A DNA stretch of 64,000 nt from Hydra vulgaris. Taxonomy: Eukaryota; Cnidaria; Hydrozoa; Anthoathecata; Hydridae. The stretch's first letter is position 1; every line of letters starts with the position of its first letter. The stretch covers positions 23,696,001 through 23,760,000 of the forward strand of contig NC_088920.1 of assembly GCF_038396675.1 (NCBI RefSeq). The letters run 5' to 3'. Of the stretch, positions 1-64,000 are shown one piece after another. The position numbers and the translations under genes are program-made. The notes under the pieces were generated by a model that was not told the DNA's origin, did not search any database, and saw only the letters and a list, made by a program, of their open reading frames with translations.

Positions 1-156
1 GTTTAGAGACAAAGTTCTTCAAGTTTTATTTATCACAAATTTCATTATTTGTACACGAAAATTATTAAATTAATCAAAAGTATTAAAAAAAGTTGATTTC
101 CTTTTGGACAAAACAAGTGCAACTCGACAAAATGTTGACCAAGCTGTATTTCGCTA

Positions 157-1182
157 TCAAAATTTCGTGGCGAATCCGTTGTTGTCGATCACAGCCTTGC
201 ATCTTCGAGGCATAGATTCGATCAGGTGATCAATGAAACTTTATGGAATCGCTGCCTAGGCCTTTTGGATTTGTTCAAACAGTTGATCCTTATTACGAAC
301 ACCTTCACGATTAATTCTGCGGTTGACGATCTCCCACAGGTTCTCGATAGGGTTGAGATCCGGAGATTAAGGCGGCCAATCCATCACCGATAGATTGTTG
401 GCTTGAAACCACTGCTTGACTACTTTTGCAGTGTGTTTCGGATCGTTATCTTGCTGAAAAACCCATTTTATTGGAATATTCCATTCAGCATGAGGTAACA
501 TAACATCTTTCAGGATATTTTTATACATGAAACGGTCCATTATTCCATCGTTTTGATGTATCAGACCTAGACCGTTAGCAGAAAAACACCCCATACCATT
601 ACATTGTCTCCACCATGCTTCACGGTCTTATGGCAGTAACGTAAATCGAGGCGTCTTCCGGCCAGTCGACGTACACGGCAAATGCCATCGCTCCCAATGA
701 TGTTGAACTTCGATTCATCACTGAACAGGACAGTTCGCCATTTCTGCACATTCCAGTCAATATGAGATGTAGCAAACAGGAATCTTTTCTTCTGGTTTTT
801 TAGTGAAATCAGCGGTTTCTTTGCAGGGCGTCGAGAAAACAATCCGGCTTCAACAGCACGTTGTCTGATTGTTCGGTCCAATACAGACAGCTCTAATTGC
901 TTTTGTATCTCGACTGATGATATCCAGGGATCCTTCTTGACGGATCTGACGATCATAGAATCCTCTCTAGAAGTGGTGGAACGCGGTCTTCCACCTTTGT
1001 TATCTGCTGCCAACTTCCCCGTAGAACGATATTTGGAACATAGCCTTGATACGGTCCATTTTTTCCACGCGATGTTTATCACAAATACTTTTTTGTGACA
1101 TTCCACTTACGTAATCGCCAATAATTTTCTTTCTTAGTTCCAATCCAAGACTGTCGAGAGCCATTTTTGCACTTAAAGTCAT
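157..1182 (-). pseudogene. Tc1-family transposase, frameshifted and with in-frame stops
   Basis: Cut-and-paste transposase of the Tc1/mariner superfamily. Three overlapping minus-strand frames carry successive parts: an N-terminal paired-like helix-turn-helix (1182-1085), then a GGRPRSTT hinge motif and the first catalytic Asp in VLFSDESKF (about 712-740), then FQQDNDPKH (about 440-470) and NPIENLW (about 330-350). Counting from the second Asp to the Glu gives 34 intervening residues, so the triad is DD34E. Visible damage includes a frame change near 1085, another near 590, a TAA just before SPDLNP (about 366-370), and further stops near the C-terminus; the natural stop is at 157-159. The start ATG chosen is at 1182; a second Met six codons on (MALDSLG) is equally likely and is typical of the family. 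Confidence 0.9.
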
Positions 1183-1417
1183 AAAAATAATAAAAATAAA
1201 TAATCACGCTTCTCAAGGCTTACCGTGTTACATTTACCTTGTGATGATACAATAATGCTCTGTGGAACACAACGTTGGTTGGATGTGGACTGTATTGATG
1301 TAATGAAACACTTGTTGTATTTCACTTCTTGTATTGATGCTCTTCGATAAAACACTTTGATAAAACTCACTTCGATAAACTGTCTTGATAATACTGACTG
1401 ATTGACTTCCATATACT

Positions 1418-1650
1418 GACTGAATTACATGTCGATTTACATGTCTCTTATATAGTAAAATGAATCTGTGTAAACCTGTTCTGGAAGATTCTAGATGCTT
1501 CTTTTCGATGCTTCTGGAAGCTTCTGGATGCGTCTGGATGCTTCTGAATGTTTCTGGATATTTCTGGATGCTACTGGATGCTTCCAGATGCTTCTTCTGG
1601 AAACTTTTGGAAGCTTCTGCATGCTTCTGGAAACTTCTGGATACTTCCTT
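1418..1650 (-). promoter_or_regulatory. Heat-shock-element array with TATA box and initiator upstream of the transposase
   Basis: Seen directly: alternating TTC/GAA pentamers in correct 2-nt phase. Perfect three-box sites lie at 1479-1491 (TTCtgGAAgaTTC), 1512-1524 (TTCtgGAAgcTTC) and 1625-1637 (TTCtgGAAacTTC, extending imperfectly to 1647); a five-box site with one mismatch lies at 1595-1617. On the minus strand, downstream of the array, is TATATAAG (1454-1447), and about 33 bp further a TCAGTC initiator (1423-1418). The order array, TATA, Inr, leader, ATG (1182) points at the transposase. The HSF site TTCnnGAAnnTTC is established; that the array drives this transposase is inference. Confidence 0.7.
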
Positions 1651-1928
1651 TAATTATTAAAAAACTTTCGTGACGTTGACATGGACCAGACTTAAGAAAA
1701 TGAAACAAACCAAAAAAGTTGCACTTGTTTTGTCTTTTGCAAAATGGCACTTGTCAACGAAATTCTGCCGGTGTGCTGTCACCTGATTGCTCATGTCATG
1801 GCATGCTACGACTCCAGACTCCTGAACTGTTTGTTGTGGTAGTATAGTTCGTTTCGTTTTTAAGACATGTTAAATTAGGAACACTTTTTAGCATTATTCG
1901 ATTTTGGTTGCAAATGTTTTGTCCAATA

Positions 1929-2125
<197 letters not shown>

Positions 2126-2214
2126 GTTTACGTTTACGTAAGTAAACGCAATAAATTGCTTTAATTGCGTTTGAGTTTGCGTGCGAGTTTTTATTTTGGA
2201 ACGCAAACGCAAAA

Positions 2215-2900
2215 AAGCAGTTTTACTTGCGTTCCAATGTATGGTTATAGGCATTAAAAACTGGTGTCACAGAAGAACGAGGTTCCTTCTCGAACACAAG
2301 TTTCAATACCTATAATGAAAAAGTTATTACACAGACAATATCTTTACCTAAAACTAAATAGGTCTTTATAGGTTGCATAGTAAATATTATTGCCCCCTTC
2401 TAAACGTTTTTTTTTTTGAATTTCCTATTTAGCTTCTAAAGGTCATTCCTTTTGAAAAAAAAGACTTTTCAATCCTACCCTATTGATGATATTTGCCTCA
2501 GGATAAACAACAATATGTTATATTAAAGTTGAATGAAGCAAAATAAGTAAATTTAAAAGTTTTTACATCAACATAGTTTCTTAGTTTTTAATAAGATAGC
2601 ATCGGCACATAGCTCCCAAGTGACCTGCGATTCGAGGGTTAGATCTGCAATGACTTTTAAAAACCCGCAGACCCGCAAAGGTATTTAAAAAACCCGCGAA
2701 AAAAAAGCTAAGTAAAAAAATCCACGAGGCATTTAAAAAAAATTAATTAATAATAAATAATAATTCACAGAAAATACAGTTAATTATGGATTTATAAAAT
2801 TAACTATATAATTAAATAATTAATTTATTTGTTATTAATAGTTTTAAAGATAAAAGTTTATTTTGGTTTCGATTGTACTAATTTGAAAATTTATTTTATC
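2215..2900. other. AT-rich intergenic DNA, nothing recognised
   Basis: No coding similarity, RNA gene or clear repeat was recognised here. A short GC-richer patch with repeated acccgc (about 2660-2700) is the only feature. Confidence 0.5.
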
Positions 2901-2901
2901 A

Positions 2902-3828
2902 ATGGCATCGAATGAATCAAAGAAAAGAAAGCTTTCATCTTGTTCTTTTAAACGTGCTTGGAGCACACTATTTTCTTTTATTCAGCCTAAAAAATTGATA
3001 ATGATAATGAATTCAAAGCTAAATGCACAGTAAGTATAAAAATGTAATTTCAATTTTGCTAACGTTTTTTATTGCCAAGTATTATTTTTAATATATAGAA
3101 ATTTCAATATAGACAATGTTATGTTAAAAAAAAAAGTTTTGCTACGATTTTTAATAAATAAAGTTAAGTTTAGATGCTTTTTTACTTATCACAATAAATT
3201 TTTAATAGGAGTTTAATATTAACTTTAGGCTGGTAACAGAATAATTTGATAATTGTTTTTTTATTTCAGATATGTGAATGTTGTTTCAATATTCACCACG
3301 AAGGGCTATTGGATATTACCAGACATATATGTGGTTTTCAGCATAGGAAGGCAGCTAAATATGTTGCATCAGCTAAACAAATCAGTTCTTTTTTTGCAAG
3401 TAGCACAACTGAAGTTAAATCTGTTAAAAATCCAGAAGTTTTATTTACTGGTTTTATTCTAGAACAAAATTTGTCATTTGAGTGCTTATCATATGCAGGT
3501 CCTCATTTTTCAGAAAAATGTTTCCTGACAGTAAAATAGCAACAAAGTATGGGTGTGCAGCAACAAAAACAGCACGTATCATTAATAATCCCATTGCTCC
3601 GTCATTGCATTCTTGTATTGTGGACCTTCTCAAAGCTGAACCATTTAGCCTTTCTGTTGATGGAAGCATTGATACAGGTACTAAAAGCATGTACCCACTT
3701 GTTGTGAAGATTTATAACATTAACAGTGGTGTAATCAGTTCTTAGTTTTGGAATATGGCTCTTTTCAGCGATTGTACAGCTGCAATAATTTTCCAAAAGG
3801 TGTCAGATATCTTTGAAAAAGAAAGCTG
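2902..3828 (+). pseudogene. hAT-type transposase relic (frameshifted)
   Basis: Resembles the N-terminal and central part of hAT-like or ZBED-like transposase proteins found in many animals. An opening exon-like stretch begins at ATG 2902 (basic, MASNESKKRK) and runs to a possible splice donor near 3030. The second block (3246-3539) reads DITRHICGFQHRKA and VLFTGFILEQNLSFE. Near 3490 the frame changes to one reading FRKMFPDSKIATKYGCA and FSLSVDGSIDTGTKSMYP, ending at a stop near 3745; a further in-frame piece after that stop continues to about 3828. Motifs such as MFPDSKIA..YGC.RTK and LS.DGS.DTG are characteristic of this protein group from memory. The catalytic C-terminal half is absent, replaced by a palindrome. 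Could be an old host ZBED-like gene rather than a mobile copy, but the breaks argue it is dead. Confidence 0.65.
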
Positions 3829-3863
3829 AATACTCTCAAAAATGCAACTGGTCCACAATTTAG

Positions 3864-3953
3864 TTTGTAGTTTTAAGTTGCTAAGTTCATCATGGTGTTA
3901 CCGCATAGCAATGCGGTAACACCATGATGAACTTAGCAACTTAAAACTACAAA
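3864..3953. repeat. Perfect palindrome, 43-bp arms, 4-nt loop
   Basis: Left arm 3864-3906, loop agca 3907-3910, right arm 3911-3953 with no mismatches. It directly follows the hAT relic. A perfect fold-back of this size with a four-base loop is most simply a recent inverted duplication, or a sequencing or assembly fold-back artefact. Confidence 0.95.
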
Positions 3954-4580
3954 TCACACAGCTTGTTTTAATTACGTTCCAGAAGAAAAGACTCTTGTCG
4001 CAGCTACAAAAGCTATAGTAGAGTACAATAACAAATAAATTCTTTAAATCTGATGTATATGTACAATTAATTCTTTAAATCTGATTTATAAAAATTTTTG
4101 CCACAAAACGCATGACCCTCTAGTGACTTTTAAAAAGTTGAGAGCTATGCATTGGATCTGTTTAATTTAAGTGATAAATCATTTATATGATATTTTCAGG
4201 TTAAGCTTTCGTCTATTTTTATTTTAAGATGTTTTATAAAGTTTTGAGGAATAAGTTTATTATTATTTATTTTAATCCTATATTTACTGTCTATATTATT
4301 GCACCTTGGTTTAAAAATTATTAGCTTTTATCACTATTAATTTTTGAGATCAAAGTTGACAAATTTGTTAATTTTTTAAATAGATTTGTTAATAGAATGA
4401 AGATTCATATCATCAGCAAAGTGTTGAACTCTGTAAAATTTAATAGCCTATGATGAATCATTTATAAAGATTATAAATAATAGTTGTTACAGTATAGACC
4501 GTTGCGGTACACTAACATTAATATCACAAATATCAGCATTTTTTCAAATTTTTTTTTTCCTCAACATCTTTGCTTCCAAC
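3954..4580. other. AT-rich DNA, no gene recognised
   Basis: Some possible continuation of the hAT relic just after the palindrome (VAATKAIVEYNN-like reading at about 3995-4035). A short repeat, ttaattctttaaatctgat, occurs twice at about 4035-4085. Otherwise unassigned. Confidence 0.4.
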
Positions 4581-4589
4581 AATGCTGCT

Positions 4590-4638
4590 AGCAACCACTA
4601 TTAGAGTTGGAAGTTACTGGAAGAGAAAAGATGAAGTT
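4590..4638. repeat. Left arm of a 49-bp inverted repeat pair (partner 6252-6300)
   Basis: This 49-bp sequence recurs in reverse complement at 6252-6300 with one mismatch, and weaker similarity continues inward for about 40 bp. The pair brackets a decayed LINE and an unidentified ORF, about 1.7 kb in all. It may be the ends of a larger element or an old inverted duplication. Confidence 0.85.
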
Positions 4639-4859
4639 TATAGAACAAGATAACAATTGACTATATGATACAATTTATAGAAGCAAATTCATTTCTATTA
4701 TTGAGAAATAATTTGTACTATAAGTTTGATATTTATGATATTGATATTAATTTTTATAATATCAAATTTTTACAATAATATATAATTTCATACAAAATAT
4801 TATTTTAATGTAAACTTTTAATAATAAAATTTTTAATATTAAATTTTTTGATATATAGT

Positions 4860-5490
4860 CATATTCCACTAATCACATCCTACCTGATATAGCCAACACA
4901 CAGGTTGATACATTGCTTGACATTAGAATCACTCCAGCTTCTGTATCTAAAGTCATTTTCTGCTTAGATTCTTTTGCAGCTTGTGGTTCGTACAACATAG
5001 CTTTTATAGTCTTGTAGAAGTGTTCTCTGGAGCTGTCGTCTATACTTTTAAAACTATTTAACAAGTGCTTATCAGAGTCTTGTTTTCCAGCCTGCTGGAA
5101 AAAGGCATCTGTTATCCTTATTAATTAATTATCCTTTATTTTAATTCTGGAGAGTAACCTGACTCGTCTAACTACCTGTCCCATTAGTCTTCTTCCTATC
5201 TTAAGCAAGTTTTTGAGTCTTTAATTAACAAACACTTATTATCTCATCTTGATTCTTATAACTTACTTTCTGAATATCAATGGATTTCGATCTTCTTGTT
5301 CTATTTGTGCTGATTCATAAATGGTAACAACTGATAGAAGCTCAAATTGTTAAATTTGAGCTTAAAAAGTTTCTGCTACAACATGGGGCTCTCAATGATT
5401 GGTGAACTTTAACACAGATAAAATTCAATTTTTTCAGCTTATCGTTATCACAATAATCTAGATCTTCACAATAATTCTAAGTCTTAGATT
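4860..5490 (+). pseudogene. Decayed non-LTR retrotransposon (LINE) reverse transcriptase fragment
   Basis: Plus-strand translation in shifting frames gives hallmark RT-region phrases of Jockey/CR1-type LINEs: DIRITPASVSKVI (from about 4920), LFNKCLSESCFPACWKKASV (about 5055-5115), PISLLPILSK (about 5180-5210), INKHLLSHLDSYNLLSEYQ (about 5227-5280), and near 5410-5440 a TDKIQFFQL-like piece. Multiple frameshifts and stops, and no palm YADD core, show a truncated dead copy. Minus-strand frames here are shadows. Confidence 0.7.
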
Positions 5491-5788
5491 TATGAAAGGT
5501 AATGTACATGATGAGTCATCTACCCTTACTCGTACTTCCAATTTACTTTTACTTCTAGATTTACTCTTACTTCCAATCTTTCTTGGAAACCATATATATG
5601 GGATTATCTTTTTCCGGATATTTCCTGAAGTCTGGATATTTTTCTCAACTTTCAGTTTTTCGGGATATCCAAAATATTTTCCATACAAGTTTAGGTATAT
5701 ATTTTTGTGATTTATTTGTTTTTTAAGCTTTTCCACTCATCACTCATACAAAAATAAAGAAAAGCATAGAAAAGAAATTGGAAACAAA

Positions 5789-6055
5789 TCAGCTAAAAGA
5801 AAATATTATCCAGATATTTTGTGTAAACAATTTTCTGGATTTTAAAATATGACCTGGATGATCTATGTATATCAAATCAATTGCAAAATTAACATCTGCC
5901 AAGGTTTTATCTCTATAAATCTCAAATCTGTCCCTGTAGGGAATACTGTTGCCATATCTGGAGAAGATCTTTGAATTATGTCCTTTCTCATTTAAACAAG
6001 GTGCAAAAAGGCATTGTAAACATAGTTGAACCTGCTCTTGCATCCAATCCTTCAA
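5789..6055 (-). other. Unidentified 88-codon open frame, repeat-derived?
   Basis: The minus frame contains a varied, non-low-complexity stretch (SRYGNSIPYRDRFEIYRDK, DVNFAIDLIYIDHPGHI) that looks like real protein rather than AT-rich noise. It lies inside the inverted-repeat pair 4590-4638/6252-6300, and translation continues upstream in broken frames toward 6250. I do not recognise the family; a transposon ORF is the likeliest origin. Confidence 0.3.
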
Positions 6056-6310
6056 CTGTAGTCACATTGTTGTGTTGCTTGATTTTTTCTTTTCTATAAA
6101 TACAATAATAAGCGCTGCTCTAAAAAGCTAGCATCTCTTTAGCCATCTACTAAAATTCATTCTTTTGGAGTTCTTTTCCTTCATCTTGTTTTCTTAATTT
6201 ATACAATTAGCAATCTTTCAATTAGTCAGTTAATTGTTGTCTTGTTTCATCAACTACATCTTTTCTCTTCCAGTAACTTCCAACTCTAATAGTGGTTGCT
6301 TGTAACTGAA

Positions 6311-6389
<79 letters not shown>

Positions 6390-6391
6390 AT
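6311..6391. repeat. (TA)n microsatellite
   Basis: Nearly uninterrupted TA repeats, just outside the right arm of the inverted repeat at 6252-6300. Confidence 0.95.
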
Positions 6392-6465
6392 TGTTATGAT
6401 GTTTAATATTTACAATGTTTGATAATTTCGAGAGTAGTAAGTATTAAGTATGTGTATGTATGTAT

Positions 6466-6696
6466 GCGGTAGTAGTGTAGTGGTAAGAGCGCTCGCTTTG
6501 TAAGCGAGATGTTCGGAGTTCGACTCCAATCACGTCCCTGGAAGTAAAGGGTTAAGAGAGGGTCTCCCACCACGTCCCTTGGAGTTAAAGGGTTGAGAGA
6601 GGGTTGCACCACAAATAATAACTAAAAAATACAAAAAAATGAGTAGCCTCCTCGACTGTAGTGGCCCCCCTCGGGCCTTGGGGAGGTGAATAATCT

Positions 6697-6700
<4 letters not shown>
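6466..6700 (+). mobile_element. tRNA-derived SINE
   Basis: The head (6466-6537) is tRNA-like. An A-box-like tagtgtagtggtaagagcg lies at 6473-6491, an anticodon-like hairpin ctcgc-tttgtaa-gcgag follows, and a B-box-like gagttcgactcc lies at 6516-6527. The implied anticodon, TGT, suggests a Thr-like ancestor. The body contains two copies of an agtt/gtaaagggtt(a/g)agagaggg motif and a GC-richer 3' domain (cctcctcgactgtagtggcc...), and runs into a TA repeat. The 3' domain recurs at 18318-18515, which proves an interspersed family. Confidence 0.85.

Positions 6701-6772
<72 letters not shown>
6700..6772. repeat. (TA)n microsatellite at SINE 3' end
   Basis: TA repeats directly abutting the SINE tail, as if the tail seeded the microsatellite. 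Confidence 0.95.
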
Positions 6773-6773
<1 letters not shown>

Positions 6774-7224
6774 TCAATATACCCAAAGCTTGTTAAAAGA
6801 ATAAAAAAAATTTGAATTATATAGTTATAAAGTGTTATTTTTAAATTAATATTTTTAAAGATTTTTTTTTCATATTTTTTTATTTGTTATTGATTACCAA
6901 AAAAATCTTTTATTAAAATTTGTAAAACTTTATTACCTTTGCTATGTGTTTTTATTTTTCTGAATAGAATTAAGTAAAACCTATGGTTATTCAAAATCGT
7001 GTGTTATAAATATATTACATTTATAGCGCAATTCATTTATTTTAACAAATTGAAGTAACTATTCAAAAAATTGATAATCGGGTATTAATAAATCTTATTA
7101 ATGTAGTAAACAAGAAAATTAGATGCACGTCACATGTGACAGCCACACTTGATTTATGGGATGGCGTAAATGCGGGCCATGTATGGTATTTAGAATACTT
7201 AAGTAGTATAAGTACATGTATTTT

Positions 7225-7244
7225 TTATATATATATATATATAT

Positions 7245-7326
<82 letters not shown>

Positions 7327-7350
7327 GTGTATATATATATATATATACAC

Positions 7351-7407
<57 letters not shown>

Positions 7408-7441
7408 ATATATTATATAATACATATATTATATATATATA
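7225..7441. repeat. (TA)n microsatellite with acatgtgt interruptions
   Basis: TA array with periodic acacatgtgtat interruptions (about 7318-7358). It ends about 240 bp upstream of the receptor start codon, so it may lie in or near that gene's promoter. Overlapping Tyr/Ile open frames on both strands are spurious. Confidence 0.95.
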
Positions 7442-7678
7442 TGTATTCAATTCTCCTATTGGAAACTTTATTTATAGAACTTAATAAGTTTAAAAAAAAT
7501 TTAAATAAGTTTTAAAAAGATTTAAGATTTTATGTCAGTTGTGTTATTTTTGTTATGTCTCATTTGTCGATTTTTAAAATTTATTTTTAATGATAAAATA
7601 GTTTTTATATTATAAGTAAATTTTTAAGTTTCGACAAATTTTTAAACAACTTTCAGATTCAAATTTAAAGTTTATAAA

Positions 7679-10600
7679 ATGAAAGCCAATCACCAATTAT
7701 CTTTTCTGTTTTTTTACTCGTTGCTGTATCAGAAAATATGTAAGCAATTTTTTCTTTTCTTCGCTGTTTTTTCGATAAAGTCTAAGCTATATTTGCTGAT
7801 GAAAAAAAAATTGAAGAGTGATAAAGTTTTCTATTTATTGTATTTTTTTAGTATTTGGATTGGAATGTTTTTGTAGTTCTGATTGCCCTGATGGAAGCCC
7901 AAATGAGACTTGTTATACAAGTTATAAGTGTTTTGCAGCAGTTGAATATCTAGAAGGTACACCAACCAAAGTACATCAATATGGTTGCACCCCTCCTAAA
8001 TTTGAAGGTGTTTTTTTAATTTAATAATGGATATTAATCCCTATAATATTAGAGTATGTAGCATTATTTCTTATGTGAAAATACTTGAAGATTTATATTA
8101 TTCCTTATCTTTAAAGCACTACTTTTTAAAAGTAATATATAATAATTTTTAATTTTTTAAAGTTCATAATGCCCTTAGTTTTTATTTGATTTATTTTAAA
8201 TATTTTAAAATACATTTAGGAGGTATTTTTCAATGCCGACAAAAACATATTCAACATGAAGTTCCAATGGTATTTAAATGTTGTGATGATCAGCCGAGAT
8301 GCAATGAGAATTTAATACTGGAGATTCCTATTGAAGAACAACAAAAATATGAAGCAGTTTGTATGTTTTTTTACACTAACTGTTTTTTACTTTTAATTTG
8401 CAAGACAAATTTTTACTCAACAGTGTTAAGGTGACAAAACTATAAAATAAGTGCAACAAATGTTAAAACTTATGGATGATGTTTTGTTTGAAAAGTAAAC
8501 GAAATGCAATAAATTTGCTATTGTTAGAAAGAATTTTTTTATGCCTTGATGTAATAAAATAAATTTAATTCATAAGCAACCTGTAAGTAAGAATTCATAA
8601 GCAACCTGTAAGTAAGAATTGTAACCTGTAAGTAAGAATTGGCTTCTGAAAATAGTCATTATTTTTTGCAAAACATGTCCTCGCACTAAAACTTGGGTCT
8701 TTTTTTTATATTCAAATACAAACCCAGGCGTCTATCAACTAAAGTGTCCATGATAAAGCTTTTTTGATACAAGTTTGAAAAATAATTTTCAATAAAATTC
8801 AAGTTTTAAAATTTAATTTTTTTAAACATAAATTGCCACGGAGACTTAAGTTTCCATAAAACATAAATATTCTGTTTAAATTTATTAAGAAACAAGATTT
8901 ATTTTCACAAATTTTTTTAACTAATATCATTAAATCAATTTTTTAATTATTTAAATAAAAAATTGGTATTAGAATATATAATTTGTTGGTGTTTATTGGT
9001 CCTCAATCAAAACTTATGTGCAAAACTTTCTTTTAAATTCTCAACTTGGTTATAATCTCTTGTATCAAGTGTTAAGATGTTGAAGATGATTATGATGTTG
9101 ATAATGATCATTATCATCATTCTATATAATGATGATGATAAAAAAAGCTTGCACATATTCGAACTTCATCATTTTAATTTGAAATGAGTGATTTCTTTAT
9201 TTTGATAATAAGATATATGTGATAAAATATTCAAGGCTCAACTTTTATGGGTCCATCTGAAAAAATCTTCACTAGATCAGAAAAGTTATCCATAATGATT
9301 TTAGTCATGGGTTTAACATGTCTGGGTTGTATATTGTATATTAAAAAAGCATGAATTTGTTCAGACTCACTTTAACTAAAAAAAAGTCTTTTATTTTTAA
9401 TGTGATTTAGTTAAAAGTTATTCCCAATAGGTTCATCTTTTCTAAACTAGTACAAAACTACATTTGAAAAAGCAATTAACATTATATTGATTGCATCTTT
9501 TCAATTATTTAAAGTATACTCTCTTTTTTAACTATGTTCTTTAAAAGAAATTGTAGACTCTTGGAACCAAATATTTTATCATCTAAGTTAAGAAATTAAA
9601 AATCATGAAATTGCATATATAACTATTTATGCTGAGCACCTTGAACTTCTTCAGAACTGAACTTTTTTTGGAGAAAATATTTGGTTTTAGATTTTAGATA
9701 AATAATGAAATTAAAAGAAATAATGTGGCACTTATATTGCCAGTGACTCAACAAATTGGTGTAGATTTAATTGCCAGAGGTTTAACACTTTTTTGATTCC
9801 TATGGTGATTTTATTTCTGTGACACTATGATCACATACAAGTGACCAACAGTGTCATCAAGTCTGGTCAGGCCCCAAAGATTTTAAAGGGGAGGTATCTG
9901 TTTTTTAGAGAGTAAAGCTTAGAAAAAATATTTTACCAACTAATATCTTTAGACTAAAAAAAAATCCAATTTTGCTGACTCCAGTGTCCAAATATTTGTT
10001 CGCTAAAATCTCAAAGGGGGCATAGGGGGTTATACACCCTCTAAGCCCCCGTTGGGATAGCCCTGAGTCTGGTTGACATGGAAGAATTCTAAAAACCAAT
10101 AGTAGATTGAAAAGAATAGATATCCAGAAGAGCAGTGAGACTATGCGAGTTTAAAAATTATCTATATTAGGGGAGGGGGAAGTGACATGATGATCACCAT
10201 GATCATCTTATGCAAAAATGTAGAATATGTGAAATGTGGTTACATGCTGCCTGGTGTCATGCAATGTCATTACATAATGCCTGGTGTCATTATCACTAGT
10301 ATAACCAAAAGTAATATGAGAGAAAAATCCATAAAAAATTGCTAATAAAGAAAATGAAGTCCATACACGATGCATTCCTTTAATTGCTAAAATGTGATAC
10401 AGAATGCTAAACCACTATACTACTGTATCATTAAATGTTTTGAAAAATGGTATACTGTATTGCTAGTCATAAGATAATAACTAAATAAACTAGTATAAAA
10501 TAACAATATCAAATACCGCCTAATAAACTTAATCATGAAATTAAATACGATATCTATTTCTTAAAGATTAAATATAACAAGTATAATAAAATGCTGACGG

Positions 10601-13600
10601 TTGAACCAATTTTAATTAAGTAGTTGATATATAATGATCTCTCATCCATTAGGAATGCCTTTTGATCACCAATAGTGTTTTTTTTGCCTGAGAACTTCAC
10701 TTTTGCATTAAAATATATACAAATTAATATGTTTTAATGCAAAAGGTTTAACATCTTTCTGATTCCCATGATGTAAAAACTTGTAAAACAATGTATAAAA
10801 ATCTCTTTAGAATGATGTTGTTCATAGCATTTGTTTTACTTTAATATGCTCAAAGTATAGTAGAGAAAGGGAGCTGAAGCAGAGAATTTAATAAAAATAT
10901 TTTATTGATTTATGGGGTACTTTCTTTGATTCTATAGGATAATTTCTTAGTTTTTTGGTTGCTGAAACATTAAAAACGTTAGACACTTTTGGAGGGAAAA
11001 AATTTTATAAATGAAGTGTTAAAAAAATTATTTAATAAATCAAATGACAACAAAAGAATATATAAAAATAAAACATTAAAGGATCCCAAACCTCCTAGAC
11101 ATAGTGGTGTTATATTAACGAGAATGATAAAAAAATGTTCAAGCTAAGTTTTTTTGATTAAAACAAAAGAATAAATGCATACCAAGAAAAACTAACTTTT
11201 TGATTTTAGTCAAAGTTCTCCTTCTCTGCTGTAGGCCAAAAAGTCAACATAATATACGCCACAATCTACAGACAAGTTTTATTCCTAAGAGTTTTAGTAC
11301 ATAATGTCATTGATTTTTTTGGTTGTGTAAAAGATCAATTATGTAAACAAACAAAAAAATCAATGATGTCATGTACTAAAGCTCTTAGGAATAAAACACG
11401 CTTGAATAAGTTATCAAATCTGTAGATTGCGGCATATATTATGCTGACTTTTCGGTCTACAACAGCAAGCTTCGACATAAATTAAAAAGTTAGTTTTTCT
11501 TGGTATGCATTTATTCTGAGGTTTTTAAATGGAGCACAAACTGTAGATTTGTTTAATTGAGAGTTAACTTTAGCATTGTGATTTGGGTGTTTAACAATCG
11601 GTTAATCTGTTTAACTTTCAGGAAGAGTTTGGCCATTATATTCAAAAGTTAAATTAGAGTAAGATTTCTTTGCAAATAACTCTGCTTTATTCTGGGAAAA
11701 AGTAAAAGGTCAGACCCATGAATTAGAGATTAAATGTTAGACTTACTTTAGTTAATGACACTGTTGAAGACTAACCAAGTCTCTAGAATCTAACATCTGA
11801 GATACATGATTTAGTAAACTGAAAAAAACAGAGGTTAACATTAGACAGGACTTTTTTACATTGGCTTCTTGCAATAATAAAAGGATATTTATTCTTAAGA
11901 GAGATGTTCTTGTAAAAAAGAAGAAAAAAAAGAATGATGTTTAATAAAGCAACTGCCTCAGATGGTAAAAAATGTAGAATAGAATGAGGCTTGGCTTATA
12001 ATCGAAGAGAAGGAATAAAAGCTTCCAGACTTTTATTACAGAAGGAATAAAAGCTTCCAAGATGCGTTTTATACATGTATTTTATGAATATAAACATATA
12101 TGTTTGCTATTTATTTAGATGCTGGCATACAATATCCTTTCATTATCATATAAACTTTAGTATTTATATGGTGTAGTATTTGCCGAATAAGAAGATGATC
12201 AGATGGATGTGTAGTGTGACTCAAGCAAGGCAAAAAAAGGAGGTATAATCTTAGACAGGTTTAGAAAAACATATAAAACAACGTTTGTTAGAAAAGATTA
12301 AAGTGATTTAGGTATCAGCATGGAGAGAGGTAGCAGCTTCAGTTGAAAGCTTGATGAGAGTGCCTTACATATTGTATGAATGAGTTTTAGTTAAGGAAAA
12401 AATGTTCTAGATTGTTTATATTAGAGAAACAGCATAAAAGAGGAAGGCTAAAGTCTGATGATGATAATGATCATCATCATCATTATTATCATTATCATCA
12501 TGGTAATGATAATTATGATGATCATATTGGTCATAATGATGTTTATATATGCATATATATACAAAATATAACATGAATTTTGAATAGAAAAAATATGCTT
12601 TAGGATGTATATATGTTTTTATGCATATAAATGTACAAAAACCCAGCCACAGCTTTATTTTATTAAACCCGGCCCTGGTCAAGTATCAACCCCGTTTTTG
12701 TTGCACGCTTCTGCACTTTTTCTAGTGTTTCAATGTCATGTTTTAGAAATGGTGACCAGGCTGGTACTGCAAACTCGAGATGTGGGCGAATATAAGCTGT
12801 ATACAATATTTGCCAGACAATGATACACTGACTGCAGAATGCTTTTTTCAGCCTACCAAGTACTTGATTGACTTTTGAGGCTGCTGTCTCAATTTGATTT
12901 TTTAATTTTAAGTTGTCTGAGACGATGGTGCCAAGGTCTCTTTCGTTCTTGGTAACTGCAAGTTGTATTCAAGATCTGTCATCCCTGCACATTGAATATT
13001 TTTTTGTTGATCTTTTATTTCCATGGCCTATGTGCATTACCTTGCATTTTGTCACAGTGAGGCATGCACCAAAACTCTGGACCACTTCACGGCTTTGTTT
13101 ATGTCATCATGTAAAATCAAAAAGTCTTCATCAGATTTAATGATGCCACTGATTTTGCTATCATCTGCATATAATTTGATGTGATGCACAATGTTGTTTG
13201 GAAGATTGTTGATAAAAAAGACTAATAATAATGGTCCTAGAAACGATCCTTTAGGAACTCCACTTGAAACAGGTACCTAATTTGATATATGTCCTTTCAT
13301 GACTACATGTTGTTTATGATCTGAAAGCCATGTTTTAATCCAATTCAACAATGCACCTCAATGCAAGCGTTGATGAAGAACTTTATTAAAAAGTTTGGCA
13401 AAATCCATATAAATGGCGTCGGCAGTAAACCTAGGTAAATGGCCTGTGTCAGAATGTCACGTGCCTCAAGGAGATTGGTTGTGCAGCCTTGTTTGCATGG
13501 AAAGCCATGATTGGCTTTTGAAAGCAATCTATTGACAACACAATGAGACATAACTCAATCGTGAATAATTCTTGAGATTAGAGATGCGGGCTTGTAGTTT

Positions 13601-16600
13601 GAAGCGTCAATCTTCCTTTTTTAAATATCAGCGTTATATTTGATTTTCTCCATAGATCTGGGACTTCTTCGGTTGTGATTGTTTTAATTGTGCAGCTGCT
13701 TTTGCCCCTCCAAGCGCTATTGGAGGGGCAAAAGCAGCTGCACAATTTTTCAAGATGCGTGAATAAATACTGTTGTAGCCCATTGATTTAGTTTCAACTA
13801 GATCTTTAAGCTGCGTTTCAACCTCTTTGCTTCTCGACTATGTCGTTTTCAAGAAGAGTACATTTGGATTCAGTTTGATTCATCATAACATCAAATACTG
13901 ACTGAAAAAGTTGTTCAATATTTTGCATATGACTATGTTTTCAGATGTAGTAGATCCGTCTAGCATTTAAGGTACCTGATAAAATCTTGAACACGTTGCT
14001 TGTTTTGCACATGTGCATGAAGAAGTGTTGGGTTGGTTTTTGATTCTCTCACAAGTTTCTCTTGTAAGTCAATATTGCCGACTTCATAAAAATGTTTGTT
14101 TAATCTATTATTACTATTTTGTTAATCATTGTTAATTTTTTTAATTGCACTGATTACTATTTATTTCTGATTTCCTATATTTATTATTTGTTCTTAAGGA
14201 GACATTAATTATTTCTATTATCATCAGTATTTTTGTTTTTTGTTTGTTATTGTTTGTTATTGTTTTTAATATTATTGTTTGTTAATATAGTTGTTATCAT
14301 AACTTTGTACTTGTTATTGTTGATTGTTACATCATTTTTTAACTGTTTGTGATTGTGTCTAATAAAGTTAAATAAATAAATATCAGTAACTTTGTAATCA
14401 TAAATAAAGATGATGAATAATTCTTTAACCATACTAACATTTCAGTAATAAGGCCCAATGAAAAAGCTCAACTTTGGACTTAGCTCCTTTTTAGAAAAAT
14501 GCTCTTCAATTGTAAGGGTTGAAGTTCAAATAAACAGAAGAGTACCAAAGTGAGTACTCACTTAAAATATTGTAAACTTTACAATATTTTAAGTGTGCTT
14601 TGTGCAATTAAGAGTCACACATAATTGAAGTCATTAACTTTAAAGCTGAGGCTTTAGTTTATAAAATTTGAAAATAAATTTGAAAATTTTTTGTTAAAAT
14701 CAATTATAACTGAGAAAATTTTAGTTTCACAAAACCCAAAAAGCCGCTGTGTTTGCTTGGTTGCAAATTGTCTGGCGCCTGTTTGTGTCGCGACCCACGG
14801 CTTGGGAACCACTGTTATCATAACATTTAGTTATTTAATGTCTGTTAGTATTTTTAAACTAGACTAGTATTACTCATATTTAAAGTGCTGATATTTTTTT
14901 CTTTAAAGAAATGTTTTGTGATATCGAAAAATCTTAATATAGTTGATAATCAAATGAAGGATTGGGTCTTATTGTTAAACTTTGATAAAACAGGAGGTGT
15001 TGTAAAACGATTTTGGGTGTGAAAATTTTAAATGCAATTTGGCACCACCACCACCTTCTTATCTCTCACATACAATTAAGCACAAAAGATTAGTTATGTA
15101 CATGACTCTGATTTTTAAAAAATTTATGAAAATCTTTTATATGTTTAAATACTATGCTTGAAATAAATGGATTTAAAAAAAAAAAGATAAATTTAACAGT
15201 AGAGTAAAAAAGTCTTTTTAAATATTTATAATTTTTTTTTAGTTAAAGAACACAAAATATTTCAGAGACGACAGGTTGGATTGGTAGTTTCTGTCCTTCT
15301 TTTTATTTTGTGTTTTTCCTTGTTTAGCTCATATTTTTACTTGAGGTAATAGCATTACAAATTTTTTATTTATTTTACTATGTTTATTTATGTTGCAAGT
15401 GTTTATCAATGTTGCAACTTTATATTTCAAGTGTTAATTTATGCTTCAAATGTTAATTTATGCTACAAATGTTAATTTATGCTACATGTGTTTATTATTA
15501 TACTATTTTTGTTTATTAAATGTTTCTTTTGTTTTTTTAATATAAAAATGTTTATAGCGCATTGAAAATATTTAAGAAATCAAATAATAGCAGCGAAGTT
15601 AAACTTTCTCCTGTCGATAAATCAGAAAATTTAACTTGCAACTCTGGATTCAATGGATTTAAATCAAGATTGGTGCTAATTTTCTTTTAATTTATTTTAT
15701 ATTTTTTTATGAAAATAAAAAGAATGAATAAAATATGTTATTAAAATTTTGTTGAATATTTTATTCAGGTTCAACGATCTTTCGCTAGAGACATTTCGAT
15801 TGTAAAGGAAGTTGGTCGGGGTTGCTTTAGTGTTGTATACATTGGGTTATATCAAAGCCAAACTCTTGCAGTGAAAATTGTTGACGAATCTGATGAATAC
15901 TCTTGGCAGAGAGAGCAACATTTCTATACAACTCGAAATCTAGGCCACGAGAACATACTTGGTTTTATTGGTGCCGATATTGTTGAAAGAGGCACGGTTA
16001 TTAGGGTCTTAGTTACACAGTATCACCCTTTTGGATCTCTTTATAATTTTTTGCGAATTCATTCATATGATTTCAAAATTTTTTTTCGCCTTTTATATTC
16101 GTCTGTTTGCGGCATATGTTATCTCCACAACTCTATAAGTGGCTTGTATGGTAAACCAGCAATAGCTCATCGAGATATTTCTAGTAAAAATATTCTTGTT
16201 AAAGATAACTTAGAATGTTGCATCAGTGATTTTGCACTTGCCGTTGAAGAAAATCCTGATGAATTCAATCTAGTTCCATCAAAGGCGAAACTTCCTAATC
16301 CAAGATATATGGCACCTGAAGTTCTTGAGAATCCTTCTTGTCGTAATCAGACAGTCTTTTTCTATCAAAAAGCAGATATGTATTCTTTCAGCTTAGTCAT
16401 GTGGGAAATATTACTGAGATACGAGATAAAAGGTATTTTTTTAAGTTTCATTTTAAAACTTAAGATTTAAACTGAAACCCTATTTTACTGAAAACTTCCT
16501 ATTTCTATTTGCTCTTTATTTTTTGAGTATATTTTTGAGTATATTGATACATTTATATTATTTGATGTCTAAATGAGTTTCAATATTAACAATTATTCAG

Positions 16601-17193
16601 GCAAGTTTAAATTTAAAGTTTATTAGCATTAATTAGAATAATCAAACCCCTTTATTACCATTAATTAAAATAATTAAACCCCTTTATTAGCATTAATTAA
16701 AACAATCAAACCCCTTAAATGAACAATCCTTCTTTGATTGAATTTTATTGAAATTTATTAGTATAACTGAAAAAAAATTTTTTATTCAAGGTGTTGCTGA
16801 GCCTTATCGGCTTCCGTTTGAAGAGTACGTTGGATTTTATCCTTCTATAAATCAAATGAACGATATAATCAATGTTAAAAAACTTAAACCTGTAATTGCC
16901 AAAAAACATATTCTTAGTTCGGTAAATTATTTTTTTAAGTTTAATCATGTTCTAAAGTTTATGTTCTAAAATCATGTTACTCAGTTCTAAATAAAAGCGT
17001 AACTTGTATTTTTTTATTTTTTGCAATGTTTCAGAGTGCTCAAAGTATAATAAAATCTATGAACGAGTCAATGAAATACTCAGCAATGTCTCGATCTTCG
17101 TCATGTCGCTTGAAAACAAATCTTAATAAATACATGCAAAAAATAGCAAAGCTGACCGAAACCGAAACCGGTGGTTCTAATAATAAGCGGTAG
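7679..17193 (+). CDS. TGF-beta superfamily type I receptor, BMPR1-like, with degenerate kinase (8 exons, 509 aa)
   Basis: Transmembrane receptor Ser/Thr kinase relative. Exons: 7679-7739, 7852-8007, 8220-8360, 15243-15345, 15558-15672, 15769-16432, 16791-16921, 17035-17193. All introns are GT-AG and phases join without a stop, giving 509 codons, the usual type I length. Layout: signal peptide about 1-23; activin-receptor ectodomain with ten cysteines (26-100, ending CCxxxxxCN); membrane helix 131-153; GS position 180-192; kinase about 200-495. The closest remembered relatives are BMPR1/ALK3/6 (HENILGFIGADI, GKPAIAHRD, KNILVK, RYMAPEVL). Kept: P-loop GRGCFSVV 208-215, Lys228, Glu241, HRD 326-328, Asp346, APE 374-376. 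Lost: SGSGSGLP is now SGFNGFKS, the HRD+2 Lys is Ser330, DFG is DFA (Ala348), the GTKRY-type loop is LPNPRY, ECW is ESM. Probably a pseudokinase or altered receptor. The intron 5 donor (GTGCTA) is weak. Confidence 0.9.
7852..8360 (+). CDS. Receptor exons 2-3: ten-cysteine ligand-binding ectodomain
   Basis: Part of the receptor gene at 7679-17193. Exon 2 (7852-8007) encodes C-x-C-x3-CPDGSPNETC...KCF and exon 3 (8220-8360) the FQCR...CCDDQPRCNEN end. The pattern CPD-x4-NxTC-x5-CF matches the BMP type I receptor ectodomain rather than TGFBR1. All ten cysteines of the three-finger fold are present, so ligand binding may be intact even if the kinase is not. The intervening intron is 212 bp. Exon 3 ends at a good GTATGT donor (8361). 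Confidence 0.85.
8578..8641. repeat. Short tandem repeat, about 25-bp unit
   Basis: The phrase cataagcaacctgtaagtaagaatt occurs twice and a third time truncated (cctgtaagtaagaatt). Confidence 0.85.
9075..9140. repeat. GAT/ATC-rich imperfect microsatellite
   Basis: Alternating gatgat/atcatc trinucleotides with near-palindromic symmetry; a similar tract is at 12460-12545. Confidence 0.8.
11169..11517. mobile_element. Fold-back MITE-like element, about 350 bp
   Basis: The sequence is one long imperfect inverted repeat. The left end agaataaatgcataccaag (11169-11187) is matched by its reverse complement ending at 11517, and similarity continues almost to the centre (gattgatttttttggttgtg region, about 11310-11370). 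Arms are about 160 bp. No coding capacity. The structure is typical of a non-autonomous fold-back DNA element sitting in receptor intron 3. Confidence 0.85.
12460..12545. repeat. GAT/ATC-rich imperfect microsatellite
   Basis: gatgat, atcatc and related trinucleotides with local dyad symmetry; it adjoins the 3' end of the minus-strand LINE relic. Confidence 0.8.
12640..14110 (-). pseudogene. LINE reverse transcriptase relic (CR1/Jockey-type) in receptor intron 3
   Basis: Minus-strand reading gives, from 5' to 3': LVRESKTNPTLLHAHV (about 14060-14010), WRKSNITLIFKKG (about 13650-13610), QGCTTNLLEARDILTQA (about 13500-13440), DAIYMDFAKLFNKVLHQRL (about 13410-13360), GVPKGSFLGPLLL (about 13260-13225), IKLYADDSKISG (about 13180-13145, the catalytic YADD), then the C-terminal LTVTKCKVMHIGHGNK and PAWSPFLKHDIETLEK (about 12760-12710). 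Numerous frameshifts and stops show a dead copy. It is antisense to the host gene. Small plus-strand open frames here are shadows. Confidence 0.85.
13686..13747. repeat. Perfect palindrome, 28-bp arms, 6-nt loop
   Basis: Left arm 13686-13713, loop gcgcta, right arm 13720-13747, no mismatches. It lies inside the LINE relic, interrupting its RT frame. Confidence 0.95.
14735..14816 (-). mobile_element. hAT-like transposon terminus fragment
   Basis: Read on the minus strand this begins cagtggttcccaagccgtgg, closely matching the CAGTGGTTCCCAA-type ends of hAT (Charlie-like) elements. Only one end was found, so it is a fragment or a very short MITE. Family assignment is from memory of the terminal motif. 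Confidence 0.45.
15243..15672 (+). CDS. Receptor exons 4-5: transmembrane helix and degenerate GS region
   Basis: Part of the gene at 7679-17193. Exon 4 (15243-15345) encodes a basic QRRQ followed by about 23 hydrophobic residues. Exon 5 (15558-15672) encodes the juxtamembrane segment through NSGFNGFKSRL. In type I receptors this place holds TTSGSGSGLPLLVQR, whose Ser/Thr are phosphorylated by type II receptors and whose Leu-Pro binds FKBP12. Here only two glycine-flanking positions remain, the phospho-acceptor run is gone and the Leu-Pro is replaced, although LVQR is kept across the exon 5/6 junction. Confidence 0.85.
15769..17193 (+). CDS. Receptor exons 6-8: divergent type I receptor kinase domain
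   Basis: Exon 6 (15769-16432) holds the N-lobe and active site; exon 7 (16791-16921) the YRLPFEEYVGFYPS segment equivalent to EDYQLPYYDLVPSDPS of type I receptors; exon 8 (17035-17193) the last helices and a Thr/Glu-rich tail ending GGSNNKR. The catalytic loop reads AHRDISSKNIL and the metal-binding motif SDFALAV. The HRD+2 Lys and the DFG Gly, near-invariant in active kinases, are both substituted, while ATP-Lys, alphaC Glu and both catalytic Asp are retained. Intact reading frame across all exons argues for selection rather than pseudogene decay. Confidence 0.9.
16618..16718. repeat. Three tandem ~35-bp repeats in receptor intron 6
   Basis: Unit resembles attagcattaattaaaata followed by atcaaacccctttatt; three imperfect copies between exons 6 and 7. 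Confidence 0.85.
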
Positions 17194-17537
17194 TCAAATG
17201 ACGAATATCTTTGTTTTGAGAAATTCGTTTTTGTATATATGTATAAATGTAAATATATTTTAATATGTTGTGTTTAATATATTTTCGTTTTTTGTATAAG
17301 TTTTGATTAGATTTTACGCAAACTTCAGATAAGTGTAAAGATCTATTAACAATCCTGATATCCAGTTTTTTGTGCTGTTATAATTGCATACTTTTATTGA
17401 GAACAAAATTTTATGTACCTCAATGATAATATTATGTTAATGATGTATTTTATTTATAAGGTGGTATATCTGGATTGTTAATAGTTCTTTATGCTTAGCT
17501 GAGGTCTGCGTAAAATTTATGGATGGATCCCTCGCAG

Positions 17538-18100
17538 AGTCTTTAATTAAATTAAGTAAATAGACCGTAAAAATCGCCGCGCATAAGAGCAAAATGATCT
17601 CTTAGTTCTATTTTTTTAAGTAAGTTTTGTGTTGCTTGATCTATGGACGATCTCTGACTGATTTAGATGACATGTATGCTGATTTAAGTGGCATGTATGC
17701 TAAGTTCTCGGTTTTTTTAGAAAAAATATGGCAAATAAATTTTATCAACCCTAAAAAATAGAATACAAAATAATTCTTCAAGAAATGAATTTTACATAGA
17801 GGACAAACAAACGGAACTTTGCTCAGCTTTATCATGCTTTAATTTTTTGTTTTTTTTTAATTGAGATAAAAATTATAAAAATAAAATTTTCTTCAGAAAA
17901 GAGATTTGTCCAAAAATCACGCAACACTAAATTTAGTTATAAACAAAACGAAAAAGATTACAGGTTTTTCCTCGCACCTTTTAATTAAACCAAAAATAAG
18001 GCAGCGCTTTGTCTTCTAAAAATCGGCGCGCAAAAGAGTAAACGATCTCTTACCTTAATTTATTTTAAAAATAAATTTAGTGTTGCGAATTTTATGGAAA
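17538..18100. mobile_element. MITE-like repeat cluster downstream of the receptor gene
   Basis: A module (aaaatcgccgcgcataagag...gtgttgcttgatctatggac) at about 17568-17650 recurs in direct orientation at about 18020-18100 and its inner part in inverted orientation at about 17900-17945. Related sequence is seen at about 36790-37015. The shared end phrase (tgttgcgtgattt.tgga) suggests termini of a small DNA element family. No coding content. Confidence 0.5.
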
Positions 18101-18317
18101 GAATTCTGCTTTATAGTTATCAACACATTCATATGAATAAATTATCTTTCCTTCTTAAAATGCTCACTGCATATTTTGAGTTCATTGAGTTTTTTAAATT
18201 AGTCTTTCCACGTGTTCATTCCTTGTCGTAATAGTGAAGAAAAATTTATAAATGTTTCCATTAGAAACAAAAACTTAGTCAATGTATATAGAATAAAGAA
18301 TCTGTCTCTGTAAATTG

Positions 18318-18515
18318 ACTATGGTGGTAGAAAGTTTCGAGTTCGATCCGCACCACCTCCCTGGTAGTACCGCGCTCAACTTATTTCTCTGCGCAGCGGC
18401 CTTGTTCATCAAGGTTTGTATTTCAGAGTTATAGAGTTGAGAGAGGGTTGTAACCACAATTAAAGTAGCCTCCTCGACTCTAGTGGCCTTCTCGGCCTTA
18501 GGGAGATAAACTATA
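18318..18515 (+). mobile_element. tRNA-derived SINE, second copy (5'-truncated)
   Basis: Shares gttgagagagggttg, the accacaa link and the cctcctcgactctagtggcc domain with the SINE at 6466-6700. It retains a B-box-like gagttcgatccg near 18339-18350 but lacks a full A-box half, and has a different middle (gctcaac...gcgcagcggcc). A-rich tail at the 3' end. Confidence 0.8.
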
Positions 18516-18898
18516 AAAAAAAAAATTTTTTGCTCTATTTGAACTATTTATATCTCCAAAATAAAAAAATTTACCAACACATCTTTACACCACAATTTAA
18601 GTCAATCTCAATTTGACTTTTCTGTATTCGTTTAAAGTATTTTCTACGCTCAAAACCAAACAAATTAGGAGCATATTGTATTCTGCTACAACTCAAGCGA
18701 ACCTATTATTTAAAAGCTGCGCAAACAATATAACTTACTCTACACAGTTATTATGAATCCTGATATTGCCAATCTAGCTCCCTCAAGAATACCAGTAATA
18801 TGGAAAGCTAGGTTACACATTAAGGTACCCTGTGATGCAAATTTTGAAATCTTTTAAGTTTATCGGCGAAAAAAACTTAATTTGAATGTTCACATTGA

Positions 18899-19738
18899 GT
18901 GAAATTCTGACTTCATAGTGAGCCCATAATCGAGTGAAATTTTGACTTCATAGTAAGCCCTAAATCGAGTGAAATTTTGACTTCATAGTGAGCCCATAAT
19001 TGAGTGAAATTTTGACTTCATAGTGAGCCCATAATTGAGTGAAATTTTGACTTCATAGTGAGCCCATAATTGAGTAAAATTTTGACTTCATAGTGAGCCC
19101 ATAATTAAGTGAAATTTTGACTTCATAGTGAGCCCATAATTGAGTGAAATTTTGACTTCATAGTGAGCCCATAATTAAGTGAAATTTTGACTTCATAGTG
19201 AGCCCATAATCGAGTGAAATTTTGACTTCATAGTGAGCCCATAATTGAGTGAAATTTTGACTTCATAGTGAGCCCATAATTGAGTGAAATTTTGACTTCA
19301 TAGTGAGCCCATAATTGAGTAAAATTTTGACTTCATAGTGAGCCCATAATTAAGTGAAATTTTGACTTCATAGTGAGCCCATAATTGAGTGAAATTTTGA
19401 CTTCATAGTGAGCCCATAATTAAGTGAAATTTTGACTTCATAGTGAGCCCATAATTGAGTGAAATTTTGACTTCATAGTGAGCCCATAATTGAGTGAAAT
19501 TTTGACTTCATAGTGAGCCCATAACTGAGTAAAATTTTGACTTCATAGTGAGCCCATAATTAAGTGAAATTTTGACTTCATAGTGAGCCCATAATCGAGT
19601 GAAATTTTGACTTCATAGTGAGCCCATAATTGAGTGAAATTTTGACTTCATAGTGAGCCCATAATTGAGTGAAATTTCGACTTCATAGTGAGCCCATAAA
19701 TGAGTGAAATTTTGACTTCATAGCGAGTCCATAAAAAC
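18899..19738. repeat. 35-bp minisatellite, 24 tandem copies
   Basis: Unit gtgaaattttgacttcatag + tgagcccataattga, 24 consecutive copies with no length variation. Variants are limited to a few positions: the final triplet (tga, taa, cga) and gtaaaa for gtgaaa. Variant order repeats every seven units (units 3-9 and 10-15 match), a 245-bp higher-order period. No flanking gene. Confidence 0.98.
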
Positions 19739-19739
19739 A

Positions 19740-21050
19740 CCTGTAAAATGAGAACCAATTTATATAATTTGGTAAAAATTGATTCAAATGTGGTCTATCC
19801 CGAACCCTACTCTCTGATTGGTTAACTGGTTAAAGATTTATGGCAGATTTCTTTATATTTTGTAAGTTTTTTTTGCTACTTATACGTCAAAACGATACCG
19901 ATTACTGTGATATTCGATAACTATTTTTAAAATAATGGTTACATAAGTGTTTTACTATGTAATAAGAAAAAAATTTTTTACAGTTTTTTTATTGGTACGT
20001 GTACCATTTAATGTTATAACAAATAGCAAATTAATACTGAAATATTATTTTGATATTTAGAGCATGGTTTGACTCCGCTTATGCATTGCGTAAAAATTTT
20101 AGAAGTTTCTATGATGTAAAGTACTGTCAAAATGCTATAAAAATGGCTGAAAAGATTTTTTAGCGGTACCTTTATAGAAAACAAAAAATATTTATTTCTC
20201 ATAAAGCAGAAAAATTGTGAGAAAATCTGTGAAAAACTGAACCTGAGAAAAATATTTTGACTAAAATAACTGAAGATAGTTTTACATATTGTGTGACCGC
20301 TGAAACTTTCGAAAGTTCGGCCAGTCCGAAAAAAATTAGTCTTTACAGATTGCAATTGCTTTGAAACAAAAAATTTTTAAAATTGCAAAGGTACAAAAAA
20401 TAAAACATCTATCAAAATAAAATAATTTTATGGATAGGAGAAGAGTTTTTTGAAGAGTACTAAAAATTGTTCTTTGGACTGTGTCATTAAATAAGGTCTC
20501 ATCTAAATTGTCATTAAGTGTGACGAGTATCATTAATTTAAATAATTGTTTCCTTGTAAGGAAAAAGTTATTTAAGAATTATTTCCTTGTAATTTAAGTA
20601 ATAATTTTCTTCATTTTAATAGTTTTTAATTAATAATATTTGTAAGTATGTTAATTTATATTGTTTTAATTTTTAATAATTATGTTAATTATGTAAGTAT
20701 GTTAAGCGGATTGTTAGCCAATATAAATTTTTGTAAATGACAGAGTATGGTTTAGTGAAGTTAGGTTTAGTGAATGGCCATAATACCAAGTCAAGAAAAG
20801 ATTCATGATGAAAATTAAAAGTTTGTGTGGTAGCTTTGTCTGAATCAATGTTTAATACTGCTTACTGCTTTCCGAACAGATCAAGTATGCCAACTGAACC
20901 AGACCAACATCAATATCAGTAATTCTAAGGTTCCACAAAGACTCTGCAAATCGTGTAGACTACTTTGCGCAGTAAATAAGAGGAGAAAGAAGTTTTTTTT
21001 GCAATTCCCTTTTTGTTTAATCTCAAGTCAATATAAGTGAGACCTGAAAC
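19740..21050. other. AT-rich DNA, no gene recognised
   Basis: Several open frames occur (for example minus 20014-20355, 113 codons) but they are Phe/Ser/Ile-rich, show no recognisable motif and look like chance frames in AT-rich sequence. Confidence 0.4.
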
Positions 21051-21054
21051 AGAA

Positions 21055-21106
21055 GGTACAATGTGTTGTTGTCTAATCTGCTGATTAGACAACAACACAT
21101 TGTACC
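21055..21106. repeat. Perfect palindrome, 24-bp arms, 4-nt loop
   Basis: Left arm 21055-21078, loop tgct, right arm 21083-21106. Confidence 0.95.
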
Positions 21107-21514
21107 AATCAAAGTTGCATGAAAAACATTCTTTTGGAGAACAAACCACCAGTGAGAAAGTAGCAAGAGTGCGTTGCAGCACATATCTCAGCTGTTTAGG
21201 AAAAGATTTGTCCCACTAACGCTCTCAAATAAATTTAGGGAAACCCTTCTTTAATTATCAGCATAAAATGACAAAACAGCCGAACAAATCGCATTTCAAG
21301 TCATTTCCAATTATAAAATTATCTCCCGAAGGTACTATTTAACTTGCTAAACCAATCAGTGGGCCTCTACTTACATTTATATTTAAACAATTCTTAGATA
21401 TATACTAAAAGAAAGTCTTGACTCTATTAAGAAATAAGACTAGATAGATTTCAGGAAGTATATTTTTAACAAATTTCTTATCTGTTTAAAAGCAAATAAT
21501 TTGAATATTTTACA

Positions 21515-21583
21515 CAAACTTTCTTAACAAAGTTTATTATAAACGTAAAATATGTTTATAATAAACTTTGTTAAGAAAGTTTG
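21515..21583. repeat. Perfect palindrome, 30-bp arms, 9-nt loop
   Basis: Left arm 21515-21544, right arm 21554-21583, no mismatches. Confidence 0.95.
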
Positions 21584-22178
21584 CGTAGTCCTACATTTTT
21601 ATTTTTAACGTTGCAATGCATTACTTTTGATTACATTGTTTTGTTGAAAACATTACCACCTTTTTAGTAACTTGCGCAGCCAGAAGCCAGCAATTTTGTT
21701 GATCAACCTGTTCCAGCTAGTTAACCAAGTTGCTCAGCTTGTAAGTGCAAATCAGCATGCATTGCAGCTGTTTCGCACCTATGCCAGCTTGCACTTATTA
21801 AATTCGCAGTTATTTTCACGTTATTTTACGTCTGACAATGGTCTGAGCCAATCAGACTAAAATATCACATAAATAAGTTAAAAATTAATCAGTCCTAAGC
21901 TGTATTTTGTGTTATCATTTATATACGATTCAGATTTAGCTAATTTAAATCACATCGATTTAAATCAGCGTTTTAAATCGAATGATTTTCATGGATGACT
22001 AATGATTTTAATCAAATTTTTCTTTTTATGTTTGATTTAATAATTAAAAATCATTTAAAATTTTTTTTGGTCATATTTTAAAACAAAATAAAATAAATAT
22101 AGCAGATACACTATATAAACATTAAAAGCGTCTTTATTTTTACCCTTTTCTTTAATAAACACTATTGGTAGAAGTTTG

Positions 22179-23400
22179 TCAGCTACGTCCTTTTTGTTGA
22201 ACCACGTCCTTTTTTGTTGAACCACGTCCTTTTCTATTGAACCACATTAACATAAGTTTTTGGAATTCTGGATGTTTAACTAACTGAAATGACGAATATG
22301 TTGCAAAAATCATTCTTTTAATCTCATTAGGTGCGGTCTTTTGATTCAGATTTTTTCTAACATCATGTGACAATAACCTATGACTAACATTTTTATATAA
22401 TAGACCATTAATATTTATATATACTTTTTTTACATATACATTACATTTATATTAATTTTTTCTGCAAAAGCTGATGATGACTCTAAAGGTTGTAATGTAA
22501 CATCTATTTGACTGTTGCGAAAAACAGCTTGAAATTCAGCTTCTAAAAAAATAATATTAATTTCCACTTTTTATTTCAAGCTTTTTAAATTTGGATCACT
22601 CTGAGTTCTTTTTCTCGATGTTTTTTGTTTTTGTTTTGTATGCTTTAAATAATTTTTGTTTTTGTAAAAATACAGTCCAATGTTATTGTTTTTGTAAAAA
22701 TATTTCCAATGTTATTGCTCCGAGCTAGTACTTTCGACGGTATTTTGTTTTTCTGCGAAAATTCCTTCGCTATAAAGCTCTTTGTTAACATCAGCTAGTT
22801 CAATTTTATCACCTTCACAATCAAATAGCTGGTCACCTTCATTGACTGGTTCTAGAGATTTATCTTGTTTTTTGCGACAAACGTCCTTTGGTGGAGTAAT
22901 ACGCATCTGCAAATCCTTAAACTGGTTTTGGCTTTTCGATTTCATTAACTCTGCTCTGAACTTTTTAAGATCTTCCCCAACTAAGCTCATCAGTTTCTAT
23001 GATGCTTAGTAGTCTTAACTTCCATCAAGAGCACTGGTAAACTTTGTCGCATGCTGGGATATCAATTGCAAGACTTTCAACCAGCATTCTCATCATATTA
23101 TTACGGTTAGGTTGTTACATTAGGTCAAGGAATCTTTGTTTGGATTAGCAGCCAATTGGTTGATCATAAGTCTCTGTTCAAGTTTGCGATACTTCTTTTT
23201 CCAGGGAGCATGAATATTTGTGCCATTTACCTGGATGTCCCCTGTAATACCATCATTCCAGCTCACTATGCTTTTGAATTCTTTACACTTAGCATCGTAC
23301 TCAACTTTATATTTTTCGCATAGCTTCTTCTTTTTCAGCTAAAGAATATTTATCCTTCTCTCCACGAACAAGCTTTTTTGACATCTTAAATGGCTTCAGC
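22179..23400 (-). pseudogene. Unidentified decayed ORF, probably repeat-derived
   Basis: Minus-strand frames contain protein-like stretches in order: MSKKLVRGEKDKYSLAEKEEA (about 23385-23320), KCKEFKSIVSWNDGITGD and NIHAPWKKKYRKLEQRLMIN (about 23300-23155), MMRMLVESLAIDIPACDKVY (about 23095-23035), then a charged 92-codon frame (22990-22712, MSLVGEDLKKFRAELMKSK...) and a C-terminal piece (22373-22179). Frame changes and stops separate them. Charged, varied composition is unlike background. I do not recognise the family; a dead transposon or retrogene is possible. A three-copy 20-bp repeat (gtcctttttgttgaaccac) lies at about 22187-22245. Confidence 0.4.
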
Positions 23401-23512
23401 TGTTAACCTAATTCACTAATTGGTTCAGAAATTAACACGGGGGTCGTAATAAGCTTCAGAGGGGTTGGACAAACAATTAAAAATTAAAAATTATTAGACA
23501 TGCCACCCAAAA

Positions 23513-23605
23513 AAAAGGGTTTAGTTACCAGTTACCAGTGGGCAGAGGAACTATGTGTTTAAAGGGTTTAGTTACCAGTTACCAGTGGGCCGAGGAACTA
23601 TTTTT
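23513..23605. repeat. Tandem duplication, ~48-bp unit x2
   Basis: The phrase gggtttagttaccagttacc followed by agtggg(c)c/agaggaactat occurs twice in direct orientation, about 48 bp apart. Confidence 0.85.
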
Positions 23606-24666
23606 TTAAAGGTCCCGTAAAAACGAAAATTGACTAGAGTTCAGTAAAAGGTCGAAAATATTACAAATTAGTTTTTTAATTGATGGCGGTTAATCTTTAA
23701 TCACGGTCGATAGTTAACAACTTAGACATTTTCAGGTACCGTGAAATCATTGCACTAAATTTTGAATTGACTAGTGATAAATAGCATAGTATTTATATTA
23801 TGCTACATATATTTATATTAAAAACATAAAAATATTAACATAATATAAATATTATGTTATTAAATCTGATAGATGACTGAACGATTCTTTACAGCAAGTT
23901 ATATAAACGTTTTCCTCGTGTGCACTGGCAATCGAGCTTCGAAAAGAAAAGTGTATAAAGTCATGTGCGTATGCAGATCATTCAAACAGGTTGTCCAGAA
24001 GCTAGCTGCAGAACAAATTACCTCAATTTAAGAGTCATATACGAACAACAAATGTCGTGAAAATCGATCAAATAGTTGAAGAATTTAATGATTCGCGGCA
24101 TACAATAATAACAACAATTTTAGCCTCATTTGATATAACTGGTCAACACATATAATTGAGTATATTTTGGACATTTCGCACGGAATAAGGCGTGAATCTT
24201 ATATGTAAAAGTTCTTCCGCGGTGCTCTTTGACATGTGTCACCTAAAACAAAAACTATAAAAAATTAAATAGAAGTAACAAAAAAAAATCCGAATTTTTG
24301 GTTTCAGTATTGGTTTAAAAAATTAGATTCGGCTAAAGACACATTGTTTGTTCATTAGGTAAAAGTACAAAGTTTGCGATTAAACTTAACAAACTAAACT
24401 TAACTAATATTTTTCTTTTTATGTATTTATCAGGATAATTTATTTAGTTTTAATAATTTTTTCTGATACATTTTTTTTGGTTTTATCGAGATTTTGTTTA
24501 AAAACCAAACCATAAAAAGTTTTTTTTTTTTTTCAAAAGATTTGTTTGATTATAAGAAACAATTAAATATTAGAATATTGTTTTCGCTTTTGCATGATTT
24601 AAGAAAAAAGGTTTATCGGCTATTATAAATAAATATAACGTTATTTGTAAACTTATTCAAAAACAA

Positions 24667-24968
24667 TTCTTTTTTTTTCAGTTTTTAGTTTGCGCCAAGA
24701 AAATAAACGCTCAGTAAAAACAATCAATAAATTTGAATTAAAAAGTTTAAATAGTTATGCAAAAATAAATTCAACTTCAAAAAAAAATAATTTATTCATT
24801 ATTTATTATTAACTACACAATTCAGTGTTTTTAGGACAATTGCCATTTTAATGCCTCTTAATGCTATCGAAATATTTATTTTTTTGTTAAAAATAATGAA
24901 AATAATTGTGAACCCACAATTGCAGTTATATGGTGTCGTGAATGAATTCAAAAATTACGATATGTGAC
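24667..24968 (+). promoter_or_regulatory. Conserved upstream region of U1 snRNA copy 1
   Basis: About 300 bp immediately upstream of this U1 gene is closely matched, in inverted orientation, by 35756-36060 upstream of U1 copy 2. The last 65 bp, including acccacaattgcagttatat and ggtgtcgtgaatgaattcaa, are almost identical. snRNA genes use a proximal sequence element about 50-60 bp upstream; the best candidate is the cacaattgcagttatatgg stretch at that distance. The similarity ends abruptly after the U1 coding part. Confidence 0.6.
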
Positions 24969-25190
24969 ATACTTACCTGACTGGGAAAGAAATCTGATCC
25001 TTAAGGGGTTTCTCCACAAGGCAATTAGCTGGCGGAGAATAAACCACGATACCATCCTTAAGGGGTTTCTTCCAGAGTGAGGCTTGAGCATTGCACATCG
25101 CTCAAGGCTGACCTCTGCGATTACCGCTAACGTCGGTAACTCGACAGTATAATTTCTGGTAGCGGAAACCTGCGTACGCGCTCGTTTCCT
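24969..25190 (+). ncRNA. U1: U1 snRNA gene copy with 57-nt insertion in stem-loop I
   Basis: Spliceosomal U1 RNA, which pairs with 5' splice sites. It begins ATACTTACCTG, the exact splice-site-recognition end, and contains attgcac (U1A loop II core), ctgacctctgcgatt, the Sm site aatttctgg at 25151-25159 and a final gcgtacgc hairpin. Compared with copy 2 (165 nt) this copy is 222 nt: 57 extra bases lie in stem-loop I, bounded by a 17-bp direct repeat atccttaaggggtttct (24997-25013 and 25054-25070). The insertion disrupts the U1-70K loop region. Outside it the two copies are nearly identical. It may be a variant U1 or a pseudogene. Confidence 0.9.
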
Positions 25191-25199
25191 TCTAAAGAA

Positions 25200-27490
25200 T
25201 AATATAAAGTTTCTAAGTCGGGCGCAGGCAATGGGATGTGTAAAATAAACTACTTGAATGTTTTATGAAGAAGTAACTGCTTTATTTTTAAATGTGATTT
25301 TTGTTTTTTAAATATTTTATCAAATCTATTAACAAGAAACCACGTGAATCATTAAAGTATTTAAAAAAACAACCGTGCAATTATTTTGCAAAACGAAAAG
25401 CGATTGTAAGAATAATTTCTGATTTAAGTGGAAGTTTTGTTTTAATAACTTACTGTTTTTGCTTCCGTGCAAAGTTTTAACCGTCTGAATTTTGAGACTT
25501 TAAACTCCAAGTTTATATTAAAATATTAATTACATTGTCGCTACGGTGATATTAACTAAAGCTTGGTAGAAATCTTAACGGCGTCGTCAATAAAAAAATT
25601 TGCTGATCTATTTTTGTTGTTTCAAAAGACACAACAATATTTTGAATTTATTAACACTAGTTTAATAGTCTCAACTATCATGGTAACCTTGGTTACGGAA
25701 ATCGCAAAAAGGATGTAAATCTTCTTACGCAGCCAACACAAACAAAAATATTCGTAGAGTATTATGATTATACGGCAGGATCATTCAGGCAAGACAACTC
25801 TACCTTTTTATTAATTCTCTCTTTTATTATTCTGTCTTATTTATTTAAATTTTCAGATAAACATGTTTTTTATTTATTTATTTGCGCACTTTCATGGTAA
25901 AACATTATTTTTATATAATTGTAATTATTAAAAGAAATAGAAGGAAAAAAATAAGTAAAGTTGCTTTTATCACCTTTGTCAAATGCTTTGACATTTGACA
26001 GGTTTTGTCAAGGATAAGTTGTAATTTAAGGTTGCATTTGTAACGCAAGCGTTAAATATTTTTTAACGTTTAAAAAAATACTGGGTGACACACGACCGTG
26101 TTTTACTTTACGGTGAGAATACCTATATATTTTTTTTCGCTTGGCTTTTAAAAAAAAAAAGTTTGTTTTTGTTAATTGTATTTTTGTACGCAAAGTAATT
26201 AATTTGGTATAGCTAAATGAGGCGAATTTGTTTCAATTGTCGATGAAGATGATGATGAGAGAGCTGCTGAATCACAAACCTTTCGTGGATTAAGTAAAAC
26301 AATAGAAATATTTGCTTTTTTCAATGTCAGTATTTCTAAGTACGAGTGTATCTGGCTTTTACGGCACCGATTTTAAAGTAAAAATCTGTGACCTACTTTT
26401 TCACAGCGTGCTTGGCGTAGGTATCGTAAAGATGAGTTTTGTTACCATATTTTTTAGAATCTTATATCAACTTAAACTTTATTTTAAAAGTCGAAGGTTT
26501 AAAGTTTGTTATATGGCTGTTTTTTTTTTTGCAGTTACTAACGTTTTCAATCATTTTATTGAAATTAAAAACTTCGTTTCTGTTGTGGAAGTGTATTGAT
26601 ATTGAAGACATGTTGATTTATTTTTTTAATATGTTCATTTAATTTTCGACATCTATTTTCTACGTACCTGTCAAATTTCAACTAAAAAAAATTGCACTCT
26701 CACATTCTATTTTTGCACTCCCTGGAGGTACCCAATATTATTTTTTTATGGTGGTTCGGAAGGTGTTTTTGTCGGTTATGAGCATTTATTATTATTGAAT
26801 TTTCATTTTAAAAATATGTTGACTTTTCATATAAATTTTTTTAAAAGTGTTTCGTTAAAAAAGTATAAAAAAGTTAAAGTTACCTTACGATAAGTTAACT
26901 TTATAAATTAGGTGGAAATTGGTATAAGTAATTTAATGAAAATATTTATATTTATACATATAATACTAGTAGAAAATAAACCAGTTAAGTTGAGATTATT
27001 AATAATATGCTTTTAATGTACGTACATTTAAAAAATATTATTAAAATGTCCACTTAATTGGTACATAATTTTATTTTATGAACCTACAACCGAATAAGTT
27101 ACTTAATGAAATTAACCTAAAAAGAGCAGACATATATTTTAGCAACTTTGCATCGCCTGCTCAATTAAACATTGAATGTAAGAATGGACATGTACTGTAT
27201 ATATTTACAATCAACAGCGAATCGTTTAAAAAACTGAGGAAATAGTCAATAAGTTCTTTTTAACTTCAAAATTTTTCGAAATCAGATTGCGCATCATTAC
27301 ATCCAAGTTATATGAACGCAATTTTTTAAGAAATTCAAATCTATTCATTGATATATGCAAAAAAGTTTTCGCAGGCCAAATAACAACAATAACACTATTA
27401 TTGGCAGTATAACTAATACAATGAGTGACAATGTTGCAACAAACAATGCGACAATCACAAAGTTAAACCTTATTTGGCAGAAATTATTAA
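25200..27490. other. AT-rich DNA, no gene recognised
   Basis: A plus-strand open frame at 26312-26599 is Phe/Val-rich with no motif and is not supported. A short perfect dyad (aaatgctttgacattt, caaatgctttgacatttgac) is at about 25978-26000. Nothing else is assigned. Confidence 0.4.
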
Positions 27491-27499
27491 ATGAACTAA

Positions 27500-27625
27500 A
27501 TTTTCTTCCCCATTAGTCTAAAAGTCTTCCCCACACAGTCTAAAAACAGTCACAAGTCTTCACCACACAGTCACAAATCACACAGTCACAAGTCTTCCCC
27601 ACACAGTCTAAAAAAACTTCCCCAC
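27500..27625. repeat. Irregular short tandem repeats (cacacagtc/aagtcttcccc)
   Basis: Recurring phrases gtcttccccacacagtct, cagtcacaagtctt and variants across about 125 bp; not coding. Confidence 0.8.
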
Positions 27626-28204
27626 TTGGACGCAATGACCAGTGCTTGCAAGTCTTCACTTAACGCATTAGAGACTTCCAAAATAGAACTTTTTGAAAAA
27701 GACTGCATTGCAGCAAGTATTGTTTTACAGCTGAACAAACTTTGCTACAAAGATGCTACGAAGATGCTACGTATACATGTATAATCTTAATCTTACACTT
27801 TTACTTTAGTGAAACTGTAATTTTGTGAATAATGAGTTTTAAACCTAAAACAGATTTTACAATTAGCATAAAAATGTTTTTTATTTCACATGCTTTTTTG
27901 CCGTCTATAAAACAATATACTTTATGTTATTTAAAGGTGACCCAAAGGGTTTTGTAGCTTTTTGAGGACTGCTACCACACTACAGAGAGAACAGGCTACA
28001 CATTCTTTTCACACATGCGGCATTTTGATTCATCACTATGCAATATTTAAGACATTTCTGTTTTCTGGCTCGGAGGTTTGAGAAATAGTTTCTTGCAAGA
28101 CTTTACATCTGAAACAGGTGAATCTTATATATGATTGTTTACATTCTTGTTCACGTTCAGTTCTCGTATTGATAGGGAGGCTTGCTAATAATAAAGCTTA
28201 TGCA

Positions 28205-28310
28205 TGAAGTAATAAATTAAGTAAGTAATAAATATTAAATAAAGTAAGTAATAAATATTAAATTAAGTAAGTAATAAATATTAAATTAAAAAAAGTAAGT
28301 AATAAATAGC
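28205..28310. repeat. Tandem repeat (aagtaagtaataaatattaaatt)n
   Basis: About four imperfect copies of a ~23-bp AT-rich unit. Confidence 0.85.
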
Positions 28311-28704
28311 TTATGTATGAAATAAAAAAGTATGAAGCTTTTAAAACCAATAGTTATGACACTTACAGGTTGCTAGGTTAATTACAGGTTGCTAGGAGAT
28401 TGTAGACTATTAAAGGCTAATATTATGGTTTATTATTTACTGACTTTTTTAATTCAGCTATCCGTGAGTTGTGTGCCCTAGCTTTAATTGGAAAGCTACT
28501 GACTGGTCCTTGAATGAAAAAAATTTATGCTGTACCTGGTTAGGTGACTACATATGACTTGACTACATATCTGGCATTCAGGTAATCAAAGATGTTCGAA
28601 ATGCTCTTATCGAGAGCAGCAAGAATACTCTATATCTAATTAAACAAAAAATTAAAGATCCAGTCTTTGATTAAATAATCAGCTTTTGCCCAATAACTGA
28701 TGAC

Positions 28705-29244
28705 ATGAGTGAAACATTAGCTGACTGTCTGAATGCTGTTGTTAGTGTAATTAAAATATTAGAGCGCATAATGCACAATAGACTTTACAACTATCTGGTA
28801 AATTACCACCTGCTAAATAATAACCAATATGGTTTTCAAAAACACCATTCAACAGAACACGCTGTAGCCAAACTTGTCAGCGAAATTTTAAATGGGTTTG
28901 ACAACAATAAATACACTCTTGGGATTTTTCTCGATCTTTTAAAAGCGTTTGACACAGTTGACCACGAGATTCTTCTTTATAAACTGTATAATTATGGAAT
29001 AAGAAATAACAATTTAAAATGGTTTTGCTCCTACCTTAATAATCGGAAACAAGCTTTATCATATAACAATACTATAATACGACTTGAAAACATTACTTGT
29101 GGGGTTCCACAAGGATCAATTCTTGGTCCATTGTTATTCCTCGTTTACATTAATGATATCTACTTATCTTCTAACATATTTAACTTTGTTCTTTTTGCTG
29201 ATGATACGCAAGTATTCTTTAGCCACACAAACATTAGCCTATAA
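28705..29244 (+). pseudogene. LINE reverse transcriptase domain (179 codons, then stop)
   Basis: RNA-directed DNA polymerase of a non-LTR retrotransposon. Visible motifs in order: ERIMHNRLYNYLVNYHLLN, NQYGFQKHHSTEHAV, the first catalytic Asp in IFLDLLKAFDTVDH, CGVPQGSILGPLLFLVYIND, and LFADDTQVF (FADD, positions about 29193-29215). It ends at a TAA after HTNISL; downstream in-frame continuation (VNQELENLNKWFKAKKLSLN) shows that this stop is a mutation. C-terminal pieces follow at 29455-30005 (YISYCNVIWAS, CRGSRLWSAAVMEL). There is no endonuclease upstream, so the copy is 5'-truncated. Confidence 0.9.
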
Positions 29245-30360
29245 TTTAACACTGTTAATCAAGAACTTGAGAACCTGAACAAATGGTTTAAGGCTAAGAA
29301 ACTCTCTCTAAATGTCAAAAAAAGTAAATATATTCTTTTTACAAAATTATCAAAATCTGAAACCCTCCCCTTAAAACTACCTGATTTACTAACTGATGAA
29401 ACTAAACATAAACTCAATCAAGTTTTTAGGCGTAATTCTTAACATCTTCTGAACATAACATTAGCTGGAGTAATCATATCAAAGTAATAGAAAATAAAAT
29501 ATCTAAAATTATTGGTATTATGTATAAAACAAAACATCTCTTGAACACAAATTGTTAAAAAAATATTTATTTTGCATTTATTCATAGCTACATCAGCTAC
29601 TGCAACGTTATCTGGGCAAGTACTTATCCTTCAAAGTTAAATATGATCTACAAAATACAAAAACGAGCAAGTTGTTTGATATTAAATGCAAATAAATACG
29701 CTAGTGCCAGACCATTACTATAAGAAATTGGAGTGCCTAATGTCTATGAAATAAATATTCCTAATATACGTATTTTTATGTTTAAGTTTAAAAATGGTAT
29801 GCTACCAAGCATTTTCCAAACTTACTTTTTTTCTTTCTTTTATTTCCAAACTTACTTTTTTTATTTAAATCACAAATACGAAACTAAATACTCAATAAAT
29901 AACTTTATTATACCAAAAACGATATCAAAACAAGCTGATTTTTCGATATCTTGCCGAGGGTCGCGGTTATGGAGTGCCGCGGTTATGGAACTTGCTTTTA
30001 ACAAGTAATATAAAAACTTAAACTTCAACTCAACATTTTAAACGTGCAACAAAACAACACTTATTTGATTTTGATACAAAGCAATTACTATCCTTTTATT
30101 AAAAACTTGTGATAATCTTAATTATTTAAGGTCTTCTAAATTGACGCAACATCTTAATTATCTTGTATGGTACTTAAAACATGTATGATATTATTCAATT
30201 TTACAATAATAGCGCAACTTGTAAATGCAATATTTATTATATCTTACGCAATTTGTAGATGGAATATAAAACAGATTTATTTGGTTTTGTATGTATATAT
30301 GAACGGACATATATTTGTGTGTGTGTGAGTGCGTGTGTGCGCGTGCGTGTATAATAAAAA

Positions 30361-30795
30361 TAAAAGTAGAATAAAATAAAGAGAAATAAAAAAATATAAT
30401 AAAATAATATAATAAAATAATATAATAAATAATATAAAATAATACAAAATATAATATAATATAATAATAATATAAAATATAATATAATAATAATATAATA
30501 TATATAATATATTATATATAATATAATAATATAATATTATAATAGTAATATAATATAATAATAATATAATAATAATATAATAATATAATAATAATATAAT
30601 AATAATATATTATATATAATAATATATAATAATATAATAATAATATAATATATAATATAATAATATAAAATATATATATATATATAAAATAATATATAAT
30701 AATATTATAATAATATAATAATAATATAATATATAACATAATAATATAAAATATAATATAATATAAAATAATATAATAAAATAAAATAAAGAGAA
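30361..30795. repeat. AT-only microsatellite (TAATATAATA-type) in LINE 3' UTR
   Basis: Over 400 bp built almost only of A and T in taata/tataa patterns, directly following a TG/CG-alternating tract (30315-30350). At the equivalent site LINE copy 2 has a short A/G tract instead, so the expansion happened after insertion. Confidence 0.95.
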
Positions 30796-31718
30796 ATAAA
30801 AAAATAATAAGAAGAAAGAATTAATCTTTTTAATTAATTTTTTCTTTTTTTTCTGCAAATTGTAAATTGATTGCTAAATCAGTTTTCTCTTTAGTTTCTC
30901 TTTTCCTTTTTCATTTTTATCGAATTTTTTAGTTATATTAACGGGGCTGGATGTTAAAACCGTGTCTTCTACCAGCTTCGGTCGAAACTTTAATGTTATA
31001 TTTTTATGTTGTAAAAACATCGTAAAACCTTATTTTTAATGACAAAATTAAAAAAAAAAAATTCAAACGAAACAAAAAATGCGCATTTTAACATTAGATG
31101 TTGTTATTACAAAAGTACCGTTAGCCGGACGCGAATTTCTTATGTTGGTTGCAGTTTTCTTAAGCAATCCTTACAATGAAATTTTGTTACTTAAACGGGC
31201 ATAACTTTTTGTGGAATTATGCGTTTTTTATGAAATTTTCACTATTGTAATACTAATTTAATGCTCTATCTAATGATATATAATATTTATATATGAAAAT
31301 AATTTGAAATTTTTACACACGTTACTAGTATTTCTGCTTTTAAATTATATAACTTTTTTATTATTATTTTTATAAATATTTTTTATTAATTTTTTAAATT
31401 CTTTTTAAAACATTTTAGCATTCAAACCCGTATAAGTGGATGTTTAGTTTTACTCCATTTTTCAAAAATTTCTCACCATCTTAATGGATCATAGATATAA
31501 GACAATGTCATGTCTTTTTTCTTCATACTTATTTTTAAAAAATTGCAGATGCAAAATATTTTTATGATAAATTTTTTGAAGGCTTTTTTGTTATTCTCGG
31601 AATCATTGTTTTTTACCTACAACAATCTGTTTTATAATCGTCATTATTTTCTGACTTCATTTGACAAATGAATATTATACTTGTCATAAATAGATTTGAT
31701 GCAAATAGAATAAAGTTC

Positions 31719-32922
31719 AGGGGAGACCTAGTTGCAACAAAATTTAAAAAACTATATCTCCTATAACTTTAATTTTTTTCTTGCAAATTTTTATCAGGGC
31801 TATATAATAGATCTTAGTGACGTACTGAACCAACATTGATAAATATAAAACTTAGTTGTTTCGCAATAGTGAAATCAAACCGGGACAAGTTGCAACACAA
31901 TACTTTGAAAGTCTCGCAGAGTTCAAAAAAATATTACAAGTGAATCTCTAATTTCTATTTAGCAACAAAAATTTGATAATTACATGAAAGGAAACCAGTA
32001 TTTTCGTTAAACTGCAATACTTTTATTATGAGAGAATTCACATACACCTGACTTGTTTAGTAAACTGATAATTGTATTTAACGCTTTCAGAGATGGAAGA
32101 AATTAAACAAGAAGGATTAATATTTAAATTAATTTACTATTTTAACTCCCAAGTGTGAAAGTTAAAGTGTTTCTAAAAAAAATACTATTCTTCTAGTCAA
32201 TAAACGATAAATTTGTTTAGAAAAATGCAAGAGAAGGTTTTAGGGTATTTAAGTTCTGTTTTTAACACAATTAAAATTTATTAAAAAAAAAAAGTTTCTT
32301 TTCAATAAACATTCATTAAAAAACAAAATAGTATTAAAGAAACAAAATAATTATATTTCAATTCATCAATTAGATTTCTTAAATGTTTTTTGTTATTAAT
32401 GTAGAGATATTCGGAGAAAAATCGACGTTAAAAAAACGTCGACGTTAAAATAACGTCGGTTACTTTAGAAATAACTAGAAAAGTGCGTAAAATCAATAAA
32501 ACTCATTTATTTTATGATTCAACTTGACCCCAACCAATTTATTGCAACTTTACCCTGTAGGCGTCATGATCACTCTAATCAATGTATATAGTTATTTACA
32601 TTAAATAAATATAACTTTTTTAGGCTTTTTGTATTTGAAAAAGTTATTTTTAACTTACCATTATTTTATTATGGTCATAAATTTCTAAGTTTCCAGTGAA
32701 CCCAAAAAAACTTCGAAAAAAAAAAAAAAGAATTTTTCATTGAAAAAACATAATCATCTATAACTTTTAAAATTTTTAATTGTTACTGTAAGTTTTTTAT
32801 AGCTGACGTGTTATTATTATAGTTATATAATGTAGAAAATATTTAGAAATAATATATAAAAACCATTCTTTAAAACATATTGTTGCAACTTACCCCTGTT
32901 GCAACCAGCCCTGGTCTCCCCT
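31719..32922. mobile_element. TIR element, about 1.2 kb, non-coding
   Basis: Ends are aggggagacc (31719-31728) and ggtctcccct (32913-32922), followed inward on both sides by gttgcaac(a). The gttgcaac motif recurs inside near 31890 and 32545. No ORF of note. It separates the two facing LINE copies. A compact cgacgtt/aacgtcg palindrome cluster is at about 32423-32458. Class not determined; no clear target-site duplication. Confidence 0.65.
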
Positions 32923-32999
32923 ACACCTTTGTTTTCGACATATCCCAAACATTTCAACAGCTTTTTCTGTCACTTTAAAATTGTCATTAGTTTTAATAA

Positions 33000-34400
33000 C
33001 ATAAGTTTTAGTAACATTATAAGTTTTATTTATTTATTTTGTGATTTGAAATAAGCTTTTACAATGTTTTTACAGCATAAAAATATAACGCATAAAAATT
33101 TCGACCGGAGCTGGTCTTATCATTAGTCCCATTAATAACTGAAAAATACAACTGATAAAAATGAAAAAGGAAAAAAGAATTGAAAGCGGCAACTGTCTTA
33201 ACAATCAATTTACTGTTTACAGAAAAAAAGAAAAATTGATTTTCTTTTTTTTTTTCTTCTTTTTTTTTTTTTAATTCTCTCTTTTATTCTACTTTTACTA
33301 TTATTACACACACACGCACATACCCACACACACACGCACATACCCCCCCCCACACACACACACACGCACGCACACACGCACACACACAGGCACGCACACA
33401 CATACTGTCCGTTCATATACACATACAATACCAAATAAATCTGTATTATATTGCATCTATAAATTGCGTCAATATTATAAAATTAAATATCATAGATATT
33501 TTAAGTATCATACAAGATAAATAAAGATGTTACGTCAATTTGTAAGACATTAAATAACAAAGATTAGCAAATGTTTTTAACAATATGACAGTAATTGCTT
33601 TGTACCAACATCAAGTAAGTGTTGTTTTACTGCACGTGTAAAATGTTGAGCTGAAATAGAAGTTTCTGTATTACTGGTTAAAAGAAAGTTCCATAACCGC
33701 GGGCCTCGGCAAGACATCAAAAATCAGCTTGCTTTACTATAATAAAGTTAGTCATTGAGCATTTAGTTTGGTATTTGTGGTTTAAAGAAAAAAAGTGTGT
33801 TTAGAAAATGCTTAGTTGCATATCATTTTTAAACATAAAAAGTAGTATGTTAAGAATATTTATTTCATAAACATTGAGCACTCCACTCTAAGTAGTGGTC
33901 TGGCACTAGCGTAATTACTTGCATTTAATATCAGGCAACTTGCTCGTTTTTGTGTTGGGTAGATTGTATTTAACTTCAAAGGATAAGGATAAGCCCAGAT
34001 TACGTTGCAGTAGCTGATGTAGCTAAATAAACACGTTGCAGTAGCTGATGTTGCTGTAAATAAATAAACAATTTGTGTTCAGGAGAAATTCTGTTTTATA
34101 CGTAATACCAATAAATAAATAAAATAAATTTTATACCAATAAATTTTATATTTTATAATTTGATATTGTGTTTTCTATTACTTTGATGATTACTCCAGCT
34201 TCATTAGGAAATATGACTAAAAACTTGTTGAGTATTCTCGTTTAAGTTTAGTTTTATCAATTAGAAAATCAGGTATTCTTACTTTTTTTCGAAAATTAGG
34301 GAGAGTTTATTGGTCTTAAACCATTTGTTTAGGTTCTCAAGTGCTTGATTAAATGTGGGAAACAATAAGCTGTGTTTGTGCACCATGTATATTACCACTT
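33000..34400 (-). mobile_element. LINE copy 2 (same family as copy 1), 3' part only
   Basis: Minus-strand relic with broken coding sequence (LENLNKWFKTNKLSL-like at about 34360-34310; SYCNVIW-like region near 34020; CRGPRLWNFL-like near 33715-33690) and a 3' UTR containing the TG/CG-alternating tract (33300-33420) and the cggtcgaaa block (about 33095). It faces copy 1, 2 kb away. RT core motifs are missing, so it is more truncated than copy 1. Confidence 0.8.
33302..33420. repeat. CA/CG-alternating microsatellite with C9 run (LINE 3' UTR)
   Basis: cacaca, cgcaca and a nine-C run; antisense of the TG tract in LINE copy 1. The open frame of Cys/Val across it is spurious. Confidence 0.95.
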
Positions 34401-35580
34401 ATCAATAATAAATTATTATCTAAAATAAAATGCCCTAAATGCTCATTATCAATTTTAATTGATGGATTACCCACCTCTTGCAATGTTACTGAAATGATAA
34501 ATTATAAAACACATTATTTTAATTATTATTAAAGAATATAATAGAATATTTCTCAAGGGAATAGAAGAACAACTACCAGCATATGATTTTTTTGTTTACT
34601 TTTACTTTTAAGTGGAAGACATAACTTTGAGTGAAAAAAATGTCTTTTATAAAATTTATGGATTTAAGCACTTAGTAAAAGCTCTACCTCTTTTGATCTA
34701 TAATGTACATTGTACGTTGATGTACAAATTAAAGACGTTTTTTAATTTTGTTTAAAACAATTTGGAGCAAACCGAATTTTGTCATAACACGAAGTAGTTA
34801 TATTAAACAAATAAATTTTTTATTTCATTTCATTTAAAACCTAAGTTACAGACTGTCAAAGGCCTTTTTAAAAATTTTCGATTTAAGTTAACTCGTTTTA
34901 TTAATTGAGTCATCAAGAAGGGTGTGCAATCGCACGCTACTCCTGATCACGCATTTTTGGATGTTTCGAGCAGGCTATAAATTATTCAATTTTATAAAAC
35001 TTATAAAGTTTTATCATTGTAGTATTTGGGTATTCTTTAGATAATAAAGATAATAAAGACCCACAAGCGAAAAATTTACATCTTTTAGTCAAATTTTTAT
35101 AATTTAATTTATCAATTTAAGAATTGCGTATTAATTTTAAGAAAAGCAGTAAAACGCGGACGATATATTTAATAAAAAAACTCATATTTTTTTTATTCCA
35201 TAAGATGTTCACACAATGTAAAATACGGCATCTGCTAGTAGCATATTTACTATCTGAATGTTTACTTCAGCATCCCAATATTTTGGAATGAACTGATAAT
35301 CAGTTAGTAAACAATTCTTTGTAGTATAACCTCGGAAACAACTGGCAAATTATTCAATCAATTTATATCAACGTTTTGACTTGATTTCAGGAACGTTTTC
35401 TACTAAAAATATAAAGTTTTGCGCAAAACATTACAATGTTTGGGTTAACCAAGATGGCGGCTGACTTTCAAAACTGGCTTCAGCGCGTTTTATATAAAGT
35501 ATATACTACGACGTCTCCTGTTAATTGAGCCTCCTTGCGCATAACTGACGCCTGATAAAAGCAGGCAACACCTTTTTTTT
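34400..35580. other. AT-rich DNA, no gene recognised
   Basis: One short phrase (agacccacaagcgaaaaatt + acatcttttagtcaaa at 35057-35095) recurs at about 59711-59748; otherwise unassigned. Confidence 0.4.
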
Positions 35581-35590
35581 AAGATCTAGA

Positions 35591-35755
35591 AGGAAGCGAG
35601 CGCGTACGCAGGCTTCCGCTACCAGAAATTATACTGTCGAGTTACCGACGTTAGCGGTAATCGCAGAGGTCAGCCTTGAGCGATGTGCAATGCTCAAGCC
35701 TCACTCTGGAAGAAACCCCTTGTGGATCAGATTTCTTTCCCAGTCAGGTAAGTAT
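35591..35755 (-). ncRNA. U1: U1 snRNA gene, copy 2 (standard length)
   Basis: Minus-strand 165-nt U1, matching the usual metazoan length (about 164). The 5' end is ATACTTACCTGAC; loop I region gatccacaagg; loop II attgcac; then ctgacctctgcgattaccg, the Sm site aatttctgg (minus of 35622-35630) and a terminal hairpin with gcgtacgc. It has compensating-looking stems (gggaaagaaat with gtttcttcc). It lacks the insertion of copy 1 and is the better candidate for the functional gene. It points toward copy 1, 10.4 kb away, in convergent orientation. Confidence 0.95.
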
Positions 35756-36060
35756 GTCATATATCGCAATTTTTGAATTCATTCACGACACCATATAACT
35801 GCAATTGTGGGTTCACAATTATTTTCATTATTTTTAACAAAAAAATAATATTTCGATAGGATTATAGGGCATTAAAATGACGGTTGTCCTAAAAACACTG
35901 AACTGTGTAGTTAATAATAAATAATGAATAAATTAATTTTTCTTTTGAAGTTGAATTTATTTTTGCATAACTTTTTAAACTTTTTATTTCGAATTTATTG
36001 ATCGTTTTTTTTGAGCGATTTATTTTCTGTGCGCAAACAAAAAAACTGAAAAAAAAAGAA
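35756..36060 (-). promoter_or_regulatory. Conserved upstream region of U1 copy 2
   Basis: Reverse complement of this segment matches 24667-24968 over roughly 300 bp with scattered substitutions, best over the proximal 65 bp. Candidate proximal sequence element lies about 35 to 60 bp upstream of the RNA start. The shared distal part (aaatttattcattatttatt, ggacaa..g.cattttaatg) shows the duplication unit included the whole promoter. Confidence 0.6.
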
Positions 36061-36784
36061 AAACTGATTTTTTCCAAATATAATACTAAAAGTTTCTTAA
36101 AATTTTAATGAAAAGAACGAAAAAATGAATAAAATTGTTTCATACATCCATTACATCTGAATATGCAAAACTTACTTTCTTCAGTAAACAATAGAGCAGA
36201 AATACTAAGAAAGGTACTCCATGTTTTATATCTTTACTAAAGTTATATTTAAATAAAGTTGTCTTTTTTCTGCGCTTATCCATAACTGAATGATATTACT
36301 TATAAAATGTTCTAACTTTGTAAAATATAATATTTTTATATAGGTTTTCATTCGAATGGCATTTCATTCGATTGCACGTGCAAATTAAAACTGTCGTTCT
36401 CCATTGCAGTTATGAAAACTTGGTGAAATGTGATGTTTTTGTGTAGACATTACTAACCTTGTGTAATATGTGATAAAAAATTAAGAAATATTTTTATTGT
36501 AATATTATTATAACTTTCTTATTGAAAAGTAACTTAATACTAAAAGTTACTTAAGATTTTGGGGCTTCTAATAAAGTTTATAAAAAATAAACGTGATTAT
36601 AAAAAAAAAAAAAAAATGTGTAAACGTGTCACGTGTTCTTATAAAAAAATAAATATGCTTTCTGTTTTCTTTATGTTTCTGATTCTTTGATTTTCCTAAA
36701 GAAATATCAAAATTTAGTAACTCATCTTATTTTGTAAAAGAAAACCGCGAAGAAATGCATAAGAAATAATAATAATTTCAAAAT

Positions 36785-37020
36785 TTATGAGGTTAGTTAT
36801 CGTCCATAAATTAACGCAACGCTACATTTCACTAACAAACAAAACATCAAAAAGCAGATCAAAAGTTCGCAGAGGGAAAAACTTTTACAGAGCTTTATGT
36901 TAGATTAAATAAGGAAAAAGATTATGTTATTAGTTATGTTAGATTGAAAAATGAAGAAAGTGATTAAGTTTACTAAAAATCTCCGCGTAAAAGAACTTAA
37001 AATCTCTTATAACATAAGTC
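36785..37020. mobile_element. MITE-like fragment related to 17538-18100
   Basis: Contains cgtccataaattaacgcaac, an acaaacaaaac phrase and an aaaatctccgcgtaaaagaa module in the same arrangement as the 17.5-18.1 kb cluster. Non-coding; the 67-codon open frame at 36951-37154 is not supported. Confidence 0.35.
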
Positions 37021-37199
37021 TTCTAAATACACTTTTGAGGCTTTTTTTAGTGCAAAACGTAGCATTTGTGAATACGCGTGGTATTAGATCAGTTTATCAG
37101 TTTAGATACTTTTCATTTACCAAGTATATCTGTAAAAACACATATCATGATTAAAAAAGATTAAATACATAATTTAGTTAACTATAGTTATTTTTTTTT

Positions 37200-37250
37200 T
37201 AGTTTAGATACCTTTCAGTTACCAGCGGTAACTGAAAGGTATCTAAACTA
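37200..37250. repeat. Perfect palindrome, 24-bp arms, 3-nt loop
   Basis: Left arm 37200-37223, loop agc, right arm 37227-37250. Confidence 0.95.
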
Positions 37251-37497
37251 AATTAGTACGAGAATATAACACAAATCAAGCCGTGGTTATTGCGGGACAG
37301 TTGTTGCATAACTGTCTTAAGAATATATATGGGAACCAACAATTCAGAGTATTGTGGTTGTTCTTCTGCAGCTAATTTGCCATGCAAAGGCCATATACCA
37401 AGTTTTTAAATCTTGGTATAGACTCAGTATGGCAATACACGATTCTCTGATTACTAGACACTAAATAATCGATATCGTGAAAGATGGTCTCGTATAA

Positions 37498-37523
37498 AAA
37501 AAAAAAAAAAAAAAAAAAAAAAG
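37498..37523. repeat. Poly(A) run
   Basis: About 26 consecutive A residues; possibly the tail of an unrecognised retroposed fragment. Confidence 0.9.
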
Positions 37524-37694
37524 TTAGACTAAAATAATGTATTATTATAATCTGCTAAATAAAAATAAATTGGACAAAAAAAAAAACATGGTCGATTAAA
37601 AACGAAGTAACGAAGTAGAGAAAAAAAAAATCTTTTAGCATACCTCAAAAAACATTTTGTGATAATAAACACATTAAAAATGAATCAGATATTA

Positions 37695-38196
37695 ACAAAC
37701 ACTCAGTAAATCTTGAAATTAACAAACACTCAGTAAATCTTGAAATTAACAAACACTCAGTAAATCTTGAAATTAACAAACACTCAGTAAATCTTGAAAT
37801 TAACAAACCTCAGTAAATCTTGAAATTAACAAACACTCAGTAAATCTTGAAATTAACAAACCTCAGTAAATCTTGAAATTAACAAACACTCAGTAAATCT
37901 TGAAATTAACAAACACTCAGTAAATCTTGAAATTAACAAACCTCAGTAAATCTTGAAATTAACAAACACTCAGTAAATCTTGAAATTAACAAACACTCAG
38001 TAAATCTTGAAATTAACAAACCTCAGTAAATCTTGAAATTAACAAACACTCAGTAAATCTTGAAATTAACAAACCTCAGTAAATCTTGAAATTAACAAAC
38101 ACTCAGTAAATCTTGAAATTAACAAACACTCAGTAAATCTTGAAATTAACAAACACTCAGTAAATCTTGAAATTAACAAACACTCAGTAAATCTTG
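37695..38196. repeat. 27/26-bp minisatellite, about 19 copies
   Basis: Unit aacaaacactcagtaaatct + tgaaatt (27 bp) interspersed with a 26-bp variant in which cact is cct. The last copy runs directly into the tRNA-like SINE head at 38198. Confidence 0.97.
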
Positions 38197-38197
38197 A

Positions 38198-38275
38198 GCA
38201 GCCGTAGCGCAGTAGTTTGAGCGCTTGCCTCTAAAGCTAGAGATCCGGGATTCAACGCCACCTCTGGGCGAGTTT
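38198..38275 (+). mobile_element. tRNA-like SINE head
   Basis: A-box-like tagcgcagtagtttgagcg (38205-38223) and degenerate B-box gggattcaacgcc (38247-38259), with a cloverleaf-like layout and an anticodon-loop-like cctctaaagc. The B-box departs from GGTTCGANTCC and the acceptor ends do not pair well, so it is a SINE or tRNA pseudogene rather than a working tRNA. A different family from 6466-6700. Confidence 0.6.
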
Positions 38276-38485
38276 TATAACATCTTTAAGGAAGGAGGCG
38301 TTATTTCCATTTAAATGTTTTTTTAAATTCATTTTGTCACTATATATTTTACATACAATTAACTTAACACATTTATAAATACAAGTATATTTATATGTAT
38401 ACATTTATAAATAAAATAAATATTAAATAATGACAGAAAAAAGTAGAGGACTTATCATCAAGCCTCTTTCATTTGCAACTTTGCA

Positions 38486-38570
38486 ATAAGTTTCACGTGA
38501 GATTCACGCGAGATTCACGTGAGATTCACGTGAGATTTACGTGAGATTCACGTGAGATTAACTTGACGTT
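38486..38570. repeat. Six-copy 12-bp tandem repeat containing CACGTG
   Basis: Unit ttcacgtgagat, four copies with a perfect CACGTG palindrome (E-box), one with cacgcg and one with tacgtg. It resembles the ACGTG-rich ends of the element at 52422-56390. Confidence 0.9.
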
Positions 38571-39236
38571 AAAAGTTCGTAACTAGAAATAAAGCAAAAA
38601 CTTGTACGTAAAAAACAAAGCCTTGTACGTAACGATCTGATAGATGAGTATAGAAACGAAAAACTGTTTGTATCGTGATATAATCATAGTTTGTGGTTAT
38701 CCAAAAGGGATAAATTCGTTTTAGTTACTTATTATTAACTTGATCTTTAAAAATAGAAGAATATGTTGACGTCACTTAAGTTATATAGGTGCTGTTTGAC
38801 TGCTGCTTTAAAGAGATTTGATGACTTCATGTTTTTAATTTTCTCATTAAAAATCGAATTCCATACCCGCGGTCCTCGAGATAAAATAGATAAGTCAGTT
38901 ATTTTAAGTAAAGTCTTCGGAATTTTAAAGTTTTAAAAAGAGTACTTCGTTGAGCATTTGTGATCAATGCTGGAAAATTGAATTTCAAAGGTAGCAAGTT
39001 GTTTTGCGATTGAAACATAAATAATAAATTTTGGAAGAGGTTCATTTCATAAATATTTAGAGCTCCAATTTTCCTGAATAATGGTTTGGCGTGAATATAT
39101 TTGTTAGCATTGCATACTATTCAACACGCTTGCTTTTGTTTTACGTATATTTGTTAGTACTGAGGAATATGTGCTTGTCCAAACAATACTGCAATAGTTG
39201 ATATAACTGTGAATGAACGAATAATCGGGCAAAGCA

Positions 39237-39762
39237 GGGCAAGATGGCGAACGTTTTAAAAACCCTAAGTTATTGCAAAACTATCAGTCATGAAGCAGTA
39301 ATGCTTTGTCAGTATGTTCATTTTATCATAATGATTTATTGCCTGCATAAATTTTTAGTTTAAAAGTAGAAAAAATTGAAATTAAATTCATCTGGTCACG
39401 TGTCCGGGGCAAGATGGCTTATTATGCAATTTCTGACTCCAACTTTATAAAAATTTAAAAATTACCAACTAATCTAACTAAAAAAACATAAAATAAACAC
39501 GCATCGAAAAAAAAATATTCTTAAAAAAGTTACACTCAAAGGACACCATTTGTTATGAATAACCGAAAGCAAAGTTTTTTGAAGCGAAAAAAGTAAACTT
39601 AAGGGCATAAAATTGCATTATTAGTATTTAAAAAAAAACCATTTGACATTTTTAAATACAAAGTGTAATTATAGTTTCGTTTTCACCCATTTTTAAGTTT
39701 TTTTTTGAGTTGCTATATGAAAAGCCATCTTACCCCATTCGCCATCTTGTCCCGCTTTCCCC
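39237..39762. mobile_element. Non-autonomous TIR element (MITE), about 526 bp, inside LINE copy 3
   Basis: Ends gggcaaagcagggcaagatg + gcgaacg (39237-39263) and the inverted version at 39736-39762 with three mismatches. The core motif (g)gggcaagatggc also occurs subterminally at about 39406 and, inverted, at about 39723-39734, giving four copies. No coding sequence. It interrupts the LINE coding sequence, so it is younger than the LINE. Confidence 0.85.
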
Positions 39763-39799
39763 TAGATATTTTGTAAGCAAGTTTTATTTAGAAGGGCTT

Positions 39800-41000
39800 T
39801 TATTTTATGCATGATGTCAATTGACTTGGAGATTTTGTTTTCGATGTGCTAAATATGATTCTTCCAACTAAGATTTTCTTGAAAAATTATTCCCAGGATT
39901 TTCATTGAATGGTCTCTTTCTATATTAATGTTGTTGATCATAAGCTGGGGAAGCTGAAGTGGTAAATTAACAGAGTTAGATGGTTTGTGAAATAAAAAAT
40001 TTTTTTTTTTGAGGATGTTTAAGGAAATTTTATAAGCTTTGAACCACTCGTTTAAGTTTTGCAGCTCGTGATTAACTGTATAAAATATTGTTTTTATATT
40101 TGAGTGAGTAAAGAAAATATTCGAAAAATTAAGAATGTTTTAAGTTAAGTAGATATTGTTCACATAAAATAAAAATAGTTAAGTTGGGTTACACCACAAC
40201 TAATTGTTTGTAACCGTGCACATGCTGAGTTGCACAACACTTTTTGTTTCCTGTTATTTAGGTAACATCTGAACCATTTTAGATTGTTGTTTGTTGATTT
40301 ATAACATTCATGACATAGTTATTTATTATTTATAACATGATATATAAATATTCAATTTATTGAATATTTATTGATGATATATAAATATTCAATTTATTGT
40401 TTATTATTTATAACATTCATAACATAGTTATTTATTATTTATAACATGATATATAAATATTCAATTTTTTGACTAATTCAAAATATTGCATGATATGTTG
40501 AATGGTTCTTGCGAAAACCAAACTGTTTGCTATACAGAATATTATTTATTTCAAGATAGTTATATAATCTATTATCCATAATACGTTCGAGAAGCTTTGA
40601 AAAGCAAGAAAGTATGTAAATAGACCTATAGTTGGATGCTAAAGAGTCGGCGTCATTTTTATAAAGAGGGACTACTCTTGCTACTCTCTATTTTTAATTG
40701 ATCAGGAAAAACACCAGTTTTCAAGGATAAATTGAATATTGTTACTGTATTACATGAATACTGATTTCAAAACAATTGCATTGGTTTTGTCGATGTCTGG
40801 ACTTTTGTTGGTTTTTAGTAAATTTAAGGCTGTTCGAAATTCATCCGGGGATATTTCAAACTCATTCATAACTGAGTATGTTTTTTTTAAAAAAGAGTTG
40901 AACGTTTTTCTTCCCGGAATTATTTTTTCGGCTTAATTTTTACCAACGTTTAAAAAGAATTCATTATCAGCAATTTTGTCTCTTTTATATCATATCAGCA
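39800..41000 (-). pseudogene. LINE copy 3 reverse transcriptase region
   Basis: Minus-strand reading in several frames: KKNVQLFFKKTYSVMNEFE and FRTALNLLKTNKSPD (about 40910-40800), VFPDQLKIARV.PLFK (about 40715-40660), SCFSKLLERIMDNRLYNYLE (about 40610-40550), LYSKQFGFRKNHSTYHAIF (about 40540-40480), then LKEWFKAYKISLN-like (about 40060-40010) and MKILGIIFQENLSWKNHI (about 39910-39855). The palm FADD core is deleted between about 40470 and 40100, where the AT duplication sits. Confidence 0.75.
40298..40466. repeat. Direct duplication of ~85-bp AT-rich segment
   Basis: tttataacattcatgacata/gtta...catgatatataaatattcaa occurs at about 40298-40373 and again at about 40408-40466, with a third partial unit between. 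Confidence 0.85.
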
Positions 41001-41100
41001 ATTTTGTCTCTTTCATATCATATCATATCTCTTTCATATCATATCAGTCTCTTTCATATCATATCAGCATATTATCATATCAGCAATTTTGTCTCTTTCA
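40985..41100. repeat. tctctttcatatcatatca tandem repeat
   Basis: Five or more imperfect copies of a ~20-bp tctctttcatatcatatca unit, within LINE copy 3. Confidence 0.85.
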
Positions 41101-41499
41101 TCTGTGTTCATTTTTGTTTGTAAACGCTTTGGAAAAATATTGTTTATGTTTTTGTTTCTTTTTTCCAGTTACTTCTTTTACTATATCTCATTTTTTTCTA
41201 GCATTTTCTATTGAAAATTCGAGCAGATTGGAGTAATAGTTTTTTTTTCGTTGTTTTTTAATTTTTCATAAGAATTTTTGTATTCTTTTTATTTATTTCA
41301 TTATTTTAAGTCTTTTTTAAAAAAAATTATCTTAGAGCTTTTGCTTTTTTTTTGAAGATTTTTTAAGCCCTTTTGTCATCCAAGGGTTACGCAGATTTTA
41401 AGAGTGAATTGTTTTCTTGGTCTTTGGAAAAGCTTTTTCGTATTGTTTTAAAAATTAGCGTATAAAAAGATCATAAGCATTACTTGCATCGTTGCACTC

Positions 41500-42080
41500 A
41501 GCTATGAGTTCCCAATTGGTTTTCGTGTATCCAATTGCGAAATTTTTAAATAGAATTGTTGTTTATTTGTCTGACGTAGGTGGTAAAGGAAATATTACTT
41601 TCAATGGTTAAGCGATTGGTTATCAGAAAATTTGGAAAATGGTCATTTATATCGGATTTTATGATACCACATTCGAATTTACAAATCATTTGGTTATCAG
41701 TTATAATATTGCCAACGATTGAAGAAGTCAAAGGAGTTACACGCGTCGGTTTGTTTATTAGCGGTAAAACGCTGTGCTGAAGAAGTGTATTTACAAAGCG
41801 CCTGACATTGGAATCGCAATTTGTATTTAAAAGGCTTATGTTAAAGTCACCTGTTGAGTAAATATTTTTTACTTGAGTCAGCTAATATGCGTTCCAGGTG
41901 TTTTTGAAATAGTTCGAAATTGCCGTTGGTCTGTATAGAGCAGTAATGAAAGTATTTTTAGCTTTTAGATTGATTATTTCAATTGTTAACGACTCGCAAT
42001 CTGCATTATTTATGCTAAAGTTTTCTATCTTTTAGAAAATAAAAGAATCTAAAACAAAAATACACACTCTTCTACCGATG
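41500..42080 (-). pseudogene. LINE copy 3 apurinic-type endonuclease region
   Basis: Minus-strand: VCIFVLDSFIF, INNADCESLTIEI, FITALYRPT (about 42060-41930), IYSTGDFNISLLNTN (about 41865-41815), then an open frame (41731-41546 and just upstream) with HSVLPLINKPTRVTPLTSS and SDINDHFPNFLI. GDFN and the (S)DH(F)P motif are hallmarks of EEP-fold LINE endonucleases. Frameshifts separate the pieces. Confidence 0.8.
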
Positions 42081-42489
42081 CCTTTTTCCTTGTGATGATT
42101 TTCCTTTTCCATTTTTCCTTGTGAAAAATATTTTGTTGACTAAGAAATATTTCTGTTGAATGATCAGGTCTGTGAATTATGAAAATACGAAAAAAATAAA
42201 AGTTATAATTTTGCGGTATCATGAAATAAATGTTTATAGCGAAAAAATCCAGACCGAAGATTCTTTCAAAAAAAAAAATAAATAAACGAACGGCAATTAC
42301 GACGAAGAACTTATCGAAATCTATTCTTTTATTACAATGCATTTTTTTTTAATAAAAGCAAAATTTTATAAAAGTAAAAATTTCTACAAAACATTAAAAA
42401 TTATTTATTTTATATTTTAAAAAAATACAAAAATGATTTTTTTAAATAAATATGAAAAAAATGAAAATGATAATTTTTGCGCTATCATA

Positions 42490-42834
42490 AAATAATTTAG
42501 ATTTTTAGATTATTAGTTTTCCCATACCTGACGGCAACATTCTCACCGTTTTGAAATCTTGCTCGATTTCTTGTTCCAGTCCGATGAGCTTTAACTCCAT
42601 TCACTCCTAATTTATTAGATAGAAATGATTAAACTTTCTCTTCGGTTTCAGTTCAAGTTTTTTTCTGGTATTCCGTCAATTCGCAAATTTTTTTTTCGGG
42701 ATCTATCTTCGATATTTCTGTATTTTTCGTTTTTATTTTCCGCTAGAGTGTTTTCCTTTTCAAAGCATTCATCATTTTGTGGAGAAAGAAAATCACTCAG
42801 AATACGATCAAAGTCCAATGACAAAAACACGTAA
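42490..42834 (-). pseudogene. LINE copy 3 ORF1 fragment (L1-type RRM region)
   Basis: Reads NIEDRSRKKNLRIDGIPEK (about 42712-42655) then, after a frame shift, LGVNGVKAHRTGTRNRARFQ (about 42610-42550) and ENVAVRYGKT. RSRRNNLRIxGIPE and KAHRTG are typical of the ORF1 RNA-binding protein of L1-like and other cnidarian LINEs. N-terminal coiled coil is absent, cut at 42834 close to the TIR element at 42858. Confidence 0.75.
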
Positions 42835-42857
42835 TTAAGCGTGTATCATTTTAATTA

Positions 42858-44292
42858 GGGGTCGTCCATAAAGTACGTACGCCAAAAATTTTGAAATTTG
42901 ACCCCCCCTCCCCCTGTTGCCATGCGTACTTTTATGTCCCCACCCCCCTTTAAAGTACGTACGTTTCTCAATTACCCCCCCCCCCTTATATATCCCCCCC
43001 CCCATCCCTCCTTTATTTTTTTTTCTCAATAAAAAAGTTTATTTTAAAAAAAATGGAGGGTACCTTAGATACTATATACGACCCCAAAGCTCTTTGTTTG
43101 CGCATTTTAAAAACGTCTTTAAGTATATATGCAAATAATAATTTAAATAAATTTAAAATACTTAATAGGTAATTATGTATTTGGGCGAGAGGTGCCAGGT
43201 TCGATTCCCGGCGATATCCATGTAAACCTTTTTTTTGTTTTATTAACGAATCAAATGTAAATAAACTATACTGAAGGCGGACGTTTTTTTCAGGCACCCC
43301 TCTTTAGTAAGTAAAAATTGGGTCTTACGTGAGATCAGTAATATTGAAAACAAAGGGTAAAACCCAGTGGGAGGGGGCAACAGCAAATTTTGTGCCCTTT
43401 TGCTAATTTAAGAAGCTTTTTATTTTAGCAAAATCTAGCGGTCAAATTTGGAAGATTTTGAGACGCCATTGACACGTTTTTTTTGGAGGTGACTCCGTCC
43501 CATCAACCACGGCCCTCAGGTCTTAGTCAGGGCCAGTATATAAGGGGTGGCATGTGTGCATGGGCCCCCTCACGATTTTTTGATGTTCCAGATAGAACAC
43601 TTTCACACATCGTGCAAACTTAAGTTTGATAATATGCCAAATGAGGTGGCCTTGCAAAAAATTTGGATGGCGGAGGCCTGGGAACAAAAAGCCCTAAAGC
43701 GTTTGCCTCCCCCCTTCCCTGCCCAAACGTGAGGGAAATAAGTAGCAAAATTTTTAACTTTAACATCTAAAACTAAATTTAAATTTATCGACAGATTTTA
43801 ATTTTTGTAGAAAAATATTGTAAATTACAAAAAAGTTATGATCATGCAAAATTTACACCCCTCTCATTTTGGGGGTCGGGAGGGTAAGCGTTTTAAGGCT
43901 TTTTGTTCACAGGCCTGCGCCATCCCGATATTTTGCAAGACATCCTCATTTGGCATAGGTATAAACAAACTTAAGTTATGAGTTTGCACGATGTGTGAAA
44001 GTGTCCTATCTGGAACATCAAAAAATTCTGAGGGCGCCCATACATGCGTGTGCATAGAGGAAAACTATACCCTTTACTCCATATACCATACATCTTTTTA
44101 TGTTGGCAAACTAGAATCTTTAGTCAGAATGTAACTTTTCTATTGATTAGCAGGTTAATTTTGATAAATTAGAAAATCGAAGTACGTACTTTTAAATTAA
44201 ACCCTCCCCCCCCCCCTCCCATACGCTTTCGTACGCTTTTTGAAGACCTCCCCCCTCCTCCCTATGAGCGTACGTACTTTATGGACGACCCC
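42858..44292. mobile_element. TIR DNA element, Harbinger-like, non-autonomous
   Basis: Ends ggggtcgtccataaagtacg + tacg (42858-42881) and inverted cgtacgtactttatggacgacccc (last 24 bases to 44292), flanked by TTA on each side (left TTA before 42858, right TTA from 44293). Three-base TWA target duplications and GGG ends suit PIF/Harbinger-type elements; this class call is inference. Subterminal poly-C/G tracts are present. Inside, a ~190-bp segment at 43545-43735 is repeated inverted at 43863-44055 (frames with MPNE.(V/D)LQ.I(W/G)MA.A.EQKALKRLP), so the core is itself a fold-back. Confidence 0.75.
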
Positions 44293-45224
44293 TTAAGTTA
44301 TGCGAATTTTGTTTTAATTATTCCATCTTTATAAAGCTTGTTATTGACAGCGTGCTCGTAAGCTAAAAAATAATAAAATTATAGTTTAGAATTAAAAAAA
44401 GTTTTAAATGGATATAGAAATGACAAGGTATATGTTAATTCTAAAGTTTTATATATCGTTGTAAGGATTTTTCCAGTTTGTATAAGTTTTTTATTCTTAT
44501 TTGTCAATAAGCGCAACTTACACAAAAATTTACACTAATTGTCAATAATATTGACATAACTTATATGTCAATATATTAATATTGACATATAATTTATAGT
44601 ATACTATATATATCATTATGCTATATCGTCACGATTATAGCACAATCGCCTAACTCATTTTTTCTTGTTTTGAGAAAACTAAAAAAAACTGAATAACTTC
44701 GGTATTTCTTTTGCTACGTCACTTTGGTTTATTTTGCGGCATCTTAAAACTTAGATGCTTTCATATATTACTTTAAAAGTGATTTGTGTATTTCCCTTTG
44801 ATACACAATAGGATATAGGCGATTGGTATCCTAAGAAAATGACTTCGGAAAATGACTTAGACAATAAAACAAGTTCTTAATATAATTTAGGCGATTGTGA
44901 TTTTATGAAAACAATTAAAAAATCATAATTGAAAGAGTTTTTAACATGTGAATACAGTATAAATTGTACTACATAATAATACATTTACAAGAAAAAAAAT
45001 GATCGATGAAAGTTTTTTTTCAAAAAACACAATTCTTTTTCATGTTAATAACAAAAATATAATTTTATAGTAACATTAACACACAAAAACAGTTTTTATT
45101 TGATTAGTATGTAATAACATTAATGAAACATTTTAAGTATTTAAGATAACTTTTCAAATTATTCAAATATTATATTGTAAGGTAACTTTTCTAGTTGCGG
45201 TATTGAATAATTATTGCTCAAAGT

Positions 45225-45692
45225 TCATTGAAATGAAAGTGCATCATAAAATGCATGTACATCTTTGGGTAAGATAGTTTTCATGCTTTGAAGATCATCA
45301 AACTTTCTTTTACTGATAGGCCTACAGTTAGTGTACAAAGGGAGCCATTCAACTGTGTTCTGGGTGCTCCTACAACAAGTGGGTAATGAGTTCCACTCAT
45401 TGGAGCCTCTGAAAAATTAGTACTCCACTTTTCCATCAGGGTGGTACCACAGCATGCTAACCTTGCTTACTGTGGGATCATCAACTTTTTTACCTGGTCT
45501 AATGGTGGTAAAGTAGGTCTCTTTTAATTTGGCAAAGTCACTAAAGTCCATCTGATTCACATTATATGGCTTGGGGTTTCGCCTGGAAAAAGTTAAACTG
45601 GTATGCAAACTACAGACGTGCTGAGCCGAGGTTGTTTGAAGATCAAACGCAACCAAATTGCTATGAATGAAAACTCCCCAATCATTTTGCAA
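45225..45692 (-). pseudogene. Unidentified ORF broken by one in-frame stop
   Basis: Minus frame from ATG 45692 reads 91 codons ending DGKVEY, a TAA, then in the same frame FFRGSNEWNSLPTCCRS, LPLYTNCRPISKRKFDDLQ and PKDVHAFYDAL to a natural TGA at 45225-45227. Composition is clearly protein-like (aromatic, charged) and the frame is open save for one stop. Not recognised as a named family; motifs RKFDDLQ and PKDVHAFYD suggest a repeated ORF of a DNA element. It abuts the gypsy-like pol start at 45729 on the other strand. Confidence 0.45.
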
Positions 45693-45728
45693 GAGATGTT
45701 GGACATTAATTAATTATTAATTATACGG

Positions 45729-46115
45729 TTGGACATTAATGGCGTTTCTCGGGATGTGTTAATCGACTCAGGATGTACCTGCTGCATCATTTATAAAAAA
45801 TGTGCGCCAAAAATTACGAAGAAAATAGTTAGCGCGGTAACTGTCAATGGACAACAACAACAGTGCGAAGACGTTAGCCGAACTAGAATTGTCACACCTA
45901 ACGGAAATGAAGTTTTTGTGGAAGCACTTGTAGTTGACTTCAAACCCCTTTGTTATTGTTTTTTGATGGGTATGGATGGAATAGTGGCTTTTGGTGGAGT
46001 ATCAAAATCTGCAACTTGTGATTTTGTAATATGGGAAGAAAACGAATCATGTTTACTTGGACTAAGACGTGATATTTCAAAAGATGTCAGTAATACGAAT
46101 ATTATACGAATATAA
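45729..46115 (+). pseudogene. Gypsy-like retroelement protease (retropepsin) region
   Basis: Aspartic protease part of a pol polyprotein. The open frame starts near MDINGVSRDVLIDSGCTCC; the DSG triad (about 45757-45765) is followed by a hydrophobic FLMGMDGIVAFGGV stretch resembling the second conserved ILGMD..... element of retropepsins. It is followed by RT sequence from about 46190, in the order PR-RT-RH-IN typical of Ty3/gypsy pol. No gag was found upstream. Confidence 0.7.
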
Positions 46116-46189
46116 TAGCTCGGGATTTCACAGCTTCGTTTGAGAAACAAAATCGAGAATAAATAATTGCGTGGAAATGGAATAATAAT

Positions 46190-47620
46190 TCTCAACCTGA
46201 AACTCTAGTAAATAAGATTGCTGAATACACTATCCCTGTTGGCATAAAACACGATTACGAAAAAGAAATTGAAGGGCGGATAGAGAAAAAATGGCTACAA
46301 AAGTACGATTTGAAGAAACACGGTCCAATAAAGGGTTTGGTTCCTCTCATGGCAGTGGTGCAGCGAAACAAAGGAAATGTAAGACCAGTATTAGACTTCA
46401 GGGAGCTGAACACGTTTATTGAAGCATTCACTGCGAACACAGATGCGTGTGCTGACAAACTTCAAGACTAGAGACGGTTTGGAGAATATGTTTCAATAAT
46501 TGATTTATCTTCAGCTTATATGCAACTAAAAATCGATGAAAACTCTGGACTTACCAAACTGTTGTGTTCCGTGGACAAAGATTTTGTTTAACACGTTTAT
46601 GATTCGAACTAAACGTTGGGCCAGTCATAACGAAAGCGGTATTGGACAAAGTGCTATCGCAAGATGAAACAATCTGGAAAGGAACGTCATCATACATTGA
46701 TGATATTTTTATTAATGAAGACATAGTACCTGTTTGTCGCATACAGGATCATTTGGAAATCTATGGGCTTAATTGTAAGCCGGCGGTCCGCGTATCCGAT
46801 GGAGCAAGAGTTCTTGGTTTACAAGTCAGAATGGAAAACAAAAAGTTGTGTTGGAGAAGAGATAACGATTTTTGTGAAATTCCGAATTCGCTAACAAGAT
46901 GTAATATCATTTTTTTGTGCGGAAGAATGGCAGGAAATCTTCCAGTTTGTGGTTAGTTGCGTGTAGCATTGTCGTATGTTAAAAGAACAGCAAACGCCCT
47001 GACAAAAACGTCAAGCAACAATTTGGGTAGATGCTACTTCAATAGTACTAGGCGCAATATAATCGAAGACGCATGCTGGTTAAGAAAACAGACACAGCAC
47101 ATATAAACATGTCCGAACTTGATGCAGTAATTAAAGAACTAAATATGGGCCTTAACTCGAAAATGAAAGTTTTGCACATCTGCATCGATTCCAAAGCGGT
47201 ATTCCATTGGGTTACCGACACACTCACGGAAAAATCCAGATTGATGACAAAAGCCTCAAACGAAATGCTGTGAAGAAGAATACTCAAGAATATTGCAAAT
47301 ATAGTGGAAGAATACCAACTCAAAGTAGATATTAAGCTTATGGCTTCGGAGTTTAACCTGGCCGATGCCCTTACTAGAATGTCTAATAGTTGGTTAAAAT
47401 TGGTTAATAAACCTTCTGAAATGGCAGCAAGCGTCATAATTAGTACTTTGCTATCTTCCAGATATCAAAGTACTAGTTATGCCGCTGGACATTATGGCGT
47501 GAAGAAAACGTTGTACTTCGTTCGTAAAATTGACCCGTCAGTGAGCAAGGAAGAAGTACTACTGAAAAGAATACCGACTGAAAATTACAAAATTTTTATA
47601 CCTACTTTATGACTCCTTAA
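46190..47620 (+). pseudogene. Gypsy-like reverse transcriptase, RNase H and integrase zinc-finger relic
   Basis: In broken frames: IKGLVPLMAVVQRNKGNVRP and LDFRELN (46330-46410), VSIIDLSSAYMQLKI (46490-46535), SSYIDDIFINED (46690-46725; YIDD catalytic site), VLGLQVRMENKKLCW (46810-46855). RNase H: MSELDAVIKELN and HICIDSKAVFHWVTDTL (47109-47228), then VDIKLMASEFNLADALTRM (47325-47385). The end HYGVKKTLYFVRKIDPSVS (47490-47550) matches the start of an integrase H2C2 finger. Integrase core and LTRs are missing. Several stops and frameshifts; non-functional. Confidence 0.8.
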
Positions 47621-47629
47621 ATTAAAAAT

Positions 47630-48450
47630 TTTGGCGCTCCTATTACGTAAATGTATACCGTATGCGTTGCCTTTTCGGCACCCCAAGTGGTAGAAACAAC
47701 CTTTACTCCTTAACTTACTTGAAACTTACTACTGACCTCATTTCATTTTTTAATCTTTTATATTTGTCCCATTCAATAATTTTTTTGTCTCATTCAATGA
47801 GTAGTTCTAAATAAATGGGATAAATGACCAGGACTAATAAATCGTTCTTTTTACAAAAAGTACATAATAGATATTGCAAGAGTTAATTGTCATCAAACTG
47901 TTTTCAATATGTAAGTTAAGCAACATTATGAAATTAAAAAGAGCAGTTCACGAAAACTGTCCCATTCATTAAGGTACCCCCTATATAGGTCACACAAAAG
48001 CTTCATTTATTCAGTTAAAAAAAAGTGCAAACAACTTCGTCAATTATCGGCCACATTTTTATAAGAAATACCCATTGCAGAAATTAAGTATATATCACAT
48101 ATATACTTAAGTTAATTTTAGTTTATAATTTTTAGATAAATAAAAGCTCTTTCAATTTAAGTAAGGATTAATGTAACTATCGCAACATTAAATTAAATGC
48201 AGGTAATGGAGATTTCACCAAATAATGGCTTGTGTTTTATATCAAATACTGGCAAATGCCTTAATCATTTATTGGCCAATGATCCGTAAATGGGAAACAC
48301 ATCAAACAGAATAATAGAGCACTGGAAATTTATTTATTATAATGCAATTATTTAGAAATAAAACAAAACTAAAAAATCAATCAAGATAATTTATTCAGTT
48401 TAACTCATTATATGCTTAGTGCAGGTAATGAACCCCAAAAAAAAGTTAAA
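47630..48450. other. AT-rich DNA, no gene recognised
   Basis: No integrase core, polypurine tract or LTR end was found downstream of the gypsy-like relic. Confidence 0.4.
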
Positions 48451-48989
48451 AAAACTTATTGCTAAATATCATCATTTTCCTTCTTCAATATCTTTTCAAT
48501 ATCTTCAATATTTTGATTCTTCAATAGAGGTTGATTTTTTCAAATTTGATATCTCAGCTAAATTCTTTTTATAGTTCACAGTTTTCCTTTTTTTTCTTTT
48601 AAAACCTTTTGTTATTCAACTTTTCTCTTTTCACAAGCTACTTTTGCAGCTGTCTTCAAGCTTCGTGTTGTAAGACTGTAATGTGAAAAAAAACAACTGT
48701 AAAATAGAGTTTTTGAGTTAATCTTCTTTTGTTTAATTTGTAGTAAAGGGTAAGTGAAAATATTGGAGTCTTTGTCTAATAGACTAGATGAACCATTAAA
48801 TGGAAATGAAAACTTGAGTTCTATTGATATGTGAGAGGCTATTTTTTATTATTTAAAAGAATTCAAAAAAATACTTGCAATTTGAAACCATGAAGCACCA
48901 ATGAATTATCAAAAAAAATTTTTTTAACTAATGTTGATTTATTAACTTTTACTTCTTCAAAACTTATATTTGTACTAATATCCACAGTA

Positions 48990-49870
48990 TTGTCTCGAAT
49001 AGAAAAATCAATTGAATCATTTTTTACTACAGGTTGAGTTCTTGCATTGTTATGATGTCATATTGTTACGCTTTAGAAAATAAACCAAATAACTTAGAAT
49101 ATGAAACTGTATCCCCTGGGTAGTTTTATTCATCATTGTTTGACAGACATCAGAATACATATTTTTTAGTGGCTTAAAAACTGTGCTGACCAAAGGCTGA
49201 AACCAGTTGCGGATGTGAACTGGAAGTTTTACATCTCATGTCTTTCTAGAACTAAAATCTGTGGCCTTGTAGAACTAATATACGAAAAAAAATATTTTTT
49301 CAAACCGTAACATAGCAAAACCTTGTTTAGTCCCGCAAGAAACACTCAATGTTTCTCCTTCGCTATTATGAGGTGGTATGACCGGCTGCATTTATGCAAC
49401 AACACGTTTTGGTATATGATCTAGTTGTAACCCTGTTTCATCCATATTCCGAATGCATTTTAGTTTGTTAGATAAGTTCTCATTTTGTATCAGTCTCTCC
49501 AAAGATGTGAAATATTTTGAAATTTTCCCCCTGTCTATATATATTTGTGGCAAAGAATATGTTGGTTCTGAACAACGAAGACTTGCACAACCATGCCTCT
49601 TTTTAAGTAGTTGCTACCAGTTTTCAAGATTTTTAAAATTTAATCTTTTTTTTTTTTTTTTGCTAACTTAGCAGCATAATTAATAAATGTTATTTTCAAA
49701 AACCAATTCCCATTTGGGCACAATTGCCAGCATAATATTTTTTTCAAGATCACCTTTAATTGGCTTTTTCCCTCTTATTTTAGATTTTCCATAAATAGTG
49801 GCCTGCATTGTTGAACGTTGCATTGTTGAACGTTGCATTGTTGAACGTAGAACTTTTTTATACTTCCTTT
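48990..49870 (-). pseudogene. pogo/Tigger-like transposase relic
   Basis: Minus strand, 5' to 3': MYGKSKIRGKKPIKGDLEKN and IMLAIVPKWEL (about 49795-49705), LPQIYIDRGKISKYFTSLER and LIQNENLSNKLKCIRNMDET + GLQLDHIPKRVVA (about 49560-49395), then LPVYIRNWFQPLVSTVFKPL + KNMYSDVCQTM (about 49220-49130). NMDETGLQLDHxPKRVVA is the start of the DDE_1 domain of pogo-group transposases (Tigger, jerky, CENP-B relatives). Frameshifts and an AT-rich insertion near 49640 show it is dead. Confidence 0.75.
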
Positions 49871-49899
49871 TTGCTGAGACATACCATTTATTACTAGTT

Positions 49900-50570
49900 T
49901 CATATTAGAATCTGAATTGTCTTAAATAGTGGCATTTAATTATAGCATGCATTTTTTAAATTATACTTGAAGTTGGTTTAATGATAACATTTGACTTTGA
50001 ATTTTTCAGTATGTTTTAACTTTTTTGTTTTTGCGTATTTAATACTATTTTCAACTAAAAACAAAAATAGTAATTATAGAAACAAGTCTACAAACATATG
50101 TAAATAAAATAAATCAAAAAAGATATATTGATTACTTTTTTTTTTACCTTTAACGCAACATTCCAATTTTCATTCAGTATGTATAAAACAAGTTAATTTA
50201 AGTCAAATTTAGATGTTGCTTACCAGTTAACAACCTTAATTTAACTTTTTTCACACAAGTTATGTGTCAAATTTTATCACACTTAGTTATTTATTATGTC
50301 GCATGAATTATAACTAAGTTGAGAAAATCTTGTTTTAAATTTTTAGAAAAAATATTTTAGTTAAATACTTTTATTAGAACTGTTATCCAATCGATACTAT
50401 TTATTAGCTATAGCCAGTAAGTGGATTATATAACCGTCCAGATAATGGTATATCAGGAAAGGTTTAGTTTAGTTCAGTTAAAACATTCTGTGAAGCATAA
50501 CTTTGGTTTCAAAACACGGCGAAGTTACAATACACTTAATTAGGTTTACGACGGAAAAACTTTTGTAAAC
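49900..50570. other. AT-rich DNA, no gene recognised
   Basis: Nothing assigned. Confidence 0.4.
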
Positions 50571-50575
50571 AATTT

Positions 50576-50971
50576 TTAAAGCTTTTCAACATTCACATAA
50601 TTTAAAAATAAAACTTTCGCATGATTAGTATAAATTAAGTGCAGACTTTGATCGTATTCTGAGTGATACTTTCTTGCGCTGACCTTGTTATGTTCGTAGA
50701 CTTTAACAATTTTTTTATCGAAATGTTCTTCTTGAAAATTTGTAGATAGTTTTATGTCTTCAATATCTTTTACCAATATTTTAATTTGGTTAGCATTTTC
50801 TTTAAAATTTTGTTCAACTTTATCAAGCCGCTTATTGACGATTTTCGTGCTTGTACTTAAAATTTCGACAAATATTTTTTCTTGTTGTTTTAGCATCGCC
50901 TCTGTTTCTTTTCTATATTTCAATAACATTTCCGGTAGCATTTTTAAAATTTCTACAAGTGTAACTGCCAT
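50576..50971 (-). CDS. Coiled-coil protein fragment, probable LINE ORF1 N-terminus
   Basis: 131-codon open frame starting MAVTLVEILKMLPEMLLKYR, then a long charged helix-forming region (Lys/Glu-rich heptads, about residues 15-95) with no globular domain. N-terminal coiled coils followed by an RNA-binding domain are the usual layout of LINE ORF1 proteins, and this frame would supply the coil. The last ~35 codons look unrelated: the DNA tgactttgatcgtattctga-like phrase at about 50647-50672 matches LINE copy 3 ORF1 (about 42800) in the other orientation, so the 3' part may be a rearranged piece. Confidence 0.4.
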   Translation of the reverse strand: MAVTLVEILKMLPEMLLKYRKETEAMLKQQEKIFVEILSTSTKIVNKRLDKVEQNFKENANQIKILVKDIEDIKLSTNFQEEHFDKKIVKVYEHNKVSARKYHSEYDQSLHLIYTNHAKVLFLNYVNVEKL

Positions 50972-51688
50972 TTGTTATAACGTTTTAACGTACAATAAGT
51001 TTTTTTTTTCTTAACTTTTTTAAGTAAAATAAATTTTTTTTAAAAAACTGATAAAAACGCGTCTGCTATTCTTGAAAGCTTTATTGGCAGAAAAAAAAAA
51101 AAAAAGTTTTTCCGCGGTGCATTGAGATAAGACCTTTAAAACTTCTTGAGACACCTTAAAAAAAAAAGTTAAAAAAAAATCTTGGTCCTTGTCTAGCTTT
51201 AAAAATAGTGATGCCAAATAAAAAGTTATTGATGAATTTATTGGAGAATACTTTCGCCACACCCCCAACTGGGGGATGGCCCAGCGAATTTAGGAGGGTC
51301 TTTTTCAAGGATGTTAGGAATTTTTTTTTTTTAGTAAAACTAAAAAAAAATTCTTACACCGGCGTGGTTCGACCAGATCCCAGACGATAAACCGAAATTC
51401 GTTACCGATTATCTAGTTTCTAATTTTCATTCAATACTATTTCATAGTTGACTAGCTGAAAAGCTTTCAAAACTGTACTTGGAAAATTCATACCCCAAAG
51501 ATTTCCACCCAGAAGGTTCCAGTCATAATCAATTCCCATCATATTTTTTGTTTAAAAAGCCAGTTGTTTCCTAATCCATACAGTAATTAAAAATTTTAAT
51601 AATCATTAATGCAAAAATTCAAATAATGCTAACCTTCATAAAACGTTTCAAATTCATTGAAAAAACAGAGCTTTGAAAAACTTTTTTT

Positions 51689-51760
51689 AGGTCCCACCGA
51701 GATTTGAACTCGGATCGCAAGATTCAGAGTCTTGAGTGCTAACCATTACACCATGGAACC
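51689..51760 (-). tRNA. trnQ-CUG: tRNA-Gln (CTG)
   Basis: A 72-nt gene read from 51760 to 51689. The 5' end ggttccatggtgtaatggtt is the canonical animal tRNA-Gln start; the anticodon loop is actctgaat with anticodon CTG (minus of 51725-51727); the T arm is cgagttcaaatctcg. Acceptor stem pairs GGTTCCA with TGGGACC, one T:G wobble (most animal genes have TGGAACC). A TTTTT Pol III terminator follows about nine bases downstream (minus of 51676-51680). No intron. Confidence 0.95.
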
Positions 51761-52156
51761 GCGTTGACATAGAAAATTATTTATTAAAATAAAAATTTTA
51801 CATTTTTATCAAATACTTAAAAAAAAAGTTCGGTAGATGATTTTACATATTACATAGTTATTTAATTAAGTCATAACATATTTATATATTTATATAAGTT
51901 AGAATAAACTTATATAATCTATATTTATACAAGTTAGAGCATACTTATATAATTGTTTTATCTTGTATTGTAATTTTTTCCGTCGTCCAGCTACTTGCCT
52001 TACTCGCGACCTCATAATAAATTACAAGGTAAAGTCTTAAAAAAATAAAAGTAAAAAACGTTTTACAAAGATGTCCATTATATATAAATGTCCATGTATA
52101 TAAATAACAAAACACCATAAAGTAGAATCCAACAATAATATAAACAATAAAACTAA

Positions 52157-52181
52157 AGAAAAAAAAAAAAAAAAAAAAAAA
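52157..52181. repeat. Poly(A) run
   Basis: About 25 A residues; no associated retroposon body recognised. Confidence 0.85.
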
Positions 52182-52421
52182 TTAAACTACACGAAATAGT
52201 CCCTAGTATTGACTATCAAATTTAATTTTCCATTTTTAAAAATGTTTCTAATTTGATCTTTATGTTTGTCTTCTTTATCTTGTTGTTTTAGCATGAGTGA
52301 CTCATTTGTAAATAATTTTTTAATTTTTCTATTAACTTTTGATGGAAAAATGTTTTGTTTTCATACTGGCATCTCATTCTGTTTAACAGGCCGTAAAACA
52401 GTTAAAGTAGGAACAAAAATT

Positions 52422-55400
52422 CCCAGTAGGCACAGCGACGTGACAAAAACGTGAATTTCACGTTATTTTGGCACGTGACATTTAGGTGACTTTTTGGTCC
52501 CTATGAAATGACCAATTCACGTGATTTATGGACGTGTTTTTCACGTTACTTTTGGCACGTGATATTTAGGTGACTTTTTGGTCCCCATGAAATGTTTAAA
52601 AGACGTGCTTTTTACGTTAATTTTGGCACGTAATATTTAAGCAATGCTTTATAAAAACGAAGTGTTTGGATTCGTGTAAAGAAAAAAAACTCATCGTCGA
52701 GGAAATATTTAATACGTATTAAATTACATGGTTTTATTAGTCAGTATATTAGTTCTTGACATAAACATTTTGTATTTGTAATAAAAGCTGCACTTTTGTT
52801 AAAATATCCTCCTTATATTTAATAAGTAATAAGTACAAAGTCATAGATCTGCAACTTACGAAGAGCACGCTTCGATCCACAAAGAGCGCACTTCAAACTT
52901 AATCTAACGAACCAGTCGATATATTCTCCCATAAAAGCACGCTTCAAACATAATCTAACGAATCAGTCGATTTTTTCTCCTATAAGAGTACGCATCAAAC
53001 TTTATCTAATGAATCAGATTTAGCTGAAAAGAAACGAATAAAATCTTAAAAAATAATATGATTATTTAATAATTATCTTAAATCACAAACTTTTAAAACA
53101 AATCTTACTTGGTAAGTTGCCAACCATTTTGGCAACAAGACTTTCTAGTTGTTTTCTTTTATCTAAATCATTAAATAATTTTAAGAAAACAATACTACAT
53201 ACAATGTAGAAAAATAAAAAAAGTCATTTGCCTTCTACTTTTATACTCTTTTTGCTAAAAAATAAATAAGGATTTAATAAAAAAAGACATAACAAAAAAT
53301 TCGACAGATAAATAAAAAAAAGATGTACAAAATAATAAATACAAGTCTAAAAAAATATTGTTTATCTATATATATCTATATCTAATATCTGTCTATAGAT
53401 AAATATATATCTATATATAAAGTTAATAACTGATGCGCGTGATTAGAAAAAGACCTGTACTCATAACATCTGATTAAATAACTTGTTTTCTTTGTTTTCC
53501 ATCTTCTTATATTTGCACTTGTTTCTTAACTTGTTCATACATTAACTCACTAGATGCAAAGGTGACAGCCCACGAAGTTGCTTTAAATGAGCAATCTACA
53601 AAGTTTTGAACATTAAATGTAATTTTAGAATGCACACAGAAAAATAACAATTTTTTAAAATGTAATAGTTACCACATAACCACACAACATTATAGTGGGG
53701 ATTTTATATCATGATTTTCCTACCCATGGTGAGATTTTTATCTTGAGGCTCCTTTAGCTGTGGAAACATTCACCATGGCTAAGGAGCCTCATCTACCCCT
53801 AATTATATATAATATATTAAGTATAAAACTAAAAGCATGTATAATAAAGTATTGTCAAATTAGGTCACCAACAAATACCGAGAGCTGAAAATTCAACTCA
53901 GAATCAAGTTGCATTCTCCAACAAGATATGAACTAAATTAAATTCTTGCTACAGGGTGCAATCACAAAAAAAGAGGAAGAGAGGGAAAAGTGAATTTTCT
54001 CAAACTTTAAAAGTTAAAAGGTTATTGTGTCTAACTACAGAATGATATTCCTAGGCAATAACATAACAATACCATTGCATCTTCCTGGTCAATAATATTT
54101 TATACAGAACTTATCATTTGTCATGTAGCTTAATAAATTTAATATTAAATAAGTTATAAGAACTTATTTATTATTAAATTAATTACATCGACAAAATTGA
54201 CAGTCTAAAATATTATATAATAGGGTAGAAAAAAAAAGTATACCTTGTGTTAGGGTTTGATCTTTTGCATGTTGAAATATGAGAATTATCTGCCATAACG
54301 TTACACAATTTTGAACTAAGCTTTGTAATATATTAAACCTAAATTGATAAAACTTAGATATAAAATAATATAATATGTTTAGATAAAATATTATTTGTGA
54401 CATTTTATTTTTGTCAAAAATGCATTGCGATGTTATAAGATATCTTATACCCTGATTTTATTATTATAAAACTACAATGCAAAAAAATTATATTATTATA
54501 AAAGTATAATAAAAAGTAATTACAATAATGAATATATAAACTACATATTTTATATAATCATTATATTTAAAAAATTTTGAAAATTGTTTGCGGAAAATAT
54601 CCTGAAAAAATTCAGAATATTTTCCCCATAATTTTTCCCTTTATTTTGCATTCAGCCAAGTTGATGACAATAATATATACTTTAACTTGCATTTATGGAA
54701 AACTTTTCGGATATTTGGAAAAAGATAAATTTCAGAAAAATATTTGGTATTCCGAGAATATCCCAAAAAAATAATCCCTGAAACTCAATTATAAAAAAAT
54801 AGGAAATAAAGAATATCTTTCCAAGTTTCTAATCATAGGTTTTTATTGAGAATAAAAAAAGATCCAAAATACACAATATTTTGGAAACGTAACTTTCATG
54901 CTTCAATCAAGTAAAATTGTAACCTGGACGAGGGCACCTAAAATATACATGATTGAAACGTGAAGAAGGAAACCGGGTAAGAGCATGCATCAAACTTAAT
55001 CTAATGAATAAGTCAATATTTTCTCCAATAATAGCTAGCGACACCAAATTTAGCTAAAAAGAAACAAATAAAAACTTAAATAATAATATGATTATTAAAT
55101 AATTATCTTAAATCACATACTTTTAACACAAGTCTTACATGGTGAGTGGCCAACTGTTTTGGCAACAAGATTTTCTGGTGTTACTATTTCTTTAATCTAA
55201 ATCATAAAACAATTTTTAAAAAAACCAATGCTATATTTGAGAGAAACTTGCTTTACATATCGGAAGGTTGTCAACATTGAAAAATAAGTATAATGCAGTT
55301 TCAAATACCATAGCATCATAATCATCTTTTTGTGGGGAAAACATTGAACAAATCCGCATTAATAACCTGTTTTATATTGTACATAATAACAATACCAATA

Positions 55401-56390
55401 GAAGTCATATAATATATACAATAATAGTTTCATAAATACAATTCAAATATGTATATTAATCATATAATATTTCAATAATATAATAAAATGAAATAAATAA
55501 GTATTAACCTTTTTTAACAAGTAAAGCACAAGATCAAGATGTCATATATTACAAAAAGATAAAGTATATAATAATAATATATACATATATCAATAATAAA
55601 TAACATAACACGTTTGTTTATTGATATTATCTTGGATAAATTCTTTAACCTTGTTGATAAAAACCAAATAATAGAAGAAAATCTATTTTTGGTTTTTATC
55701 TAATCGACTCTTGAGCAATAATGTATGCAGAAGTTCTACAGACATTATTATTGCTCAAGAATCAAGAATAAGTTCTGCTAGAACTTATAATTTGTCCATG
55801 TAGCTTACTTAATTTGATATTAAATTTGTTATAACATAACTTATTTTGTACTAAATTAAGTAAGCAAAATGGACAAATTCGCCAGCCTAAAATATTATAT
55901 CATAAAGTAGAAAAAAAGCATACCTTGTATTTGAGTTTAATCTTATTCGTGTGGCAAATAGGGACGCTTGATACTAATTTATTTAACTTAATTTGATGTA
56001 ATTTGGATATTAGTTATTACAACTTAAAATATATTGGACTATTTAGTTTTGTTTTAAATGCATTGCGTTATAAGATATTATATAGACCACTTTCTTTTTT
56101 TTAATTATGATTAAACTACAATAAAAATTAATTATATCATAATAAAAGTAAAATAATTATAACTAATATAATGAATACAAAAACTATACTATAAAAAAAT
56201 AAACAATATAATAAAAAATATAATTTTATATTTCTTATCACAGGTTTTTATTAAGAAAAAAAAAGTTCCGCTAGACGCGATATTTTGGCACGTAACTTTC
56301 ACGTAACTTTCACGTAAAATAGTAACCTGGACGAAGTCACCTAAAATACACGTGATTGAAACGTGAATAAAACGTTGCGTGCCTACTGGG
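52422..56390. mobile_element. TIR element with ACGTG-rich ends, containing two head-to-tail copies
   Basis: Ends cccagtaggcac (52422-52433) and gtgcctactggg (56379-56390), continuing inward on both sides with acgtgaa, cacgtga and a taggtgac/gtcacctaaaa block. Within, the right part repeats the left: 52950-53215 matches 54985-55225, 54180-54290 matches 55860-55970, and 54885-54968 matches 56275-56370. So the locus is two related copies in the same direction, the junction (about 54968-54980) lacking the outer 12-bp ends. No coding frame is supported. Superfamily not determined. Confidence 0.8.
52438..52640. repeat. Subterminal ACGTG repeats, ~90-bp unit
   Basis: Unit contains ttcacgtta.ttttggcacgtg + a.atttaggtgactttttggtcc; two full copies (about 52455-52510, 52535-52590) and a decayed third to 52640. 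Confidence 0.85.
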
Positions 56391-56599
56391 TTATATAAAT
56401 GGGGGAGGGGAATCAATGCGGATTTAAGGGTCCCGAAATAGTTTTTTCTACCCCGGTTGCTACGGGCATATTTCAACGATTAAATTTTCTATCAACAAAC
56501 AGCCAAAAAATCTCTGACCTGCCATTTTATCAAATCCAAAGAAAAAAATTTAAAATTGTTAGCATGAGGATATTTGGTATGGTAGAGCTGGTAAAAATA

Positions 56600-57480
56600 T
56601 CTAAAACATAAAAAATGAGTGGCTGTACTTCAGCACATTCGTACATCATATAAGCAGAATTTCATTTTTTGTTTTACACTGTGGACAAAGTTTGTCTTTT
56701 CTAATCCTAAAATTGAGCATCTTTTGGTTGGTAGGCAATATGAAATACGCTGTTTTAAGAAAAATTTCGCTAGCTTTATTGTTGGTGTTTCTTTTATGAA
56801 GATTTATAAAAAAATGTTTCGAACCTTTTTCATTTAAATTTTTCATGCTTTCAAATTATAAACCTTATATTTTGGTTTTTATGTTGATTTATTTAATACA
56901 TTATTTAAAGTTAAAACAGTTACATTTTTATATTCGTACTTTGTTTATCTTTTGGCTATATAAAAAGAAGCTTATTTATAATCATAATTTAGGAATTCGG
57001 TTAAAAGTTTGTGCTGCCATTTCCTCGGCAAAACTTTTGTAATATTTTCTAACTCGTTCTCAGTCAACCCTATGCTTTTATGGTGTTAAAAAACGTGGCT
57101 GAAACATTTTGTTACATCTGCTACTATTGCCATGTCGTTTTTAACGTTTTGTTTGGAGTTAAAAACTTTTCAGGCAACTTTTTAGTCATTGTGTTAAAAA
57201 AAAGAGGATGATTCAAAATCTCTTCAATTTCAATTAAAGATAAGACATATTTTTCTTTTAATTTATGCCAATTGACTAGTAACTGAGAGTAAAATTGGGG
57301 TAACATATTGATCTGAGTAGGGGTAGTTTCAAAAATGTATTTGCTTTGGTCGCATTTCTATGGTCGTTTAGGATGTGAACAATTACATCCTTCCAAGGTC
57401 CATCTGTATTTTTATTGTAAAATTTGCCTAGCCATTGTAATTGGACAGCCTTAGTTTGTTTACAATAAAAATTCTATATC
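56600..57480 (-). pseudogene. LINE relic with zf-RVT C-terminus (Tx1/L1-like)
   Basis: Minus strand, 5' to 3': KAVQLQWLGKFYNKNTDGPW (about 57460-57400), FYSQLLVNWHKLKEKY and IEEILNHPLFFNTMTKKLPE (57306-57150), then an open frame (56846-56646) with EIFLKTAYFILPTNQKMLNF and RIRKDKLCPQCK. The last part is the zf-RVT motif (xPTNxxLxxxxI..x.LCPxC) that ends L1/Tx1-type RT proteins. RT core not present; 5'-truncated and frameshifted. Confidence 0.75.
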
Positions 57481-57494
57481 TCATCTATTAATGA

Positions 57495-58320
57495 ATATAA
57501 TATGAGGTGTTCCACAAGAATCCATACTTGGTTCACTTGTTTTTGTAATATGCATCAATGATCTTCATAAATTATCAAACTTAACAACAGTAAAATTTGA
57601 AAATTTGTCTTTGTCTCATAGAGATATTAATATGCTTTTTACTAAAATGACAAATGAATTAAAGAAGTTTCTATTTGATTTAATTAAAATAGATTATCTC
57701 TAAATATTTAAAAAACTAAATATACCCTTTTTTATACACCTTCAAAAAAGCAGAAACTGCCTCATATCATATCAGACATTTTAGTTGATAATAAAATTAA
57801 AAGTTGCTCGGAGTACATATTAACGAAAGCTTATCCTGGAGAAATTATATTGATATTATCGGAATTCTCTATAAAGCAAGAAATTAAGTAAACACCAGTT
57901 AACACAATTATATTATTTATTTATACATTTTCATATAAACATTGCAAGTCTTATATGGGGAAGCACTCATAGAACAAAGTTAAAATCTTTTTTAACTTCA
58001 TCAGAAACATGTAGCTTGCGTAATAAGTTTTAAAAATCTTTTTTCTCCCACGAAACATTTTTTTAAAGAAATAAATGTTTTAAATAAATGTATTTAATAT
58101 TTTATGCTTTATGTTTAAATGTAGAGAAGATTTGTCGCCAAATGTATCACATAATCTTTATTGTTTGAAACCTAAAAATAATTATAATCTTCATATTATT
58201 AACAATCTTATTGCCCCATTTTGTCATAAAAGCAAAGTCCAGTTTTTTGTTTTTTACGGAGCTCTTTATCATTGGAACAAAATATTCTGGTCTTTATTTC
58301 TACCAAACTGACTTTTGATT
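57495..58320 (+). pseudogene. LINE relic, RT C-terminal part (Jockey/CR1-type)
   Basis: Plus strand: GVPQESILGSLVFVICINDL (about 57507-57565; equivalent to GVPQGSILGPLLFxxxINDL), a deletion of the FADD site, then KKTKYTLFYTPSKKQKLP (about 57710-57765) and YGALYHWNKIFWSLFLPN (58255-58310) in an open frame from 58111. Opposite orientation to the neighbouring zf-RVT LINE. Confidence 0.75.
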
Positions 58321-58324
58321 CATT

Positions 58325-60440
58325 TAAAAAGAAACTAAAAAATATATATATATTTTTTTGAAAAATTTATGTGTTGTGACAAGTGTTGATTTTGTAATAA
58401 ATAATGCGTACGTACGTAGTGGAGATATAGGGGGGGAATTAATGTTTAAAGCATGCGTACAAGGGAACAGTACCTTAAATATACTTTTGCCATTTTTTTT
58501 ATTCTTCAAAATCTTTGTCTCCAACGTTTTGATCTGGAATTTCTTTCAAAGAAATCCAGTAGCTTCGCGCTTTTTTCACAATCCTGGGTCAGATCTTCAC
58601 AATCCTGGGTCAGGTTGACATATTGAAAAACGGAACCAAATAAAAAAAAATTTCAATTTAGTTAAGCTTTTCATTTAACAAAAAAGAGTTTTTCATTTAA
58701 AAAGTTACTTATGCAGCAAAAGTTTTTAACTATAAGCTCATAACAAACACATATTATGCTCATAACATAAGCTCTTTTTCTCTTGATCAATTTTTATCAA
58801 CTTAAAAATATATATATATAAATTACACTAAAATGTTAAGAGTAAAAATATAAATATGACGAAAACAAACTGGAAACCATTAAGCCAACTTCAAAAACAG
58901 ATTTTACGCATAATTTATTACATCTGAAATATAAAGCCAACCAAAAACAGGTTAACATTCTTATCCCACTGAGTCATTATTTTACGAATTAAAAAGCTTG
59001 ACATTTATATATACATTTTTATTTATAAGTTTTTAGGCCTTTGCAGTAGTGGTATAGAGGCCTCAACAAACCCATAACTGCAGTAGCATATATATCCCAT
59101 AACTGCAGTAGCATATAATGTTTAAAGCATGCGTACAAATGAAAGGGGGTTCTAAAACAGTTGTTTTATTGCGTATGTAGGGTAATTTGGGGCAGTACAT
59201 GATACTTAAGGATTAAAAATTAACTACACAGACCTGGAATAGAGCAAAAAATTAAACAAGTGTATAATAAAGCTTTTTTAGGATTTTAGTGGGAAAGATG
59301 AAACTTGTGTATATTTATACATATTTGTTTGAACATATTTGTTTTAAATGATGCAAAACCCTGTAAGTAAGACGTACACACGTATAACGGGTTTTCCATC
59401 CATTTTAAAATTAGATAAATATTAAATAAATAAATATATAAATAAAATCCTTTTTTTTCAATAAATATATAAACGTAAATTTGACCTAAGTTGTGTTGGA
59501 AATTTCCGGATATTTTGCTCAAAATTTCTGGCCATTTAAAAAAAATATTATTGCAATTAACTTATAGTTATTATATATAGTTTTTTAAAATTCATTTCTT
59601 TTTCAAAATGCGTTATATCTGCTATAGGTTAATATGCGTTTTATCATTGTAGAAATTTTTTAAATATTTCATCAAAAAATATAAATAATACCAAAAATAT
59701 AAATAATATAAGACCCACAAGCGAAAAATTCACATCTTTTAGTCAAATATTTTAATCGATTCCGACCATAAAAGCTGTCATTTCAAAAAAAACATAAAGC
59801 CAAAACTTATCAGTTAGTTTATAAGTTTGAATTAAAAATTTCTGTATGATTTATGTTTGTTTTTTTTAAAAAATAAAAAGTTTTTATGTTATATGCGTTC
59901 TTTATTTATCTACTTATATGTTTAATTTCTTTAGCGACCGAGACATTATTTTAATAAAAATCATATTTTTGTTGATTTTGGAAAGTTTTAGTAAATGGAC
60001 TTGTGCCCTTTTCAAAATGACAGATTTAATTTAGAAATCGCACATTTTTTTAAAATGCAATAAAAAGCCTTGTGATTAAGCTTACTGTGTTTAACATATT
60101 ATATTACATAATTCTAGCTTTTACTTCTCTTAACTACCATGTAAAATACTCACAAAATACAAAACATAAAATCTTTTTTAGATTAACACGTTTTATTATT
60201 TTTGTTAAGTGTTTTAAAGAAACAAACATTTTTTATCTGTAAAGATAGCATACTAAGGTGACTTTTAGAGGGAGGGTGTGTGGGGGAAAGAGATGTTCCA
60301 CAGCCACAAAGAAGGTGATTTCAAGTTTTAATCGCTTTTTTTACGAATTTTGTAGGGTATTTTATACAATTCAGTCTGGTAATTTTAGCTTTAAGGACAT
60401 TTATTTAACTTATAAAGGACATTTTTTTTATTTTAAAAAT
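58325..60440. other. AT-rich DNA, no gene recognised
   Basis: Two copies of gtttaaagcatgcgtacaa (about 58442-58460 and 59119-59137) and a tandem cataactgcagtagcatata pair (59079-59118). The repeat shared with 35057-35095 is at about 59711-59748. Open frames here show no recognisable motif. Confidence 0.4.
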
Positions 60441-60450
60441 GCTCTCGCTA

Positions 60451-60513
60451 TGTTTAAATAAGTGCTTTTAAGACTTGAGTGAGACTCAAGTCTTAAAAGC
60501 ACTTATTTAAACA
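60451..60513. repeat. Perfect palindrome, 30-bp arms, 3-nt loop
   Basis: Left arm 60451-60480, loop gag, right arm 60484-60513, no mismatches. Confidence 0.95.
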
Positions 60514-61042
60514 CAGCAGCGGAATTTATAACCTCAAAATCGATAGTTTTTTATTTTTATTGCTAACTATATTTTTAAATAGTTCAAGTTTAGTAAAATA
60601 AATTTTCTTTACTTTTTGTCATACATTATTCAATAACGTCTTTAAATCAAGAAAAAATCGAAAAATTTGTGGACTTTCAATAAAGTCTTTAGTAACTTGT
60701 AAGTCAACCTAATAGATATCAAAAAATGCCCCACCCCTTTTAGGAATGTGGGTGCAAGTTATGTTTAGCTTTAAACAAAGCTTGCTATGGCAATCTACAT
60801 CAAGATGCTTAGCAAATTACAGAATAAAAAGGTTTTAGAAAATTTTGAAAACAATTATCATAATTTCTGCTTATAGTTATAATAAAGTGCTAAAAATTTT
60901 CTTTCTAAGATTTTTACGATATGCTTCACAATATTTAACATAAAATTGGCAATAACAATTGCATATATAAGACATTAAACTTTACTCATTAATTTTAAAA
61001 TAACTTATCTTTTTTTGAAAATTTCCAAAATTTCCGGAAAAA

Positions 61043-61138
61043 AAAAGTAAAGTATTTTTTTTTTTTTTTTTATTAAAAAAAAAAAAAAAAAAAATACTTT
61101 ACTTTTCCTTTACTAAGTACACAGTAAAGGAAAAGTAA
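61043..61138. repeat. Two overlapping hairpins with long T/A tract
   Basis: The first has arms aaaagtaaagta(T)n and (A)nTACTTTACTTTT around a tatta centre (about 61043-61106). The second has 16-bp arms ttacttttcctttact (61099-61114) and its complement (61123-61138). The arm sequences overlap, so they are alternative structures. Confidence 0.85.
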
Positions 61139-61393
61139 AAGTACTTTTACTTACTAAGTCACAGTTAAATTTTTGTCATCAAGCAAAAAAAACATTCCGA
61201 AAAACAGGTATGCTTAGCAAGTTAACCTATAAACTAAATCCTTTTTAATAATCAAAGATAATCATTATTACTATCTCCAGACGGGATTAAAGAACTTTGT
61301 CTCATGTTCCCCGTTGTCTCATACTGCCCTAAAATTACAGATGGCCCATACGTATTTTATGAAAAAACTCAAAACGAAAACATGACACTTTGG

Positions 61394-61465
61394 GATCGTC
61401 GATAGAGTACGTACGCTCGGTGGGGGAGAGGAGATTTGCAAATAGCATTTATGGACGACCCTTTA
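61394..61465. mobile_element. Minimal relict with TIRs like the 42858-44292 element
   Basis: gggatcgtcgatagagtacgtacg at the left and atttatggacgaccc at the right, about 70 bp in all, matching the ends of the Harbinger-like element. Probably an internally deleted copy. Confidence 0.6.
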
Positions 61466-61469
61466 GGCG

Positions 61470-62575
61470 GCATTTTTAAAATTAAAAGTTATTTTAAAAA
61501 CGTAAAAAGCTTTACATTTATAAAAAAACATTACAAGTATGAATTGTAAATCTAAAGTTGTAGAGATAATTTATGAATCCGATGAGGCATTTTTAAAGCC
61601 TAATCCCTTAAATATGTGATGTCATTTAGAATGCTCTTCGACAAATAATCATTATTTTGCACAATTATAATGCACCGCCAAATTTACACAAGTGATCATT
61701 AAATATTGTCAATAAAAGTCAATTGGTAGTAATAACAATCAATATTAATTGCTAATACTAATAATAATATAGCGATAATATTAGAATAAAATTGATGTCA
61801 TAAAAAATTTTGCCTTATAATTATTTTTCATTTGTGATATTTTTCTTAATTAAACTATGCGTTGAGCATGTTCTTTTATTATGTTTTTTAATTGCATTGA
61901 TGAAAAATTTATTTTTTCAAATTTAATTTTTTACATTATTGTCTCTCTGCGCGACCAAGGCAATCATGGAAAATATCTTGGAAATACAGTTTATTTTTAA
62001 TTTTTTGAAAATTTGTTAAGCAAAAGCCTAATTATTAAATATCATTTAAAACTCAGTTTAAACTAATAGTTGAATGTATAGTAAAAAAATTGTTGTTTTG
62101 AGCATTATAATTGAATCTTTAAGATACATTTGATGATCTGATTGTTGACAAGACCAATATTCTGATGATTTTCATATCAATGAGGCACAATGTTCCTCAT
62201 TGATGACAATCCTAATTTTCAAGATTATAGAAAGAAATATACTTCCTAAAAAACACATACTCATATGTGCGTTTAATGATGCTGAGTCCCTAAAAGACAA
62301 CAGTTTCAAATCTCTATTTGTTCTTAGTCTGTGGTATTAAGTAGCCTAAAAGTATTAAATGACTTATGATCTACAATGAAAAAAACAAAAAAATTCAAGA
62401 GATTTTATGAGTGTTTTTTAACCCAAAGTCCTAGAGACCTTTTCTTTTTTCTTTCTGATGTATTTGCCTACTATATATCTTTGCAAAAAAAAAAGGTCCT
62501 TAAAATTTTGATTACCAAATATATTTAATATATTATCATTTGTTTCCATCATCATAAATATGCGTTTTTTGAATT
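61470..62575. other. AT-rich DNA, no gene recognised
   Basis: A short dyad attcctcattgatga/catcaatgaggcacaatg-like pairing is at about 62176-62205; nothing else assigned. Confidence 0.4.
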
Positions 62576-62577
62576 AG

Positions 62578-62579
<2 letters not shown>

Positions 62580-62656
<77 letters not shown>

Positions 62657-62683
62657 TATATATTCATGTATATATATATATTC

Positions 62684-62719
<36 letters not shown>

Positions 62720-62721
62720 TC

Positions 62722-62755
<34 letters not shown>

Positions 62756-62768
62756 GAATATATATATA
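62580..62768. repeat. (TA)n microsatellite with tatattca interruptions
   Basis: TA array with several cat/gaat-containing interruptions (tattcatgta, tacattcata). Confidence 0.95.
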
Positions 62769-62911
62769 CACCACTGGAAGACGTGTATTTCAGGCAACCC
62801 CATTCAATAAGTCTGTAACCCTGCTAAAAGGGGATACCCGAAATACATGTTATAATACACATATTTAACAGTTTTACTCATTACATATTTTGTTTAGACT
62901 TGTAAAAACTC

Positions 62912-62983
62912 ATGGAAGATTTAGAAGAAGATTCACTTTTGTTAGATAATATTGATGAATTTGTTAATGACCAAAATAGAATA
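62912..62983 (+). CDS. Candidate first coding exon of an unknown gene
   Basis: ATG 62912 opens 24 acidic codons (MEDLEEDSLLLDNIDEFVND + QNRI) ending exactly at a strong GTAAGT donor (62984). Just upstream, tttgtttag (to 62897) is a good splice acceptor, giving a 5' UTR of 14 bases; such an acceptor shortly before an ATG could also serve spliced-leader trans-splicing, which is known in Hydra. The continuing frame into the intron (to 63182) is low-complexity and not coding. No downstream exon was found before the window ends. Acidic composition is clearly unlike background. Family not recognised. Confidence 0.4.
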
Positions 62984-62989
62984 GTAAGT

Positions 62990-64000
62990 AAAATCAAAGT
63001 ATTTGTATTTTTGTGCGTGTATACAATAACATATATTTATTATATTTTTGTGTGTATACAAATATTTTTTCATGCATTTTCTGTGTATGATGTGAATATA
63101 TATATAAAGCGTGCAAAGTTAACCTCAGCACTCAGCATATGTCAAGGATTTTGCCAAGGGCTTTGTAGTATTTTGATAAATTGAGAGATTATATTTTAGA
63201 GACTACAAATGTTTTAGAAAATTTTTTAAAAAAGTTATATTTTTATAATCATTAAATATAGATTTAGTAAAAAATTTATTAAACAACTTTTAGAAAGGAT
63301 AGCTATTAACAAAACAATTTTTAGAAGCTATTAAAAAAAAACTGCAAATAAATTATTATTATTTAAACTCAATAACAGTTGAACAACTTTTTAAATATTT
63401 CCATTTAAATATTACATAAAAACCAAATATATTTCTAAATGTAATTAAAATAATTATGTAATAAAAATTATTTTTCATTCAATTTCATTAAAAAAATTAT
63501 AAGAAATTAGTTCAGAACTTTAATTCAATTTTAAACTTTTCTGAGACAAGTACTGAGACAAGTATAATAAGTTTTGAATTTATTAAATTTTATTATTTTT
63601 TTATTTTTATTAATTTTAGTGTATAATTACCAAAACATAATAATATTGAGAAAAAACAAAAAAAATTTGTTGTTTTTGGATTATATTTCTGGTTGAGAAG
63701 TTAACAAATAACTCCGTGAATCTGCATAGTTTTTTCTGTTTTCTGGTTTGAATATCTAATTTGAATAATATATGTACATAGAGCAGAGTTTTTAAACAAT
63801 AAAACAATTATATTGGGTTTTCCCCATTTATAAAAAAACATTCATGCTACATTAAGCATTTTTGTTCAACTTGAGACTTTAAAACAAGAATACCGCTTTT
63901 CTACTTTTTTTATTTTTATTTCCATTAAAATATTTCATTTTCAATCAACATAAAGTTTACCATGAAGTTTTTTTTTCGCTATTTCTAAAATTTAGAAATA
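62990..64000. other. AT-rich DNA, possibly intron of the gene above
   Basis: No convincing exon, RNA or repeat recognised; open frames are Phe/Ile/Lys-rich. Confidence 0.35.

Follow-up and report, generated by a model that had tools for sequence, protein, structure and literature searches.

A candidate heat-shock-type promoter within a young, many-copy Tc1-type transposon of Hydra vulgaris

Introduction

Transposons are already known to spread heat shock elements (HSEs), worm Helitrons and plant LTR elements being the examples. In the sections of Garrigues et al. 2019 drawn on here, Caenorhabditis Helitrons account for 61.4% of the HSEs of C. elegans (11,527/18,766) in a motif scan, and HSF-1 and Pol II occupancy at HSE-bearing Helitrons is reported together with induction of nearby genes (PMC6927752). 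In Brassicaceae, heat activation was measured for ONSEN/COPIA78 and other heat-responsive COPIA elements, whose LTR has a gap site in addition to a 4P site; the strong 4P site is said, in the part of that work used here, to arise by duplication of an nTTCnnGAAn proto-site (PMC5059998). Tc1/mariner elements of C. elegans carry the motifs of other factors, such as LSL-1, and the excerpts considered here tie HSF-1 sites to Helitrons (PMC8896005). The promoters of the Tc1-like elements Bari1 and Bari3 are characterized, in the portion of the source relied on, as blurry, being AT-rich with weak core motifs (PMC6446368).

Here we describe a Tc1-type element of Hydra vulgaris, located in a 64-kb stretch of DNA that we analysed as a whole (hereafter, the window), which carries a tandem array of HSEs. 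Compared with the Caenorhabditis Helitrons as they appear in the same sections of PMC6927752, it is likewise a DNA transposon with clustered, partly tandem HSEs that make up a large share of the host's HSEs; unlike them, it is of the Tc1 class, has the array in its own presumed transposase promoter and is known from sequence alone, and unlike the 61.4% obtained by motif scan, its share was counted over perfect five-box sites only. Like ONSEN/COPIA78, as far as the part of PMC5059998 used here describes it, the element has HSF-type sites in its own promoter region, and the proto-site of the former resembles the 10-bp unit of the latter; unlike that plant LTR retrotransposon, with its 4P and gap site, the Hydra element has an array of ~16 units. 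It is like the C. elegans Tc1/mariner elements in being a carrier of factor binding sites near genes (excerpts of PMC8896005), and like Bari1 and Bari3 in having a promoter within a Tc1-like element, differing from the latter two in its TATA box, initiator-like motif and HSE array (portion of PMC6446368).

Our preferred reading, to which we assign a probability of roughly 0.6, is that the array belongs to an HSF-responsive transposase promoter of heat-shock type in a young, many-copy Tc1 transposon. Among the open-licence PMC papers that our searches listed, we found no earlier report of a Tc1 element with an HSE promoter in Hydra.

Results

The transposon copy in the window

The element occupies positions 1..1931 of the window on the minus strand. 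Its 5' end is at 1931; the 3' end falls outside, ~98 bp before the window begins. The 5' end, TACAGTATTGG..., lies against a (TA)n tract, and the outer terminal inverted repeat on this side is CAGTATTGGACAAAACATTTGCAACC (1906..1931, minus strand). The 5' terminus TACAGTATTGGACAAAAC was exact in 11/26 copies with the 5' end examined, nearly matched in 14 and absent in one (L030); the 3' terminus, ...GTTGCACTCGTTTTGTCC[AG]ATACTG followed by TA, was seen in the window copy (L002) and in L018, L020 and L030, these being only the copies that matched the pattern used or were examined. An inner repeat, GACAAAACAAGTGCAACT, occurs on the 5' side at 1717..1734 (minus strand), as an 18/18 inverted match to its 3' counterpart at 107..124 (plus strand). 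A reading of the latter as the left end of the transposon was rejected, as the element runs past the window start; the copies stay similar beyond this repeat. The (TA)n tract abutting the 5' end measures ~190 bp (window 1932-2124), and several other copies adjoin TA tracts.

A transposase remnant with frame breaks and stops fills 157..1182 (minus strand), and its piece 570-1106 contains the HTH_Tnp_Tc3_2 domain (PF01498; 63.9 bits). A relative, P0001, which matches this piece at 91% over 90%, bears both PF01498 and DDE_3, and at a cut-off of E <= 0.01 it matches a single PDB sequence, the catalytic domain of Sleeping Beauty SB100X (5cr4; E 1.1e-57). Relatives of the piece include protein records named Hydra vulgaris, and a GC content of 28.6% likewise points to Hydra; no relative was confirmed in viral contigs, where L001 is a single 18-mer match, and none in prokaryote genomes. 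The distance from the second D to E in P0001 is 34 residues (QQDND...PIEN; counted by eye and in the relative, the window copy being frame-broken), and a D-to-E spacing of 34 residues is the defining mark of the DD34E group.

Sleeping Beauty has two repeats per end. The Hydra element is like it in this respect and in its catalytic domain by sequence (PDB 5cr4), and unlike it in its host and in the HSE array in its promoter. An earlier, sequence-only reading of this DNA had called the element a Tc1 transposon, and the Tc1 transposase domains, the inverted repeats flanked by TA and the Sleeping Beauty match of the relative bear this out, placing it in Tc1/mariner. Judged by its sequence, the window element belongs to a young Tc1-type transposon with many copies and is itself decayed.

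Elsewhere in the window lie an inverted repeat whose two arms, 44 bases each and differing by at most one mismatch, enclose a 4-base loop (3863-3954), a protein kinase piece (15874-16470, plus strand; PK_Tyr_Ser-Thr, E 4.2e-24), two U1 snRNA matches (25021-25190, plus strand, 98.7 bits; 35591-35755, minus strand, 135.9 bits), a reverse transcriptase piece (28705-29241, plus strand) and a tRNA (51689-51760, minus strand).

Layout of the array and the presumed core promoter

The tandem array lies at 1479..1647 on the minus strand (169 bp, period 10, 16.3 copies of the unit TTCTGGATGC, 73% matches by TRF). Downstream of its end follow, at 24 bp, a TATA box, TATATAAG (1447..1454, minus strand; exact in 28/40 covering copies), and, at 55 bp, an initiator-like TCAGTC (1418..1423, minus strand; exact in 35/42 copies), whose A at 1421 is the presumed start. 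As the sequence-only reading had it, array, TATA box and TCAGTC all point at the Tc1-type transposase (broken in this copy), and 33 bp separate the first T of the TATA box from the A of this first TCAGTC; a second TCAGTC occurs at 1401-1396 on the minus strand. The presumed 5' leader, placed from the reading frames, extends to the first ATG of the transposase frame (1183..1421, minus strand), and the best matches of a 261-base leader/core piece were 94-100% identical in 30 copies.

Perfect TTCnnGAAnnTTC sites occur exactly three times in the 64-kb window, each time inside the array (1479-1491, 1512-1524 and 1625-1637), and GAAnnTTCnnGAA has no match on the plus strand of the window; the number of three-box sites of either form expected per 64 kb is 0.7 +/- 0.7 (first-order Markov simulation of the window, 20 simulations). 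This agrees with the claim, made previously, of at least three perfect sites in an array of about 170 bp. The five-box site claimed along with them is nowhere perfect in the window copy, which has three imperfect ones with one wrong base each (1625-1647, 1595-1617 and 1479-1501).

The perfect three-box HSE nearest the promoter, GAATCTTCCAGAA (1479..1491, minus strand), lies 24 bp upstream of TATATAAG and has its boxes intact in 29/39 covering copies; the next, GAAGCTTCCAGAA (1512..1524, minus strand), covers -70 to -57 relative to the first base of TATATAAG and has them intact in 30/38. At 1595..1617 (minus strand) the wrong base of the window copy is in the third box (AAA), and the matching majority five-box site is intact in 25/39 covering copies. 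The perfect three-box site at 1625-1637 sits within a five-box site at 1625..1647 (minus strand) that has a single wrong base (ATC); the majority distal five-box site, whose column match to this interval is approximate because the unit number differs among copies there, is intact in 15/35 covering copies. Two marks of a heat-shock-type promoter are thus present, namely an unbroken run of at least three inverted nGAAn boxes close to the core promoter and a TATA box followed downstream by a start-site motif in the proper order (the order only, the start site being presumed).

When the 10-bp units were permuted by column, the resulting arrays contained on average 3.7 three-box sites (P(3 or more) = 0.78), and when the consensus unit received random substitutions at the observed rate, 0.23 such sites arose (P = 0.0055). 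The three-box sites are therefore explained by the array and its base make-up, so that the real question is the origin of the array; since the permuted array is as rich in these sites, the window alone cannot separate a heat-shock array from a lucky minisatellite. The latter would be a plain minisatellite resembling HSEs, in which a TTCTGGATGC-type 10-bp repeat of the master copy was amplified with the element and has no role in heat. We consider this account unlikely, although the richness of permuted arrays speaks for it, as does the description of gap- and step-type HSE arrangements as weak in the parts of PMC4552642 and PMC5059998 drawn on. A TTCnnGAA unit, on the other hand, is not required of a neutral repeat, and column 8, which is A in 5/15 units of exactly ten bases (yielding TTCTGGAA or similar), departs from its consensus T to A in five cases out of five, each time creating GAA.

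The location of the array raises another alternative. Subterminal repeats bind transposase in some DNA transposons, and the array, just inside the inner repeat at 1717-1734 and ~280 bp from the 5' end, could be a set of binding repeats for the element's own transposase, its likeness to HSEs being accidental. This seems improbable to us: the repeat pairs at both ends (GACAAAACAAGTGCAACT, CAGTATTGGACAAAAC) differ in sequence from the array, and a tandem repeat search of window positions 1-6000 found no such array on the 3' side inside the window.

The array across genomic copies

A DNA query blind to the array (1311 bases of leader and transposase) gave 1456 candidates in the 911.5-Mb genome of 15 contigs. 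We scored the best 40, which are 93-100% identical, include the window copy and are the least diverged, older and more diverged copies, possibly array-less, being unrepresented. A perfect three-box HSE was present in 38/40 of these best-scoring copies, and a perfect five- or seven-box chain in 22/40. At 30 of these loci, the three-box HSE fell within 330 bp 5' of the TATA position in 29/30 and a five- or seven-box chain did so in 17/30; the other ten, represented by stretches of 600-800 bp, gave 9/10 and 5/10, respectively. Of the two copies without a three-box HSE, L011 has had the array, next to its TATA box on the 5' side, replaced by foreign sequence, and in L072 the element match begins only at query base 194. 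In 18/30 copies a three-box site spanned -37 to -24 relative to the TATA position, and in 14/30 it lay exactly 24 bp ahead of an exact TATATAAG. Since 38/40 array-blind copies carry a three-box HSE, the array is not a local minisatellite, and we rejected that origin; the condition that the sequence-only reading had named as its refutation, other copies without the array, thus does not hold for these copies. The replacement DNA in L011, ~25 bp 5' of its TATA box, contains repeats of CACGGCCGTATCCATTCATG type and is apparently another insertion or a rearrangement.

Among 60 loci (L002-L061), 13 duplicated the array segment of another locus and five that lacked one array flank were left out (L011, L012, L044, L050 and L052), giving 42 distinct arrays recovered between their flanks, the window copy included (27 found array-blind and 15 via a five-box site). 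Each holds 2-10 three-box matches, and seven-box chains occur in 5/42 (1/27 of the array-blind and 4/15 of the five-box-found arrays). The majority sequence of the 42 copies contains perfect sites of both sizes, two with five boxes and two with three; neither five-box site is intact in the window copy. This majority argues against a minisatellite without a heat role, as does the fact that, in most of the copies examined, a TATA box and an initiator-like motif follow shortly after the array; the variation in unit number among copies is in its favour. Relative to the window array, length differed by an exact multiple of 10 in 30/42 arrays (the window's own included) and otherwise in 12/42. It counts against the preferred reading of an HSF-responsive promoter that these 12 lengths misfit whole 10-bp steps and that a 10-bp array of such make-up yields three-box HSEs by itself.

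The array and leader frame, used as a protein query, matched seven protein records that are translations of other copies, Hydra vulgaris LOC124814402 among them; these records are a separate source, perhaps of the same species. All seven retain the core promoter and some or all of the leader, and 6/7 an array of varying make-up, P0126 having just the promoter-proximal array end. In P0002, found in the transposase search, the frame reads through an array, and a protein search with another array frame gave no match.

Divergence and age of the copies

Divergence among copies was 3.7% in HSE boxes (71/1923), 4.3% in in-site spacers (41/964) and 3.7% at other positions (257/6919; Fisher tests: boxes vs spacers, P 0.48; boxes vs other positions, P 1.0), as measured with CpG positions left out in a MAFFT alignment that is approximate for a tandem array. 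Among the box bases, T and C varied more than their counterparts outside boxes, and A varied less. Boxes thus diverge at the spacer rate in this 42-copy alignment, in which purifying selection on boxes among copies is unsupported, and because they are conserved no better than spacers, selection after insertion is unsupported as well. The equal rates of boxes and spacers count against the preferred reading and suit the minisatellite. Neutral decay following a recent burst would be the simplest reading of these figures, and it is silent on the source copies. Mean divergence from the majority was 2.4% over the 1.3-kb leader/transposase region (30 copies), and one frame with both HTH and DDE marker motifs was found in 2/30 copies, a lower bound, which also speaks against the preferred reading; the two lie ~11 kb apart on the same contig.

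Genome-wide share of five-box HSEs

The perfect five-box HSE TTCnnGAAnnTTCnnGAAnnTTC has 2342 matches in the genome compared with 22 for the reversed control, a figure that covers both strands and counts a seven-box site more than once. With the element's own spacers (TTCTGGAARCTTCTGGAARCTTC), there were 1575 matches in the genome and 0 for the control. Flanks were checked for 42 stretches representing 30 distinct places, of which 27 belong to the Tc1 element and the other 3 to a second repeat family: the first 30 five-box matches listed (18 distinct places) were inside the Tc1 element in 30/30 cases, and 12 further stretches, picked for untypical-looking spacers, split into 9 in the Tc1 element and 3 (L062, L063 and L097) in the second family. 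Among 100 five-box matches listed, which are the first on contig 1 and so a non-random sample, 7 at 3 loci have foreign spacers by eye and 66 recur as exact element-spacer matches. HSEs are thus enriched in the element relative to the genome when perfect five-box sites only are counted, and most such sites in the genome look like the Tc1 element's own. The suggestion that copies of the transposon spread HSEs fits these counts, the family holding many perfect five-box HSEs and 27/30 checked places.

The second, older repeat family (L062:640-1240, L063:1010-1573, L074-L077 and L097; contigs 1, 3 and 14) has runs of six or seven consecutive perfect HSE boxes in L062 (= L074), L063, L076 and L077, with L075 limited to three-box sites; CTTTTATA (TATAAAAG on the minus strand) occurs near the HSE cluster in L063 and L077. 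L062 and L063 are 77% alike over 610 columns, and the best 40 of 255 genome candidates, which were scored, consist of 39 at 77-83% plus the query itself. Around the HSE cluster no match to the Tc1 element was found, and three 60-residue pieces of nearby frames had no Pfam match.

Host HSF and hsp70 genes

The HSF DNA-binding domain (PF00447) is found at 5 places in the genome, 3 of them nearly full-length and without a stop. Nine hsp70 upstream regions (985 bp before the ATG) were examined, six of them distinct, as three pairs are identical. A perfect three-box HSE was absent from 8/9 of these 985-bp regions (5/6 distinct), and the remaining one has such a site at -312 to -299 from the ATG. 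In the five distinct regions lacking one, the best three-box site from -400 to -60 carries a single wrong base and does not clearly stand out against shuffled sequence (P 0.07-0.16); two four-box sites in these regions do so (P 0.02 and 0.04), and GAAAAATCnAGAA, at about -320 to -360 and common to 4/5 of them, may be a working, looser HSE.

It follows from the 8/9 regions that perfect HSEs are not simply this host's hsp70 layout, and that host HSF may act mostly via looser sites. The hsp promoter architecture claimed for the element accordingly stood in part: HSE boxes, TATA box and initiator are there in order, and likeness to the same host's hsp70 promoters was not found. The comparison is a point against the preferred reading, which we take as a caution and not a refutation.

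Animal hsp promoters have parts and spacing similar to the HSEs, TATA box, initiator and long leader of the element, and these might all have been captured together from a host or foreign hsp gene. Such a capture strikes us as highly improbable: the array-masked element gave no BLAST match (E <= 0.001) in the nine hsp70 upstream regions of the same genome, and these regions have no comparable HSEs.

The hsp70 genes (L081-L089; contigs 1, 10, 11 and 12) include three opposite-orientation pairs ~10-19 kb apart, two on contig 12 and one on contig 10. Within each pair the 1201-bp upstream stretches are 100% identical, whether by gene conversion, recent duplication or an assembly effect.

Discussion

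Under the preferred reading of an HSF-responsive transposase promoter, the order of parts in the family, from the 5' end inverted repeat, HSE array, TATATAAG, TCAGTC initiator, leader and transposase, would work as follows. Heat or proteotoxic stress would lead trimers of the host HSF to bind the array and would raise transcription from the TCAGTC start; the resulting pulse of transposase would make the element jump, and every jump would take the array along. The array unit of 10 bp would correspond to two HSF pentamers and about one helical turn. As ten bases equal two pentamers, gain or loss of whole units, inferred from this geometry, would preserve the register, so that slippage or unequal exchange could add or remove units with the register kept and five-box sites could grow to seven-box sites. 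The sequences themselves show the anatomy, the array throughout the scored copies, length change mostly by whole units, the large share of the genome's perfect five-box sites and the HSF genes; binding by HSF, induction by heat, its coupling to transposition and the way in which the array grew are steps that we infer.

A broader scenario, which we regard as doubtful, is that this heat-wired Tc1 element spread its array in heat-driven bursts and now supplies most of the strong HSF sites of the genome, that it has turned neighbouring host genes heat-responsive, in a host whose own hsp70 genes are weak-sited, and that the second, older family did likewise earlier.

If true, a cnidarian Tc1 element whose transposase is preceded by a multi-site HSE promoter would add another independent case of HSEs spread by transposons, in another superfamily and another animal phylum. 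The copies are young and numerous, so that its predictions, heat-induced transposase RNA and heat-responsive neighbours, would be open to ordinary RNA-seq.
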